Below are positions 1-64,000 of a DNA stretch of 64,000 bases, piece by piece. Position numbers and translations under genes: made by a program. The notes beneath the pieces are model-generated. The model did not search any database. It worked only from the letters and a program-made list of their open reading frames with translations, and was not told the DNA's origin. Within the stretch, counting starts at the first letter, position 1, and each line of letters begins with the position of its first letter. Source of the DNA: Nitrososphaerota archaeon (GTDB lineage: Archaea; Thermoproteota; Nitrososphaeria; Nitrososphaerales; Nitrosopumilaceae); contig JAGWFW010000002.1 of assembly GCA_028867735.1 (NCBI GenBank), forward strand, positions 17,952 through 81,951, in the 5' to 3' direction.

Positions 1-756
1 TCTTGCTTCTTCTTTTATCGACTGTACTATTTTATTTCCAATGCCTTCAATTTTTGATCTAATCGAGTTGGCAGTGGAATGCATATAGTCGTGCCAATAT
101 TCGTCAAAGCCTCCGGCTTCGTAGCTGAAAACATATCTTGCGACTGTAACATCTGTAAAACCTGCACCTTCAAGTTCCTTTTGCAAGTCTGTCGCATTTC
201 CAAACCTGTGCACGTTAGGTGCGCCTTCTGGCCTGATATCTGGAATGTATCTCAGTATGGGCTTCATTATGGCACTAAAATATGGCACCTCTTCTGCTGT
301 ACCATGAACAGCTATGACAATCTTGCCTCTGAGCATCTTTCTTGCATTTTGTAATACCTTGCTGACATTTGGGAAGAACATGATTCCATACTGGCACAGT
401 ATCTTGTCAAATGTAGCCCGGAATGCCATGTTTTCTGCATCCATTTCAAAAAAGTTGGCGTTATTTTTATTTAGAGACTTTCTTGCAATGGACAGGGCAG
501 TCCTTGACATGTCAACCCCTACCAACAAGCCGTTTTTGTCAAGATGACGTGATGCCTCCTTTGATACTGCGCCAGTACCGCATGCAATATCGAGCACCGT
601 GTCCTGTGGATTTATCTCTGCCAATCGTACCACCTCTAAAGTTGACTTGAATGGTCCGGCATGTTCATTTGCCCAGTTATAGTGATAGTCTGGTGCAACA
701 GTATTCCAGTTTGCCCTGGAGTTTATCTTGTATTCTATGGGATCAAAAACTGGCAT
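1..756 (-). CDS. SAM-dependent class I methyltransferase, partial (runs off window start)
   Basis: Minus-strand translation reads MPVFDPIEYK...NWNTVAPDYHYNWANEHAGPFKSTLEVV...DTVLDIACGTGAVSKEASRHLDKNGLLVGVDMSRTAL, with methyltransferase motif I (VLDIACGTG). ATG complement at 754-756. Not in the ORF track. Confidence 0.85.
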   Translation of the reverse strand, partial: MPVFDPIEYKINSRANWNTVAPDYHYNWANEHAGPFKSTLEVVRLAEINPQDTVLDIACGTGAVSKEASRHLDKNGLLVGVDMSRTALSIARKSLNKNNANFFEMDAENMAFRATFDKILCQYGIMFFPNVSKVLQNARKMLRGKIVIAVHGTAEEVPYFSAIMKPILRYIPDIRPEGAPNVHRFGNATDLQKELEGAGFTDVTVARYVFSYEAGGFDEYWHDYMHSTANSIRSKIEGIGNKIVQSIKEEAR

Positions 757-807
757 CAGTACTTTTCTTGCTCAAGGCTTAAATTATTTATTTCCTGTAC
801 CGATTCC

Positions 808-1068
808 ATGCCTTCTTTTCTGGTTAACGTGACAATTGAAAACAAGCCGGAGATAGTCGACCCGGAGGGCAATACAATTCTAAACGATCTTGTACTAAAA
901 GACAAAAGGACTCCTGTCAAGAAGATACGCTCTGCCAAGATGCTGAAATTTCAGATAGAGGCAAAGAACAAAGAATCTGCAGAAAAAACAGTCGTTGACC
1001 TGTGCAATGAATTTAGGATATACAATCCACTAGTAAGCAAGGTATCAGTAGAGACACTGAGCATCTAG
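808..1068 (+). CDS. purS: Phosphoribosylformylglycinamidine synthase subunit PurS
   Basis: Starts MPSFLVNVTIENKPEIVDPEGNTILNDL; PurS-like size and pattern. Internal ATG of ORF 661..1068. Confidence 0.85.
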   Translation: MPSFLVNVTIENKPEIVDPEGNTILNDLVLKDKRTPVKKIRSAKMLKFQIEAKNKESAEKTVVDLCNEFRIYNPLVSKVSVETLSI

Positions 1069-1517
1069 CCATTTTTTACTACTTTTCTGTTCAATGCCGA
1101 GACATCGTCCAGAGCGCCGTCTATGAGAAGTTTGCTGCGAAGGTATTTTGCCAAGTCTGTTTCGGTTATGATGCCTACCAGCTTGCCATTGTCAAGCACC
1201 AAGAGCCTTCGTATGTTCTTGTTTGTCATTCTCTGTACTGCATTCTCGATTGGAGTCATGGGCTCCACCCACCTAAAGTTTACAGACATTATCTCTGATA
1301 ATGGCACTTCGGAGCTCTTCTTGTCAGTGGTTGAAACCTTGCGTGCAAGATCTCTCTCCGTAACAAGCCCTATTGGTGTTCCATCTTTTACTACGACAAG
1401 TGAGCTGATGCTCTTTTCTGTCATGAGTATTGCAACATCTTTTGCAGTCTTGTCGTGTTCAATGGTGATTACGTTATTTACCATAATGTCGCGAACCAGG
1501 CCCATAGCCAGTACCAA
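1065..1517 (-). CDS. CBS domain-containing protein (tandem CBS pair)
   Basis: VRDIMVNNVITIEHDKTAKDVAILMTEKSISSLVVVKDGTPIGLVTERDL...RRLLVLDNGKLVGIITETDL. The start may be the internal MGLVRDIM at about 1505. Confidence 0.9.
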   Translation of the reverse strand: MVLAMGLVRDIMVNNVITIEHDKTAKDVAILMTEKSISSLVVVKDGTPIGLVTERDLARKVSTTDKKSSEVPLSEIMSVNFRWVEPMTPIENAVQRMTNKNIRRLLVLDNGKLVGIITETDLAKYLRSKLLIDGALDDVSALNRKVVKNG

Positions 1518-1748
1518 CGGGTATTGGAATAAAAACGATTTGCTCCATTGATACCAAACCGAAAATATTGTTGCAAAAATTTCACAATCTTGTTCTGGTT
1601 GATAAAAAAATACAAGTTTGCAATTACTTGCTCAGTATACACCCTTCTTAATTATGTGGCATTGTTACTCTTGGACAAGAGGCTGCGGGACTGCTTCCTA
1701 CCAGAAAACAAAGTTCCGCAGTTTCCTACTTTACAAAACCTCTTTGAT

Positions 1749-2381
1749 CTAAGTGGAAAATGTATTGGAGCGCCAGTCTCTCTTCCTGCGTTCTATCTCT
1801 ATCAGCACCTTTGTCAGGAGCAGACCTGTAACAAATCCGCCAACATGTGCCATGAAAGCTATTGAAAGCGATGTAACAGATCCGATAAAGACGTACAAAA
1901 CTTGGATTCCAAGCCAATAATATCCACGTATGTCGCCAAGAGCTGCCGAGACTCCAAGGATGCCTGAAATTGCGCCAGACGCGCCAATCAGGATGCTGTC
2001 ACCGCTTGACAGTATGTATGATGCAACAACACCATGCAACAGTCCGCCGCCAAGGCCTGCAACTATGTACAGCAAGACAAATCTTGGAACACCAATTGAC
2101 CTCTCGGCAAAACCGCCCATGTAAATTAATGCAAAGAGATTGAATGCAATGTGCGCAATGTTTGCATGGACAAACATTGAGGTGAAAAGACGCAAAAGGC
2201 TGTCTGGCAGCAACGAGTTGTTGGCTCGAAACAGCTCATCTGGGATGAAACCGTAATGAGCAATTATCTGGCTCTGTGTCTGGCTTAGCATCCCGTATGC
2301 AAAGATTACGGCATTGGCGGCTACCAAAATAATGGTAACAGGAGGGGGATGGCCAAAAAGTCTCATCATTTGCTGTTCCAA
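1749..2381 (-). CDS. Rhomboid family intramembrane serine protease
   Basis: Multi-TM protein with MFVHANIAHIAFNLFALIYMG, GASGAISGILG (catalytic GxSG) and AFMAHVGGFVTGLL. Confidence 0.9.
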   Translation of the reverse strand: MEQQMMRLFGHPPPVTIILVAANAVIFAYGMLSQTQSQIIAHYGFIPDELFRANNSLLPDSLLRLFTSMFVHANIAHIAFNLFALIYMGGFAERSIGVPRFVLLYIVAGLGGGLLHGVVASYILSSGDSILIGASGAISGILGVSAALGDIRGYYWLGIQVLYVFIGSVTSLSIAFMAHVGGFVTGLLLTKVLIEIERRKRDWRSNTFST

Positions 2382-2573
2382 AACTTCTTTACATAATAAA
2401 TTATGATGTGTTGCGGCAAGAGTTCTTTGGTATTTTGTACCGTAAAGGAGTTTTCAATGCGTCACACTGCTATGACAAACCTGATCGCAGTTTTGATAAA
2501 GCCTTCTGTAATGTTTTCTGCAGTCTGAAAGCTCTGCGATTCGATTTAATATTGCTGGCAGGTAAGGGTATCT

Positions 2574-3254
2574 GTGAGGGTTGCGGTAATCGTTTTTCCT
2601 GGGAGCAATTGCGATCGAGACATGCACCATGTCTTGACAGACGTGTTCAAGCTGCAATCGCAGCTTGTATGGCACGCTGATGACCTACCAAAGAACGTTG
2701 ATGCCATTGTGCTGCCTGGGGGGTTTTCCTATGGCGATAGACTGAGGGCAGGTGTCATTGCAGCTCACAGTCCGATTATTGCACAGGTAAAAAAGATGGC
2801 AGAGAAAGGAATGCCAATACTTGGTGTCTGCAACGGCTTTCAGATATTGACCGAGGCAGGCCTTTTGCCTGGAGCGCTTTTGAAGAACACCTCGCTCAGT
2901 TACATCTGCAGGTGGACTGAAATCATTGTAAAGAACAACAAGACGCCGTTTACAAACAAATTCAAGCTAAACCAGAGGATACCGATTGCAATTGCAAACG
3001 GCGAGGGGAGGTATTATGCAGACAAGGAAACACTGCACATGCTAAAGAAAAACAACCAAATCGTCTTCACCTATGGAGAGGACGTCAACGGAGCAACAAT
3101 GAAGATTGCAAGCATATGCAACAAAGAAGGAAACGTTGTAGGCATGATGCCGCATCCTGAAAGATCTGCTGAACAAATTCTCAATCCGAAAGATGCCAAA
3201 CCGGCATCCATGATCTTCGAGTCTCTGATAAAGACTCTGGGTGTCACTGCATGA
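2574..3254 (+). CDS. purQ: Phosphoribosylformylglycinamidine synthase subunit PurQ (GATase)
   Basis: MRVAVIVFPGSNCDRD; ILGVCNGFQILTEAGLLPGAL; MMPHPERSAE. GTG start. Confidence 0.95.
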   Translation: MRVAVIVFPGSNCDRDMHHVLTDVFKLQSQLVWHADDLPKNVDAIVLPGGFSYGDRLRAGVIAAHSPIIAQVKKMAEKGMPILGVCNGFQILTEAGLLPGALLKNTSLSYICRWTEIIVKNNKTPFTNKFKLNQRIPIAIANGEGRYYADKETLHMLKKNNQIVFTYGEDVNGATMKIASICNKEGNVVGMMPHPERSAEQILNPKDAKPASMIFESLIKTLGVTA

Positions 3255-5413
3255 GCCTAACTCCGCAGGAATCTGCTTATCTTGAAAAAAAAATAGGAAG
3301 AAAGCCAAATCCTGTGGAACTACAAATAGTCGCAGCCGAATGGTCGGAGCACTGCTCCTACAAGTCATCAAAGAAGCATCTCAAAACCCTTCCACGAAAG
3401 GGAAGAAGGGTCATCTCAGGTCCTGGATATGATTCAGGGGTGCTAGATGTTGGCGACGGATATGTTGTCACTGTACACATTGAGAGCCACAACCACCCAT
3501 CTGCAGTAGAGCCATACGGCGGGGCTGCAACTGGAGTGGGCGGGGTTATACGAGACATCCTGTCTGCTGGTACAAGACCGATTGCAATTTTGGATGGCCT
3601 CAGGTTTGGCGATATTGAAAAAGATACCCATGCAAGATGGCTATTCAAAAATGCCGTGCGAGGAATTGCCGATTATGGCAACTGCCTTGGAATTCCAACA
3701 ATTGGAGGCGAAATAGAGTTTGACCGATGCTTTACAAATTATGCATTGGTAGATGTCGCCTCCGTAGGATTTGGAAAAAAAGAGAGGCTCATACAAAACA
3801 GGGCAGACAGAGGAGATTATGTAGTGTTGATTGGAGGCTCAACTGGAAGGGACGGAATAGGGGGTTCGCAGTTTGCATCTGACAAACTAGAATCTGAGAA
3901 CCGCTCTGCAGTGCAAATTCCAGACCCGTTCATTGAAAAGCTGGTAATAGAGGCAATCCTAGAGGCCAGAAACCAGAAATGCATCAAGGCAATGAAAGAT
4001 CTCGGGGGAGGCGGACTGTCATGCGCAGTCTCGGAAACATCAGATGCGCTGTCAGTTGGCATTGAGCTTGACGTTGCTCTGGTACACAAAAGAGAGCAGA
4101 ACATGTCGCCTACCGAACTCATGGTATCTGAATCACAAGAAAGAATGCTTGTGATAACATCTCCTGAAAAACTGCAGACATTAAAAGAGATTTGTGAAAA
4201 GTTGCGCGTATCGTATTCTATTGTAGGAAGGGTGACCGAAGGCAATACGATGCAGATAAAATATGACAAAGATACTGTGGCAAAACTGCCAAGCGACGTG
4301 GTTGTAAATGCGCCACTTCTTGACAGGCCTGCAAGCGTGCCAAAATATCTGGCAAGGATCTCATCCATTAAAAAACCAAAAGCTCCAAACCTGTCGCAAA
4401 CATTATTGAGAATGCTTTCAAACCCAAACATTGCAAGCAAGCACTGGGTGTACACCCAATATGATCATGAAGTGGGAATTCGAACAGTAATCAAGCCTGG
4501 ACAAGACGCCTCTGTTTTAAGGCTTGATAATGGAAAATTCCTATCGGTAAAGATAGACGGCAACTCAAAGCATTGTTATGTAAACCCAAGACAGGGAGTT
4601 ATTGGATGCTTTGATGAGGCATGCAGAAACATAGTGTGCACTGGGGCCACGCCTATCGGGATGGTAGACCATCTACAGTTTGGAAATCCAGAAGACCCTG
4701 AAATCTTCTGGACGTTCAAAGAGTCAGTTGAAGGCATAACCGAGTATGCCAAGTATTTTGAGATTCCATGTGTGGGGGGGAAAGTGAGCCTGTACAACGA
4801 GACTGATGATGGACCAATCAAGCCGACCCCGCTCATAGGCGTACTGGGTCTAATTGAGGGCAAGCCACTGATTCCAAAGAAAGCAAAAAAAGGCGACCTG
4901 CTTGTAATGGTGGGGCTTACAAAGGACGAGCTTGGCGGTTCTGAATATTATGAATACGTACATGATGTGGTGGGCGGGGCATGCCCTGCGGTTGATATGG
5001 TTTCTTCAAGATCAAACCAAGAGGCAGTACTGGAAATAATAGGCCAAGGCATGACCAAGGCCGTGCATGACTGCTCAAAGGGCGGGCTTGGCGTGGCAAT
5101 ATCTGAACTTTGCATAACGCATGAAATAGGGTGCATGGTGTCACTTGACAAGGTGCCATCTGAGCAACTCGCGGAAGACGAACTGCTCTTTTCAGAATCT
5201 CATTCCAGATTCCTGTTAATTGTAGAGCCTTCAAAGATAAAGGCAGTAAGGGCATTGCTTGAAAAGCATAAAGTCAAGCATGATGCCATAGGCAAGTTTT
5301 CAGGAAAAAACATCGCGTTTAAGAACAAGTCAAAGGTGGTTGCAAGTGTAATGGTTGATAAAGCACAAGAAAAATGGTTAAACTCGTTGGGGTCATTGGT
5401 TAGTCATGGTTAA
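3251..5413 (+). CDS. purL: Phosphoribosylformylglycinamidine synthase subunit PurL
   Basis: 720 aa: EWSEHCSYKSSKKHL, HIESHNHPSAVEPYGGAATGVGGVIRDIL. Overlaps purQ by 4 nt. Confidence 0.97.
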   Translation: MSLTPQESAYLEKKIGRKPNPVELQIVAAEWSEHCSYKSSKKHLKTLPRKGRRVISGPGYDSGVLDVGDGYVVTVHIESHNHPSAVEPYGGAATGVGGVIRDILSAGTRPIAILDGLRFGDIEKDTHARWLFKNAVRGIADYGNCLGIPTIGGEIEFDRCFTNYALVDVASVGFGKKERLIQNRADRGDYVVLIGGSTGRDGIGGSQFASDKLESENRSAVQIPDPFIEKLVIEAILEARNQKCIKAMKDLGGGGLSCAVSETSDALSVGIELDVALVHKREQNMSPTELMVSESQERMLVITSPEKLQTLKEICEKLRVSYSIVGRVTEGNTMQIKYDKDTVAKLPSDVVVNAPLLDRPASVPKYLARISSIKKPKAPNLSQTLLRMLSNPNIASKHWVYTQYDHEVGIRTVIKPGQDASVLRLDNGKFLSVKIDGNSKHCYVNPRQGVIGCFDEACRNIVCTGATPIGMVDHLQFGNPEDPEIFWTFKESVEGITEYAKYFEIPCVGGKVSLYNETDDGPIKPTPLIGVLGLIEGKPLIPKKAKKGDLLVMVGLTKDELGGSEYYEYVHDVVGGACPAVDMVSSRSNQEAVLEIIGQGMTKAVHDCSKGGLGVAISELCITHEIGCMVSLDKVPSEQLAEDELLFSESHSRFLLIVEPSKIKAVRALLEKHKVKHDAIGKFSGKNIAFKNKSKVVASVMVDKAQEKWLNSLGSLVSHG

Positions 5414-6842
5414 GGAAAACTGCGGTGTAGTCGGAGTTTTCAGCCTAGACGGCGCAAACGTCATTCCAATGGTAATTGACGCACTGCGTGCACTGCAGCA
5501 TCGAGGACAGGAAGCATGGGGAGTGGCAGTCCCAAAAAAACAACCCCACAAACAACTTGGACTGGTGTCATCTGCGGTATCTGAATTTGACAAGATTACG
5601 CGTGACTATGCATCGCCTTCCGCTATTGGTCATGTAAGATATTCAACAATTGGAAAAAGCAACTTGGAAAACGCCCAGCCACTAAAGGTCAAGGACCTGT
5701 GCATCGCACACAACGGAACGATATCTAACGTGGAAGAGCTGGCAGGGATGGTTGGCGGGTGCACCTTTACGCCGCAAAATGCAAGCGATACGCTTGTTGC
5801 AGCGCAAAGGCTGGTCTCGCTCATGTCGGAGAACGCGAAACTTGGGAGCGCACTTTCGATTTTAAAAAATGAGATGATTGGCTCTTTTTGCTTTACGTTT
5901 GTTTCAGACGACAATGCGGTATATGCCGCCCGGGACCCAAGAGGGTTCAGGCCAATGGTAATAGGATACAGAAAAGACAACAACTCTTACATCGTGGCGT
6001 CAGAATCTGTAGCACTTTCTGCGGTGGGCGCGCAGCTTGTAAGGGATGTAAAACCAGGCGAGCTTGTAAAAATAAGCAATGCCGGACTCGAATCTGAAAT
6101 GTTCTCAGACGAGAAAAAGCCCGCACATTGCTCTTTTGAATTTACCTATTTTGCGCACCCGTCAAGCGTCATGGAAGGCTCTAACATCTATGTCGCAAGA
6201 AAAAGGATTGGGCAGTTTCTGGCAAAAAAATACCCGATCAAGGATGCCGACATTGTCGTGCCTGTCCCAGACTCTGCAAGACCTGCCGCGCTTGGGTATG
6301 CACAAGAGCTTGGGGTTCCATTTGAAGAAGGGCTGCTCAAGGACAGATACAGCAGAAAAGGGCCACTCCGAAGTTTCATCGAACCACATCAAAGCGACAG
6401 AGTAGAGATAAACCGATGGATAATTCCAATAACACAGGTCATCAGCGGAAAGCATGTTGTTGTAGTTGACGACAGTCTCGTGCGTGGTACAAGCTCAAAA
6501 GCAATCATCAAGGCACTGCGAAGGGCGGGTGCAAGAAAGATCAGCATGGTGATAACTTTTCCTCCAATCAAGTTTCCATGCTATGCAGGAATTGACTTTC
6601 CATCGCAGGACGAGCTTGTGACATATCTTGGAGACGGGAGGGACTACACCGAAGAAGAGGTTACAGAAAAAGTAAGACAGTTGATTGGTGCTGACTTTCT
6701 TGGATATAATGACGCCAAAAATCTTGCAGATGCAGTGGGGATGGATAGCAATTCCATGTGCTTTACCTGCTACACCGGGGACTATTCCAGTCTGGGAATA
6801 AAGCCTACGTTTAAGAGCAGAGCTGAAATCAAGGGCGAGTAA
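5406..6842 (+). CDS. purF: Amidophosphoribosyltransferase
   Basis: N-terminal Cys nucleophile region CGVVGVFSLDG; ALQHRGQEAWGVA; PRPP loop VVVVDDSLVRGTSSKAI. Confidence 0.97.
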   Translation: MVKENCGVVGVFSLDGANVIPMVIDALRALQHRGQEAWGVAVPKKQPHKQLGLVSSAVSEFDKITRDYASPSAIGHVRYSTIGKSNLENAQPLKVKDLCIAHNGTISNVEELAGMVGGCTFTPQNASDTLVAAQRLVSLMSENAKLGSALSILKNEMIGSFCFTFVSDDNAVYAARDPRGFRPMVIGYRKDNNSYIVASESVALSAVGAQLVRDVKPGELVKISNAGLESEMFSDEKKPAHCSFEFTYFAHPSSVMEGSNIYVARKRIGQFLAKKYPIKDADIVVPVPDSARPAALGYAQELGVPFEEGLLKDRYSRKGPLRSFIEPHQSDRVEINRWIIPITQVISGKHVVVVDDSLVRGTSSKAIIKALRRAGARKISMVITFPPIKFPCYAGIDFPSQDELVTYLGDGRDYTEEEVTEKVRQLIGADFLGYNDAKNLADAVGMDSNSMCFTCYTGDYSSLGIKPTFKSRAEIKGE

Positions 6843-6843
6843 A

Positions 6844-7089
6844 TTGGAACTGGCATTTGTTCTTGTAAAAAGCAAGATGGGACATGAAATGGAAGTGATG
6901 AATAGCATACTCAAGATAGACGGAATAAAGGAAGTCATGGGAACATATGGCCAGTATGATATCTTCGTCAAGATCCAAGTCCCAAGTCGATCTCAGGTTG
7001 AAAAAATAATTACAAAAGAGCTGCGCAAAATATCAAACGTGGTATCTACCACTACACTGCCAGTTATTCCAGGACAAGGCGAAAAATAA
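6844..7089 (+). CDS. Lrp/AsnC ligand-binding (RAM) domain protein, stand-alone
   Basis: AFVLVKSKMGHEMEVMNSILKIDGIKEVMGTYGQYDIFVKIQ; TTG start; no HTH. Confidence 0.85.
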   Translation: MELAFVLVKSKMGHEMEVMNSILKIDGIKEVMGTYGQYDIFVKIQVPSRSQVEKIITKELRKISNVVSTTTLPVIPGQGEK

Positions 7090-7159
7090 CTTTCATCAGA
7101 ACAGAAAAACCGGCAGATCTTCTATCAACTTAAATTCTAGGCAGCCATATGACGCCTGA

Positions 7160-7987
7160 TTGAGGTTTTTACGCTCAGGCAAGGTCAAGGACATATACGA
7201 AGTAGACAAGGAGCATGTCTTGTTCCACTTTTCAGACCGGGTCTCCGCCTTTGACGTAAAATTTCCAAACCAGATACCTAGAAAAGGTGAGGTCCTGTGC
7301 AGCTTTGCAGAGTTTTGGTTCAAAAAACTACCAGTTAGGAATCACTATGTCAGGACCGAGGCAAAAGACAAGATAGTGGTCAAGAAGATGGATATGGTCC
7401 CAATAGAATGTGTCGTACGTGGATATTTCTATGGAAGCCTGATTCAGAGGTGGAAAGAAGGAGAAGTCAGGATTCCGGAGGGTACAGACACTCGTATGGC
7501 AGCAAGGCTTCCAATGCCAATCTTTGATCCTACAACAAAATCAGAAACACACGACATACCTATCACAAGAGACGACGCACTGAAGATGAATCTTGCAAGC
7601 CCTGAAGAATACGACTGGCTTGAAAAGACCTCACTTGAAATCTATCGCCAAATGTACAAAATCGCCGACAAGGCTGGATTCATACTTGCAGACTTGAAGA
7701 TGGAGTTTGGAAAGATAGGAAACGAAATTGTTCTGGGTGACTCGATTGGACCTGACGAATACAGGATGTGGCCCAAAGAATCCTATGCAGTAGGCAAGAT
7801 TCAGGAAAGCTATGACAAGCAGTTGTTGCGTGACTGGCTTGCAGCTCAGGGCCTACAAAAAAAGTTTGAAGATGAGCGAAAGCAGGGAAAAGACCCGGTT
7901 GCACCATCACTTCCATCTGTACTTTGCAACGAACTGTCTTCAAGATACGTCTCTTCCTATGAGCGCATCACAGGTACTCGCCTTTAA
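7160..7987 (+). CDS. purC: Phosphoribosylaminoimidazole-succinocarboxamide synthase
   Basis: GKVKDIYEVDKEHVLFHFSDRVSAFDVKFPNQIPRKGEVL; VPIECVVRGYFYGSL; LGDSIGPDEYRMWP. Confidence 0.95.
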   Translation: MRFLRSGKVKDIYEVDKEHVLFHFSDRVSAFDVKFPNQIPRKGEVLCSFAEFWFKKLPVRNHYVRTEAKDKIVVKKMDMVPIECVVRGYFYGSLIQRWKEGEVRIPEGTDTRMAARLPMPIFDPTTKSETHDIPITRDDALKMNLASPEEYDWLEKTSLEIYRQMYKIADKAGFILADLKMEFGKIGNEIVLGDSIGPDEYRMWPKESYAVGKIQESYDKQLLRDWLAAQGLQKKFEDERKQGKDPVAPSLPSVLCNELSSRYVSSYERITGTRL

Positions 7988-8303
7988 CTCGAATTCTGTT
8001 TTGAGCCGCTAGTGCAAACTGCCTCTTCGCGTACCCATTTTGCCCTGTCAGGGAATCCTTTTCCAAAAAATTCAAAAATTTCTAAATTTTTAATTTTATC
8101 ATAATGTTATAATGTATATGGTAATAATACTTATTGCATGATAATGATACAATTTGTTTAGTTTTGCAATCATACTAATTGTAGCAAAAAGACCAAACTA
8201 GGAGCTTTTTTACGATAATCGTAGCGTGAAAAAAAATTATGTATTGAACGAAAAAATTATGATCCCTTGATCTTTTAGGCTGCATTAAAACTCAAATCAG
8301 GAA

Positions 8304-8837
8304 ATGTCAACTTTACTGCAAAAAGAAATAAAGATAAACAAAATCCTTGCCACAAACATCGAACAAGCCAAAGCCCTTGACGATTATGCCAGAATTCGAA
8401 TTCTGCAAATATTGTATCACAAGCAACTTTCAACGGAGCAAATTGTTGGGGAGTTACACCAGGAGGGATACAAAAAAGCAACCACTACAATAAGGCATCA
8501 TCTCGACGTTCTAAAAGATGCAGGGCTTGTAGAGATTGTAAAGATGGAGGAAGTCAGGGGCGCCGTTCTAAAGTACTATGGAACCACAGTCAAAGTCCTT
8601 GGACACAAGCTGCCACCAAACTTTGAAACCGAATTCTCTAAAACAATAACTGAAGCGTCAGTAAGGCTGGAAAAGATACTGAAAAACATTGCTCAAAGCA
8701 CGGGAACAAAAATGAAGAAAAAATCTTCTGCAAAAAATAACCACGAGCCACACTATGAGGAATATCTTTTGGTGGAAATAATGAATCGTGCAATGACCCG
8801 CGTGTTCGAGGAAAATAATTCCATGCTGCAAAAATAA
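8304..8837 (+). CDS. ArsR-like winged-helix transcriptional regulator
   Basis: ALDDYARIRILQILYHKQLSTEQIVGELHQEGYKKATTTIRHHLDVLKDAGLVEIVKMEEVRGAVLKYYGTT. Confidence 0.85.
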   Translation: MSTLLQKEIKINKILATNIEQAKALDDYARIRILQILYHKQLSTEQIVGELHQEGYKKATTTIRHHLDVLKDAGLVEIVKMEEVRGAVLKYYGTTVKVLGHKLPPNFETEFSKTITEASVRLEKILKNIAQSTGTKMKKKSSAKNNHEPHYEEYLLVEIMNRAMTRVFEENNSMLQK

Positions 8838-9263
8838 TCAGGTTACATCTATTGCAAAAGTTCCTCTTGCGTCGGGATTTTGCAAGATCTTTACCATTTG
8901 CCTTGGAAGCAAATCTGCTGCGGCATCGCAATTGGTGGCCAAAGTTCTTGGACACACAAAAGCGCTCTTTCTAATTACAACGTCGTGAGGATTTGTAAGC
9001 GGCAACTTGTCGTTTCCCATCCCCTTTACTTTGAACATAAAATCTTTCACTGAAATCGTACAGGTGATACTTGATTTTGAATTTTGCAAAAGCGCTTTCA
9101 TTTTTTCTGGCAAGTCATTGCAACCAGAGCTTGCTCTTACTCCGATAATGCAGTCCCCATTTGTAGTAAGACACGACTCGGTTGTTATCTCGATTGTTTT
9201 TGGATGCAATGATCTGATGTTTTCATGACCATGGAAAGGGATCTCAAAACGCATGATTTTCAA
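8838..9263 (-). CDS. DUF371-like protein
   Basis: MRFEIPFHGHENIRSLHPKTIEITTESCLTTNGDCIIGVRASSGC...VVIRKSAF resembles the archaeal DUF371 family. Confidence 0.75.
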   Translation of the reverse strand: MKIMRFEIPFHGHENIRSLHPKTIEITTESCLTTNGDCIIGVRASSGCNDLPEKMKALLQNSKSSITCTISVKDFMFKVKGMGNDKLPLTNPHDVVIRKSAFVCPRTLATNCDAAADLLPRQMVKILQNPDARGTFAIDVT

Positions 9264-9307
9264 CTTGTATAAACTTAAATTAAACCTTCAAAGGTAGGAA
9301 TTTTGAA

Positions 9308-10048
9308 ATGCTTCCAGCAGCAGCAGGTTATGATAGGGCAATTACTGTCTTTTCTCCTGATGGCAGACTTTACCAAGTTGAATATGCTATTGAAACAGTA
9401 AGGCGCGGTACACTTGCAATAGGTGTCAAAAGCAAGGATGGCATTGTCTTGGCAGTGGAAGAAAAGCCAAGAAAACTACAAAACTCTGATATCACTCAAA
9501 AAATATTCCAAGTAGACGATCACATTGGAGTGGCAGCAGCAGGATACATTCCAGATGCAAGATCGCAGGTAGACAACGCGCGATTTTTCTCGCAAAGTAA
9601 CAGGATGATATACGATGAACCAATCGAGGTAGAGTCTGTTGCAAAACATCTTGCTGACCAGTGTCAGCAATTTACCCAGTATGCAGGAGTTCGCCCGTTT
9701 GGTGTCGCGCTAATCATCGCAGGAATAGACAAGAGCGGAAGCACAATTTATCTGACCGATCCTAGCGGCACATACATTTCATATGATGCGGTGGCAATTG
9801 GAGCAGGCTCAGATCAAGTGACGGAATATCTGGAAAAATACTACAAAAAAGATCTCTCGCTTGACGATGCGGCGGCACTGGCAATAGAATCAATCTATCT
9901 TGTAAGCGAAGAAAAAGAAGGAGTAAAGCACATCAAGATGGCCCAAATTCTAAATGATTCCAAGGTCATGACAAAAACTGCGGAAAAAGACATTGAAAAA
10001 TACGCAGTCAAGGCAAAAGAAAACATCTCAAAGAGACAGCAAAAGTAA
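9308..10048 (+). CDS. psmA: Proteasome alpha subunit
   Basis: AAAGYDRAITVFSPDGRLYQVEYAIETVRRGTLAIGVKSKDGIVLAVEEK. Confidence 0.97.
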   Translation: MLPAAAGYDRAITVFSPDGRLYQVEYAIETVRRGTLAIGVKSKDGIVLAVEEKPRKLQNSDITQKIFQVDDHIGVAAAGYIPDARSQVDNARFFSQSNRMIYDEPIEVESVAKHLADQCQQFTQYAGVRPFGVALIIAGIDKSGSTIYLTDPSGTYISYDAVAIGAGSDQVTEYLEKYYKKDLSLDDAAALAIESIYLVSEEKEGVKHIKMAQILNDSKVMTKTAEKDIEKYAVKAKENISKRQQK

Positions 10049-10083
10049 CTAGTATTTTATAACGCGGTCAAGCACCTGCAATA

Positions 10084-10899
10084 TTGAAAGTTTCAGTTGC
10101 CATTCCTGATTCATCGTTAATGGAAGAGCCCACTCCGCTTGACAAATCGATGAAGATATCCCAGATTGCAAGGGCATGTTCCATATTCAGGGTAAATACA
10201 ATCTATGTCTACCACGAGGCCGACGGTAGAGATAGGGACAGATCACTCTTGCGCCTAATACTGCGCTTTCTTGAAACTCCTCAATATCTGCGCCGAACGC
10301 TTTTTAGGAAGACAGACGATCTAAGGTTTGCAGGAAGTCTCAGTCCTCTTAAAATTCCATCACATGTACAGACACCAGATCCAAAAAAAGTAAGACGGGG
10401 AGACATTCGTGATGGTGTTGTCGTCTTTGCAAGAGGACAAAAATATGTAGATGTCGGATTTGAACAGTTCATACCATACCATGGACCTGACGAAGTTGGA
10501 AAAAGAATAATCGTGCAATTCAAAGAAGGATTCCCAAATTTTTCAGTAAAGCAGATCAGACGCGATGAGATCAAGCAATACTGGGGATATGAAGTCAAAG
10601 AGTCTTCCAGTCTTGCCAACCTGCTTTCAGCGTGGAATGCCCCTGTGATATTTACTTCAAGAAAAGGCAAGTCTGTGAATAAAACACAAAAATATTTTCA
10701 GGAGATTGCTGACTCGGAAGTGTTGGTAGTTTTTGGTTCTCCAAAAAGAGGAGTCCATGAAATTCTTGGCAAGGCTTTGGGAAACGTACCGCGATCTCAG
10801 ATCCTGAACTTTTTCCCCGATCAGGCCACGGAAACAGTCCGACTGGAGGAAGCAATACTTGGAACACTTGCGATCTTAAACGTATTATCGCACAACTAG
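10084..10899 (+). CDS. Putative SPOUT-type RNA methyltransferase (DUF171-like)
   Basis: MKVSVAIPDSSLMEEPTPLDKSMKISQIARACSIFRVNTIYVYHEADGRDRD; C-terminal VVFGSPKRGVHEILG. Directly upstream of L3. Confidence 0.75.
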   Translation: MKVSVAIPDSSLMEEPTPLDKSMKISQIARACSIFRVNTIYVYHEADGRDRDRSLLRLILRFLETPQYLRRTLFRKTDDLRFAGSLSPLKIPSHVQTPDPKKVRRGDIRDGVVVFARGQKYVDVGFEQFIPYHGPDEVGKRIIVQFKEGFPNFSVKQIRRDEIKQYWGYEVKESSSLANLLSAWNAPVIFTSRKGKSVNKTQKYFQEIADSEVLVVFGSPKRGVHEILGKALGNVPRSQILNFFPDQATETVRLEEAILGTLAILNVLSHN

Positions 10900-10932
10900 T
10901 TTAATATTGAAATACTTGGCACGTTTTGGTTG

Positions 10933-11034
10933 TTGAAAGACAAAAGATTTCTTATGGTTGCAGTTATGGCTGGAATTGCGGGAATTGTCATTGGAAGTCT
11001 AATTATTGTAACACGTCTTGTGCATTTTTTATAA
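10933..11034 (+). CDS. Small single-TM protein (about 33 aa)
   Basis: TTG-started short ORF LKDKRFLMVAVMAGIAGIVIGSLIIVTRLVHFL with one hydrophobic helix. Not in the ORF track. Confidence 0.45.
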   Translation: MKDKRFLMVAVMAGIAGIVIGSLIIVTRLVHFL

Positions 11035-11122
11035 AAGTGACAAGTTTTACAAAAAAATAATCACAAGTTGTCTTTTCTACTTATAGACTTATAATGGGGT
11101 ACTCGACTTTTAGCGTTTATCA

Positions 11123-12115
11123 ATGGGCCATAGGAAGCATAGTCAGCCAAGGAGGGGAAGCCTTGCATATTTGCCAAGGTCTCGAGCGAAGAGCATGGAG
11201 GCCAGAATTCGTACTTGGCCTGATCTTAAAACCGACGAGCCAAAACTGCAGGGACACGCAGGATTCAAGGCTGCATGCATGCGCATTGCCAGCATCGATG
11301 ACAGAGAAAAGACCCCGAACTTTGGCAAGCAGCTTGTAAGTCTTGGAACAGTTGTTGTTACCCCGCCAATGACAATTATCGGAATTAGAGGATACTCAAA
11401 GGACAGATACGGGCTTGATTCAATTTATGATGTTTATGCAAAGGACCTGCCAAAAGAACTCTCAAGGCTTTTCAGGACAAAGCACGACGAGAAAAGCGTC
11501 GAAAAAGCAGAAAAGGCGCTTGGCAGAACCGAAGAGCTCTATGCAATTACATGCGTGATGCCAGGGCGCGCAGGACTTGAGCAAAAAAAACCATTTGTGT
11601 TTGAAATTGCTGTCAAAGGCGGAGACACTCAAAAACAGTTTGCCTTTCTCAAGGAACTCTTGGGAAAGGAAGTGAAGATTGATCAGGTATTCCAAAAGGG
11701 CGCTGAAGTGGACGTTGCCGCAATCACAAAAGGAAAAGGATTCGAAGGTCCTATTGCAAGATGGGGAGTAAAAAAGAAGCAACACAAGTCAAGAAAAAGC
11801 GTAAGAGCGCTTGGTACTCTGGGTCCTATCAGTCCTGCAACAATCATGTATACTGTACCAAGGGCGGGTCAGAGAGGTTTTCATCAAAGAACGCAATACA
11901 ACAACAGAATCATGATAATGGGAAATTCTGAAAATGAAGAATACAAAATCAATCGTTCCGGCGGATTCAAACATTTTGGAGTAGTAAAAGGAGATTACGT
12001 TATTTTGCGCGGCTCGATTCCTGGAACTTATAGCAGGATGGTAAAACTTCGCGCACCTACCCGACCCAAAATATCCAAGGTCAACCAGCCAAAAATTCTG
12101 GAGATAATGATATGA
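11123..12115 (+). CDS. rpl3: 50S ribosomal protein L3
   Basis: MGHRKHSQPRRGSLAYLPRSRAKSMEARIRTWPDL; GFEGPIARWGVKKKQHKSRKSVRALGTLGP. Confidence 0.97.
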   Translation: MGHRKHSQPRRGSLAYLPRSRAKSMEARIRTWPDLKTDEPKLQGHAGFKAACMRIASIDDREKTPNFGKQLVSLGTVVVTPPMTIIGIRGYSKDRYGLDSIYDVYAKDLPKELSRLFRTKHDEKSVEKAEKALGRTEELYAITCVMPGRAGLEQKKPFVFEIAVKGGDTQKQFAFLKELLGKEVKIDQVFQKGAEVDVAAITKGKGFEGPIARWGVKKKQHKSRKSVRALGTLGPISPATIMYTVPRAGQRGFHQRTQYNNRIMIMGNSENEEYKINRSGGFKHFGVVKGDYVILRGSIPGTYSRMVKLRAPTRPKISKVNQPKILEIMI

Positions 12116-12927
12116 AAGTTCCAGTAATGTCAACTTCTGGAGCAAAAGACGGGGAAGTAGAACTACCGCTGGTCTTTTCAACGCCGGTCAGAAATGATCT
12201 GATTCACAAAGCATACGTGCATCTAGAGTCTCACGGTTTTCAAAGACAAGGAAGGTATCCAAACGCAGGTATGGATGTGGTAGCGGAATCAAACAGCCCT
12301 CCAACAGGACATCACGCAGCAAGAGTTGCTCGTATGCGCGGAGGTGGAGGCGGAAGACAAGGTCAAGGTGGTGGTGTTGCAATGGTAAGAAAGGGAAGAC
12401 AAGCGCATCCTCCTACTTCAGACAAAGTCATATACAAATTATTGAATAAAAAAGAAAACAGGCTAGCGCTGTGCTCTGCAATAGCAGCCACATCGTCTGC
12501 CTTTTTTGTAAAACTCAGGGGTCACAAGGTTGACAAGATAGAGTCATTTCCAATCATACTGTCTGATCAGGTGGAATCAATATCCAAGTCAAAAGAGCTC
12601 TCAAAAGTCTTGGATTCTCTGCACGTATCTGATGACATTGCCAGACTTGAAGGCAGACTCAAACGTCGTTCAGGCAAGCCACAGTTGCGTGGAAGAAGTA
12701 CCAAGGTAGGAAAGAGCATCTTGCTTGTGGTAAAAGACGCAAAGAAACTTTCCAAGGCATGCGGCTCTATAATCGGAGTAGACGTTGTCGAGGCAAAAAA
12801 CCTGAGCGTAGTTGATTTGGCACCTGGCGCAAAACCAATACGATTAACCGCATATTCTAAAGGTGCGCTGGAAGAGATTGGAAAACTCAAGTCTTCGCAT
12901 CTTGAATTAATGGTGGCATTGAAATGA
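12112..12927 (+). CDS. rpl4: 50S ribosomal protein L4
   Basis: Archaeal L4/L1e: HHAARVARMRGGGGGRQGQGGGVAMVRKGRQAHPP. Confidence 0.95.
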   Translation: MKVPVMSTSGAKDGEVELPLVFSTPVRNDLIHKAYVHLESHGFQRQGRYPNAGMDVVAESNSPPTGHHAARVARMRGGGGGRQGQGGGVAMVRKGRQAHPPTSDKVIYKLLNKKENRLALCSAIAATSSAFFVKLRGHKVDKIESFPIILSDQVESISKSKELSKVLDSLHVSDDIARLEGRLKRRSGKPQLRGRSTKVGKSILLVVKDAKKLSKACGSIIGVDVVEAKNLSVVDLAPGAKPIRLTAYSKGALEEIGKLKSSHLELMVALK

Positions 12928-13190
12928 ATGTAGACGAAGCTACCCACATCATACTCAAACCGTATGTAACTGAAAAGACATTTGCGCTAGTTGAAAATGA
13001 AAGCAGAATATGCTTTTTGGTACATGAAAACACGACCAAACCAAAGATAGCCGAAGCTATCAAAGTACTATACAACGAAACCCCGTTGGGAGTAAACGTG
13101 TGCAGAACAGTATATGGCAAAAAGGCTTTTGTAAAGTTCGAGACAATCGAAAAGGCAAGAGACCTTGCAACTAAGATAGGAATGCTATAA
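12924..13190 (+). CDS. rpl23: 50S ribosomal protein L23
   Basis: ILKPYVTEKTFALVENESRICFLVHENTTKPKIAEAIKVLYNETPLGVNVCRTVYGKKAFVKF. Confidence 0.95.
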   Translation: MNVDEATHIILKPYVTEKTFALVENESRICFLVHENTTKPKIAEAIKVLYNETPLGVNVCRTVYGKKAFVKFETIEKARDLATKIGML

Positions 13191-13231
13191 TATGGTCCTT
13201 CGAGAACGAATTCAGATAAAGGTGGAAATAA

Positions 13232-13627
13232 TTGGTTAAAGAATTCAAGTATCGCGGCATGTCAGTAGAAGAACTGCAGGGACTCTCGCTTGAAAAGTTA
13301 TTTACGCTGCTGCCCGCGCGTGCAAGAAGATCGTTGACAAGGGGAATCACAGACGGCAAAAGAAAATTGCTTGAGGAGACAAAACTTGCCAAGGCAGGAA
13401 AACTGAAGACTCCAATCAAAACCCATCTTAGAGATGTGATAATTTTGCCATACATGGTTGGCATAAACATTAGCGTATTTTCCGGTAAAGAGTTTCTAGC
13501 AGTTGATATCAAACCAGAGATGGTGGGACACTATCTTGGAGAGTTTGCCATGACAAACAAAAGAGTCGTTCACGGAGCACCTGGTGTGGGAGCATCAAGG
13601 TCCAGTCTGTACGTCCCGTTAAAGTGA
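13232..13627 (+). CDS. rps19: 30S ribosomal protein S19
   Basis: LLPARARRSLTRGITDGKRKLLEE; KTHLRDVIILPYMVG...[30 protein letters not shown]. Confidence 0.95.
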   Translation: MVKEFKYRGMSVEELQGLSLEKLFTLLPARARRSLTRGITDGKRKLLEETKLAKAGKLKTPIKTHLRDVIILPYMVGINISVFSGKEFLAVDIKPEMVGHYLGEFAMTNKRVVHGAPGVGASRSSLYVPLK

Positions 13628-14088
13628 TTTTCATGCATTTTGAATATTCCTTTCAAAATTATGACAAGACGCGACATGTTAGGGCCTCTTTGAGGGAAAA
13701 GACAATATCCCACAAGCATGCACGCGAAATTGCAGTTTCAATAAAGGGAATGTCAATTGAAAAGGCAAGAAACTATCTGCAGGCAGTTGTCAATCTAGAG
13801 CGAGCAGTGCCATTTCGAAGGTACAACAACGAGGTAGGCCACAAGTCAGACACCGGCGTCATGTCTGGAAGATACCCAAAAAAAGCAGCCACAGAATTTT
13901 CACGCTTACTTGACAACTTGGAATCAAATGCAGAATACAAAGGAATGGATCTTGACAGATTAAAGATAATCAATGCGACAGTTCACAAGGGCAGAAAGAT
14001 TGAAAGATTTACTCCTCGTGCACAAGGTAGGGCAACACCAAAGATTGACATTTTGACACACGTCGAGCTTGTAGCTCAGGAGCTTTGA
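13624..14088 (+). CDS. rpl22: 50S ribosomal protein L22
   Basis: [50 protein letters not shown]. Start may be ATG at 13633. Confidence 0.95.
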
Positions 14089-14089
14089 C

Positions 14090-14875
14090 ATGTCATCAGT
14101 AAAAAACGTGATTAAAGACAGCTACAAACTGATGCTTTTGAAAGATTATCTCAGAGTTGCAATAAAAGAAGCAGGATTTTCAGGTGTCGACATTCAGAAA
14201 ACACCAACAGGTACCAGAGTGGGACTGCATGTTACAAGACCCGGCATTGTAATCGGAAGAAAAGGGAGCGGAATCCGAGACCTTACCAAAGTTTTGGAAA
14301 AAGACTTTGGCCTCAAGAGCCCACAAATTTCTGTAATTGAAATCCCTCGTCCAGAACTTGAACCAAGTGTCATGTGTAACAGAATGTCACAGCACCTTGC
14401 ACGTGGAACTGCATTCAGGCGAGCAGTCATGTGGACCCTGCAGACAATAATGGAGGCAGGCGCCATGGGTGTGCAAATCACAATATCTGGAAAGCTCAGA
14501 GGAGAACGTTCATCATTTGAAAAACACAGCAAAGGCATCTTGCCACGAGCTGGATATCAGGCAGGAATAATAGTATCAGAAGACATTGTACATGTAGAGA
14601 CCAAGATGGGTCTAATCGGCATTAGAATCAGAATTGCACGAAAAGAGAAATTCGTACCAGAATTTGAAATGAAGGCACGAAAAGAGGTTGTAGCAAAGAA
14701 AATCGTAGAACCTCTACTGGAAGAGAAGGAAGGGAAGGAAGACGAGGTAGAAGTGCTAGACGAATCCAAAATTGATCCCAGTAAACCACGTACGGAAAGT
14801 GAAGCAGTAGCGATTGAAGAGAAACTCATCGAGACAGTTGAAACATTTGAGGAAGTAGAGGAGGAACTCAAGTAA
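14090..14875 (+). CDS. rps3: 30S ribosomal protein S3
   Basis: KH domain [36 protein letters not shown]; acidic C-terminal extension. Confidence 0.96.
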
Positions 14876-15078
14876 TGACAAGACTGAAGATGAAGACTTT
14901 GCGTGAGCTTAATGAAACCGACCTAAAAGACAGACTTGACCAGCTGCGCTCTGAACTTACAAAGCTTAGAATCGAGTCATCAAAAGGAACCCTTCGAAAG
15001 GACAGCGGAAAGGTAAAACCAACGCGAAGAGACATTGCAAGAGTGCTGACAAGACTAAACGAGTTGAAGAAAAAATGA
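14875..15078 (+). CDS. rpl29: 50S ribosomal protein L29
   Basis: LRELNETDLKDRLDQLRSELTKLRIESSKGTLRKDSGKVKPTRRDIARVLTRLNELKKK. Confidence 0.95.
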   Translation: MTRLKMKTLRELNETDLKDRLDQLRSELTKLRIESSKGTLRKDSGKVKPTRRDIARVLTRLNELKKK

Positions 15079-15341
15079 TGACACAAGACAACATTGCATC
15101 ACATGAATTAATTGGACTATACACAGAAATCATCCAGTCTGAAAACACACAGATTGTTGGCGTATCTGGAAAAATTGTAGACGAAACAAAATTCATGTTT
15201 ACACTTGACACCAAAAAAGGGTTCAAAAAGTTCCCAAAAGAGTCTACGCAGTGGAAGTTTGTCTTTAATGGCGATACGGCTCAAATAGATGGAACTAAAT
15301 TAACCAAGAGATCATACGAAAGAATGGGAGTAAAGGCATGA
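15075..15341 (+). CDS. rnp1: Ribonuclease P protein component 1 (Rpp29/Pop4)
   Basis: Between L29 and S17 as is usual in archaea; ASHELIGLYTEIIQSENTQIVGVSGKIVDETKFMFTLDTKKGFKKFPKESTQWKFVFNGD. Confidence 0.9.
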   Translation: MMTQDNIASHELIGLYTEIIQSENTQIVGVSGKIVDETKFMFTLDTKKGFKKFPKESTQWKFVFNGDTAQIDGTKLTKRSYERMGVKA

Positions 15342-15661
15342 CTAGAAACATTGGACTTCAGGTAACCGCACCTAAATCGGAATGCAAAGACGATGATTGC
15401 CCGTTCCACGGTACTCTGAGCATAAGGGGAAAACTAATTCAAGGCAAAGTAGTCAGCGCCAAGGCTCCAAAAATGGTCGTAGTGCAACAAGAGGCTCCAA
15501 AATTTGTTCCAAAATACAAAAGATATGCACGTAGCCAAAGCAAGATTCATGCTCACAGACCTCTTTGCATCGATCTCAAAGAGGGAGACATAGTATTGAC
15601 AGCAGAGTGCAGACCTCTATCAAAGAGTGTATCATTTGTGGTAGTGGAGGTTGTGTCATAA
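15338..15661 (+). CDS. rps17: 30S ribosomal protein S17
   Basis: CPFHGTLSIRGKLIQGKVVSAKAPKMVVVQQEAPKFVPKYKRYARSQSKIHAHRPLCIDLKEGDIVLTAECRPLSKSVSFVVVEV. Confidence 0.95.
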   Translation: MTRNIGLQVTAPKSECKDDDCPFHGTLSIRGKLIQGKVVSAKAPKMVVVQQEAPKFVPKYKRYARSQSKIHAHRPLCIDLKEGDIVLTAECRPLSKSVSFVVVEVVS

Positions 15662-16098
15662 TGGCGGCAACAAAAAGTCGTGCAGTATCTGCAAAGGGTG
15701 TACAAGAATTTAGGCCATATGTTACAAGGCCTCTTCCACTTGGAGCCCAAGTCGTATGTGCAGACAATACTGGAGCCAAGATACTGGAAATTGTAATGGT
15801 GCAAAAGACAAAGACCAGAGTGGCAAGATATCCTTCTGCAGCAGTAGGAGATTTTGTGAACGTTGTAGTTAAGAAAGGTCCGGGTGAGCTTAGAGGACAA
15901 ATATTTGGCGCAGTGGTGATTCGACAAAAATATGCAATTCGAAGATTAAGCGGTGTTAGAGTAACATTTGAGGATAATGCGGCAGTGCTTGTCACCCCAG
16001 AAGGTGAAATCAAGGGAACCGAGATCAAAGGTCCGGTTGCAGTAGAGGCATCAGAAAAGTGGCCAAGGATAGCAAACCTGGCGTCCATGGTGGTATAA
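15661..16098 (+). CDS. rpl14: 50S ribosomal protein L14
   Basis: LPLGAQVVCADNTGAKILEIVMV; VNVVVKKGPGELRGQIFGAVVIRQKYAIRRLSGVRVTFEDNAAVLVTPEGEIKGTEIKGPVA. Internal ATG at 15661 of the longer ORF. Confidence 0.97.
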   Translation: MAATKSRAVSAKGVQEFRPYVTRPLPLGAQVVCADNTGAKILEIVMVQKTKTRVARYPSAAVGDFVNVVVKKGPGELRGQIFGAVVIRQKYAIRRLSGVRVTFEDNAAVLVTPEGEIKGTEIKGPVAVEASEKWPRIANLASMVV

Positions 16099-16099
16099 A

Positions 16100-16651
16100 A
16101 TGAAGCCAACAACTGTACGACACCGAATGATATACATCGCACCGCTGCATCTTGCAAGCAAGCAACTGGCAGCTCCTCTGTCTGACGAACTACAGGAAAA
16201 ATATCATCAAAACAGTGCACGCGTAATTGAAGGCGACAGCGTCAAGGTGCTAAGAGGTGAGTTCAAAGGAATTGAAGGCAAGGTTACCAGTGTATCAACA
16301 TTAAAACGCGGGGTTGCAATAGAGGGAATAAAACGTGAAAAACTCAAGGGAGGAAACGTGGACATTTACATTCATCCATCAAAAGTAATGATTACTACAT
16401 TAAATCTTGAAGACAAGTGGAGGCAGGGCAGGCTTGAGGGACAAAAACCAAAGACTGTAAAACAAAAGCCTGCAGAAGAACCAAAAGAGGCCGCAAAACC
16501 AAAAGAGCAACCAAAGGAAAGTACACCCAAAGAAAGTACGCCAAAGGAGAGCGCACCAAAGGAAAAGCCAAAACAAAAAGAAACAAAAGCAGCTAAAAAA
16601 ACCGAAAAGACAGAGAAAAAATCTCCAAAAACAAAAAAGAGTGATAAATAA
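16100..16651 (+). CDS. rpl24: 50S ribosomal protein L24, with Lys/Pro/Glu-rich C-terminal tail
   Basis: LSDELQEKYHQNSARVIEGDSVKVLRGEFKGIEGKVTSVSTLKRGVAIEGIKREKLKGGNVDIYIHPSKVMI, then PKEQPKESTPKESTPKESAPKEKPKQKE. Confidence 0.95.
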   Translation: MKPTTVRHRMIYIAPLHLASKQLAAPLSDELQEKYHQNSARVIEGDSVKVLRGEFKGIEGKVTSVSTLKRGVAIEGIKREKLKGGNVDIYIHPSKVMITTLNLEDKWRQGRLEGQKPKTVKQKPAEEPKEAAKPKEQPKESTPKESTPKESAPKEKPKQKETKAAKKTEKTEKKSPKTKKSDK

Positions 16652-17367
16652 TGGTAAGCATAGCAGGAAGTAAGAAACTAAAAAGACAGATGGCCCCGCT
16701 TTTCTGGGGAATAACAAGAAAGGACAAGAGATTTGTTGTCACAGTAAAGCCAGGCGGTCACAAAAAAAGTATCTCCATACCTACTGCCGTCTTTGTGCGT
16801 GATACGCTAAAGCTTGCAACCACGCTTAGGGAAACCAAGTCTGTCATATATGGCGGAAAGATAAAAGTGGACGGCATTGTTCGCAAGTCCCTTCACCATG
16901 GAATAGGGCTCATGGATGTGGTAGAGCTAGAGGGAGTGCCGGAAGTTTACAGGCTTGTTCCAAAAGACCTTACCGTTCTGCAACCAATAACAATTAACGC
17001 ATCTGAAAAGGCAAAGAAACTGCTCAAGGTGACAAGAAAGGTAACAATCAAGGGCAAGAAAACACAGCTTGGCTTCCACGACGGAAGAATTCTAATATCT
17101 GACGCCAAAGTCAGCGTGGGGGATACATGCCTGGTCCAGGTTCCAGAAACAAAGATAGTTGACATTATAAAACTCGAGAAAGGTGTGCAGGTAATCGTAA
17201 CAAGCGGAGTTAACGCGGGAAAGATGGGGCGAGTGGCAGAGATGGAGGCAGGAACATTCGTTCTTCCAAAAAGAGCATTAGTTGATATTGATGATAGGCA
17301 AATTGAAATTCCGTCCGAGTCTATAATGGCAGTCGGAAAGGACAAACCAGTAATACAAATCCAGTGA
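16651..17367 (+). CDS. rps4e: 30S ribosomal protein S4e
   Basis: GSKKLKRQMAPLFWGITRKDKRFVVTVKPGGHKKSISIPTAVFVRDTLKLA. Confidence 0.95.
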   Translation: MVSIAGSKKLKRQMAPLFWGITRKDKRFVVTVKPGGHKKSISIPTAVFVRDTLKLATTLRETKSVIYGGKIKVDGIVRKSLHHGIGLMDVVELEGVPEVYRLVPKDLTVLQPITINASEKAKKLLKVTRKVTIKGKKTQLGFHDGRILISDAKVSVGDTCLVQVPETKIVDIIKLEKGVQVIVTSGVNAGKMGRVAEMEAGTFVLPKRALVDIDDRQIEIPSESIMAVGKDKPVIQIQ

Positions 17368-17375
17368 TAGTAAAC

Positions 17376-17897
17376 ATGTCTCAAAAAATAGAATCTCCAA
17401 TGAAAAAGATAACGGTGGCAAAGGTAGTGCTAAACATGGGCGTAGGCAAATCAGGAGAACCAATCGAGCGGGCCAAGCGCGCACTAGAACAAATATCAGG
17501 ACAAAAGCCATCCCCTAGAGCAGCCAAAGCAACACAACGAGACTGGGGAGTGCACAAGGGCGAACCAATTGGTGTTGCAGTAACCCTAAGAAAAGAGCCT
17601 GCAATTGCGTTGATAAAAAGACTGTTTACTGCCAAGGGAAGCCAGATCAAGGGCTCTTCATTTGACAATTTTGGAAATATTTCTTTTGGAATACGCGAAC
17701 ACATTGATATTCCAGGCGTAAAGTATGACCCAAACATTGGAATTGTAGGACTGAATATCTCGATATCTTTGACAAGGCCGGGATTTAACATTAGAATAAG
17801 AAGCAAGCACAAGGCAAGCGTTGGACATGGCCACACCATAACTGCCGATGACGCCAAGGCATACCTGTCGCAGACGTTTGGCATCCAGGTGGTATAA
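17376..17897 (+). CDS. rpl5: 50S ribosomal protein L5
   Basis: MKKITVAKVVLNMGVGKSGEPIERAKRALEQISGQKPSPRAAKATQRDWGVHKGEPIGVAVTLR. Confidence 0.95.
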   Translation: MSQKIESPMKKITVAKVVLNMGVGKSGEPIERAKRALEQISGQKPSPRAAKATQRDWGVHKGEPIGVAVTLRKEPAIALIKRLFTAKGSQIKGSSFDNFGNISFGIREHIDIPGVKYDPNIGIVGLNISISLTRPGFNIRIRSKHKASVGHGHTITADDAKAYLSQTFGIQVV

Positions 17898-17899
17898 AC

Positions 17900-18079
17900 A
17901 TGGCAAAGAACCGCGATTACAAGATTACGGGAAGAAAAGAGCACAAGTTTGGCAAGGGTTCTAGATGGTGCAAAAGATGCGGTGATTACAATGCTGTCAT
18001 TCAAAAATATGATTTAATACTGTGCAGACGATGCTTCAGAGAAGTGGCAAATTCATTGGGGTTTAACAAATTTAGGTGA
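17900..18079 (+). CDS. rps14: 30S ribosomal protein S14 (zinc-binding type)
   Basis: Short ORF MAKNRDYKITGRKEHKFGKGSRWCKRCGDYNAVIQKYDLILCRRCFREVANSLGFNKFR between L5 and S8. Not in the ORF track. Confidence 0.95.
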   Translation: MAKNRDYKITGRKEHKFGKGSRWCKRCGDYNAVIQKYDLILCRRCFREVANSLGFNKFR

Positions 18080-18083
18080 TAGT

Positions 18084-18476
18084 ATGCCGGCAACCAATAT
18101 CCTAGCAAACATGTTTGTTACGCTGTACAACAGTGAGGCCAGAAGGAAGGGAGACTGTGTGGTGCTACCAACGTCAAAACTTGCAACCGAGGTACTCAAG
18201 ACTCTGCAAAACCACAACTACATTGGAGAGTTTGAACACGTAGACGACAAAAAGGGCGGCAAGTTCAAAATACAACTGCTGGCGAAGATAAACAAGTGCG
18301 GTGCAATCACGCCAAGATTCAAGGTAAGCAAGGACGGATATGCAAAATGGGAGCAGCAGTATCTGCCATCATATTCTAGGGGAATGCTGATTGTTACAAC
18401 AAACCAGGGTGTAATGTCGCACCATGATGCCATGAACAAGGGAATAGGAGGATTGTTGGTGGGATATGTCTACTGA
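18084..18476 (+). CDS. rps8: 30S ribosomal protein S8
   Basis: MPATNILANMFVTLYNSEARRKGDCVVLPTSKLATEVLKTLQNHNYIGEFEHVDD...GMLIVTTNQGVMSHHDAMNKGIGGLLVGYVY. Confidence 0.95.
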   Translation: MPATNILANMFVTLYNSEARRKGDCVVLPTSKLATEVLKTLQNHNYIGEFEHVDDKKGGKFKIQLLAKINKCGAITPRFKVSKDGYAKWEQQYLPSYSRGMLIVTTNQGVMSHHDAMNKGIGGLLVGYVY

Positions 18477-19023
18477 GCAAGTCGAGATACACGAGACAAC
18501 AATTGAGATACCGGACAAGGTAAAGGTATCTGAAAGCCACAAGATCTTGCACGTGGAAGGCCCTCTTGGAAAGACAAGAAAGAATTTCAAGAAAATCCCA
18601 ATCGACCTCAAGATTGAGGGCAAAAACATTGTTCTAAAATCCCTTGGTACGCGCAAGAGGGACTATGCAATATTCAAGACTGCGGAATCTCTTGTCAGAA
18701 CCATAATCAAGGGAGTCCAGACGGGATACACATTCAAGATGAAGATAGTCTATGCACACTTTCCAATCACAGTCAAGGTAAAGGACGGGCACGTGCATGT
18801 GGAGAATTTCCAGGGAGAGCGTGCTGCCAGAGTCTCAAAAATATTTGGAGATACCAAAGTTGTGGCAAAGGGAGATGACGTTCTGATCACGGGCTCTGTC
18901 CTGACAGATGTCTCTCAAACAGCTGCCAGTCTCCAGCAAAACACCAAAGTCAAAAACAAAGACTCGCGAGTTTTTCTTGACGGAATTTATCTTTTTGAAA
19001 AACATGACGGAATAGAAAAATAA
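18466..19023 (+). CDS. rpl6: 50S ribosomal protein L6
   Basis: IEIPDKVKVSESHKILHVEGPLGKTRKNF; YAHFPITVKVKDGHVHVENFQGERAARVSKIFGDTKVVAKGDDVLITG. Confidence 0.95.
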   Translation: MSTEQVEIHETTIEIPDKVKVSESHKILHVEGPLGKTRKNFKKIPIDLKIEGKNIVLKSLGTRKRDYAIFKTAESLVRTIIKGVQTGYTFKMKIVYAHFPITVKVKDGHVHVENFQGERAARVSKIFGDTKVVAKGDDVLITGSVLTDVSQTAASLQQNTKVKNKDSRVFLDGIYLFEKHDGIEK

Positions 19024-19068
19024 CATCAGCAAGAATTAAATCGGCTTATCCTACGAACAAAGTCTGTT

Positions 19069-19142
19069 GCCGCCCTAGCTCAGCGTGGTAGAGCAGCTGA
19101 CTGTTAATCAGCGGGTCGTCAGTTCAAGTCTGACGGGTGGCG
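19069..19142 (+). tRNA. tRNA-Asn (anticodon GTT)
   Basis: Cloverleaf by eye: acceptor GCCGCCC/GGGTGGC; anticodon arm GCTGA-CTGTTAA-TCAGC; T-arm with TTCAAGT loop; discriminator G. Confidence 0.93.
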
Positions 19143-19150
19143 CTTTAATA

Positions 19151-19172
19151 TTTCTAAATTCGAGTTTTGAAA
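19151..19172. promoter_or_regulatory. Palindromic element copy 1
   Basis: TTTCTAAATTCGAGTTTTGAAA, just downstream of tRNA-Asn. Confidence 0.5.
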
Positions 19173-19230
19173 CATTGTTTTTCTTACCTGCAGTGCAGTT
19201 ATGGTTGATTCGTATCATTACAATAATATA

Positions 19231-19252
19231 TTTCTAAATTCGAATTGTGAAA
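19231..19252. promoter_or_regulatory. Palindromic element copy 2
   Basis: TTTCTAAATTCGAATTGTGAAA, upstream of the zinc-ribbon gene. Confidence 0.55.
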
Positions 19253-19343
19253 GATTATGATACGATCACAGTTTGGTTCATTCTATTAGACTGTATAGAT
19301 CTAATACTGATCGCTACATACTCACATATGCAGGAGGTCCGCA

Positions 19344-19619
19344 TTGGCCAGAACAAGACGCGCAAATAGGTATTGCGTGGATTGTGGGGGAAGGCTAGTT
19401 TACTATCCCCGCCTTTCAAACCCAAAAGCTCCAAACGAGTACAGGGTGCTGGTTTATGCATGTCCCGACTGCACTAAAGATTTTGATAAACCAAAGATGT
19501 TCTCAATAAGACGAAACGTGGTAGAAGAGCCGATAGAGACTGTAGAAATAGAGATAGTCCAGGCAAGGGAAAAGGTTCCTCAACCAATAAAAACAGTCAA
19601 GGTGCTTCTTGCAGACTAG
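19344..19619 (+). CDS. Small zinc-ribbon protein
   Basis: CVDCGGRLVYYPRLSNPKAPNEYRVLVYACPDC, two CxxC pairs; TTG start. Confidence 0.6.
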   Translation: MARTRRANRYCVDCGGRLVYYPRLSNPKAPNEYRVLVYACPDCTKDFDKPKMFSIRRNVVEEPIETVEIEIVQAREKVPQPIKTVKVLLAD

Positions 19620-19658
19620 CAAAAAGCCCCAGTATTGCCATGTTAAACTAAATCCAGC

Positions 19659-19982
19659 ATGCGTGTCTTTTTTACTCCAAAACTTGAAAATCTGCTTGAA
19701 AAAATAGAGCTGAGTGATTGGAGGCAAAGACTGCGCGAGCCACTGACACACAGCGAGCAATCCTTGTCTGACAACTGGAAATATTGTGCACTCGGGGAGA
19801 GAATACGAAAAGAGGGCAAAGGCCTTGATAAAGTAAAGGACCTGACCCCAGAGGCCATAAAATTGGGATTTAGTTTTTCTACTGCGGTAAAAAGAAGGGA
19901 CAGTACTGCGGCTTTGGAGATTTTGGAGCAAATTGAAAAATTGCCATCAATCTGGCGCAGCTCGTCTGAACCTACTCCATAG
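19659..19982 (+). CDS. Hypothetical protein
   Basis: 107 aa open frame MRVFFTPKLENLLEKIELSDWRQRLREPLTHSEQSLSDNWKYCALGERIRKEG. No family recognised. Confidence 0.55.
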   Translation: MRVFFTPKLENLLEKIELSDWRQRLREPLTHSEQSLSDNWKYCALGERIRKEGKGLDKVKDLTPEAIKLGFSFSTAVKRRDSTAALEILEQIEKLPSIWRSSSEPTP

Positions 19983-20395
19983 GCCGTTTTTTCACATCTT
20001 TTTGATATTTGGGGAGAGGGACTTGAACACAAGTATCTTTCAAAATGGGTAATTTTTGAAAATATTGGGGCACAGTAAAGTGGATCAAAAAAGGGTATTT
20101 TTCACGCAAAAATCTTGCCAAAAACAGGGGTTTAGCTTTTGTTCGCGACCAAATGAGAGATTCAAACTCTTGCTGGGCAATGGGGGTGTTTTGGCCCTTG
20201 GCTGCCATATGCACGCACAAATGTTAAACCCCCCCTGAAAATCGTGTTTTTTGAAAAAATCACGTTCTTCGTGGCACGTGGAAAATAAGCAGGGGTTTAA
20301 CCTTCAAGCATGAATTTTAAAAAACGGGATTTTGTGAAAAAAGTCCATTTAAAACCATTTTATTTTGATCGCAGGCCTGATTCTGGCCTGGTTTT

Positions 20396-20548
20396 GTGCC
20401 AAATAGGGGGGTAAAAATAACCCCAAAACATGCCAAAGAACTGAAAATGGTTCTATGCCACAAATGCTCTGACGAAAAGCACGGGGAGTGCATGGGAAAG
20501 GCAGGCATGTTTGACTGCGACTGTGAACTATGCAAGGTACAAAACTAG
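20396..20548 (+). CDS. Small Cys-rich (zinc-binding) protein, about 50 aa
   Basis: GTG-started frame MPNRGVKITPKHAKELKMVLCHKCSDEKHGECMGKAGMFDCDCELCKVQN. Not in the ORF track. Confidence 0.55.
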   Translation: MPNRGVKITPKHAKELKMVLCHKCSDEKHGECMGKAGMFDCDCELCKVQN

Positions 20549-20601
20549 GACAAGTCTTGCTCCAAACCTACACTGAACTGCTTATATCAAATATTTGGTA
20601 G

Positions 20602-20970
20602 ATGAAATCCGTGCCAGATATTGATGATGTGACAAAGGCAAAGATAGTGCAGATGATTCTGGATGGTACCACAGAAGATGCCCTTGAAAAGCTAAGCGAG
20701 ATTTACCGGGTAGAAGCGCCGGAAATAACAGTTGGCACAATCAAACGGAAAAGAAGGACTGTCTATGCGGTATATGTTCCAGCCGAAAAGAAGATTTATG
20801 CACTAAACTCTGACATTTTTCGCAACCCGTTTGTCATACTGCACGAGTATTATCACCACATCCGCTCAAAGCTTGGGGTGCACAGGGGCTCGGAAAGACA
20901 CGCCAACATGTATGCTCAAGAGTTCATAGAATCCTATGCCAGAATGGCAAAGTCCAGAACGGAAACATAG
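20602..20970 (+). CDS. Putative zincin-like metalloprotease domain protein
   Basis: NPFVILHEYYHHIRSKLGVHRGSERHANMYAQEFI: HExxH-type motif (HEYYH). Confidence 0.6.
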   Translation: MKSVPDIDDVTKAKIVQMILDGTTEDALEKLSEIYRVEAPEITVGTIKRKRRTVYAVYVPAEKKIYALNSDIFRNPFVILHEYYHHIRSKLGVHRGSERHANMYAQEFIESYARMAKSRTET

Positions 20971-21041
20971 GTTAGGATTTTTTGGATCTTTGCTATTTGG
21001 GTATTGAATCTGGCGATTGTCTCAAGTTTCAGGGGTTGGAA

Positions 21042-21229
21042 TCATGCTATTGCTTCTGCCTCTATTTCCACAAGTATTTCGGGATCTATGAACTGATTTA
21101 CCTCTACCATTGTACAAGTGGGTCTTATCTTATCAAAAAATTCTGAATGTGCTTTTGCAATCTTCTTCCAATCTTTGATATTGGCTGAAATCCTCACCTG
21201 CACCACATTTTCCAAACTCGTTCTATCAT
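21042..21229 (-). pseudogene. 5'-truncated RidA/YjgF-like remnant
   Basis: Minus-strand translation RTSLENVVQVRISANIKDWKKIAKAHSEFFDKIRPTCTMVEVNQFIDPEILVEIEAEAIA* resembles the C-terminal half of RidA. An in-frame stop lies just upstream and there is no start. Confidence 0.65.
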
Positions 21230-21380
21230 AAATCTAGTCTAATTCCTACTTCTGGTGGTGTCTTTTTGCTGTTAATGTACTCTCGGGAAATTATCGTGAA
21301 TCATAGTACAATGAATTCATGATACGAATTTTAAACTAAAACAACGCATGTTTTTACCCTTACACTAATTAGGAACAATA

Positions 21381-21402
21381 TTTCAAAATTCGAATATGGA
21401 AA
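21381..21402. promoter_or_regulatory. Palindromic element copy 3
   Basis: TTTCAAAATTCGAATATGGAAA, overlapping the start of ORF 21396. Confidence 0.5.
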
Positions 21403-21737
21403 GGTATGAAATCAAGATCTTGGTGTCAAAAAAGCCCACCGATTCACAGTCTAGGAAAATCCAGGAACACTTTATGGAAATGCCACTTGAAGAGATACTG
21501 GCAGGACTAAACTTTGCAAAAAACAGGTGGAAGGCAAAGGACGCCGGAGTCCTAAAGGTAGGAAGAAAAAGCATAATCAAAAAAGAGATCCATTCTATTA
21601 CGTCCGAGCAGGCGCAGTGGAGGCTCAAAAACTGGAAGATGATGATAGCAAATTACAGAAGACTGGGGTACAGTTATCCTACAATATCTCGAATCAAGAA
21701 AATACTGGTTGACCTGAGCAAGAAAAAGTCTAGATAG
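21396..21737 (+). CDS. Hypothetical protein, convergent with the cdvB-like gene
   Basis: 113 aa ORF MERYEIKILVSKKPTDSQSRKIQEHFMEMPLEEILAGLNFAKNRWKAKDAGVLKVGRKS; 3' end overlaps the cdvB-like ORF. Confidence 0.6.
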   Translation: MERYEIKILVSKKPTDSQSRKIQEHFMEMPLEEILAGLNFAKNRWKAKDAGVLKVGRKSIIKKEIHSITSEQAQWRLKNWKMMIANYRRLGYSYPTISRIKKILVDLSKKKSR

Positions 21738-22404
21738 TCTCTTGCTTTTTCACAGTAGAGGGAAGAGTTGAGGGCAGGTCTGGGATGGACTGTCTCACTT
21801 GACCTTCCAAGACCGCATGTGCCTCCTCTAATATCTGGTTTGTCTCCGAGCTTGTCGTCTCTACAGCAAATGTGTTTTCTGAGTTCATCGATGCTCCTGC
21901 CATGATATCTCCTAGTATGCTTGACAGGTCCTGCATTGAGGAATTTGCCTCTGGCATAAGCCCGCTCAGTCCGGCACCCAATCCCTTGATGATTGACATG
22001 CACGGGCTCAATGTAACCACGACGTCTCCAAGCTCGGATATTGTATTCAACCTGAGCTGAATCTGCTCCATGGCTAGCTTGGCCCCAACTACCATGTTGG
22101 TCATCTTTCTGATTTCGTGTAGCTCAGTTGCGTATGCTTGAGAATACGGTTTATTGTGAGAGCGTACTGACTCTACTACCTTTTTGAAAATATAATCGTC
22201 TTTTTCCTTTAACTTTCTTGAAATTCCATCAAGCTTTGCAATCTGAAGCTGCAGCCTTTTTTGTGCCTCGTCAATCTTTGGCCTAAGAGGGGCATCGGGC
22301 TTTACCTTGTCTATTACCTTCTGTGATATACTGTCCTTTTGCATGTTCCATCTTGCTGCAAAGTTCATGGTTGTGCCTTTGATCTGAATTGGTGTTTTAA
22401 ACAC
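21730..22404 (-). CDS. cdvB: CdvB-like ESCRT-III/Snf7-family protein
   Basis: Helical Snf7-like: LRPKIDEAQKRLQLQIAKLDGISRKLKEKDDYIFKKVVESVRSHNKPYSQAYATELHEIRKMTNMVVGAKLAMEQIQLRL...SSILGDIM. Confidence 0.8.
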   Translation of the reverse strand: MFKTPIQIKGTTMNFAARWNMQKDSISQKVIDKVKPDAPLRPKIDEAQKRLQLQIAKLDGISRKLKEKDDYIFKKVVESVRSHNKPYSQAYATELHEIRKMTNMVVGAKLAMEQIQLRLNTISELGDVVVTLSPCMSIIKGLGAGLSGLMPEANSSMQDLSSILGDIMAGASMNSENTFAVETTSSETNQILEEAHAVLEGQVRQSIPDLPSTLPSTVKKQETI

Positions 22405-22484
22405 TCTTGTTCTGCAATTGGATGTGACTGCAGTGACACTCTGCTGCGGTTACAGTTTTTGAATCATACCTTTGACAAATGATG

Positions 22485-22506
22485 TTTCTAAATTCGAATT
22501 CTGAAA
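22485..22506. promoter_or_regulatory. Palindromic element copy 4
   Basis: TTTCTAAATTCGAATTCTGAAA, about 80 bp upstream of the cdvB-like gene. Confidence 0.55.
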
Positions 22507-22524
22507 TATTGATAATCCAACATA

Positions 22525-23631
22525 TCAGCCAAACGTAAATGTATAGATCTGAAATCCTGGCTTTGCTATCAGGGTAAGAGTGTGCGGACCTGCCTGCGGA
22601 GATGAGATTACGTTGTACAGTCTGTTCTCTGACACGTGGACTGTGCCGTTTTGGGTATCCAGTCCTGCGTCACTGCTTCCAACTGGTTTTCCGTCAAGTA
22701 ATACTTGCACGTCGACTCCTGGGCCTGCTGCCACAATGTGTACGTCTTTTGCGTAATACGACAAAACAATCTTTCCTGTATCAGATGACAGCTTCATGCT
22801 GTCTGACAGGTTCTGCCAGTCTCCGTCAAGATAGAAATGATCCTGTTGCAAGTTTGATGGAAGCGCGTATATTACCGTCAGGTTTGGGTGGAACCCCTCT
22901 TGGTTTCCAATGAAGCTTCGTCCAAGTGCAAAGTCATATCCAAAATAAAGCTCCGGTGTCTGCTGGTCTGAAAACTCGTGCTGCTGCAGATCAACAAGCG
23001 ACATGTTGGCGTTTATGTCAAGTCCAAGTGCTTGTGCGCGCTGGTTAAGTAACTCTTGTATTGTTTTCTCTGTCAAGTCATAATCCCCTTCTCCAAAATG
23101 CGTATGTCGTATGTGTCCTGTATAGTCTGTAATGTATTCTGCAGGCCAGTATCTGTTACCAAATGCATCCCATGTGGCATGATCACTGTCTAGTACAACA
23201 GGATACGTTATGTTGTATTTTTGTACTGCCATCTTTACATTGTCAATGTTTTTTTCAAATTCAAATTCTGGAGAATGAACTCCTACGATGAGCAATCCCC
23301 TGTCTGCATATTTTGCATTCCAGTCTTCAAGATATGGTAGTGTTCGCAAACAGTTGATGCAGCTATAAGTCCAAAAATCATACAACACAACCTTGTTTTT
23401 CATTGCACTCTTTAGCTCGTCAGGCGTGGTATTGATGTATCCCGATATTCCAACAAGATCTGGTGCTACAGGATACTGACTTTCAGATACATTGCCTGAA
23501 ACTGGTTGTGTTAAAATGGAATTGTCTGAAGCTCCCAGCTTGTCAAGTGATTCAAAATACATTGCAACTCCGGCTATTGCACCTATTACGACTATTCCTG
23601 CGATGATTGCGTTTTTGATCTCTTTTTTCAT
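22525..23631 (-). CDS. TlpA/DipZ-like secreted thioredoxin-fold protein with C-terminal beta domain
   Basis: N-terminal TM, then VVLYDFWTYSCINCLRTLPYLEDWNAKYADRGLLIVGVHSPEFEFEK (CINC active site); long C-terminal domain as in DipZ proteins. Confidence 0.85.
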   Translation of the reverse strand: MKKEIKNAIIAGIVVIGAIAGVAMYFESLDKLGASDNSILTQPVSGNVSESQYPVAPDLVGISGYINTTPDELKSAMKNKVVLYDFWTYSCINCLRTLPYLEDWNAKYADRGLLIVGVHSPEFEFEKNIDNVKMAVQKYNITYPVVLDSDHATWDAFGNRYWPAEYITDYTGHIRHTHFGEGDYDLTEKTIQELLNQRAQALGLDINANMSLVDLQQHEFSDQQTPELYFGYDFALGRSFIGNQEGFHPNLTVIYALPSNLQQDHFYLDGDWQNLSDSMKLSSDTGKIVLSYYAKDVHIVAAGPGVDVQVLLDGKPVGSSDAGLDTQNGTVHVSENRLYNVISSPQAGPHTLTLIAKPGFQIYTFTFG

Positions 23632-23641
23632 GGGGTATATC

Positions 23642-24373
23642 TCAACCTAACAGTGCGTTATTTAGCAGAGGAAAGCTTGCTATTGCCGCCAACTGGTTTG
23701 TGTAAACCAAGACTCCAAGCGCTATGATGAACGCTCCCATTATTACAGAATAATACTTGAGATGTTTGCTCATTGATTTTATGAATCTTGTAAACCTTGA
23801 GAAGAATATTCCCATCAGTATGAAAGGTATGCCCAGTCCAAGCGAGTAGGAAAGTAGTAAGACAAACGCATGGCCTGGTGAGGTTGCAGCAAGCGTGAGA
23901 ATGCTTCCCAAAATTGGCCCAATGCATGGAGTCCAGCCAGTGGCAAAGGCAAGTCCGAAAACAAAAGAGAGAGGATAGCTTGCGCTTTTTCTGTCCGGAA
24001 GTATCTTTTTTTCAAAGTTTAGCTTGGATATCTTTGAAGATAGCAGCATAAACGACCCGAATGCAATTATTATGATGCCACCTATGTGATTAAAATCTAC
24101 CAAAGCCTTTCCTGCCGTACTTGACAAGACGCTGTTGAGTACCACGCCCAATATTGAAAATACCACTGTAAACCCTGCAACAAAAAATACTGTATTTAGC
24201 AAAATGTTTAGCCTGCTTGCAACAAGGTTGACAGTACCGTTGTTTCTTTGAAGCTCAGACAGTGTAGTTCCGGAAATATATGCAAGAAACGCAGGAATCA
24301 TCGGTAAGATGCATGGGGCAAGAAAAGAACCCAATCCTGCTACTGCTGCAACGCCAATGTCTAGTTCGACCAC
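23642..24373 (-). CDS. ccdA: Cytochrome c biogenesis protein CcdA
   Basis: AGLGSFLAPCILPMIPAFLAYISG; FGLAFATGWTPCIGPILGSIL. Six-TM DsbD/CcdA pattern. Confidence 0.92.
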   Translation of the reverse strand: MVELDIGVAAVAGLGSFLAPCILPMIPAFLAYISGTTLSELQRNNGTVNLVASRLNILLNTVFFVAGFTVVFSILGVVLNSVLSSTAGKALVDFNHIGGIIIIAFGSFMLLSSKISKLNFEKKILPDRKSASYPLSFVFGLAFATGWTPCIGPILGSILTLAATSPGHAFVLLLSYSLGLGIPFILMGIFFSRFTRFIKSMSKHLKYYSVIMGAFIIALGVLVYTNQLAAIASFPLLNNALLG

Positions 24374-24433
24374 AGGTAAATTGTTGCTCTTTTTTATTAA
24401 TACCTTGTTCCAAATCTAATCCAAATCGCTTCC

Positions 24434-25564
24434 CTATGCGATGCCAAATTTTTTCCCTGCTTTTTCAAATACGTCAAGTGATCTTGCAATGTTGTTGTCT
24501 GTGAGCCAGGCAGTAACTGATATTCTGATTCTTGCCAGGCCAATCTTTACTGTGGGATATCTTATTGGTTGCGCAAATATTCCGTTGTCAAAAAGATACC
24601 TGCCAAAATCTACTGTCTTTTTTTCTCCTCCGATTATGACAGGGATTATCTGACTCTGCGAGTCTATACTGTATCCGCAAGATTCCAAGCCTTTTTTCAT
24701 CTGTTCAATGTTCTTCCATATCTTGATCCTCTTTTGTTCCCTGTCTGACGATATCTTTTCCAATGCATCCCGGACCAAAAAATTTGGCAGGGCAGAGGTG
24801 TAGATAAATGGCCTTGATGTGTTTACTGTAAGATCTATCACTTCTTTTTTTGAGGCAGCATAGCCACCAAACGCGCCCAATCCCTTGCTCAAACTGCTGA
24901 TGTACACGTCAATCTTGCTTGCAACACCAAGATGGGCCCCAGAACCACGGCCGTCAGGGCCTGCAACAAAATCACCATGCGCATCGTCCAAAATCAGGAT
25001 CGCCCCGTATCTTTTGCATATTTCTGTAATCTCTTTTAATTTCGAGAAATCCCCGTTCATGGAAAATATTCCCTCTGTGATCACAAATTTACGGTGACTG
25101 TTTCTTTTCATCTTTTTTTCTAAATCTGACATGTCATTGTGTTTGTACACTGTTTTTTTTGCATGTGACAGCCTGCAGGAATCTATTATACTTGCGTGGT
25201 TGAGCTCATCGCTTAGGATGAGGTCTCCTTTCTGTGGTAGAACTGAGATAATTCCCAAGTTTGCCATGTATCCTGTTGGGAAGACAAGCGATGCCTGCTG
25301 TGATTTGTGGCGCGCAAGCCTGGACTCTAGTTTTTCAAACACGTTATCATTTCCCGCGACAAGCCTTGAGCTTGACTGTGTCTGGGCTTGAGAAACTCGC
25401 ACAACTCCCAATCCCAAATAGTCGTTAGAAGATAGATTGACAAGTCTTTTTTTTCCTACCCGGATGTATGGTCCAGAAACTTTGTTATCGACCAGACTGC
25501 GGTACAAGTTTGCCTTTCTGATCTTGTCTAGCCTGTTACGCACAAAATTGAATCTAGGCTTCAA
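24434..25564 (-). CDS. bioF: 8-amino-7-oxononanoate synthase
   Basis: VNLSSNDYLGLG; LVFPTGYMANLGIISVL; ILDDAHGDFVAG; YISSLSKGLGAFGGY (PLP Lys). Confidence 0.93.
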   Translation of the reverse strand: MKPRFNFVRNRLDKIRKANLYRSLVDNKVSGPYIRVGKKRLVNLSSNDYLGLGVVRVSQAQTQSSSRLVAGNDNVFEKLESRLARHKSQQASLVFPTGYMANLGIISVLPQKGDLILSDELNHASIIDSCRLSHAKKTVYKHNDMSDLEKKMKRNSHRKFVITEGIFSMNGDFSKLKEITEICKRYGAILILDDAHGDFVAGPDGRGSGAHLGVASKIDVYISSLSKGLGAFGGYAASKKEVIDLTVNTSRPFIYTSALPNFLVRDALEKISSDREQKRIKIWKNIEQMKKGLESCGYSIDSQSQIIPVIIGGEKKTVDFGRYLFDNGIFAQPIRYPTVKIGLARIRISVTAWLTDNNIARSLDVFEKAGKKFGIA

Positions 25565-26534
25565 GCCCTATCCTTGATATCATCTCAAAATCTTTGTCAG
25601 GGGAGTTTCCACCTATTGTGAGGTACCCGCCTGTGATGATGCCGTTTGCACCGCCCAAAAGCGCCTTTTCCTGTTCACTTGAAAGATAGACCTCGCGGCC
25701 TCCTGCTATCTTCAGGATGGTCTTTGGCATGAGGAATCTGAACACGGCTATCGTTCGCAGAATCTCTGACAGGGAAATTCTCGGTTGCATTTCAAGCGGG
25801 GTTCCCTTTTGCGGCACAAGTATGTTGATTGGGCATTCCTCGGGGACAAGTTTTGCCAAGTCAAGTCCAAGCTCAAGTCTCTGCATTCTTGTTTCTCCCA
25901 TGCCTATGATTCCACCGCAGCACAGCTCAAGGCCAGTCTTTTTCACTATCATGTTGGTGTTCATCCTCTCATCATATGTGTGAGTGCTGCATATCTTTGA
26001 AAAGAAACTTCGAGACGCTTCCAGGTTGTGGTTGTATCGCTTTACCTTTAATTCCTTGAGCCGACGCGCCATTGATTCGTCTATGAATCCAAGCGAGCAG
26101 TTAACCTCGATTCCAACCTTGTCGTTAATCTGACTGATAATCTCGCAGATCTGTTCAAAGTCGTTCTGTGTAGGGCCTCGCCATGCGCAAACAAGACAAA
26201 AACTCTTGACGCCGTCTTCTTTTGAGAGCCTTGCATTTTGTACAATGGTATCAGCTGGCAACAATTTGTAAGTATCAATTCCGCTTTTGTAAAATGCAGA
26301 CTGGGAACAAAACGAGCAGTCTTCCTGGCATTTGCCTTTCTTTGCATTGATTAGAGATTCCACGTCAACTAGATTGCCGCTTATCTTGCGGGTTATCTCG
26401 TTTGCAGCGTCTGATAAAATCTGCAATGATTCATCTGAAACATTGATAATCTTTTCCGCCTCTTGTGGAGTTATGCTTTGGTTAGACAGTATCTTCCCCT
26501 TGCATAAAGTAATAAATTCAATCTCAGAATTCAT
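25554..26534 (-). CDS. bioB: Biotin synthase (radical SAM)
   Basis: KKGKCQEDCSFCSQSAFY (CxxxCxxC); CCGGIIGMGETRMQRLELGLDLA; NILVPQKGTPLE; GGREVYLSSEQEKALLGGANGIITGGYLT. Confidence 0.96.
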   Translation of the reverse strand: MNSEIEFITLCKGKILSNQSITPQEAEKIINVSDESLQILSDAANEITRKISGNLVDVESLINAKKGKCQEDCSFCSQSAFYKSGIDTYKLLPADTIVQNARLSKEDGVKSFCLVCAWRGPTQNDFEQICEIISQINDKVGIEVNCSLGFIDESMARRLKELKVKRYNHNLEASRSFFSKICSTHTYDERMNTNMIVKKTGLELCCGGIIGMGETRMQRLELGLDLAKLVPEECPINILVPQKGTPLEMQPRISLSEILRTIAVFRFLMPKTILKIAGGREVYLSSEQEKALLGGANGIITGGYLTIGGNSPDKDFEMISRIGLEA

Positions 26535-26573
26535 TGCTTGACTCTCTTTGTATTCTATTAATTAACATTATTA

Positions 26574-26605
26574 TGGTAAACCATGAATGTTTGACTGGTT
26601 TACAA
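26574..26605. promoter_or_regulatory. BirA-type biotin operator upstream of bioB
   Basis: Minus strand reads TTGTAAACC-(14 nt)-GGTTTACCA, 8/9 on one arm and 9/9 on the other against the published BirA operator TTGTAAACC-N14..16-GGTTTACAA. Lies about 40 bp upstream of the bioB start. Confidence 0.8.
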
Positions 26606-26626
26606 ATGTTGTAGCCTGATTTTAAA

Positions 26627-27943
26627 TCACGTTATTTTCTCAGAAATTTTTTTAATGGCGTCTATGGTACCGTCCATTAAAAATTCGAGTTCTCTCTCTG
26701 AGATTGCAAGGGGAGGGACTATCATTACTACATGACCTAGTGTTCTCAGGTAGATTTTGTGCTTTTTTGCCTCGTTGAAAATTCTCTGGTGGATGCGTTT
26801 TTCGAGCGGAATTGGAGATTTTTTCATCTTGTTGCTGACAAGCTCTATTCCCATGAGCATTCCTTTGTGTCTTACATCTCCAACAAGATCAAGGTCTGAT
26901 ATCTCATCAATTCTGCTTTGTAGGTATGTGGAGTTTTTTTTAATTTTTGGGATAATATTGTATTTTTTGTATAATGCAAGATTTGTGATTGCAGTTGCAC
27001 ATGCTAGGGGGTTGCCTGTAAACGTATGTCCGTGGAAAAAGTGTCGCATCTCATGGTGCTGACCCAAAAACGCATCATAGATCTTTTTGCTTGCCAGTGT
27101 GACTGCAAGAGGCAAGTATCCTGCAGTTAGCATCTTACCAAAGGAGACAATGTCAGGCGTGCTTTTCTGGTTCTGGTACTCTATCATGGACCCAAGTCTA
27201 CCAAAACCTGTGGCAATCTCGTCTAGTATGAATAAAATTCCGTGTTTTTTGCACAGGTTACTTATCTTTCTCTGGAATCCGCCCGGGTATACTGTAACGC
27301 CGCCTGCTATCTGGGCTCCGCTTTCCATCACAAAGGCTGCAATGTTGTTGTTTTGCGAAAATGTTTTTTCTACCTCGTCCAAACAATGATCCACATAGTC
27401 TTCAAAGGTAAATCCATTGGGGGTTCTGTACTTGTTTGGAGACGGAATCTTGATTGTGGGAAACAGAACCGACTTGTATCGTGAAAAAAAAGCGGGGACA
27501 TATCCCAAAGACATTGTGCCTGTTGTATCACCGTGGTATCCGTTTTCAAGTGTGACAAATTTTGTTTTTTTCTTCTCGCCCTTGTTGTACCAGTACTGTA
27601 AGGCCATCTTCGCAGAAACTTCCATGGCAGTAGAACCGTCGTCTGAATAGAACACCTTGTACATGTTGGGCGCAAGCCTCACAAGCTTGGTTGCAAGCTC
27701 TTCTGCCTTGTCGTTTGTAAGGTTGAAAAGAGACGAATGCTGCAGCTTTTTTGCCTGTATTGTAATGGATTTGACCAATTCATCTTTAGAATGGCCCCAT
27801 ACGTTGCACCACATGCTTGCAACACCATCAAGAAATAGATTTCCTTTGGTATCTTGAAGCCACATTCCTTTACCTTTCACGATGACGTCAAAACGCGTCC
27901 ATTCTCTCATCTGAGTATATGGATGCCATACGCGACTCTGCAT
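26627..27943 (-). CDS. bioA: Adenosylmethionine-8-amino-7-oxononanoate aminotransferase
   Basis: RVWHPYTQMREW; GNLFLDGVASMWCNVWGHS; ILFILDEIATGFGRLG; DIVSFGKMLTAGYLPLAVTLAS. Confidence 0.95.
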   Translation of the reverse strand: MQSRVWHPYTQMREWTRFDVIVKGKGMWLQDTKGNLFLDGVASMWCNVWGHSKDELVKSITIQAKKLQHSSLFNLTNDKAEELATKLVRLAPNMYKVFYSDDGSTAMEVSAKMALQYWYNKGEKKKTKFVTLENGYHGDTTGTMSLGYVPAFFSRYKSVLFPTIKIPSPNKYRTPNGFTFEDYVDHCLDEVEKTFSQNNNIAAFVMESGAQIAGGVTVYPGGFQRKISNLCKKHGILFILDEIATGFGRLGSMIEYQNQKSTPDIVSFGKMLTAGYLPLAVTLASKKIYDAFLGQHHEMRHFFHGHTFTGNPLACATAITNLALYKKYNIIPKIKKNSTYLQSRIDEISDLDLVGDVRHKGMLMGIELVSNKMKKSPIPLEKRIHQRIFNEAKKHKIYLRTLGHVVMIVPPLAISERELEFLMDGTIDAIKKISEKIT

Positions 27944-28164
27944 GTGTGATTCTTTACCTGGTCATGTTAAAAATGGTGCTGTTGCTTGAGATTGGAAGTA
28001 CGTTGTTTGTAACTCAGATTCCTCATGATGTGGCGGCAGGCAAAATCTTGGTAGTTAACACGGCTAAACAGTTCTGCCTCCGTCATCCTAAAACATCTCC
28101 TTCATATGTAAAAAAATTCTTATGTGTATGTGAAAACGGTCCAGATGATCCCAAGTTCAGATCA

Positions 28165-28430
28165 ATGAGAGTTTCACAAAGAGATATAGTTCTACTATCG
28201 TTTCCATTCTCAGATTTGAAAATCTCTAAGGTCAGACCTGCCCTAGTCCTGCTAATAATGAATGTAATAAGAAATTTGAGGATTTCATAGCAGTTACTCT
28301 CACAACTAACCTAAAATCAGGAGGTTATTCTGTTCTTGTCTCAAACAAGGATTTGGAACGGGAAAAACTGATAATGCTTCCTCATCTTTACAACGTAAAT
28401 TTAGGCAGCATGTTACAGAAAAAAAATTGA
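28165..28430 (+). pseudogene. MazF/PemK-like toxin gene, frameshifted
   Basis: Frame 1: MRVSQRDIVLLSFPFSDLKISKVRPALVL. It continues after a shift near 28250 in another frame: NNECNKKFEDFIAVTLTTNLKSGGYSVLVSNKDLEREKLIMLPHLYNVNLGSMLQKKN*. Confidence 0.75.
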
Positions 28431-28464
28431 TCATTTTTATATAGTGATTTTAGCATTTTAAAAC

Positions 28465-28653
28465 ATGGCAACTACATCTACATTAAACACTTACCGTAAG
28501 GTGCGAGTTGAACCGAAAAATGAAGCAAAAATGATCGGCGCATTATTGAAAACTGGTGAACAATTCAAGGCAATATCGAGAACAGACTATTACATAACCA
28601 GAAAACAATGTGTCACGCTAAGTAAAAATAAGATACCTTATCAAAAACTGTAA
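28465..28653 (+). CDS. Small hypothetical protein
   Basis: MATTSTLNTYRKVRVEPKNEAKMIGALLKTGEQFKAISRTDYYITRKQCVTLSKNKIPYQKL; immediately followed by the next ORF. Confidence 0.5.
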   Translation: MATTSTLNTYRKVRVEPKNEAKMIGALLKTGEQFKAISRTDYYITRKQCVTLSKNKIPYQKL

Positions 28654-28654
28654 A

Positions 28655-28984
28655 TTGCAAAAACTCCAAAAGAAGGTAAAGTTACATTTTAAATTGCCAA
28701 TTTTCTATAATGATGGAAAACCAGTTGAACCGCAAAAATTAGCTAACGCCAAAAATTATTTTATTGATACTTATGGTGGTCTTACAGTGGATGGTGAATC
28801 CGAAGGATATTGGCAAGATCAAGGTGCATTGTTTAAAGATCAGATGCTAGAATATTCTGTTTTCATACCGCGGACTAAATTTAGTAAAATAAAGAATACG
28901 ATTCCAAAACAGATTGATAAATTCAGAAATCAGTTTAAACAGATTGAAATTTTCTGTTATTATCATAATGTAGTGTCTACTTAA
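28655..28984 (+). CDS. Hypothetical protein (pairs with the preceding small ORF)
   Basis: 109 aa TTG-started ORF: KVKLHFKLPIFYNDGKPVEPQKLANAKNYFIDTYGGLTVDGESEGYWQDQGALFKDQMLEYSVFIPRTKF. Confidence 0.5.
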   Translation: MQKLQKKVKLHFKLPIFYNDGKPVEPQKLANAKNYFIDTYGGLTVDGESEGYWQDQGALFKDQMLEYSVFIPRTKFSKIKNTIPKQIDKFRNQFKQIEIFCYYHNVVST

Positions 28985-29073
28985 TGATCTTTTCATATTT
29001 TTATAATATCTGACTCTTTTTACACGTATAAGATCAAAACGTTGATGCTAAACTAAAGTCAGAAAAGAACGTG

Positions 29074-29934
29074 TTAGTAACAGGATTGAGCATTCTCCCA
29101 CGAATATTCGAATAGCTTGCGCAGAGGCTCGTTCAAAGATCTAGAGTTTGACCACATTGCAAAGACACTATGTGACGGATGTGTGGCATTTCTCAAAAAC
29201 AGCATTATCTCATCACTGTCTTTAATCACAAAGCACTGGTTGTTGCTTTCCTCCTCTGGTATCAGCCTTATGTTTTTCTTGTCAATGTCGTTTAGAAAAT
29301 CAGGCAGTCTCAGGGCGGGAGAAATGATTATCCTGGCATCAATCAGTGAATTGAACATCATCTCAATGATTTCAGAGTGGTAAAATCTTGATATGTCCTT
29401 TTCGCTTCCAAAAATGATTACCTGCTCTCTTGCAGTTCTTATCATGTCTTTTATCTTGGAGTGAATCTGGCCTGTCCCTTCCATTGTCTGCAACTTGTCT
29501 TGTTTTATCTCTGTAGTTTCAACTGCAAACGTGGGTATCTCTTTCCAGAGATCTGCTACCTCCTTTTCCTGTCTTGCAAGAATGTTGAGATTTTCTTTCT
29601 CGGTATTGATTAGAGTGGACATGGCCTGTTCTATTGGCAGTGCCGCATATCTTGTTGGCGAAGAAAATTCTGCAGTCACAATCCCCTTGTTTTGTAACGT
29701 GTTGAGAATAAAATATGTCTCAGTTCTTGGCATTCCAAGAGATTTTACTACCTCTGGTGCAGTCTTTGCACCATACTTGCCCAGGTAAATGTATATCTTG
29801 GCTTGGTTCTGGGTCAGTCCGAACTTTACAATCTCGCTTTTTATTTTTTCTAGTTTCATCTTGTAGTCGTATAGGCTCGAGTCTTCGCCTGCGGCAAAAA
29901 TCCCAACCTGAAACTCTGTATCTATCTGCTCCAT
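29074..29934 (-). CDS. TrmB-family transcriptional regulator (paralog A)
   Basis: LEKIKSEIVKFGLTQNQAKIYIYLGKYGAKTAPEVVKSLGMPRTETYFILNTLQNKGIVTAEFSSPTRYAALPIEQAMSTLI. Confidence 0.85.
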   Translation of the reverse strand: MEQIDTEFQVGIFAAGEDSSLYDYKMKLEKIKSEIVKFGLTQNQAKIYIYLGKYGAKTAPEVVKSLGMPRTETYFILNTLQNKGIVTAEFSSPTRYAALPIEQAMSTLINTEKENLNILARQEKEVADLWKEIPTFAVETTEIKQDKLQTMEGTGQIHSKIKDMIRTAREQVIIFGSEKDISRFYHSEIIEMMFNSLIDARIIISPALRLPDFLNDIDKKNIRLIPEEESNNQCFVIKDSDEIMLFLRNATHPSHSVFAMWSNSRSLNEPLRKLFEYSWENAQSCY

Positions 29935-30072
29935 TTTCCCAACTGCTTGATATCAGATCTTGTCCAGATTATTATGAGTTTTGACTCAAACTGCGTCAAG
30001 TGGTGCCAATTATTCTGTTCAATGGAAAAATCTGATACGCTATTGCGCTTGGTTCTTAAATGAGACGTCCAA

Positions 30073-30777
30073 TTGTTCTTCGTGAAGTCATATTTTGTCA
30101 CGGGGACAGACACGGGCGTAGGCAAGACTGCGATAACTGCCGCAATTGCTTACTCTCTTAGAAAACGTGGCATTGATTTAGGGGTGATGAAGCCCATTGC
30201 TACAGGCGTTGCACAAAAAACCGGGCCGTTCAAGTCTGAAGACGTTGCATTACTGCATGATTCGTCACAGGTAAAAGACGATGAAAAAACCATAAACCCT
30301 GTATTTTTGCCCCTGCCTGTGTCCCCATACGACGCTTCAAAAATACTGGGCCTGAAAATCGACATGGGAATTGTATTTGAAAGATACGGATATCTTGTAA
30401 AATCGCACCAAATGGTGCTTGTGGAAGGAATCGGCGGGATAATGACTCCAATTGCAAAAGATTTCTTTGTTGCAGACATGATAAAACAGATGAGCATTGA
30501 AACAATAGTGGTGACACGCTCAACTCTTGGTACGATAAACCATACCGTCATGACAATTGAGATGTGCAGGAAATACGAGATTCCAGTCAAGGGGTTGATA
30601 ATTAATTACTTTGACGAGAACGGAACCCATGCTGAAAGAAACGCACCTTCTACCCTACACGAAGTCACAGGCCTGCCAATACTTGGCATAATTCCTTTTG
30701 TGAAGGACTATCAAAAACCTGAAGTAATGGCAAACATTGTAGAAAAAAACATAGACCTGAATGCGCTCATATCCTAA
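30073..30777 (+). CDS. bioD: Dethiobiotin synthetase
   Basis: SYFVTGTDTGVGKTAITAAIAYSLRKRGIDLGVMKPIATG; VLVEGIGGIMTPI; VTRSTLGTINHTVMTIEM. Confidence 0.95.
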   Translation: MFFVKSYFVTGTDTGVGKTAITAAIAYSLRKRGIDLGVMKPIATGVAQKTGPFKSEDVALLHDSSQVKDDEKTINPVFLPLPVSPYDASKILGLKIDMGIVFERYGYLVKSHQMVLVEGIGGIMTPIAKDFFVADMIKQMSIETIVVTRSTLGTINHTVMTIEMCRKYEIPVKGLIINYFDENGTHAERNAPSTLHEVTGLPILGIIPFVKDYQKPEVMANIVEKNIDLNALIS

Positions 30778-31312
30778 AGATCTTAAGTTTTGACTGTTTC
30801 TTGCCGGCTGTAAAGCTTATCAGGTCATTGATTATTTTTGCAAAGCTGAATTGTTCCTTGTCAAGCGTATACACCTTGGCATCCACCTGGATTGGCCCAT
30901 CAGCTACAACCCATATGTTGTCAGATTTTGGCTGGATTTTTTTTAGCCTGTCTATGTTTTCCTTTATTGCCTTCAGCTCGCCAGTCTTTGGGAAGTACAT
31001 GATGACTGCATCTTCCGGGTTTGTGGAAAGCGCTCTGGAGTCAGGTATGGCAATATCGATATCCACTGACTGGAAAGAGGTCTTTCTCTGACTTGGGATC
31101 ATTGCTATGGTTAACAGGTAATGGGTCAGCCCCTCTGCAAGAGTGCCTAGCGCGGACTGTCTGTTTCCTTCAACCCCGTCTAGGTGGGATAAGCAATGTC
31201 TGAAAATCGTGCTTATCGCATCTGTGCTTTCGCCTTGGGCTATGTCTGAAAGTATTCTTTTTTCCTGATACTCGGAAATTGCCTGATATAAAATGTCTTT
31301 AATTTCCAACAT
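30767..31312 (-). CDS. Conserved-looking hypothetical protein
   Basis: 181 aa ORF: MLEIKDILYQAISEYQEKRILSDIAQGESTDAISTIFRHCLSHLDGVEGNRQSALGTLAEGLTHYLL. Confidence 0.7.
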   Translation of the reverse strand: MLEIKDILYQAISEYQEKRILSDIAQGESTDAISTIFRHCLSHLDGVEGNRQSALGTLAEGLTHYLLTIAMIPSQRKTSFQSVDIDIAIPDSRALSTNPEDAVIMYFPKTGELKAIKENIDRLKKIQPKSDNIWVVADGPIQVDAKVYTLDKEQFSFAKIINDLISFTAGKKQSKLKIFRI

Positions 31313-31482
31313 TTCTTCCTGATTTTTCGTATAATTAAAACCAGTCGCAAAAAACCATGTTGATCAGGTTGCATATACCGAAATTGAAGTATCTGTTTGA
31401 ACAGAGTTTATACGACATTAAATTCTCTTAAACTTCGTCTGCTTGCCTTAATCTTTAATTATAAAACCTTAACGTAAAAAGC

Positions 31483-31894
31483 ATGACTGATCTTACTGAA
31501 GAACTAATAATTGAAATTAACAAGGGCATAATACAAGAATGGTTAGAACAAAATCCAACCGCATTTGAAGCAGTAAATGTTAATCACGACAAACTAAAGG
31601 AGATTTTAACAACAGTAAACAAACAAGAAAATCTCATTATGAAAGCAGCATACTTGCTTGGTGGCATATATCGTGGTCACAACCATTTAGTGGTGGTAAT
31701 AAGAGAACTGCATTTGTATGTGCAGATACACCATTCTACGCCTAAACGGGTTTAGACTTTCTATCGAGAGCAAAAATGAGCAAGAATATCTTCGAAAGTT
31801 ACTCTTAGAGATTCAGGATGAGAGGTCCAAGTTAAACGAGGATGTAATGGCTAAAATAATTTTATATGTATCGAAGAGGATTAGAAAGACATGA
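31483..31894 (+). pseudogene. Fic/Doc-like protein, two frameshifts
   Basis: Frame 1 to ...LLGGIYRGHNH, then frame 2 FSGGNKRTAFVCADT, then frame 3 ILRLNGFRLSIESKNEQEYLRKLLLEIQDERSKLNEDVMAKIILYVSKRIRKT*. The reconstructed motif HNHFSGGNKRTA matches the Fic/Doc HxFxxxNKRTA pattern. Confidence 0.8.
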
Positions 31895-32118
31895 TGAGCC
31901 AAGAGATATCCCAGGTAGTGAAGAAGAGCATGAAAGATAATCATGATTTACTTACTGCTCTTGGTAATGAAAAACCAGTTCAACTAAGTCTTACCCCAAA
32001 AGAAGAAACAATCTTATCATCAATATTGGACTTGCTCCCAAAATCAACAGAAGGTAAATTAATTTTAGCAGGCTTGGTTGCTTTAGTTGCGTGGGATTTA
32101 CTTCGTAGAAGAGATTAG
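31891..32118 (+). CDS. Small hypothetical protein with C-terminal hydrophobic segment
   Basis: MMSQEISQVVKKSMKDNHDLLTALGNEKPVQLSLTPKEETILSSILDLLPKSTEGKLILAGLVALVAWDLLRRRD. Confidence 0.5.
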   Translation: MMSQEISQVVKKSMKDNHDLLTALGNEKPVQLSLTPKEETILSSILDLLPKSTEGKLILAGLVALVAWDLLRRRD

Positions 32119-32174
32119 ATCAGGAAAAAAAGTTTTCAGAATATACTCTTCATTCAAAATTCAAACCATAAATA

Positions 32175-32606
32175 ACAGACGAGCGATCCCACGATGCACA
32201 ACATCTGCCATCGCTTGTAGACCGGGCGTCGCGTCATGGCAGGGTGACAAAGGCCCTTGCCGATCCCGCATACGATTCCAAGAACAACTTCTCCTATCTG
32301 TATAACAATGATATCGTTCCAGCAATCAAGGTGCGAAAGAACTCGTCTGGCAGGTCGTGTGGGTGCTATCCAAGGAAGGTATCTGTGATATCGCAGATTG
32401 GAAACTACGATTACTGGAAAGGTAGCGTAAGCTATGGAAAACGGTGGATTGTAGAATCTGTCTTTTCTGTACTAAGGAGAATATTTGGAGAGCATGTGAT
32501 GGCGCACAAACGGCAGAACATGGTAAAGGAACTGGAATTGAAGATGGTACTGTATACCAATTTGTGTCAGCGTAGGAGGAAATTATCGTATGCACGTAAC
32601 ATGTAA
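32175..32606 (+). mobile_element. DDE transposase C-terminal remnant (IS4/IS5-like)
   Basis: TDERSHDAQHLPSLVDRASRHGRVTKALADPAYDSKNNFSYL...YGKRWIVESVFSVLRRIFGEHVMAHKRQNMVKELELKMVLYTNL: D and E catalytic contexts. The 5' half is missing. Confidence 0.75.
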
Positions 32607-32669
32607 TCTAGTTGTGCGACAGAGCATGGAACACTAAAACATTATTAGACCTAAAACCCAACCATAACT

Positions 32670-32897
32670 ATGGCAATAAAGGGCATAGTCAAAGAACTTG
32701 AAACCTTCCTTTTGCCACAACTCAACGAGATTAAGGGCGAGATTAAAGCCCTGCGTGGTGAGTTCGCCGGCGAACTCAAAGCCATCAACACACGGATAGA
32801 CAGCATAGAACGGGAACTCAAAGACCTCAAAGAAAGCCTAAACGTCATTCAAAGACTTACCATAGTAGAACAAAAATTAAAAGACCTTAAAGGTTAA
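32670..32897 (+). CDS. Small coiled-coil protein (MAIKG family, copy 1)
   Basis: MAIKGIVKELETFLLPQLNEIKGEIKALRGEFAGELKAINTRIDSIERELKDLKE; shares N-terminus and upstream sequence with the 48887-49207 gene. Confidence 0.65.
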   Translation: MAIKGIVKELETFLLPQLNEIKGEIKALRGEFAGELKAINTRIDSIERELKDLKESLNVIQRLTIVEQKLKDLKG

Positions 32898-33026
32898 GCG
32901 AGCCTCCACCTTACACTCCCTCGCTCTCGCTACCGCTCGTGGCTTACGCCACCGCTCAGTCGCTAATCGGCTACGGCTCACCTTTTGGGATTGCAAGAAG
33001 CAGATGCTAAAGCGTTGGGTAATGTT

Positions 33027-33176
33027 TTAGTGCAGGATCGTGGGTCTACTTCCTCTCAATCTCTTTAATTTTTCATCTGCATCTTCATCGTTATCATTTG
33101 TACCATCAACCAGCCCAAAAAAGAAATTCAACAATCTATCAATCATCATTTCACCCTGTGCTTGAAGAATGTCCAT
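33027..33176 (-). CDS. Small acidic-tailed hypothetical protein
   Basis: Minus-strand frame MDILQAQGEMMIDRLLNFFFGLVDGTNDNDEDADEKLKRLRGSRPTILH*. Not in the ORF track. Confidence 0.4.
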   Translation of the reverse strand: MDILQAQGEMMIDRLLNFFFGLVDGTNDNDEDADEKLKRLRGSRPTILH

Positions 33177-33456
33177 AAAAGACCTTCAAAGAATGTAATT
33201 ACGCTTATTCACTCCCATGTGGTCGCAATAGCGAGATACTCCACAACTTCGGATATGCTAAGTTCTCCTGCCAAGAAAAGAACCATGGCGACCCCACCAA
33301 AAAAGAAAAGCCCCAGTAATAACCACGATCTGAATTACCACAAGGGCATACTTTACACGCTTTACGTATCGCATCGCTCATTTTTCTACTTCTTTTTCTG
33401 CATCTGAGCAAAATCTACAATTCTTCCAGATACGCCAACAACGGCAGAAGTGTGGT

Positions 33457-34308
33457 TTAGTATACGTTCTCTGAATTTGTCCAGCACAGCTCAAACAGCA
33501 TGTGCATGGAGGCAATCAGTGAAGGTGAATCTGCCCACATGGCAAAAACGTTGTGCGAAGGGTGATCGGAATTTCTGAGGAAGAACAGGACCTCGTCAGA
33601 GTCGCGAATCAGAAAACACAGGTTTCCCCATCTATTGCCTGGCATTATCCTTATCTTGTTTCTGTCTATTTGTTTTGCATGCTCTGGCATTCTCTGGGTG
33701 GGAGAAATTATCACCTTGAAATCTGCAGCCGAGCTTGATAATAATTCAAGAAAATCCGCATAATAAAATCTTGCGAAGTCCTTTTCAGTGCAAAAAAGAA
33801 ATATTTCCTCCCGCGTCTGGCCTATCATGTTTTTGATCTTGCTGTTGATTTGCGGTGTACCCTGAAGCATCTGCATCTTTTCTTTTCTTGTCTCGCTTGT
33901 CTCCACTATGAAAGCTGGAATGCCGTTCCATAATTCGGTCAGTTCCTGCTCCTGCATTGCCAGGATCTTAACTTTTTCCTGCTCGGATTTTACAAGCGTC
34001 ACAATTGCATCACCAATTGGCAGTGTAGAATATCGTACGGGCGTGGAAAATTCCGCAGTTACAATCCCCTTGTTTTGTAACGTATTGATGATAAAATATG
34101 TCTCAGTCCTTGGTATGTCAAGCGCCTTTGATGTCTCAGGCGCGCTCTTTGGGCCGTATTTGCCAAGATAGATGAATACCTTGGCCTGGTTCTGGCTCAG
34201 GCCAAACTTTAGAAGCTCTCCCTTCACCTGCTCCATCTTTGCTTTGTACGGGTATAGTTTGGATTCCGAATCGGAGAGAAAGACTGATGTTATTTCTTGG
34301 TCCTGCAA
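33457..34308 (-). CDS. TrmB-family transcriptional regulator (paralog B)
   Basis: MEQVKGELLKFGLSQNQAKVFIYLGKYGPKSAPETSKALDIPRTETYFIINTLQNKGIVTAEFSTPVRYSTLPIGDAI; close similarity to paralog A. Confidence 0.85.
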   Translation of the reverse strand: MQDQEITSVFLSDSESKLYPYKAKMEQVKGELLKFGLSQNQAKVFIYLGKYGPKSAPETSKALDIPRTETYFIINTLQNKGIVTAEFSTPVRYSTLPIGDAIVTLVKSEQEKVKILAMQEQELTELWNGIPAFIVETSETRKEKMQMLQGTPQINSKIKNMIGQTREEIFLFCTEKDFARFYYADFLELLSSSAADFKVIISPTQRMPEHAKQIDRNKIRIMPGNRWGNLCFLIRDSDEVLFFLRNSDHPSHNVFAMWADSPSLIASMHMLFELCWTNSENVY

Positions 34309-34507
34309 CTAGTAAGTGGATCTGATACTGTAATATAACAAGCAGGATGGATTCATCAGTAAGCGTTCTCAGAAAAACTTAAAACAAATGAACAGTGTTT
34401 GCCTGTGTTTGTGTCTTGCTTGTGGAAATTCCACTGCATCTAAGATTAGTGCTTTTACAAAAAACATGAAAAGTATGTTGAGTTTTTGCAGTGGAGGTAT
34501 TCTGTCT

Positions 34508-34732
34508 TTAATCCGAGGTGCGATTGATTCTTTCAGCCAGCGTCAGCTTTGCGTTGGCAATGTCCCATAACGTGTTTTCAATTCTGGCCAGGTGCTCGTT
34601 TATCCCTTTTATGTCGCTTTTCAGAGAACGCAGCTTGATTGCCTCGACTTCAAGTGTTATGTCTGAAAGATATTCTGTAAATGCTTCAGAAAATGAGATG
34701 CCTTTTTGATTGAGTGCAAGTTCGCGAACCAT
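34508..34732 (-). CDS. Small hypothetical protein
   Basis: 74 aa ORF MVRELALNQKGISFSEAFTEYLSDITLEVEAIKLRSLKSDIKGINEHLARIENTLWDIANAKLTLAERINRTSD. Confidence 0.5.
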   Translation of the reverse strand: MVRELALNQKGISFSEAFTEYLSDITLEVEAIKLRSLKSDIKGINEHLARIENTLWDIANAKLTLAERINRTSD

Positions 34733-34883
34733 TTCTCTACTGGTGTATACGTTCTGTGATGTATAAAAATACCATCTGCCACTAGTGGAAATGAGAATGG
34801 CATCTGATCCACTTTTGATGGCAAATTCTCCTTTTTTGGAAAACGGTTATGGATTTTGTTAACCTAAAATTTTTCTAAAACCT

Positions 34884-35675
34884 TCAATCTAAGAATCTTC
34901 TGAAACTATCGTACTCGTTTTGAGTAAGATCACTTTTTCCCTTGGAGCCTAACGTCTCTTTCATCTTTTCAAATTTTTCTGCAAGCAGTGACAGGTCTAT
35001 CGGATGTCCTGTCTCATCGTTTTTCAAATCGATGTAATGTTTTACTCTCTCTTCGAATCTGTCCGGGGTGATCTCTTTGATCAAGACCTCGCCGGTAGTT
35101 ATGATTTTTGCCATGCGTTCTCTTTCTTTTTGTTCCAAGTTCTTTTTTTCATCCTCGATTGTCTGTCTGTGGTTTTCATAACCAGTCTTGATGTCTTTAA
35201 GCTGGGTCTCTAGTTTTGTAAGAACATCCTTTACCATTTCAGAAGACACCTGTTTGCCATCTTGAACCGTTTCTGTATTTTTCATCTCTGTGTTTTTCTG
35301 GTGTGAGCCTGATTCATCAGATGATTGGTCTGCAACCACTTTTAAGATAACTGGTTTTGAAACCTTTTTTGCCACCAGTCCAAATCCTACAAAACCGATT
35401 CCAGCCAAGGTCAGTCCTATTAACAAATACTGGCTGGCAGATATTATGACGCTGAGATGCGGGTATCCCATCTGGTGTAGCATTGTCACACTACTTAGAG
35501 AATTGCCTCCCGTTATAGAGGCAACAAAACTGTGTGCCGTTTGAGACAGAAAACTCGGTGCATAAAAATATGATATGATTGAAAAAATCACAAGTATGGT
35601 GCCTCCAATTGTCCACCAGAGTCTCATTATATGATCGACTGGAAGAAAATTAATATCAACTTGTTTGTAACACAA
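34884..35675 (-). CDS. Membrane protein with cytoplasmic coiled coil
   Basis: Two hydrophobic segments (LWWTIGGTILVIFSIISYFY; LLIGLTLAGIGFVGFGLVA), then a long charged helical region. Confidence 0.65.
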   Translation of the reverse strand: MCYKQVDINFLPVDHIMRLWWTIGGTILVIFSIISYFYAPSFLSQTAHSFVASITGGNSLSSVTMLHQMGYPHLSVIISASQYLLIGLTLAGIGFVGFGLVAKKVSKPVILKVVADQSSDESGSHQKNTEMKNTETVQDGKQVSSEMVKDVLTKLETQLKDIKTGYENHRQTIEDEKKNLEQKERERMAKIITTGEVLIKEITPDRFEERVKHYIDLKNDETGHPIDLSLLAEKFEKMKETLGSKGKSDLTQNEYDSFRRFLD

Positions 35676-35833
35676 AGTGACATATTGTTCTACAAATGAA
35701 ACCTCTTTTCATACTGGCATGCCAGGTCTCCACAAGGTGTCTTTTCATCGCACAAATATCTTGGATGCTATTGTGTGTCTTGATAGGAGAAAACTAGCTT
35801 ATAATGCAGCCATAAAACGATTTGCATGCAAAA

Positions 35834-36370
35834 TCAAATTTGGATTTCACTTGGATGTTCTATGCCAATTTTGAACACAGACCTGTATGCGAACTTGGTG
35901 TGTGGGGACGATGGTTTTGTAAATGCCATGTCTAGGAGCAAGTCGCGGCCAAGAAAAGCCGTGCAGCCAAGGTCTTTTTTTACTCCCCTTGAAACAAGAC
36001 CGTCTACTGATTCTTTGATTTTTCCAAGTTTTTCCATTCGTGATTTTGCGTCTTCGAGGGCCTTGAAGCAAATCTCGAGTTCTCCCCTCAGCCCTATTCC
36101 GTCATAGATGAAGACTCCGCCCATGTCATGCCAGCTGCCTTTCTGGTCCTTCTTTTTTACCTGCTTTTTTTTCTTGGGGTCTGCAGGCTCGGCAATCTTT
36201 TCCCTGAGGTCGGAAAGATCTGATTCGTTGGACGAATCGTTTATTCTCAGTTTTTCTCCGATTGTCTTGGAATACTCCTCTAATCTGCGCTTTAGCTCCT
36301 CCAGATCCTTTTCTAGCGACGACTTGAACGCCATGATGTTGCGAAATGACACTAGTTTTCCTTCTTCCAT
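35834..36370 (-). CDS. Hypothetical protein, coiled-coil N-terminus
   Basis: 178 aa ORF: FKSSLEKDLEELKRRLEEYSKTIGEKLR...KGSWHDMGGVFIYDGIGLRGELEICFKALEDAK. Confidence 0.6.
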   Translation of the reverse strand: MEEGKLVSFRNIMAFKSSLEKDLEELKRRLEEYSKTIGEKLRINDSSNESDLSDLREKIAEPADPKKKKQVKKKDQKGSWHDMGGVFIYDGIGLRGELEICFKALEDAKSRMEKLGKIKESVDGLVSRGVKKDLGCTAFLGRDLLLDMAFTKPSSPHTKFAYRSVFKIGIEHPSEIQI

Positions 36371-36372
36371 GT

Positions 36373-36873
36373 CTAGCTGCCTGCCTTTTCAAAGTGTAGA
36401 GACTCGTTTCCTATCAGCATCTCCTCTGCGTTGGTTCCGGGAAGTCGCTTTAGTGCCTTGGTGCTTTCCCGCAGGAATGATATCTTCTTGCTCTTTGAGA
36501 TTCTGTCTGACCTTGTCAGGCCTATTACCTGGGGAATCGCATACTGTAGGACTTTGGATGCTTCGTCCAGTGTGAGCTGATCAAATCTCTTTTGCTCTGA
36601 TTTGTAATCGGGTTTTATTATTACGATGTCAAGGACGGGGGTTAGCGTGGCCCTTGAGTTTTCTGGAAGGTTTAGGATTCTTGGATCTAAATCAATGGAA
36701 AAACCGAGATACGCGGTGATTATCTTGAGTGAGTTGTACAGGTCGTCTGTCACGTTGGACTTTTCCTTTTCCAGCTCGTATACCTGTACTGCCTCGTCGA
36801 CTAGCTCCTCCATGGACTTTACTGCAGACGCTAGGTCGTCATCGCTTACATTAGCTTCCGTTGACATTATCAA
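36373..36873 (-). CDS. Hypothetical protein
   Basis: 166 aa ORF adjacent to 35834-36370 on the same strand. Confidence 0.6.
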   Translation of the reverse strand: MIMSTEANVSDDDLASAVKSMEELVDEAVQVYELEKEKSNVTDDLYNSLKIITAYLGFSIDLDPRILNLPENSRATLTPVLDIVIIKPDYKSEQKRFDQLTLDEASKVLQYAIPQVIGLTRSDRISKSKKISFLRESTKALKRLPGTNAEEMLIGNESLHFEKAGS

Positions 36874-37136
36874 AAAATGGGCTTTTTTGAATAAAGAAGA
36901 TGTGTATGTAACTTGGAATTACAATCAAATTGACATAATTCTGATATCAATCTGAAAAATTTGCTACAAAAGGAAGATTTTGTCCATGTGGAAGATCGAA
37001 TCTAGTGTTAGAATTGTGAGATTTACCAAAAAGCAGTGTGAAAGCAGAACTGGTCTTCCAAGCTGTAAAAAAGAATAGTGTGAATTAGTACTTGCCGAAC
37101 GGTCATGGTGACGCAGTACAACACTGGCCGATTAAT

Positions 37137-38474
37137 CTAAGGCGTTGTAATTCCTATGAACGGGATCGTCTGGGCGTAACCTGTTCCTCCCACGCCGTAT
37201 TTGTTGTTAGAAAAACTGCCAGTTATGACTACAAAACCAATGTAATCGCTACCAGAAGCTAACTGGTTAAAATTAGAATTGTTCGGACCTGTAGCAGCGA
37301 AGAAAACCGTAGTCGTCTTATTATATGGAAGTGATAGGCAGTAGTCTCCATTACTACAACTACTTCCATATGATGTATCTGACAGGCTGGGTGAAGGACC
37401 TGGTTTAATAGTCCCAACTATCGAGAATGGTTGATTGTTTTTCTGAGCGTTTCCTGGATATTCTACAACAAAAAAGAAGATCTCACTATGTTGAGAAAGC
37501 CATAATGTAGTACCTCCGCCAGTTGAGTTGTTATTAGTCATATTGAGGTAAAAACCTGTGTTTGTGTTCCCATTCAAGGTCCAACCACTTTGCCAGTTGT
37601 TTCCTTGCGTCCACCTGAATGATTCGTATTCTAGCGTAACTAATCCGGCTGCGGAAGCAATAGCGCTATTAATGGAGTTCTGACTGACAGATACAGCTGC
37701 TACCGCCACAGTGGCCTGAACGGACTGTCCTGGATATCCATTTTTGAGCTGTGCCTGATATGCGCAATTCGTATTTGTCGCACCCGTGATGGTTATTGGC
37801 CATGAAAATACTACGCTTCCTCCAGGGGACAAGGTACCAATTTTTGCGGGTGATACCGTGCCTAGATTGCAGCTAGTGGCATTACTTGATACAAGGGAGG
37901 GCGTCTGCGGACTAACGTTGATCAACGTCCCAGTACTGTTGTTTGTCACAATCAAAACCAATTGAGACTTGAAGCCACTTGGAACCGTTGGAGGCATAGC
38001 CATAAGCTGCAGGTTTAGAGGTGCGGTATTCGGGGAGTTGACAAAGAATTGTTGAAAATTTCCTCTTGATGTTACCAATTTGACATTGTAGGAATTTGAT
38101 TGATTAACAAACACGGGTATGTTCTGTCCTATGTTTGTCAGCACCCCGCCTGGTGCGACAAAATTGTTTGTTGGAACATAACTGTTCACCCAATCAGTTG
38201 TCGTTGTATTTTGAATCCACATTTTTGTAAACTGGATTGGAAGGCTGCCTGTATTTGCAACTGTTACGTCGAGCTTCCCATTAGGAACCGTCACGCTTGA
38301 GATCTGGAATTTTTCCTTGTCCACATCGGTCAGCTGCTGGTTTTTTACAAGAACAGACTGGTTAAAGTTGTTTAGGATTCCCATGCTGTATGAGATGTAT
38401 GCTATGGTGGTTGTCAGCGCAATTATGGCAAAAACCATTCCAACTACGCTAGCAATTCCTCGTCTTGTTCTCAT
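37137..38474 (-). CDS. Type IV pilin-like/archaellin-like surface protein, large
   Basis: Class III signal MRTRRGIASVVGMVFAIIALTTTIAYISYSMGIL, then Asn/Thr/Ser-rich beta ectodomain. Confidence 0.75.
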   Translation of the reverse strand: MRTRRGIASVVGMVFAIIALTTTIAYISYSMGILNNFNQSVLVKNQQLTDVDKEKFQISSVTVPNGKLDVTVANTGSLPIQFTKMWIQNTTTTDWVNSYVPTNNFVAPGGVLTNIGQNIPVFVNQSNSYNVKLVTSRGNFQQFFVNSPNTAPLNLQLMAMPPTVPSGFKSQLVLIVTNNSTGTLINVSPQTPSLVSSNATSCNLGTVSPAKIGTLSPGGSVVFSWPITITGATNTNCAYQAQLKNGYPGQSVQATVAVAAVSVSQNSINSAIASAAGLVTLEYESFRWTQGNNWQSGWTLNGNTNTGFYLNMTNNNSTGGGTTLWLSQHSEIFFFVVEYPGNAQKNNQPFSIVGTIKPGPSPSLSDTSYGSSCSNGDYCLSLPYNKTTTVFFAATGPNNSNFNQLASGSDYIGFVVITGSFSNNKYGVGGTGYAQTIPFIGITTP

Positions 38475-38995
38475 GGAGGCGCCCCCTGTGTCGTGTATAT
38501 GGAACCTCGTGCGGTAGTGACTGTAATGGTGTCAGGGCTCTTGCTCTTCCAAATTGTACCGGTTGGAAGTTCAGCCGAGATGGTATATGACTTTTGTGAC
38601 AAAATACTGGCAGGAAGAGATGCTCGACTTGGAGAATAGTGATTTATGACTGTACCATTGACCTGAATCTGGTTTACTGTAACCCCAACGGTTCCTGTAT
38701 TTGTCAGAGTCACGTTTATGACGTTATTTCCATTTGTAGTGTTGCAGCTATGGCAAAATATGATGTTTTCTATGGACAAACTCTCGGTGATTTTGTTTGT
38801 GTCGTTTGATGCCGTAGTGGATAATGCAGTTTCAAAAACCTTGAGATTGCCGTTTGACCACGCAACTAGAGCACTGCCAAGAACTGCAACCGTTGTCAGC
38901 ATTAACGCTGTTGTTATAATCGTAGCCAGACCCCTTCTGCAGGAAACTCTGAACCCAGTTGGATTCTTTTTGTTGAATCTGGTAATGTCAGACAT
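38471..38995 (-). CDS. Type IV pilin-like protein
   Basis: CRRGLATIITTALMLTTVAVLGSALVAWSNGNL class III signal/N-helix; CARDB-like ectodomain. Overlaps the next gene by 4 nt. Confidence 0.75.
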   Translation of the reverse strand: MSDITRFNKKNPTGFRVSCRRGLATIITTALMLTTVAVLGSALVAWSNGNLKVFETALSTTASNDTNKITESLSIENIIFCHSCNTTNGNNVINVTLTNTGTVGVTVNQIQVNGTVINHYSPSRASLPASILSQKSYTISAELPTGTIWKSKSPDTITVTTARGSIYTTQGAPP

Positions 38996-38999
38996 GCTG

Positions 39000-39542
39000 C
39001 TAAACCGTACGTATTTTCTGTTCCTGGATTAGAGACTGGGAAGACTCAATCTCTCTATCAGTCTGTTTTTCAGTATCTGAAACGTCATCGATTAATTTTA
39101 CATCATCCAATAATTCCGTCTCGGCATGTCTTTCTTCATCCTTCTCCAAGGGTGATGTCAGGTTGCGCTGACCTGCTTTTGCAATGTCTGCCAATTTGTA
39201 GGCAGGACATGGTATCTGCATGGTCTTTGATGTTATGTATATGAATGGAAAGATCTCCTGGTAGAGAGTGTTTACCACACGCGGTATGTTTTTCTCATCA
39301 TTGCCAAGACGGTCTGACATTTCCTGCGCGTTTCCATAAATCGTTGCAAACCCATCCATGCTTATTTTTACATTTGTCGGGTTTGAGAGCAGGACAAACT
39401 TGTATTTCAGCCTGACATACCCCTCCTCGTTTTCCACCTCGTCAATTGAGGCTTCAATGTCGTATTTTGTAAAAGAACAATCATCCTTCAGCTTTGTTAC
39501 CAAAAACGAGTTTATCTCTATCTTCTGATGCATTTTATACAT
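39000..39542 (-). CDS. Hypothetical protein, weak SecB-like resemblance
   Basis: Alternating beta pattern followed by VVNTLYQEIFPFIYITSKTMQIPCPAYKLADI, reminiscent of SecB-like proteins. Unverified. Confidence 0.4.
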   Translation of the reverse strand: MYKMHQKIEINSFLVTKLKDDCSFTKYDIEASIDEVENEEGYVRLKYKFVLLSNPTNVKISMDGFATIYGNAQEMSDRLGNDEKNIPRVVNTLYQEIFPFIYITSKTMQIPCPAYKLADIAKAGQRNLTSPLEKDEERHAETELLDDVKLIDDVSDTEKQTDREIESSQSLIQEQKIRTV

Positions 39543-39616
39543 GTCTAGAAAGAGTTCTGAAAACTTAACCCCCTGTCTGTAGTTTGATGGTACACATCAC
39601 ACATGATTAGACGCAG

Positions 39617-40642
39617 TTGCACACGAATCCTGTGAACGGCAGGGATCTTGAACCAGGACACCAAATGAAGGAGGTCAGCACATCAAAGGTAAGCAACGAG
39701 AATTTTTCGCTAAACATACAGGTATCAAAATTCAAGAAAAGCAACAGCGAGCTTTCAAAAAACTATGACATCAAAAAATATCTGGACCCGTACAGGTTCT
39801 CATTTTCATCAGATATCTCAGAGCTTATACCAAGGGATACTCCGCCGTACCTTGACAACGGAGAGCGCTATGTGGAAAGGATTGCAAGGTCGCTTGCCTT
39901 CTTCAAGCAGTGCGCCCTTATCGGTCCGAGCGGAACTGGCAAAACCCACATTGTGTATCTCGTGGCAGAGCTTGGCGGACTGCCGTTATGGGAGATAAAC
40001 TGCGGCCTGCAGACGTCTGTCTTTGACCTCTTTGGAAGATATGTCGGCCTTGGAAAGGAAAACTGGATAGACGGATTGATAACGTCGTGGTGCAGACATG
40101 GCGGAATACTGTATCTTGATGAGGCCAACATGATGAAGCAGGATATCGCAACAAGGCTTAACCCAATACTTGACCAGAGGGGTCACATGGTTCTGACCGA
40201 AAAAGACAACGAGGTAATCTCGCGTCACAATGATGCATTTTTGATAATAAGCATGAATCCTGTCTCGTCGGAATTTGCCGGAACAAAGCCAATCAATGCC
40301 GCAATGAGGCGAAGAATGAGTGTCTGGCTGAATTTTGATTATATGAGCGTAGGCCAGAAAATTGACGAAAAGGAGATTGATCTTGTGGAAAAAAAGGCAG
40401 AGGTAAGTAGAGATGACGCCGAAAAAATAGTAAGGGTTGGTGCTGAGCTTAGAACCCAGTACAAGTCAGGTGAGATCCCATATGGTCCTTCTGTCGGGGA
40501 TTTGATAAACTGGGCCAGACTGATACATGATGGTACGCCTCTAAAAGATGCAGCAGAAGAAACCATTGTTGCACTCACAAGCGATGACCTTGATGTTCAG
40601 GACATGGTTCGAAAGATAATACGCAAAGTAGCTGGACCTTGA
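39617..40642 (+). CDS. MoxR-type AAA+ ATPase
   Basis: Walker A GPSGTGKTH; Walker B GGILYLDEANMM; FLIISMNPVSSEFAGTKPINAAMRRRMSVWLNFDY. Confidence 0.88.
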   Translation: MHTNPVNGRDLEPGHQMKEVSTSKVSNENFSLNIQVSKFKKSNSELSKNYDIKKYLDPYRFSFSSDISELIPRDTPPYLDNGERYVERIARSLAFFKQCALIGPSGTGKTHIVYLVAELGGLPLWEINCGLQTSVFDLFGRYVGLGKENWIDGLITSWCRHGGILYLDEANMMKQDIATRLNPILDQRGHMVLTEKDNEVISRHNDAFLIISMNPVSSEFAGTKPINAAMRRRMSVWLNFDYMSVGQKIDEKEIDLVEKKAEVSRDDAEKIVRVGAELRTQYKSGEIPYGPSVGDLINWARLIHDGTPLKDAAEETIVALTSDDLDVQDMVRKIIRKVAGP

Positions 40643-42225
40643 ATCTGGAAAAGGATAATGATTTTTTTGCGTACGTGTATGATGCATTCAGCAAGTTTGC
40701 ACAGAAAAAACCCGAACTGACAAATCTCAGATTCTCAAGAAAAATAGACTATCCTCTGATAAACCGTTTACCAGAAGTGTCAATTATTATGCCTTTACCC
40801 AGATTCAAAAACGAACTATTTTTTTTCGAAGGCTTTACATTTGAAAATACTTTGGAGCAAAGACATGTTCTCTGGTCGCTTTTTCTTGCATCACTTTACC
40901 ATCTTGCCGCACATGCCGCAGTTTCCAGATATGGAATATATGAAAAATGGATGAAAAACAAGACACGTGACATTTGCATCAGGGTGATAGATTTCATTGA
41001 AGATCTGGCAGTTGAAAAATACACCATGTCGACATATCCAGAAATCTGGAAGAGCATGCTGGAAATGAACAAAAAATTTGCTGAACTGGAAAAGCATGCA
41101 CCTAAAACTGGTAATTATTACAAAGCAATTATTCCAAAATCATGCAATATCAAGAACCAAAACATGTTAAACAAAATAACGGCGTCTATAAACCAGATGG
41201 ACGCAGGTGGTATCCATTATGGGGAAAAAGTATTGGAGATCGCAGATTTGCTCTACAAAAACCGCCAATTACTGCCTAAAACAAGGCTTCCGTATTGTGA
41301 ATCTGATGACAACAATGCCGATATCGTGCTGCCTAAAAAAATAAACTTGAAATTTGAATTTGACGATGAATTTAGCGAAATGGCATACAAGTTGGATGAT
41401 CTGTGGGAAGTAAACGAACAGTCAAGAATCAGACTCGTCAAACAATATGGACGTCATATGAAAGGTCTTCATTTTGATTCCATAGTGACATCGCAGGAAG
41501 ACCTTCCAGAATTTATTCGAGTTAGGGAGAAAATACTTCCGATGCTACGACGGATTCGCCAGCAGATACGTATGATCGTAAACCTGACAGATTCGCCAAA
41601 GATGGATGAGGTTGGGATTGTAGATATGCAAATGGCAATTCAAGCCATTGCATCAAAAGGAAGATTGACTGAAGTTTTTGAACACAATGAAGACAGGAGG
41701 GCAGAAGAGGCCTGGGTGATTTTGATAGACAAGAGTGCAAGCATGCGCCTGCGGTTTGATCATATCAAGGAATTTGCAGTATGCGTTGCAGAGGCAGCAA
41801 ACGAACTTGCAGGAAGGCCTGATGCGTGGGCCATGTACAGCTTTGACAACAACTTTCAGATCCTAAAGGATTTCAGGGAAAAGTATGGACAGAGGGTTCA
41901 GGCTAGGCTTGGAGGTCTGCAAAACAGCGGACTCTCGTTGCTGCCCGATGCAATCGAGCTTTCATACAAAATGCTTGCTGCAGACCAGAGGGAAAAAAAG
42001 TATCTCTTTGTAATTACCGACGGACACGCTTCTGGCTATGAAAGAATTCAGGAGCATTTTTCAAAAATTGCAAAAAAAGTGGAAATATCAGGAATAACTC
42101 TGGTGGCGATAGGCGTTTCAAAAGCCACATCCAAGAGATTTCGAAACAGTGCGCGTGGAACAGACCTGAAACAACTTGTAGCCAAATTCATCACTGCTTA
42201 TAGGACTGCGTCCTCTGATATGTAA
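40639..42225 (+). CDS. VWA domain protein (CobT/NorD-like), MoxR partner
   Basis: MIDAS motif VILIDKSASM; YLFVITDGHASGYERI; overlaps the MoxR gene by 4 nt. Confidence 0.85.
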   Translation: MNLEKDNDFFAYVYDAFSKFAQKKPELTNLRFSRKIDYPLINRLPEVSIIMPLPRFKNELFFFEGFTFENTLEQRHVLWSLFLASLYHLAAHAAVSRYGIYEKWMKNKTRDICIRVIDFIEDLAVEKYTMSTYPEIWKSMLEMNKKFAELEKHAPKTGNYYKAIIPKSCNIKNQNMLNKITASINQMDAGGIHYGEKVLEIADLLYKNRQLLPKTRLPYCESDDNNADIVLPKKINLKFEFDDEFSEMAYKLDDLWEVNEQSRIRLVKQYGRHMKGLHFDSIVTSQEDLPEFIRVREKILPMLRRIRQQIRMIVNLTDSPKMDEVGIVDMQMAIQAIASKGRLTEVFEHNEDRRAEEAWVILIDKSASMRLRFDHIKEFAVCVAEAANELAGRPDAWAMYSFDNNFQILKDFREKYGQRVQARLGGLQNSGLSLLPDAIELSYKMLAADQREKKYLFVITDGHASGYERIQEHFSKIAKKVEISGITLVAIGVSKATSKRFRNSARGTDLKQLVAKFITAYRTASSDM

Positions 42226-42277
42226 GTGAAAAATACATACTAGATCAGATAACCCGGTTGTTACCAATTCTGGTAAG

Positions 42278-42946
42278 ATGTTCCTTAAGACAAAGAACAG
42301 AAAGGCAATCAGTGCAGTGCTGGCAACCCTGATCATCTTGGTGGCAACAGTTGTTCTTGGAACGGGAGTTATACTGTTTGGTACAAGCCTCTTCCAGACA
42401 AACGCCCAGAGTTCGGGCCTTGCCGTACAAGGTGTTCACGTGTGGATAAACTCGAATAGTCCTACGACATACGCTTGGGGAGCTGCAGAGATAAGAAATA
42501 GTGGAGACAAGATACTATCTGTAGATCAGATTAGTGTACGAGGTACTCAAATACCGTTTTCAAGTTGGTATTTTGACAACAACTCTACAAGAGTCACTGC
42601 TGGAAATTTCCAGTCTCAACTGATCTATTCGTCAACATCTGGTACTACACCGGGAATGATGGAATCATACTACAGTGGGAAGGCACAAACTAGCCCGCCT
42701 CCTACTTGTCCTACGACAACAACAGCATTTGGTATCAATGAATCCACTACGCTTGCACCAATAGTTTGCTTTTCACAAGCATCAGGCCCAATCTCATTGA
42801 AGCCGGGTGACATGGCAATCACGTACTTCAAAATTCCTAACGGAGTTTTGAGCACAGTAGATTCAGGTTCTGCAAGTAGTGTTGCATTGTATGCTGGCAA
42901 CGTAGGCGCACCACAATCTATTACTGTGCAAAGCCAACAAAATTAG
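42278..42946 (+). CDS. Type IV pilin-like/archaellin-like protein
   Basis: KNRKAISAVLATLIILVATVVLGTGVILFGTSLFQ class III signal and hydrophobic helix; ectodomain. Confidence 0.8.
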   Translation: MFLKTKNRKAISAVLATLIILVATVVLGTGVILFGTSLFQTNAQSSGLAVQGVHVWINSNSPTTYAWGAAEIRNSGDKILSVDQISVRGTQIPFSSWYFDNNSTRVTAGNFQSQLIYSSTSGTTPGMMESYYSGKAQTSPPPTCPTTTTAFGINESTTLAPIVCFSQASGPISLKPGDMAITYFKIPNGVLSTVDSGSASSVALYAGNVGAPQSITVQSQQN

Positions 42947-42997
42947 GGGCCAAAAAATGGCCAAATCCCTTTCTTTTTTATTTTTGGAGGATAACAA

Positions 42998-44539
42998 ATG
43001 AAAGACAAGACAAGACAAACAAACGAGACCGAGAGCTTTCTTGCAAGTCAAGTCATTGATGAGGACCAGACAAGAATTCCTCTTGGATATGAAATCATAA
43101 AAAACTATCCATTACAGCCGCCATTTAGCTATGTCAATATACTATACAATACCGAAAAATCAACATATCTCTATTTTGTTGATGAGTCAAAACTCAATCC
43201 AGAGGAAACAATAATTTTTCAAAAGCTGCACCGCCTCATTGAGGAAAGCCTCGAATCCATCTCTGAACTGAAGAACAGCCACAGTTTTGACGACCAGCTA
43301 GGCATGGTTCTCAAGGAAAACGAGAGGATCTTTTCAGGCAAATCAAGCGCCGGCATGGAAAAGGTAAAGTACTATCTCAGGCGCGATGTCAACGGGTTTG
43401 GCATCATAGACCCGCTAATGCATGATGTAAACATAGAGGACGTCAGCTGCAGCGGAATTGACAAGCCCATATTTATCTGGCATCGAAACTATGACAGCAT
43501 TCCAACCAATATTCGATATTCATCCCATGAAAACCTAAACGCATTCGTATCAAGAATAGTCTTTCGGGCAGGAAAGCACATCAGCTCTGCATTCCCAATC
43601 TCAGATCTTGCACTGCAGGGGAACCACAGAATATCGGTTCTTTATCAAAAGGAGGTGACCCCAAAGGGCACAAGCTTTACTATACGAAAATTCAAGGAAG
43701 ACCCGTATACTGTAATTGATCTGATAAAATTTGGCACAATAAGCCTCCAGATTGCAGCCTATCTCTGGATGCTGATAGAATCAAAAATGTCATTTATAAT
43801 AATAGGCGCTACCGGCAGCGGCAAGACCACAATACTGAACGCAATCACAGGACTTGTCCACCCAGATTACAAAATTTTTTCAGTAGAGGATGTGGCAGAA
43901 ATTAACATAAACCACGAGAACTGGTTTACACTTGTCTCAAGAAGCGGCTTTGGTCTTGGAGGAGAGGGAGAGATTGGCATGTATGATCTTATCAAAGCCG
44001 GTGTAAGACACAGACCTGACTATATTGTAGTGGGAGAAATCAGGGGTTCTGAAGCCTATGTCATGTTCCAGGCCATGGCTACAGGACACGGTGGACTGTG
44101 TACAATGCACGCAGACAGCCTTGAATCAGCAGTAAAGAGATTGCAGCAAAAACCAATGGATATCCCACCGGCATACATATCCCTGATGAACTGCGCCGTT
44201 GTAATCAAGAGGGTAAAGGAAAATACAACAGGCCAGAGCAGCAGGCGGGCCATAACCGTATCTGAAATTGTCTCGTCAGAGTCATCACACGCGGCTTTTT
44301 CGTGGAATCCCAAGACCGATTACTTTGACGATGACCTCAAAGACAGCGTCATGTTCAAAAGAATGACAGATGCAACAGGGCGCGATCTTAAAGAAATAAC
44401 AGACGAATACCAAAAACGAATCTCTATTCTAAAATGGATGCTTGAAAATGATATTCGCAATTACAAAAAAGTGGCCGAGATAGTGGGAAAATACTATAGG
44501 GACCCAGACTCACTGATGCAGAAAATGGAAGGAGTCTGA
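42998..44539 (+). CDS. Type II/IV secretion-system ATPase (TadA/VirB11-like)
   Basis: FIIIGATGSGKTTILNAITGLVHPDYKIFSVEDVAEI; RHRPDYIVVGEIRGSEAYVMFQAMATGHGGLCTMHADS. Confidence 0.92.
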   Translation: MKDKTRQTNETESFLASQVIDEDQTRIPLGYEIIKNYPLQPPFSYVNILYNTEKSTYLYFVDESKLNPEETIIFQKLHRLIEESLESISELKNSHSFDDQLGMVLKENERIFSGKSSAGMEKVKYYLRRDVNGFGIIDPLMHDVNIEDVSCSGIDKPIFIWHRNYDSIPTNIRYSSHENLNAFVSRIVFRAGKHISSAFPISDLALQGNHRISVLYQKEVTPKGTSFTIRKFKEDPYTVIDLIKFGTISLQIAAYLWMLIESKMSFIIIGATGSGKTTILNAITGLVHPDYKIFSVEDVAEININHENWFTLVSRSGFGLGGEGEIGMYDLIKAGVRHRPDYIVVGEIRGSEAYVMFQAMATGHGGLCTMHADSLESAVKRLQQKPMDIPPAYISLMNCAVVIKRVKENTTGQSSRRAITVSEIVSSESSHAAFSWNPKTDYFDDDLKDSVMFKRMTDATGRDLKEITDEYQKRISILKWMLENDIRNYKKVAEIVGKYYRDPDSLMQKMEGV

Positions 44540-44543
44540 TGGC

Positions 44544-46010
44544 TTGCTTTCTTTAAAGAAACTTGACCAGGCAGAATACGAAAAAAAACAGAACAAAAAG
44601 ATAGAAAGGGAACTACCATATTTTATAACAATTATATCGCTTCTTGCCTCCAGCGGGTTTGGGCCATATACAATTTTACAAAAAATAAGGGAACTTAATC
44701 TTTTACCGATAATCCAAATAGAAACAATCAAGATTCTCAAACGGATTGACCTGCTCGGAATAGACCCACTCACTGCATTAAGCGAGGCAAAAGACAAGCC
44801 GTCCTCCCGCGGTCTTGGAGAGTTTCTTGGCGGATACGTCTCTGCCATCCAAAGCGGGGGAAACGTAATCAACTATCTGAAAAGCAAGATGTCAAGCTCC
44901 TATGAAAGGCTTGAGAGTTCGGAAAAACAGTCTGTCGAGAAGCTGAGCGGAGTTGTTCACGCCTGGCTGACAATGCAGATCGTAATACTTGCAGTATTCA
45001 TCCTGGTTGCAGCAATTGGTTCAAACCCAATGACAGGCTCTGGAGGAACAAACAGCTCGCAGCCACCATATCTTCTCCTGATCTTCTCGCCTGTAATCTC
45101 TATTGCGTTTATGAAGATGGTGCAAAACATGAACCGCTCAAACATACACGAAATTGAGATGAAAAAGTTGCTAAAGTTTCTGCTGCCTCCGTTTCTGGCA
45201 GGACTGACACTAATTGCAAGCAACGCGTTCTCAGGTCTGAGCATAAACGCCTACATCCTTGGATGCTCACTTGCTGCAGGCTCTATATGGCCTGCACTGC
45301 GATTCCAAAAGATATACGTGGCAAACCTTCACGCCGAAGCAGCGACGCCGCAGATTCTCAGGGATATCACAGAGGCAAGAAAGGCTGGCATGGGGCCTGA
45401 AAAATGCATAATACACGCATGCAAGCGTAAAGACTTCAAATCATTTAACATTACGGCAAATACAATTGCAAACAAGCTGGAATGGGGAATCCCACTTTCT
45501 AACATTTTCGAGTCGCTTTACAAGGAAGTCAAAAACTTTCAGGTGCTGATTACGTTTAGGATACTGTTTGAGATAATATCTTCCGGAGGAGGCAACGTCA
45601 ATACCCTTGATTCGCTTGCAGACGCCAGTGAAAAGATTCACAATATTACCAAGACCAAGCGCGAGATGCTCCAGCCATACGTGATGGTAGGTTTTATGCT
45701 GATTATAATTACCGGATTTACCACGTTGCTGACAATAGACTCTTTTACAGATATCAATGTGGCAAAAAACCTGGTTCACAACAACAATACCCAAACATCT
45801 GGCGCGTCAGACGACCTGCTTGACGTGGTTTCAATTGCCATAATTGCCCAGGCCTGGCTTGCCGGACTCTTTATAGGAAAAATAACAAAAGGCGCGTATT
45901 CAGGCGGATTCATGTATTCGATGCTGCTTACCATGATCAGCATGGCAGCAATTGCAATGATCCAGCTTCACGTGATAAACATAGGAGCAATTTTGCAGCC
46001 TTCCAAGTGA
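44544..46010 (+). CDS. TadC/ArlJ-like pilus assembly membrane protein
   Basis: Multiple TM segments, T2SSF-like repeats, ITEARKAGMGPEKCIIHA. Directly follows the ATPase. Confidence 0.85.
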   Translation: MLSLKKLDQAEYEKKQNKKIERELPYFITIISLLASSGFGPYTILQKIRELNLLPIIQIETIKILKRIDLLGIDPLTALSEAKDKPSSRGLGEFLGGYVSAIQSGGNVINYLKSKMSSSYERLESSEKQSVEKLSGVVHAWLTMQIVILAVFILVAAIGSNPMTGSGGTNSSQPPYLLLIFSPVISIAFMKMVQNMNRSNIHEIEMKKLLKFLLPPFLAGLTLIASNAFSGLSINAYILGCSLAAGSIWPALRFQKIYVANLHAEAATPQILRDITEARKAGMGPEKCIIHACKRKDFKSFNITANTIANKLEWGIPLSNIFESLYKEVKNFQVLITFRILFEIISSGGGNVNTLDSLADASEKIHNITKTKREMLQPYVMVGFMLIIITGFTTLLTIDSFTDINVAKNLVHNNNTQTSGASDDLLDVVSIAIIAQAWLAGLFIGKITKGAYSGGFMYSMLLTMISMAAIAMIQLHVINIGAILQPSK

Positions 46011-46050
46011 GTATGTCACTTGCAAAGTCATACCGCCTCTTATATCGACT

Positions 46051-48744
46051 TTGCAGTTACATATGAATAATTTGAGATATCTCATACCTGTCTTGCTTCT
46101 CATGATGGTGGTTCTTCCGCATTATGTTTCTGCCGACAGCGGAAACCTGCTGGATACGACACTTGTGCCAAACAAAATGATTGCAAACACGGACGGCATC
46201 ATACAAGTTTATCCAAAGGATTTCAACGATACCGTGGACAATCTTGTTGCGACCTCATCTGATTCATCCATAGTTCAGATTCTCAGTGTAGAAAAGGATG
46301 CCATTCACAATGTTTTCAATATAAAAATCAGCGCACTGGATGCAGGCCAAGCTACAATCAACATGGCAGCGCCGGGTTTTGCCTCGCTTGAGCTTCCAGT
46401 TACCATTTATTCAGATTCCGAGGCCCCGACAGCTCTTTTGATCAAGGCAACGCCGCAAACCTTCTCGACATCAGGGCCAAATGCAGGCTATGTATCGGTG
46501 GAAACCGTCAACTCTGACGGTGTTCCAACTCCGGTATCCTCAGATACGCCAATAAAACTCAGTATATCAGATAGCACCATTGCAGGACTGGCAGAGAACC
46601 AGATGACAATAAAACAGGGTTCGTATTTTGCTACTGAAAAATTTGTCGTGACAAAGCCCGGTACCGCCAAAATATTTGCAACCGCACCTTCAATGCAGCC
46701 CGTATCCGCGTCCGTTACCATTAACAACGAAGCCATACCGTATACACTTCAAGCCTATGCATATCCTCCAATAGTCAATGTAGCACAAAACTCTGTGACG
46801 TATGTGATAGTGCAACTGCATGACTCTGCAGGCAATCCGGTTATAGCAAAAAATGACATTCCCATTTCAGTCAGAATCGTAAATCCTAACGATACGTCTT
46901 CAGTTAACACAAGCGGCCAAAGTCCGTTTGCACAGGTGAACAGTGCTCTTATGATTCAAAAAGGGTCGTACTGGGGTTATGTCCCAGTGGAGTTTACTGC
47001 CGGTGTAAACGCTACATACAATGTGGACATTTCAGCCAAAGGTTACACGATCAGCACAACTCCTGCTACCATGACGGTTACGACTAGCACAACAACTACA
47101 ACCGGTACGACAGCCCCAGGCAGTTCAACAACTGCAACCGGTACCACTACGACCACCAGTACTACATCTGCAAGCGGGACCACAACCACGACCAGCTCTG
47201 CAACCACCAGTGGTACTACCACCAGCGGCGCTACGACTGCAACCGGTACTGCGACTGCAACAAGCACTCTGGCTTCAATCTGTACGCTAAACCCGGTTCC
47301 AACCTCTGCATCTCAAGTACAGATTTTGGCCGTTGCACAAAATTTCATCATGGATGACAAGACCCCGTGTTTTTATCCGCTTCCCATACTTGCAACAGGC
47401 AATAGCGAACTAGTCGGAATCCTGGCACTGAAAGACTCGTCAGGCTATCCGGCACTTGCCAAGTCTGGCATCTCATTCCAGATAGACTCGTCCGATGTAT
47501 CTACAGTTTCAATACCTAGTGTGACCATGGGATACGGCGACCAGTCAGCACTTGTCTTTGCCAGAGTCGGCAATGCCGCAAATCCGGTAACACTCAATGT
47601 TGTTTCAGGTAGTCCTCAGCAGGTAACACCTGTTATTGCTGCACCATCTCAGACAACATCAGGACTGGTGGCAGATTCGCTGCTTACAACAGTCTTGCCT
47701 GATACCACATTCCCACTTGCAGTTTATGCTACAAATAATGGCGCGCTCAGCTTGTTCAAGAATGACTTTGAGGCGCTAATCTCGCCACAGGAATCAATCT
47801 CGCCAATACAGCTAACGGTTACAAAGGGAGAGCCGATATTTCTTGCTGATGAAACTTTACTAAAAAGCGGAGCACAAAACATTGCAATCACGACTCCTGA
47901 TTACTCATCAAGCTTTACTGTAACAGGATCACAATCAAAACCAAGCAGCATAATGCTTGGCTATCCGGATCAAATTTTTTCAAATAACGCGTTACTGTTT
48001 TCAATTGAACTGCTCGATGACAAGCAGCTTCCGATACTGGCAGACAAGGACATTGACCTAAAACTTGTTTCAAGCAACCCGTCAATACTTGATGTCCCTG
48101 GCAATGTGTCCATCAAGAAAGGTTCCTACTATGCCACATTTGACGCCCATTCGAGCGGTTCTGGCACGGCAGAAGTGGCAGTACTTGCAGACGAACTCCC
48201 TCTATCAAAATTTGATGTATCTGTAACAAGCTTCACCCCAGTCGTAAGTATCAGTTCAAATGATCATGCAGACAATAACTCGCCTCTGACTGTGACTACT
48301 AGCACTACATACGACAATTTCCCTGTTGCTGGCCTGCATGTAGACTGGACAGTGACAGGGGCGACAATCAAAAACCAGGATTCACTGACTGACAAGGATG
48401 GCAAGGCTACATTATCACTTGTCACGGATGATCCAAACGCTGTCAGTATACAGGCAAGTGTTGGAGGAGGCCCATACCAGACGGTTATTGCCACCAAACA
48501 GGTAAGCATCAATCAGCCATTGTTATCGACCACTTCAGGACAATCAGCACAGAACAGCTCCCAGTCAAACAGCTTTACGGTACTGGGCGTCAGTCCGATT
48601 TTGTTCATCATTCCAGGTGCAGCTGCTGCGGCATTTGTAGTCTTGAAAAAGAAGAACATGCTAGAAGGAATATCTGAAAGAATCAATATTACGGAAAGAT
48701 TCTCTGGGATGATGGGAAAGACATCGGGCTCACATGAAAGATAG
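46051..48744 (+). CDS. Large secreted/membrane-anchored surface protein with Ig-like repeats and Thr-rich linker
   Basis: Signal peptide MNNLRYLIPVLLLMMVVLPHYVSA; repeated beta-sandwich-like segments; Thr-rich tract; C-terminal TM ILFIIPGAAAAAFVVLKKK. Confidence 0.8.
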   Translation: MQLHMNNLRYLIPVLLLMMVVLPHYVSADSGNLLDTTLVPNKMIANTDGIIQVYPKDFNDTVDNLVATSSDSSIVQILSVEKDAIHNVFNIKISALDAGQATINMAAPGFASLELPVTIYSDSEAPTALLIKATPQTFSTSGPNAGYVSVETVNSDGVPTPVSSDTPIKLSISDSTIAGLAENQMTIKQGSYFATEKFVVTKPGTAKIFATAPSMQPVSASVTINNEAIPYTLQAYAYPPIVNVAQNSVTYVIVQLHDSAGNPVIAKNDIPISVRIVNPNDTSSVNTSGQSPFAQVNSALMIQKGSYWGYVPVEFTAGVNATYNVDISAKGYTISTTPATMTVTTSTTTTTGTTAPGSSTTATGTTTTTSTTSASGTTTTTSSATTSGTTTSGATTATGTATATSTLASICTLNPVPTSASQVQILAVAQNFIMDDKTPCFYPLPILATGNSELVGILALKDSSGYPALAKSGISFQIDSSDVSTVSIPSVTMGYGDQSALVFARVGNAANPVTLNVVSGSPQQVTPVIAAPSQTTSGLVADSLLTTVLPDTTFPLAVYATNNGALSLFKNDFEALISPQESISPIQLTVTKGEPIFLADETLLKSGAQNIAITTPDYSSSFTVTGSQSKPSSIMLGYPDQIFSNNALLFSIELLDDKQLPILADKDIDLKLVSSNPSILDVPGNVSIKKGSYYATFDAHSSGSGTAEVAVLADELPLSKFDVSVTSFTPVVSISSNDHADNNSPLTVTTSTTYDNFPVAGLHVDWTVTGATIKNQDSLTDKDGKATLSLVTDDPNAVSIQASVGGGPYQTVIATKQVSINQPLLSTTSGQSAQNSSQSNSFTVLGVSPILFIIPGAAAAAFVVLKKKNMLEGISERINITERFSGMMGKTSGSHER
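47080..47268 (+). repeat. Low-complexity Thr/Ser/Gly/Ala-rich coding repeat
   Basis: Encodes TTSTTTTTGTTAPGSSTTATGTTTTTSTTSASGTTTTTSSATTSGTTTSGATTATGTATATSTLA; DNA is an irregular ACN/ACC repeat. Confidence 0.9.
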
Positions 48745-48886
48745 GCATTTTTTGCACGGATAGTAATGACTCTGACAAGGCCACGTTGACACCAAGTCGG
48801 AAAAGACGAGAGATTTACAAAAAATATCCATTATTTTTCGGGTTTTGGCAAAATCAAACAGTTGCAAGAGATGGACAGAGGCTCGC

Positions 48887-49207
48887 TTAATGCCGGGCTT
48901 CCAATTGAGCGACTTTGGACTTTAGCTGTTCCATATCTTTGATGATGTCTAACTTTTCTGAGAGTGAATCTATTCTAGTAGTAATGCGTTTATCTAATTC
49001 ATCTATTCTAGTAGTAATGCGTTTATCTAATTCATCTACTCTACTTTCAACTTTGGAAATGTCAGCCTTCAACTCGTTTCTAACCGAGTCTATCTTGGTA
49101 TCAAGAGAGTCTATTCTCGTATTGACGGCTTTAATCTCGCCTTCTATCTTGTTAAGTTGTGGCAAAAGGAAGGCTTCAAGTTCTTTCATCAGACCCTTTA
49201 TTGCCAT
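48887..49207 (-). CDS. Small coiled-coil protein (MAIKG family, copy 2)
   Basis: MAIKGLMKELEAFLLPQLNKIEGEIKAVNTRIDSLDTKIDSVRNELKADISKVESRVDELDKRITTRIDELDKRITTRIDSL. Confidence 0.7.
   Translation of the reverse strand: MAIKGLMKELEAFLLPQLNKIEGEIKAVNTRIDSLDTKIDSVRNELKADISKVESRVDELDKRITTRIDELDKRITTRIDSLSEKLDIIKDMEQLKSKVAQLEARH
48968..49033. repeat. Perfect 33-bp tandem duplication inside the coiled-coil gene
   Basis: tctattctagtagtaatgcgtttatctaattca twice in tandem; encodes an 11-aa repeat (ELDKRITTRID). Confidence 0.9.
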
Positions 49208-49304
49208 ATTTCTGATTGGATTTCAGGTCTAATAATGTTAGTGTTTCTTTTTATGTTGATTTATGGTGTAAAGAAAAACAATGAGATATGATGGCAAGGC
49301 TATT

Positions 49305-49395
49305 CCGTTAGACGGGAGATCTCAAGTCGATTCAGACACATAGGTTCAAATCCAGTACTCACAGCTGGCTTGAGTGTCGACTTTACTTCTAACGG
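49305..49395. other. Structured intergenic element with nested inverted repeats
   Basis: CCGTTAGA (49305-49312) pairs with TCTAACGG (49388-49395); AAGTCGA (49324-49330) pairs with TCGACTT (49377-49383); T-loop-like GGTTCAAATCC inside. Confidence 0.45.
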
Positions 49396-49577
49396 TCTTT
49401 AGGCTTTCAAGATTAGTTCGGCGTACTGGATATCATTTCAAAAAGACGGTGTATGGTGGAGTTGAGACAAGACAGAAAATCGAGGGCCGATACCATTGAA
49501 ATTAGAAACAGGTTTTTTGTATGTAATATATCATTACACGCAGATTGCTAAGACCTGTCAGTGTCTGTTGGTACTAG

Positions 49578-50429
49578 ATGGTTATCGACATGGCGTCATA
49601 CTCTGTAATGAACAGCATGGAGCCTACCTCATATGACTATGAGATGTTGCTTGAGAAACTAAAAATCGAGCTATCAAAATTCGGGCTTACATCAAATCAA
49701 TCAAAGGTGTTTCTGTTTCTGGAAAAGTCAGGACCCAGTACGGCCACACAGGTCAGCAAGTCTCTGAAGATTCCAAGAACCGAAACGTACCATCTTCTTG
49801 CCAACCTGCAAAATAGGGGAATAGCTCTTGCATCCTTTGAGCATCCAATAAAATTCACTGCCCTGCCGCTGGAGAAAGCCATAGGGGCCCTCATTAGCGC
49901 TGAAAAAGAGAGGGTAAAGCAGTTAGAGAATCAGGAAAAAAGCCTAGTTGAGCTATGGAGTGCAATCCCAGGTTATAACATAAAACAAGACTATGTCAAA
50001 GACGGCAAGTTCCAGATGCTTCAGGGCATAAACCAGATGACAAGCAAGATAGGCGATATGATAAGTAATTCAAAAAAATCTATCCGAATACTTGCATCTG
50101 AGAAGGACTTTATGAAGTTCTATCATTCGGGATTTTTGGAAAGAATCGAAGATTCAAGTGCAGAGTCACAGCTTATCTCGTCGTCCTCGAAAAACACCCC
50201 GTACATCTTCAAGGGAAGTCTAAAAAACAAGGCAAAAAAAATGCCGCTCAAAATAAAGGAAGAATTGTGCTTTATCATAAAAGACGATGATGAACTGCTG
50301 CTGTTTATGACAAGCCCAAGCAAGCCGTCGCAGGATATCTTTGCAATGTGGACCGATTCCATGTCCATGGTTTACACGTTAAAGCTGCTGTTTGGCTACA
50401 TCTGGTCCAGCTCAAGATACTTTACCTGA
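49578..50429 (+). CDS. TrmB-family transcriptional regulator (paralog C)
   Basis: LEKLKIELSKFGLTSNQSKVFLFLEKSGPSTATQVSKSLKIPRTETYHLLANLQNRGIALASFEHPIKFTALPLEKAI. Confidence 0.85.
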   Translation: MVIDMASYSVMNSMEPTSYDYEMLLEKLKIELSKFGLTSNQSKVFLFLEKSGPSTATQVSKSLKIPRTETYHLLANLQNRGIALASFEHPIKFTALPLEKAIGALISAEKERVKQLENQEKSLVELWSAIPGYNIKQDYVKDGKFQMLQGINQMTSKIGDMISNSKKSIRILASEKDFMKFYHSGFLERIEDSSAESQLISSSSKNTPYIFKGSLKNKAKKMPLKIKEELCFIIKDDDELLLFMTSPSKPSQDIFAMWTDSMSMVYTLKLLFGYIWSSSRYFT

Positions 50430-50497
50430 GATTCGGGCTCACGCCAGTCTGTTGTCATATTTTCTTACACGCCTGCGATTTTATCCATATTGAAACA

Positions 50498-51148
50498 ATG
50501 TATCATGTCATGTCAGGTCTTGACGCACTGATTAGCCAATCCTTTGAAGATACCGTAAAAAGCGCACTTGGCGAGAAAATACTGCTGAAGATAAGGGATG
50601 TAATACTTGAAAAATACGGGATGACAATAAGCGAGGCAATAGGCGACTTTCAAAAGTTCGATCTTGCTTTAAAAGAATTGTACGGCAACAAAACGGATGT
50701 GATTGAAAAACAGATCATAGACAAGATAGTGACATTTGAGGAAAACGAACAAAATGCGAGAAACTGGTTTACAGTGGAAGATGCAATTCTGGCCAAGATA
50801 GTACTCGAGTCTGTTGGCGATTATGACAAAAAAAACATACTGAACACAGTACTTGACGAGCCCAGAGTAATCTCGGATATTCTAAGCATGAACAACATAC
50901 CGCAAACGTCCGGATACCGAAAAGTCAACACATTGATTCAAAACGGCATGCTGATACCTCAGGGCTTTGTATCGATGCATGATGGCAAGAAAGTGACAAA
51001 ATACAAATCTGTTTTTGAAAGCATTATCATAAGGATAGAAAAAAACAAAGTGATGGTGCGGGTCTTGCCGACCAGTGAAGCCATGGCACAAAGCACTATT
51101 TTACAACTGGTTGTAGCACGAAATCACTATGATAAAATCACTGCATAA
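50498..51148 (+). CDS. Winged-helix regulator with N-terminal helical domain (NitrOD5-like, tentative)
   Basis: N-terminal DALISQSFEDTVKSALGEKILLKIRDVILEKYGMTISEAIGDFQKFDLALKELYG; wHTH RVISDILSMNNIPQTSGYRKVNTLIQNGMLIP. Internal ATG at 50498 preferred over the ORF start. Confidence 0.65.
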   Translation: MYHVMSGLDALISQSFEDTVKSALGEKILLKIRDVILEKYGMTISEAIGDFQKFDLALKELYGNKTDVIEKQIIDKIVTFEENEQNARNWFTVEDAILAKIVLESVGDYDKKNILNTVLDEPRVISDILSMNNIPQTSGYRKVNTLIQNGMLIPQGFVSMHDGKKVTKYKSVFESIIIRIEKNKVMVRVLPTSEAMAQSTILQLVVARNHYDKITA

Positions 51149-51271
51149 AACTGGTAATTCAGGCCCATTTCATTTGACGGATAGCTTGCAAAACGGCATC
51201 AACAAAATAACCGTGAAAATCACACGCTGATTTAAATTTGGCAGATGTGACACTTTTCCTAGACCTGACGA

Positions 51272-52549
51272 ATGATACGAATAGAGGCAGAAGTTCCTAG
51301 AAATGATCTGATGGGCGTAAGCGACGCACTCAGGATAATTGATGTATCCATTAACGTATCAAAAGTTAAGGGCAGGGGAAAAGGTGTTGGCTCGAAAGTT
51401 CATGCTGCAAAAGGCACAGAGATGTATCGCTCAGAGTTTCAGGACAAGTATGTAGTGCAGGTGACCGTCCCAGATAACATTGAAAATGACGTGGTCGAGA
51501 TAATAAAATCAAACTCAAAAACAGGCAAGATTACTATATTCCCAGTATCACGCGTGATAGACATTGGCTCGGGGGTGGAAAATGAGCAGGCACTTGCCCT
51601 CAACGAATACGACGGCGTCATACTGACAGCTGCCAAGAACCAGAACACGTCTTTCCCGTTTGGCTTTGCTACGGAAAACATGAAAGTTGCCCTTCCACAA
51701 ATTGAAGGAGAAAAGGGATACTATGACATGTTTGAGAAGAAATTTGTCCCGTTAAATGTGCTCGAATCTGTAATCTATCATGTCAAACCTATTGAAAGAT
51801 TTCAGATTCTCTCTGCAGATGATGCAGTAGTAATAGAGAGCATGACCCGGGTAAAGAGAAACTTTTCACTGTATAAAATGAAAATGTCTGATTCGTATTC
51901 ACAGGCCTTTCTAAAATACGTTGCAAGCAGGTTTCTCAGCCTGTGGCCAGAGCAGGAAATCAACGTCGTAATCCTATATGTGGATATAGTGGGCTCTACA
52001 AAACTTGCAACCCTTCTCAGCTCAGAGGAACTCTCAGGTCTTATCAAGGTATTTTCAGAGGAAATGTCTGTCATAGTGTCAAAACATGCAGGATTTGTGT
52101 TAAAATATGCAGGAGACGCGGTGATTGCATTTTTTCCAGAGCTCAAAGAATTTGGAAACATGGCGGAAAACGCAGTGAGATGCGCAAACTCGATGAATAT
52201 GCTGATAAAATATTCCATCAATCCAATCTTTGCAAGCCTTGGCCTGCCGACCATCAGTGTGAGAATAGGTATTGATGCAGGAAAAAACAGGATAGTCTTT
52301 CTCGGCTCAGATCCAGACCTGATCGGACACAGTATTACAATCGTATCCAAAATACTGCCGCTTGCTCAACCCAATCAAACAACAATCGGTGATGCGGCAT
52401 ACGGATTGCTCTCTTCTGGATTTGCGGAGCAGTTTACAAAAATCAATCCGGACGATAAAAGATGGAATTACACTCATCCTGGAACTGGAGTGGTCTATCC
52501 AATCTATTTTTCAAGATATCTGGTGCAAATATCGGATCTCAAGGCCTAG
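51272..52549 (+). CDS. P-II-like domain fused to class III adenylate/guanylate cyclase-like domain
   Basis: N-term GRGKGVGSKVHAAKGTEMYRSEFQDKYVVQVTVPDNIENDVVEIIKSNSKTGKITIFPVSRVIDIGSG (P-II-like); C-term INVVILYVDIVGSTKLATLLSSEELSGLIKVFSEEMSVIVSKHAGFVLKYAGDAVIAFFPE (class III cyclase core). Confidence 0.8.
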   Translation: MIRIEAEVPRNDLMGVSDALRIIDVSINVSKVKGRGKGVGSKVHAAKGTEMYRSEFQDKYVVQVTVPDNIENDVVEIIKSNSKTGKITIFPVSRVIDIGSGVENEQALALNEYDGVILTAAKNQNTSFPFGFATENMKVALPQIEGEKGYYDMFEKKFVPLNVLESVIYHVKPIERFQILSADDAVVIESMTRVKRNFSLYKMKMSDSYSQAFLKYVASRFLSLWPEQEINVVILYVDIVGSTKLATLLSSEELSGLIKVFSEEMSVIVSKHAGFVLKYAGDAVIAFFPELKEFGNMAENAVRCANSMNMLIKYSINPIFASLGLPTISVRIGIDAGKNRIVFLGSDPDLIGHSITIVSKILPLAQPNQTTIGDAAYGLLSSGFAEQFTKINPDDKRWNYTHPGTGVVYPIYFSRYLVQISDLKA

Positions 52550-52560
52550 AATAGGGCTGT

Positions 52561-53148
52561 TTATTTTTTAAATTTCTTACTTGTGAATCGAGCCAATCCC
52601 ATCCTTCGCAATTCATCTGATTCCCTGATGATTGACTTGTGTTGTTCTTCCTTGTATTTTTTTAATTTTTTCTTGAGATCTGGAAACTCGTTTGCCAAAA
52701 TCTTGATTGCGTAAAGCCCAGCATTTGCCGCCTTGTTTACACCAACAGTCACAACAGGCGATCCTGTAGGCATTTCAGATATAGACAATAAAGAATCCAG
52801 CCCTCCAAAGGCAGAAAACTTGAATTTGTCAGAGTGACCCTTGTCGTTATAAACCATTATTGGTACCCCTATTACTGGGACTATGGTGTGAGACGCAACC
52901 ATCCCTGGCAGATGAGCTGATCCTCCGGCTCCTGCAATTATCACCCTGAATCCCTCAATCTCTGCATGCTTTGCATAGTCTGAGAGTCTTGTGGGGGTTC
53001 GATGAGCTGATACGATCTGATCCTCGTGTTTGACGCTAAACTCGTCTAGAATCACGGCAGCAGAGTGCATGACCTTGCTGTCCGAGCTTGAACCCATGAT
53101 TATGCCAATCAGGGGTTTTTTTGAATAGGCCACAAGTTCATGCAACAC
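52561..53148 (-). CDS. purE: N5-carboxyaminoimidazole ribonucleotide mutase
   Basis: IGIIMGSSSDSKVMHSAAVILDEFSVKHEDQIVSAHRTPTRL; IIAGAGGSAHLPGMVASHTIVPVIGVP. Confidence 0.95.
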   Translation of the reverse strand: MLHELVAYSKKPLIGIIMGSSSDSKVMHSAAVILDEFSVKHEDQIVSAHRTPTRLSDYAKHAEIEGFRVIIAGAGGSAHLPGMVASHTIVPVIGVPIMVYNDKGHSDKFKFSAFGGLDSLLSISEMPTGSPVVTVGVNKAANAGLYAIKILANEFPDLKKKLKKYKEEQHKSIIRESDELRRMGLARFTSKKFKK

Positions 53149-53432
53149 TGAATTTTAATAAAGGTTTTATGAATGACATTCGCTAGTCTTGTTGGAACAA
53201 AACTGTCACATAAGCACAGTAAACCAAAGACGAATGTTAATGACAAATGACGCCGTTGACACAAAGCGACATGCTAGGCAAAAGACCTTTTGCATCTTCA
53301 ACTGCTGTTGAAATGGAAACAAGATGCTGCCAGCAGAAATTCTGACCTGGCATTTTCCAAAAAGAAAACCTCTTCTAGTAAATCTTTAAAATCGCATCAG
53401 AATAGCAATGTTCTTAGTACAGGTTAATCTCA

Positions 53433-54890
53433 TCACGTGTTGCAAAACCAATTGTTTTGAGCACCACCATTATACAACGACTGTATTGCATTAACATCGC
53501 ATTCTGATATGTACGGATGATTTGTTTGAACCGTATCTTGCACCATGTTCTGGGGCCCGTTAGAGTTCGAAAGACCCAAGGCATGACCAAATTCATGCAC
53601 TGTTATTGCCGTAAGCTGACTGTCTGAAAGCTTGTCCGCACCATAAATGGTAATAAAAGACTTTAAGATCTGCGAATTGCCAACAATCAACTTGGTATAT
53701 GCAGAGTAGCCATCGGGATCTTTGCCATTAGACAAAAATATTACAATCTGGCCTGAGTTGTCAGAAGAGTCTGCTATATTGAACTGGTTTGGCACGTAAA
53801 ACTCTGTGTTATTTATTGTATCCAAAGCTCCCTTCCAACCCTTGAAGTACTCTGATTTCTTGTCTGATGTAATTCCATCAAGGAAGGAACTGCCAGTGTA
53901 CAATACGTCTGTTGAGAGAATGGCTTTTTTGATATTGTTGATTTTTTCCTGACTTAGATTGGATAGATTTACTATGTTAACAGTCAACGGCGTTCCTTTG
54001 GCAACATTCCAATGCTGAGTGGCACTTGTCTGTCCTTGCAGATCCTCTATTGAATATTTTGTCTTGATGCCGAGGGTGCCAATCTGATCTGGTTGATAGT
54101 AATTGTCAATAGCATAGAAAAACAAGATTGCAAGTACTGCCAGTGCAATCAGTTCTACTTTCAGCGTGACCCCTGCATTAATTTTTTGTACTACTTTTTT
54201 TATTGTTGTGCTACCATGAGGTACTGCACCTTCCATCCTAATCCTATTGTCGGCTTTTCCACACTGTACGTAATCAAGCAGTTGACCAGAGTTTGTTTTA
54301 CTAGGCTCTGATGATTGGAATTGCCCTGCTATTTCGTCAGGTTCTTTTGCACGTGTTAACAGTTGTGTTCTGGACTGTTCAGCAGATCCGTTTTTATTTG
54401 ATGGCTGCCGGTTTGCCGACATTTCACAGTCAGTGCCTGTTTTCGTAAATGTTACCCTCTCTTTGCGTACAGAGGCATGTCCCTCAATTTGAGAAATCAA
54501 TGCTTTTAGTGCAAATGGTTTGTTCATGACCTCGACTTTTTCTTTGAGGTCACTCAGTTTTTTTATAACATCTGTTCCGTATCCGGTAACGAAGATTATT
54601 CTCTGTTTTGGATCGAGTCTCTGGATCTCTCTGGCAACATCTATGCCATCCATTCCGGGCATTTTTTGATCTAGTATTATTACATCTAAAGGTGGTTCTG
54701 ATACATTGTTATTCTTTAGGTAATCAAAATAAGTTTGTAGACACTCATCACCGCTTCTTGCTGTCGTAACCGCGTATCCAATATTTTCAAGTGCGTTCTT
54801 GTATGTCTCAGTCAAATCTTGGTTATCTTCTGCTATGAGTATTCTTTTGGCCATCCTAACCCATCTGGTTTGAACATGTGATATTTCCAT
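53433..54890 (-). CDS. Response-regulator receiver domain fused through a TM segment to a metzincin-like (matrixin-like) metalloprotease domain
   Basis: REC: ILIAEDNQDLTETYKNALENIGYAVTTARSGDE...VIILDQKMPGMDGIDVA...VEVMNKPF. TM: VELIALAVLAILFFYAIDNYY. Protease: TAITVHEFGHALGLSNSNGPQNMVQDTV. Confidence 0.85.
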   Translation of the reverse strand: MEISHVQTRWVRMAKRILIAEDNQDLTETYKNALENIGYAVTTARSGDECLQTYFDYLKNNNVSEPPLDVIILDQKMPGMDGIDVAREIQRLDPKQRIIFVTGYGTDVIKKLSDLKEKVEVMNKPFALKALISQIEGHASVRKERVTFTKTGTDCEMSANRQPSNKNGSAEQSRTQLLTRAKEPDEIAGQFQSSEPSKTNSGQLLDYVQCGKADNRIRMEGAVPHGSTTIKKVVQKINAGVTLKVELIALAVLAILFFYAIDNYYQPDQIGTLGIKTKYSIEDLQGQTSATQHWNVAKGTPLTVNIVNLSNLSQEKINNIKKAILSTDVLYTGSSFLDGITSDKKSEYFKGWKGALDTINNTEFYVPNQFNIADSSDNSGQIVIFLSNGKDPDGYSAYTKLIVGNSQILKSFITIYGADKLSDSQLTAITVHEFGHALGLSNSNGPQNMVQDTVQTNHPYISECDVNAIQSLYNGGAQNNWFCNT

Positions 54891-55116
54891 ATAGTGTCTT
54901 GTCTGTTTAGAACAAACGCATTGTACAGAATTGCAGACTATATCTTGTCATCTATTGCGTAGATTTTTCACAGGCATTATGATGTTCTCTGTACCTGAGG
55001 GCATGTTTGAAAACGTGTGATGGTCAACAGTGGGAAAACATGGGCGAGAATAAATTTTGACGATAGGCTGGACTTTAGGCTTTTAAATTATATGAACGCA
55101 CATTTTACCATGAATC

Positions 55117-55680
55117 GTGCAAAACTCTCCCCTTGAAGTAAGGCGCGCCTTTGGGCTATTGTTTGTAGGTGTTGCAATATCTGTCGGGGCTGCCTCGATC
55201 CTAAGTGAATCGCTGTTTGAGCACAAGGACCCGCTCTATTATTACGCAATTGTCTGGTTTGGCAGTTTTGCAATCACTTTTGGGGTCATACTTGGCAAGT
55301 TCAGGCACATACTTGCATCAATAAGGGGCAGGATGAAAAACAGCATCCAGTGGCCCCGATATGTCAAAGCAGTCAACGGGCTCTGCTGGGCAGCGCCATT
55401 TGCGTCTATAGGAGCATTTCCGTCCATGTATCAATATCTGATATTACTTGGAATCGGACTGGGCAATGTATCGACGTATGCGTTCATGAAAAAATTCAGC
55501 AGCCTTGCCAACCATGAACAGATAATAGTCGGTGCCATATCTCTTGCCGCAATTCCAATAGCTGTTTTCATAGATACCTCGTTTGTCTCAAATTCTACAG
55601 TAGCAGTGATAGTATCCCGACTCATGATAGCTGCAGCATATGGAACAGGCGGAATTTATGCCCTTGTTGCCAGAAAATAA
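55117..55680 (+). CDS. Multi-TM hypothetical membrane protein
   Basis: 187 aa; about 5-6 hydrophobic helices. Confidence 0.65.
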   Translation: MQNSPLEVRRAFGLLFVGVAISVGAASILSESLFEHKDPLYYYAIVWFGSFAITFGVILGKFRHILASIRGRMKNSIQWPRYVKAVNGLCWAAPFASIGAFPSMYQYLILLGIGLGNVSTYAFMKKFSSLANHEQIIVGAISLAAIPIAVFIDTSFVSNSTVAVIVSRLMIAAAYGTGGIYALVARK

Positions 55681-55682
55681 TC

Positions 55683-56834
55683 TTACTCCAGAGGTTCAAA
55701 CTTTATGGAATTTCTTGCCTTCTCCGTCCTGTCTATCAGTACGTCAATGTTTTTTGTATCGTCGACATCTATGACGTTGATGTGGCCAAGCTTGCGTTGC
55801 GGCCTTGCCTCATCCTTGTTATACATCTTCAGATAGACTCCTTTTTTGTCTTTCAGTACTATAGGCTTGTATCTGCCAACAAAGTCCTTCGGCCCAAGTA
55901 TGTTGCGCATCACTGCATAATGTCTGAGCTTGGTACTTCCCAAGGGAAGACCAAGAATGGCTCTGAGATGCTGTTCAAATTGCGATGTATCGCTAGACTG
56001 CAATGTATGATGTCCAGAGTTGTGTACGCGTGGCGCTATCTCATTAATCAGCACATTGTTATCACGAGTGACAAACATTTCTATTCCAAATACTCCTGCT
56101 CCGTGCAGCACCTCCATTGTTTTTCTAGCAATATTTTCAGCAAGCTCTGCCACTTGCTGGGTTGTCCTTGCAGGGGCAATGGTAGTCTCCAGTATGTTCT
56201 CTCTGTGTATGTTTTCTACTACTGGGTATGTAACAATCTCACCGCGGGTACTGCGTGCCGCAATTACAGATACCTCCATCTTGAAATCAACCCATTTCTC
56301 AATCATCATCTGCCTGCCCTCAAAGAGATTGTATGCAGATTCAACCTGGTCTTCAGATTCTATCTTGAAATTTCCTCTTCCATCATATGCATCTCGTCTT
56401 GCCTTTAGCAAAACCGGATATCCAAACGACAAAATCTTTTTTTTCAGGTCGGAAAGCGACTCTATCTGGAGAAACTCTGGCACCGGGATTCCATTGTCTC
56501 TGAGAAAAGTTTTCTGAGCAAACTTGTCTTGTATTACTTTGAGGGTTGCAGGAGAGGGGTTTACAGACACTAGAGGTTTTAGCGATTCAAGCACCTCGCT
56601 GTTTCCAGACTCTATCTCGTAGGTTATGATGTCTGATTGGAGGGACAGCTCAACTATGGCGTTTTTGTCTTTGAAATCGGCAACAATCTGATCCGTCCCT
56701 GTCATCGCTGCAGGGCAGTTCTTTGTCGGGTCTAAAACTATGACTTTGGATATGTGTTCTGGCATGCTCTTTGCAGCCTCAGCCAGCATCATCCCAAGTT
56801 GACCTCCCCCTATTATCCCAAGAATTTTTGGCAC
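55683..56834 (-). CDS. purK: N5-carboxyaminoimidazole ribonucleotide synthase
   Basis: ILGIIGGGQLGMMLAEAAK; ATP-grasp FGYPVLLKARRDAYDGRGNFKI; NEIAPRVHNSGHHT. Confidence 0.95.
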   Translation of the reverse strand: MPKILGIIGGGQLGMMLAEAAKSMPEHISKVIVLDPTKNCPAAMTGTDQIVADFKDKNAIVELSLQSDIITYEIESGNSEVLESLKPLVSVNPSPATLKVIQDKFAQKTFLRDNGIPVPEFLQIESLSDLKKKILSFGYPVLLKARRDAYDGRGNFKIESEDQVESAYNLFEGRQMMIEKWVDFKMEVSVIAARSTRGEIVTYPVVENIHRENILETTIAPARTTQQVAELAENIARKTMEVLHGAGVFGIEMFVTRDNNVLINEIAPRVHNSGHHTLQSSDTSQFEQHLRAILGLPLGSTKLRHYAVMRNILGPKDFVGRYKPIVLKDKKGVYLKMYNKDEARPQRKLGHINVIDVDDTKNIDVLIDRTEKARNSIKFEPLE

Positions 56835-56967
56835 TATGCAGATTCATCTACGCTTTTAAAAATAGTTACCTTTTGATACATGCTGCAGCAGAACCGGACA
56901 ATCCTCTCTTGTTTGTTTAAAAGTGACGACCAACCTAATATTAAAAGTATAGAGAAAGTATCTGCAG

Positions 56968-57385
56968 ATGTACGACATAGGCAAGGTGTCAAAGAAAGGC
57001 TGTACTGCCATAGTGGTGGACGACGATGAGGATACAGTCAATCTTTTCGCAGAATTTTTGGAAATCTGCGATGTCCGCGTGCTTGGGAAGGCCTTTGATG
57101 GAAATCAGGGCGTCGAGATGTATAAAAAGATCCTTCCAGACATGGTATTTTCAGACGTCATGATGCCCGGATATGACGGGTTTTACTTGTTGCAAAAAAA
57201 TACGCCAAACCAACCCATATACCATAATGGTAATGATCACAGGCGATGTAAGATCGGAAACAATAGACAAGCTGGAGGAACTGAAAGCAGACGCCATAAT
57301 ATACAAGCCGTTTGACATGAAGCAGGTTGTACAAGCAATAAACAGCCTGCTTGAAAGATCTACCTGCCAGACACAGCTCAGATGA
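56968..57385 (+). pseudogene. CheY-like response regulator split by a frameshift at an A7 run
   Basis: Frame 1 ...AIVVDDDEDTVNLFAEFLEICDVRVLGKAFDGNQGVEMYKKILPDMVFSDVMMPGYDGFYLLQK; frame 2 KIRQTNPYTIMVMITGDVRSETIDKLEELKADAIIYKPFDMKQVVQAINSLLERS. The join falls at A-run 57194-57200. Confidence 0.8.
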
Positions 57386-57427
57386 CTTGGTTTTTTACAC
57401 CTGACCAAGACATCGCCGTATTATAAC

Positions 57428-58933
57428 TTAGAATAATTTCAAAAAGAGTATCATGTTAGTACCGGTGTTAGATAGATCCAGTACGTGCTTTTCTAGGAAG
57501 GTTGCCAGTGCCATAGTTGTTCCATACATTGCCACACCGCCTAGCGCAGTAAGCATGGCTATGTTGAACCATACCGTTTTGAAAAGCCCGCCCTGTCCAA
57601 CCTTGATTGCCAAACCGTTGATGGCAGACGTAATTATTATGACAAACGGCATCATCATTGCCATAAAATTAGGATCGATAGGACTCAGTGTTATGGCGTT
57701 GTTTGAGATTTGGGTTCCGGTAATCATGGTATGAAATATCTCGATCAGCTTGTTCATCAAACCAAATATTGCCATGGTGAGGGCGTGGAGCACTAGAACG
57801 ATTGTCTCAAACGTCCTAGATGTCTGCCTCCTTTTTGCCCTGAGCTCATTTATTTTCAATGATATCTCAGAAACTTTGTTGCCCACATCATTCATGTTTG
57901 ATCCCTTTTGCATGGCGCTTGCCATTATTGTATTTCCTGACGTTATGATTGCAGTGCCAGCTTCTCTTGAAAATAACTCAAACCCGATATCTGGCTTGAT
58001 TCTGTTCTTTATGCGGTTTTTAAAGGCAATTATCTGCTTCTGAAGGGGGCCAAAGTTGCTTCTCAAAACGGCATCAAGTGTCTGCCCCATTGATCCTACC
58101 ATCATGTATATCTCTCCAAAATGTCTGATAAACGACGGATACCACTCGTCAAGTGCTTGCAGGTCTGTTTCCATTTTCTTGGCATAGTATCCGGGAATGA
58201 ACAGTGGGGCAGTGGCAATGACGGCTACCAAAGGCAGCGGAATAATATTTGCGATGGATAGAACGATGCCCATGGAAGCTCCTATGCCGATTGACATGTA
58301 AAGAAGCATCTTAAATTTCTGAGCCTTCTCGTAGTCTCCTACAGATATCCTGTCCCTTGGAAATATCATGTACATGATAACAATAAATGAACCCATGCTT
58401 ACAATCACGCCAATAAATGAGACCATAAACACAAACTGGGAATTAGCACCACCCATGAGCATGGTCATGATGGAATTTCCAGATATCATAAAGACTGCCG
58501 TCGACGAAATTGTATAAAACATTTCGAGAAAGAGTTTCTGTGTCTCTAAATTGCGTTCGTATCTTATTGTAAAATTGTGTATGGTGGCAGACATTTCGTC
58601 TGTAAAGAATATTCGCAATTCATCACCCAGTCGGATGACCTGAGCTAGTTTTACTAGGAGTTGTTTCATGGGATCCGAGTTGTCTGAAAACTTTACTGCA
58701 ATCATTTCACATGACTTTGCAAGGCCATATCCCCATCCGACTCCCAGTCTGAAAACATCCTTGAACGTGTTGGAGTATTTCCCGTATCCTGAAGATTGCG
58801 CAGTTTTTATCAGATCGACCGAACCTACCTCTCCAGTAGAGAGTGCATAAAGAAACGCCATAAAGTAAACAAACTCATCGTCAGCCTTCTTAATCGACGC
58901 AAGTTTTTCTTTCAGAGTTGTTTTTTGTTTCAT
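57428..58933 (-). CDS. arlJ: Archaellum assembly membrane protein ArlJ (FlaJ)
   Basis: 501 aa, multiple TMs, T2SSF-like; adjacent to the ArlI ATPase, same operon. Confidence 0.88.
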   Translation of the reverse strand: MKQKTTLKEKLASIKKADDEFVYFMAFLYALSTGEVGSVDLIKTAQSSGYGKYSNTFKDVFRLGVGWGYGLAKSCEMIAVKFSDNSDPMKQLLVKLAQVIRLGDELRIFFTDEMSATIHNFTIRYERNLETQKLFLEMFYTISSTAVFMISGNSIMTMLMGGANSQFVFMVSFIGVIVSMGSFIVIMYMIFPRDRISVGDYEKAQKFKMLLYMSIGIGASMGIVLSIANIIPLPLVAVIATAPLFIPGYYAKKMETDLQALDEWYPSFIRHFGEIYMMVGSMGQTLDAVLRSNFGPLQKQIIAFKNRIKNRIKPDIGFELFSREAGTAIITSGNTIMASAMQKGSNMNDVGNKVSEISLKINELRAKRRQTSRTFETIVLVLHALTMAIFGLMNKLIEIFHTMITGTQISNNAITLSPIDPNFMAMMMPFVIIITSAINGLAIKVGQGGLFKTVWFNIAMLTALGGVAMYGTTMALATFLEKHVLDLSNTGTNMILFLKLF

Positions 58934-60600
58934 AGCATGTTAAGCTCCTTCATGAAGGCATCCAAGCCGATTTCTCTGCAGCGCGATATCGAATCGTAAA
59001 CATCATAGAAATTGAAGATCTTTTTTTCCACCATCTTATCCAGGATTTTGGCCCTCATTGCAAGCTCTTCATATAAGAGTGGCTCGTCTTTTCTTGACAT
59101 GCCTCTTTTTTCAAGCACTCTGGAAATGAACAAGGCGCTGCTTCCCTTTCCTCTAAACTTTACCTCATCCCTGCCTGGATCCCAGTCAAAAACCGGGATG
59201 AACATTACGTTATTTCCTTCCGGGTTGTATCCCAGAACCTCATTGATTGACAGTACTCTCCTCACCCTCTTTCCATCCGCGCCAGTGACTGATGCCTGAA
59301 ACAATGCAATGTTTAGGTTTTCCACATTGGTCTTTGGTATGTTCATCGGAGGATTGGTAATTCTCTGTATCAGTGCAGTCATGTTGGCTGCGTGAAAAGT
59401 ACTTACAACCGGGTGGCCTGTCTGCATTGCTTGAAATGCAATGTTGGCTTCCGCCCCCCTGATTTCTCCAACAAATATGTAATTTGGCCTCTGCCTTAAC
59501 GCTGCTTTCAGCAGATCAAACATGGTAACACTTGAATTCTGGTTTCCTGTATCGCGTGTGGCCTCGCTAATCCAGTTGGCGTGCGGCAGGGTGAGCTCAG
59601 GCGTGTCTTCAATGCTTACTATCTTCCAGTTGGAAGGAATGAATGCAGTTAACGCCATCATGGTAGTCGTTTTTCCAGACGCAGTCTCACCATTGATGAA
59701 GACGCTCATGCCCTCTGACATCATTATCCACAGGTAAGCCGCCTCTGTCGAGTTGAGAGTCTTGCTTGGGAGTATCTGGGTTATGGAAAGGGGTGTACTT
59801 GCAAATCTTCGGATTGTGGCATTTGTTCCTTTTCTGCTTACGTCCTTGCCAAACACGATGTTAATCCTGGAACCTTCTGGCAGCGTGGCGTCTATCACGG
59901 GTTTTGCATGGGATACCGTTTTTCCAAACTGCTCCGACATGCTAATTATGAGTTCATCTATCTCTTCAACGCTGAGGAATATGGGGCACTTGAGAGCTCC
60001 GAACATTTTGTGGATCACGTACATGTTTCCAGCACCTACCACTGAAATGTCCTCAAGATGCGGGTCTGTCAAGAACGGGTCGAGCAGTCCCATGCCGGCT
60101 CTTTTTCTTAAAAAATGATACTTTAGGTTGGCTACATCCTTCTCGTAAACCGGAAGGCTCTTCATCTTTGTCGCATCAATTTTGGAATAGTCTACAGGAC
60201 CGTTGTTGACTGACATGGTTTTGTCCAGATACTGGTCTATCATGTTGAATCGTTCTGTAAGCTCGACTGGAGGATTCATGCTTCCGGCGTGCAGTGCAAA
60301 TAGCTTGTCAGCATGCTCCATTAGCACCCTGTCCGGCTCATCTGGCTCTATTATTGAGTATTCCACATACCCGTCGGCAGAGTTTGAGTGCGGGTTGACA
60401 TGTATGTACGCAGTGTCGGATATCGGGTAGATCAGGTTGGGCTCTTTGAGCTTCTTGTGCTCGCCTTCTAGTTTTTCAGTGTAGATTGGAATTGGGTTTC
60501 CTCTTACAACATACATTTCCAGATAGTTGGACAGGTGTGGGGACTTTTTCAGGGCATCTGCAAACTTTTTGTCTTTTACCAGCGATATGTCAAAGCCCAC
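58930..60600 (-). CDS. arlI: Archaellum motor ATPase ArlI (FlaI)
   Basis: VFINGETASGKTTTMMALTAFIPSNWKIVSIEDTPELTLPHANW; RQRPNYIFVGEIRGAEANIAFQAMQTGHPVVSTFHAAN. Confidence 0.93.
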   Translation of the reverse strand: MGFDISLVKDKKFADALKKSPHLSNYLEMYVVRGNPIPIYTEKLEGEHKKLKEPNLIYPISDTAYIHVNPHSNSADGYVEYSIIEPDEPDRVLMEHADKLFALHAGSMNPPVELTERFNMIDQYLDKTMSVNNGPVDYSKIDATKMKSLPVYEKDVANLKYHFLRKRAGMGLLDPFLTDPHLEDISVVGAGNMYVIHKMFGALKCPIFLSVEEIDELIISMSEQFGKTVSHAKPVIDATLPEGSRINIVFGKDVSRKGTNATIRRFASTPLSITQILPSKTLNSTEAAYLWIMMSEGMSVFINGETASGKTTTMMALTAFIPSNWKIVSIEDTPELTLPHANWISEATRDTGNQNSSVTMFDLLKAALRQRPNYIFVGEIRGAEANIAFQAMQTGHPVVSTFHAANMTALIQRITNPPMNIPKTNVENLNIALFQASVTGADGKRVRRVLSINEVLGYNPEGNNVMFIPVFDWDPGRDEVKFRGKGSSALFISRVLEKRGMSRKDEPLLYEELAMRAKILDKMVEKKIFNFYDVYDSISRCREIGLDAFMKELNML

Positions 60601-60640
60601 GACAAACTGCCTCCTGTTTTTTATGTGTCATCCTGATCTC

Positions 60641-61342
60641 CTATGCATTTGCCGTTGATATCGGCACAATCTTTATTCCAAAACTGGTGTCCACCTCAAA
60701 TGCAAAAGACGGCTCTGCCTGCGACGTGGAACCTATCAGTTTTATTACCTTCATGATCTTGACTGCCTTGCCTCCTATGCTGGACGTACTGAGAGAAAAA
60801 TAGGCGTCGCATGCAGATTTGATTCTCAGTGCAACATCTTCCGGAATTGACGCTTCATGCATTGTGAGTATTATGGACATGCCAGTTGATACCAGATACT
60901 TGCATCTTGTAAGAAAATCAAGAATCTGGTCTGCGTCAGAATACATTGTCAGAAGAGATACGGAGTCTATTACTACGACATCACATTTCTTTGCATTGCT
61001 GCTGATGTATCTGCCAATCACAGGTAGCAGGAAAGACGACTGCCGCTCTGACCACATTGCGCCGTACACATGCAGCGGCAGTATTGAGAGCTTGTTTTGC
61101 AAAAACGGCTTGGTAAAATTGAAGGTGATTGTCTTCATTTTTTCAATATAGTCTTTTACAGTATTTTCAGTAATGCATAGAACTTTCATATTCAAGCTTA
61201 GCATTCCCTTGATGAATTGTGCGGCAAGGGCGCTTTTTCCTGCTCCGTGCTCGCCCTCTATTAGCATAAGACAGGGAGTAGGTATGCCACCTGCAAGCTG
61301 TCTGTCGACCTCTTCATTGCCGGTTGGTACCGTCTTTATCAT
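60641..61342 (-). CDS. arlH: Archaellum protein ArlH (FlaH), KaiC/RecA-like
   Basis: MLIEGEHGAGKSALAAQFIKGMLSLNMKVLCITEN; CDVVVIDSVSLL. Confidence 0.88.
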   Translation of the reverse strand: MIKTVPTGNEEVDRQLAGGIPTPCLMLIEGEHGAGKSALAAQFIKGMLSLNMKVLCITENTVKDYIEKMKTITFNFTKPFLQNKLSILPLHVYGAMWSERQSSFLLPVIGRYISSNAKKCDVVVIDSVSLLTMYSDADQILDFLTRCKYLVSTGMSIILTMHEASIPEDVALRIKSACDAYFSLSTSSIGGKAVKIMKVIKLIGSTSQAEPSFAFEVDTSFGIKIVPISTANA

Positions 61343-61908
61343 GTTATTTTCACCGAACTTGAGGTCGTAATGCCGTTATCAGTTCCAAATTCCACTGTAA
61401 ATGTACCGCCGCCATAGGTAGGATGGGACGGTTGTGCGTTTATTGCGGCAATCTCGCTTGGATCAATCATCCCAGGATGTATGTAGTCATTTTGAATCTG
61501 TGAGATGCACCAATGACCAGCAGCCAGTCCAGAACAAGTGTTTGCGTAATTTAGGGTTTCAGTCAGAATCGGATTGTTTGTAGCATTTTCTTGATATGTT
61601 ATAATCACATCAAATTTATTGTAATTCCACAATGCCACGTTTCCCGTGTTGGTGATTTTGAAAGTGGCCGGGCCTGTGCCCCTGTTGTCCTGCAAGCTTG
61701 AAATGCTGATATTTGTCTGCAGCCTCAAAAACAGGTTGTTTGACATCTGAGACTGGGACGTGCTTATCTTTGTAGCATCATCGACCACTGTAGAAAAAGA
61801 CATCATGGCATAGATTATGGAAAAAGTCACAATACCGCCAGAAATAGCAATACTTAATCCCATTCCGCCTCCTCCTTTGTTAACAGAATCTTGTGAATTG
61901 CTGATCAC
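61339..61908 (-). CDS. arlF: Archaellum stator-like protein ArlF (FlaF)
   Basis: MGLSIAISGGIVTFSIIYAMMSFSTVVDDATKIS N-helix, beta ectodomain; position between arlG and arlH. Confidence 0.75.
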   Translation of the reverse strand: MISNSQDSVNKGGGGMGLSIAISGGIVTFSIIYAMMSFSTVVDDATKISTSQSQMSNNLFLRLQTNISISSLQDNRGTGPATFKITNTGNVALWNYNKFDVIITYQENATNNPILTETLNYANTCSGLAAGHWCISQIQNDYIHPGMIDPSEIAAINAQPSHPTYGGGTFTVEFGTDNGITTSSSVKIT

Positions 61909-62353
61909 TTACTCCGTTTGGGGTGGTCACTTGTAGATCATAGGTAGAACCGCACTGGATGGTGGCCAGATTTGAAATGTTTATCTGTACTGTATTTGTC
62001 TGATTCCATACAGACAGCGGGCTTGAAAACTTCCATGATAGGCCGGATGGTGGATTGCTGTACTGTATTCTCTGCATTTGGTTAACTTGGCCAAAATACA
62101 CGTCGGTATTCTGGGGATTCGTAATTGGGTACGAGCCGACATTTTTTACCCATGCGCTGACACTAGTCTGCGTCGCATTTGTGATATAGATTACTTTGAT
62201 ACTTGTCAGAACTGTTTGTTTCTGACTCTCTGTAGTCTGCGTAAAGGTTGATTGGAACGAACCCACCTTTGTCATCACTACACCTGCAAGTCCGGCAGCC
62301 ACTATTACTGAAGCTACTATCAGAATGGCCTCCGTGAACACTGCAGATGCCAT
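61880..62353 (-). CDS. arlG: Archaellum stator-like protein ArlG (FlaG)
   Basis: MASAVFTEAILIVASVIVAAGLAGVVMTKVGSFQSTFTQTTESQKQTVLTSIKVIYITNA. Confidence 0.78.
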   Translation of the reverse strand: MASAVFTEAILIVASVIVAAGLAGVVMTKVGSFQSTFTQTTESQKQTVLTSIKVIYITNATQTSVSAWVKNVGSYPITNPQNTDVYFGQVNQMQRIQYSNPPSGLSWKFSSPLSVWNQTNTVQINISNLATIQCGSTYDLQVTTPNGVSDQQFTRFC

Positions 62354-63571
62354 TTATTCAGCCTTCTTTTCCACCGTCATTATGTTATCATGATTTTTAC
62401 CCTGATTCATCATTAATTTAGCATAAATCAAATCTGATTCTCTATCATTCATGCCCATTACTTTGCCAAACTTGTATAACATGATCAGTGTGTCGTTAAC
62501 AGACAAACCCGACTTGTCCATCATGTTAATTACATTGTAGACAATATGCTCATCTTCTTGGTTTAGCCCCATGAGTTTACACTGATCAATTAATACGTCG
62601 ATAGAGTCTCTTCCTAATGTTTGCAGGATTTCTTCCATCAACGATATGGTTGTCATTAACTTGCCCAATGTGATCTTTCCACCTAGTATTTGCTTAAACG
62701 CCAGCACCTCGTGGGAATCGCTTGCTAGTATATCGCCGGCATCACTGTCTTTCACAATCCTGTCTGGTGTGTTTTCTCTGTTCCTAGTCATGCTGTCCTG
62801 TGTCTCAATTTTGAAGTCAGATTCGGTTTTTTCGGAATTTGTACCCTGTGTCGGATCTGATAGTGGCAGCTGTTCTATGTGCAGGGGAAGGGTTGGATCA
62901 GACAATGATTTGATGTCAATCGAATCAAAATACTTTCGCATAAAATTTAACGGATTTGCAAGCTCGGCTTGAAATGATTTAAGATCAGTCAGGGATGATT
63001 CAACTGTTGATGACATAGAATCCATGTTACTTTTGATTATGTCTATCTCATTTCTCAGGTTGATTATGGTATCTTGCAGTCTGGCATTGTCCTTTTGTAC
63101 AGGCTCCATGACTCTTGAAACCATGTCCTGAACGACAGCCTCGTCGACAATCGGCGTCTGGATTGCGGCAGAACTGGCATCTCCGCCATACCCTGCCATG
63201 AGGTTTTGAATTGTGTCTTGGGACTCTCCTGTGGTATTATTACCATCTGGCAAAATCATGCCTTGTTCTTTCATGGGTTCAATAGAAACTGCCTCGACTG
63301 GTGGCTGATACGTTTGTTCTGATAATCCGGCACTGGCCTGTGATCCTGCTTGGACATTCCTTGATAACATTTTAGGCAGAATCACAAGTACGATAACAAT
63401 TACAATCGACGGCAGGACAAAATAGAACAGAGCGTATGTCGGAATGAAAAGATATTCCGGGAGCAGCTCGTACAAAAACAGGCCGTAGCAGGCTATTGTG
63501 CTTGCTGCCACGAAAGTCCGAGTGTTTCCGGCCATCTTTGCAAGTAAAAAAAGTGGATTGGTAGTGATCAT
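62354..63571 (-). CDS. Archaellum-cluster membrane/coiled-coil protein at the arlX position
   Basis: Two N-terminal hydrophobic helices, long coiled coil (DNARLQDTIINLRNEIDIIKSNMDSM), helical C-terminal domain; between arlB and arlG. Confidence 0.65.
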   Translation of the reverse strand: MITTNPLFLLAKMAGNTRTFVAASTIACYGLFLYELLPEYLFIPTYALFYFVLPSIVIVIVLVILPKMLSRNVQAGSQASAGLSEQTYQPPVEAVSIEPMKEQGMILPDGNNTTGESQDTIQNLMAGYGGDASSAAIQTPIVDEAVVQDMVSRVMEPVQKDNARLQDTIINLRNEIDIIKSNMDSMSSTVESSLTDLKSFQAELANPLNFMRKYFDSIDIKSLSDPTLPLHIEQLPLSDPTQGTNSEKTESDFKIETQDSMTRNRENTPDRIVKDSDAGDILASDSHEVLAFKQILGGKITLGKLMTTISLMEEILQTLGRDSIDVLIDQCKLMGLNQEDEHIVYNVINMMDKSGLSVNDTLIMLYKFGKVMGMNDRESDLIYAKLMMNQGKNHDNIMTVEKKAE

Positions 63572-63586
63572 TCCCCGTCACTTCTC

Positions 63587-64000
63587 TTACCCTAGGTCAA
63601 CGACGGTTGTAGTGACTGACGGTACCTGTCTCTCGACAGTCAATGCCGATCCTGTTGGTACTATGACCTCTGCTTTGACGTTGTCAAGTGCTCCCGGTCT
63701 GTCTGCGCTCTTGTATGCGATGGCAATATCTGCATGCTGTCCCTCGTTGAGTATGCCGTTGAGTGTGGAACCGCCTGAGACATCCCAATAGACTATTGCC
63801 TCTGTTGAGCTTGGTGCTGCCGCGCTTGAACCCGCTGGGTTTGCACTGATACAAGTTGCCGTTACTGCATCTGCAAATGCTGTTGTTGCGTTAGTGTATG
63901 TTTTAGATTTGAGCAAGCAGTTAGATGCATAGATGTTGTCGTATCGCACCGTGTTGCTGTAGTACTTGATGCTGGTAAGTGCCGGATTTAGGTTGACCGC
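63587..64000 (-). CDS. arlB: Archaellin (flagellin) C-terminal part, runs off window end
   Basis: Frame stays open past 63949: AVNLNPALTSIKYYSNTVRYDNIYASNCLLKSKTYTNATTAFADAVTATCISAN...LTVERQVPSVTTTVVDLG*. First gene of the arl operon. Confidence 0.75.
   Translation of the reverse strand, partial: AVNLNPALTSIKYYSNTVRYDNIYASNCLLKSKTYTNATTAFADAVTATCISANPAGSSAAAPSSTEAIVYWDVSGGSTLNGILNEGQHADIAIAYKSADRPGALDNVKAEVIVPTGSALTVERQVPSVTTTVVDLG

Follow-up and report, generated by a model that had tools for sequence, protein, structure and literature searches.

A conserved fusion of a GlnK-like P-II domain to a predicted class III nucleotidyl cyclase in Nitrosotalea suggests a link to the ammonium transporter Amt1

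In the stretch of DNA analysed here (64,000 nucleotides from a genome of Nitrosotalea, a genus of acid-soil archaea, hereafter the window), a P-II domain and a class III nucleotidyl-cyclase domain are encoded in a single chain, and this fusion is real and conserved in the genus. As amoA is present in the window's genome, the host of the fusion is an ammonia oxidiser. P-II proteins act through contact with separate partners. We tentatively read the fusion, with somewhat less than even confidence, as a soluble predicted class III cyclase governed by a GlnK domain of the type that accompanies the low-affinity ammonium transporter Amt1, and possibly docked on Amt1. The pattern of its presence and absence suggests, but does not prove, that through the fusion the supply of ammonium is relayed as a small-molecule signal.

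A first-pass annotation, made from the letters alone, had described an uninterrupted 425-aa ORF with P-II hallmarks in its first part and both metal-binding contexts of class III cyclases in its C-terminal half, and its coordinates and motifs are correct (Table 1). Both proposed domains score above their Pfam cut-offs: Guanylate_cyc (PF00211) matches residues 229-388 (E 7e-8, 32.7 bits against a cut-off of 21.9), and P-II (PF00543, cut-off 25) matches residues 2-98 of the whole protein (E 9e-6, 26.4 bits), rising to 31.1 bits when residues 1-115 are searched alone; some of the orthologues score slightly under this second cut-off. Pfam gave no further match in the fusion, the linker included. 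Against PDB sequences, the P-II part matched E. coli PII (1pil, E 6e-6), and the cyclase part matched CyaB (3r5g, E 1e-8). The AlphaFold models, for which alignments of window and locus proteins were used, place the P-II domain in the ferredoxin-like P-II fold (pLDDT 85; Foldseek TM 0.84 to Anabaena PII, 3n5b), with the Foldseek list otherwise filled by further P-II structures, and in the full-length model the cyclase portion has CyaC as a Foldseek match (1wc1, E 1e-12). In the full-length model (pTM 0.69) the linker and the arrangement of the domains are of low confidence.

Table 1. Features of the fusion gene and its constant neighbour (positions in the window)
Feature	Position	Strand	Description and basis
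P-II / class III nucleotidyl-cyclase fusion gene	51272..52549	+	425 aa plus stop; ORF, Pfam, orthologues
P-II (GlnK-like) domain	51272..51598	+	residues 1-109, B-loop-less thaumarchaeal subfamily; Pfam, model, Foldseek, tree
T-loop	51380..51439	+	residues 37-56
Shortened B-loop	51515..51544	+	residues 82-91
Linker	51599..51886	+	residues 110-205 (~95 aa), conserved, GEKGYYD...KKFVP hairpin
Two helices leading into cyclase domain	51824..51940	+	residues 185-203 and 209-223; model
Class III cyclase catalytic domain	51956..52441	+	residues 229-390; Pfam, Foldseek
First metal Asp, D238	51983..51985	+	invariant
K278 (taken as adenine-type Lys) through D282 (second metal Asp)	52103..52117	+	invariant
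D349 (taken as adenine-type Asp) through T356 and K360	52316..52351	+	T356/K360 replace Asn/Arg
purE (AIR carboxylase)	52561..53148	-	constant convergent neighbour by which the locus is recognised; outside the proposed device

A search of the literature on P-II plus cyclase in Thaumarchaeota returned a single mention, one sentence in which Gerhardt et al. 2020 (PMC7646526) name a Nitrosotalea P-II / guanylate-cyclase protein (A0A2H1FDM3) and link it to c-di-GMP without analysing it further. This protein comes from the same genus and carries the same two Pfam domains, and it is probably an orthologue; new with respect to that mention are the distribution of the fusion, the origin of its P-II part, the state of the active site and the link to Amt1. 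That the fusion controls c-di-GMP, as that paper suggests for the same architecture, draws on the interaction of the P-II protein GlnZ with a diguanylate cyclase in Azospirillum (PMC7646526), where a P-II protein is likewise tied to second-messenger metabolism. The GlnZ system, however, consists of separate proteins, relies on 2-oxoglutarate-dependent binding and acts on GGDEF/EAL-type enzymes of another fold. Because the fused domain is class III by both profile and fold, and P-II and Guanylate_cyc were the only domains that Pfam gave, we regard a c-di-GMP output as very improbable.

The full-length fusion was found in 23 of 37 Nitrosotalea genomes, at 71-96% identity, and is present but frameshifted in a 24th (Candidatus Nitrosotalea sp. 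TS); in the survey of Nitrososphaeria that the first-pass annotation had proposed, no fusion from another genus was among the top matches listed for 401 genomes sampled from the class, nor among those listed for 401 genomes from the phylum. Throughout the genus it occupies one syntenic slot beside purE, and in genomes without it the flanking genes of this slot directly adjoin each other. With 266 contigs, the draft assembly of the window's genome is fragmented, which could raise the suspicion that a misassembly or a frameshift had joined two adjacent genes, but the same fusion in 23 separate assemblies, two of them single contigs (G005 and G035), and the conservation of the flanking gene order leave such an artefact with virtually no probability. 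Neither of the two outcomes that the first-pass annotation had named as fatal, a fold other than P-II or a misassembly, appeared, and a true fusion in an ammonia oxidiser stands. The dN/dS ratio is 0.02-0.03 in the P-II, linker and cyclase segments alike, whichever of the two clades is considered, with dS approaching saturation in the clade of the window; the fusion is, by this measure, under strong purifying selection.

A few further observations concern the locus and its surroundings. An operon with the upstream genes was rejected because the upstream neighbour is not the same in the two clades. A second, truncated fusion copy (residues 1-180, 88% identical) lies on contig C58 of genome G000 (positions 1-540, locus L002); it is nearer to the G017 orthologue, and represents either a second gene or a mixture of strains in the bin. 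Beyond purE, a 485-aa ORF (53433-54890, minus strand) combines a response-regulator receiver domain (PF00072, E 3e-18) with a matrixin M10 peptidase domain at its C-terminus (PF00413, E 2e-8), and a 444-aa member of its BLAST family was found elsewhere (L038, 7995-9329). Long open frames had also hinted at other fusions (e.g. 416 aa in G109, contig C1), but the P-II ORF there is a stand-alone one of 125 aa.

The fused P-II copies form one group (support 100/100) whose branching matches the genome tree at the main forks, which fits a single fusion event followed by vertical descent. Both in Nitrosotalea and beyond there are unfused proteins related to residues about 123-415, the linker from about residue 123 onward being found in unfused cyclases as well, and for this reason a pre-existing linker-plus-cyclase protein probably acquired the P-II domain. 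As to where this domain came from, its closest relatives are P-II genes located beside Amt1, and it sits in a 30-member clade of thaumarchaeal P-IIs (support 100/99) in which five residues of the B-loop and the equivalents of R101 and R103 are missing. A tandem pair of such B-loop-less genes adjoins Amt1 in divergent orientation (L122, 11748-12456 and 12573-13823; L126), L122 belonging to the window's genome, and B-loop-less P-II genes next to Amt1 occur in G005 too, as well as in several further genera. With GlnK proteins paired with Amt/AmtB (in E. coli, and archaeal GlnK1) the fusion shares the P-II fold, the T-loop and descent from transporter-adjacent P-II genes, whereas it differs from them in its attached cyclase, its deleted B-loop, its missing late arginines and its location away from amt. 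The T-loop has been kept more strictly than its surroundings in the P-II domain: residues 43-49 and 51-55 (VHAAKGT.MYRSE) are invariant among 20 fusions, 60% of the loop is invariant against 32-39% of the P-II segments directly before and after it, and the HA(A/S)KGTE-type motif of Amt1-linked P-IIs is retained.

Canonical P-IIs bind nucleotides, and the absence of the B-loop and of the late arginines is expected, from P-II structures in general, to weaken the binding of ATP and 2-oxoglutarate. The shortened B-loop pointed out by the first-pass annotation is a five-residue deletion relative to E. coli PII in which the G-D-G is gone; neither the complete canonical B-loop (TGxxGDGKI) nor the two late arginines (IRIRTGE) are found in the fusion, which has Asp and Gly/Ser at the positions of R101 and R103, and these arginines are also missing in the nearest stand-alone relatives. 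Since this subfamily is thus devoid of the ATP-phosphate B-loop and of both arginines, the usual sensing of ATP, ADP and 2-oxoglutarate, which the first-pass annotation had carried over to the fusion, appears doubtful.

Within Nitrosotalea, 23 genomes had the fusion together with Amt1 and its linked pair of P-II genes, the nine others that were scored had none of the three, and there was no mixed case. The nine genomes without the fusion have neither Amt1a nor Amt1b nor the P-II pair, yet retain Amt2 and amoA; the genus therefore includes amoA-positive ammonia oxidisers with Amt2 only (G011, G013, G020, G034 and five less complete genomes). In three incomplete genomes (G006, G028 and G033) Amt1 was present and the fusion was not found, but since the neighbouring purE is also missing in two of them, the locus has probably simply been left out of the bin. 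When the states are placed on a tree built from nine other genes, there are four independent switches, and the fusion and Amt1 change together at all four, which still holds if the genomes are restricted to those with a completeness of 95% or more. With only four events, however, this concordance does not reach significance (sign test, p = 0.125), and the joint loss may simply track a change of lifestyle.

These data also bear on a P-II-regulated cyclase whose P-II part senses a soluble ligand, be it a nucleotide or another metabolite, and plays no direct role at Amt1. Nucleotide binding by canonical P-IIs, an intact P-II fold and the retained K86 of the shortened B-loop would agree with it, but the deleted B-loop and absent arginines, as in the Amt1-linked subfamily, and the strict co-occurrence with Amt1 speak against it, so that we consider it rather unlikely.

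In the cyclase domain, whose core is the most conserved part of the fusion, both metal-binding aspartates are kept, as the first-pass annotation had claimed: D238 and D282, together with K278 and D349, do not vary among the fusions, and nearly all of the unfused relatives aligned have them too. We take K278 and D349, on the basis of family knowledge, to be the adenine-type base-recognition pair. The catalytic fold, the two metal aspartates, the GD motif and a homodimer-type residue set are shared with CyaC (1wc1) and CyaB (3r5g), but the fusion differs from both in its N-terminal P-II domain and in its transition-state positions, where the usual Asn and Arg of class III cyclases are replaced by Thr (T356; one orthologue has Ser here) and Lys (K360). 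The first-pass annotation had noticed these two changes, which are confirmed, and feared that activity might be lost or altered; the concern about a loss is weakened, as far as alignments can tell, by the finding that every Nitrososphaeria cyclase aligned, fused or unfused, has Lys at the Arg position, with Thr or Ser at position 356 also common. K360 hence predates the fusion, a decay specific to this gene was rejected, and a lineage-wide Lys fits an altered enzyme better than a dead one. More broadly, the sampled class III cyclases of Nitrososphaeria (L003, L006-L008, L032-L037, L082-L112) have Lys for the catalytic Arg, and the position of the Asn is mostly taken by Ser, Thr or Asn. We found no characterised enzyme with a Thr/Lys pair at these positions, and the Lys-type cyclases of Nitrososphaeria are an uncharacterised branch of class III.

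It could still be that the cyclase domain of the fusion does not cyclise, and serves instead to bind ATP as an energy sensor or a scaffold, while the P-II domain provides the output by binding to Amt1 or to other P-IIs. The Asn-to-Thr and Arg-to-Lys changes would fit such a role, for which a solved structure whose PDB title names an ATP-binding protein of class III cyclase-like type (6yii) offers a precedent, as would the finding that the CRP-type cyclic-nucleotide receptor domain PF00027 is absent from the 16 Nitrosotalea genomes searched, the window's included, while control genomes matched as expected. The invariant metal and adenine-type residues, the strong conservation of the cyclase core and the lineage-wide Lys argue otherwise, however, and we judge a non-cyclising domain to be improbable, though by no means negligibly so. 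The product of the cyclase may have a receptor of a kind other than PF00027.

To return to the Amt1-governed cyclase that we favour, the enzyme would probably be a homodimeric adenylyl cyclase with its own complete set of active-site residues, and its N-terminal domain would have been copied from the GlnK family beside Amt1. Its most likely input would be the state of Amt1 or of the two partner P-II proteins: through its conserved T-loop, the fused P-II might dock on the Amt1 trimer or form mixed trimers with these partners, and either event could shift the linker helices and, with them, the cyclase dimer. We prefer this reading because the two domains agree by Pfam and fold, the 23 full-length orthologues show low dN/dS throughout, the P-II part with its conserved T-loop belongs to the Amt1-adjacent clade, switching with Amt1 is concordant, and the four active-site residues are invariant. 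Against it weigh the lack of a PF00027 receptor, the T356/K360 pair, the symmetries of a P-II trimer and a cyclase dimer, which are not simply matched, the p value and possible lifestyle effect mentioned above, and the low confidence of the linker model. A bolder version, in which the fused P-II takes the seat of GlnK on Amt1 and the flow of ammonium through the channel directly switches cyclic-nucleotide production at the unusual Thr/Lys site, seems to us rather unlikely; if true, it would constitute a nitrogen-input second-messenger system in archaea.

Little is known of how archaeal ammonia oxidisers sense their substrate. An Amt-type P-II joined in one chain to a predicted messenger-making enzyme, and inherited and lost along with one transporter, offers a concrete path, open to testing, by which the supply of ammonium could become a cell-wide signal, and it also points to a whole branch of archaeal class III cyclases that have Lys for the catalytic Arg and for which no receptor is known.
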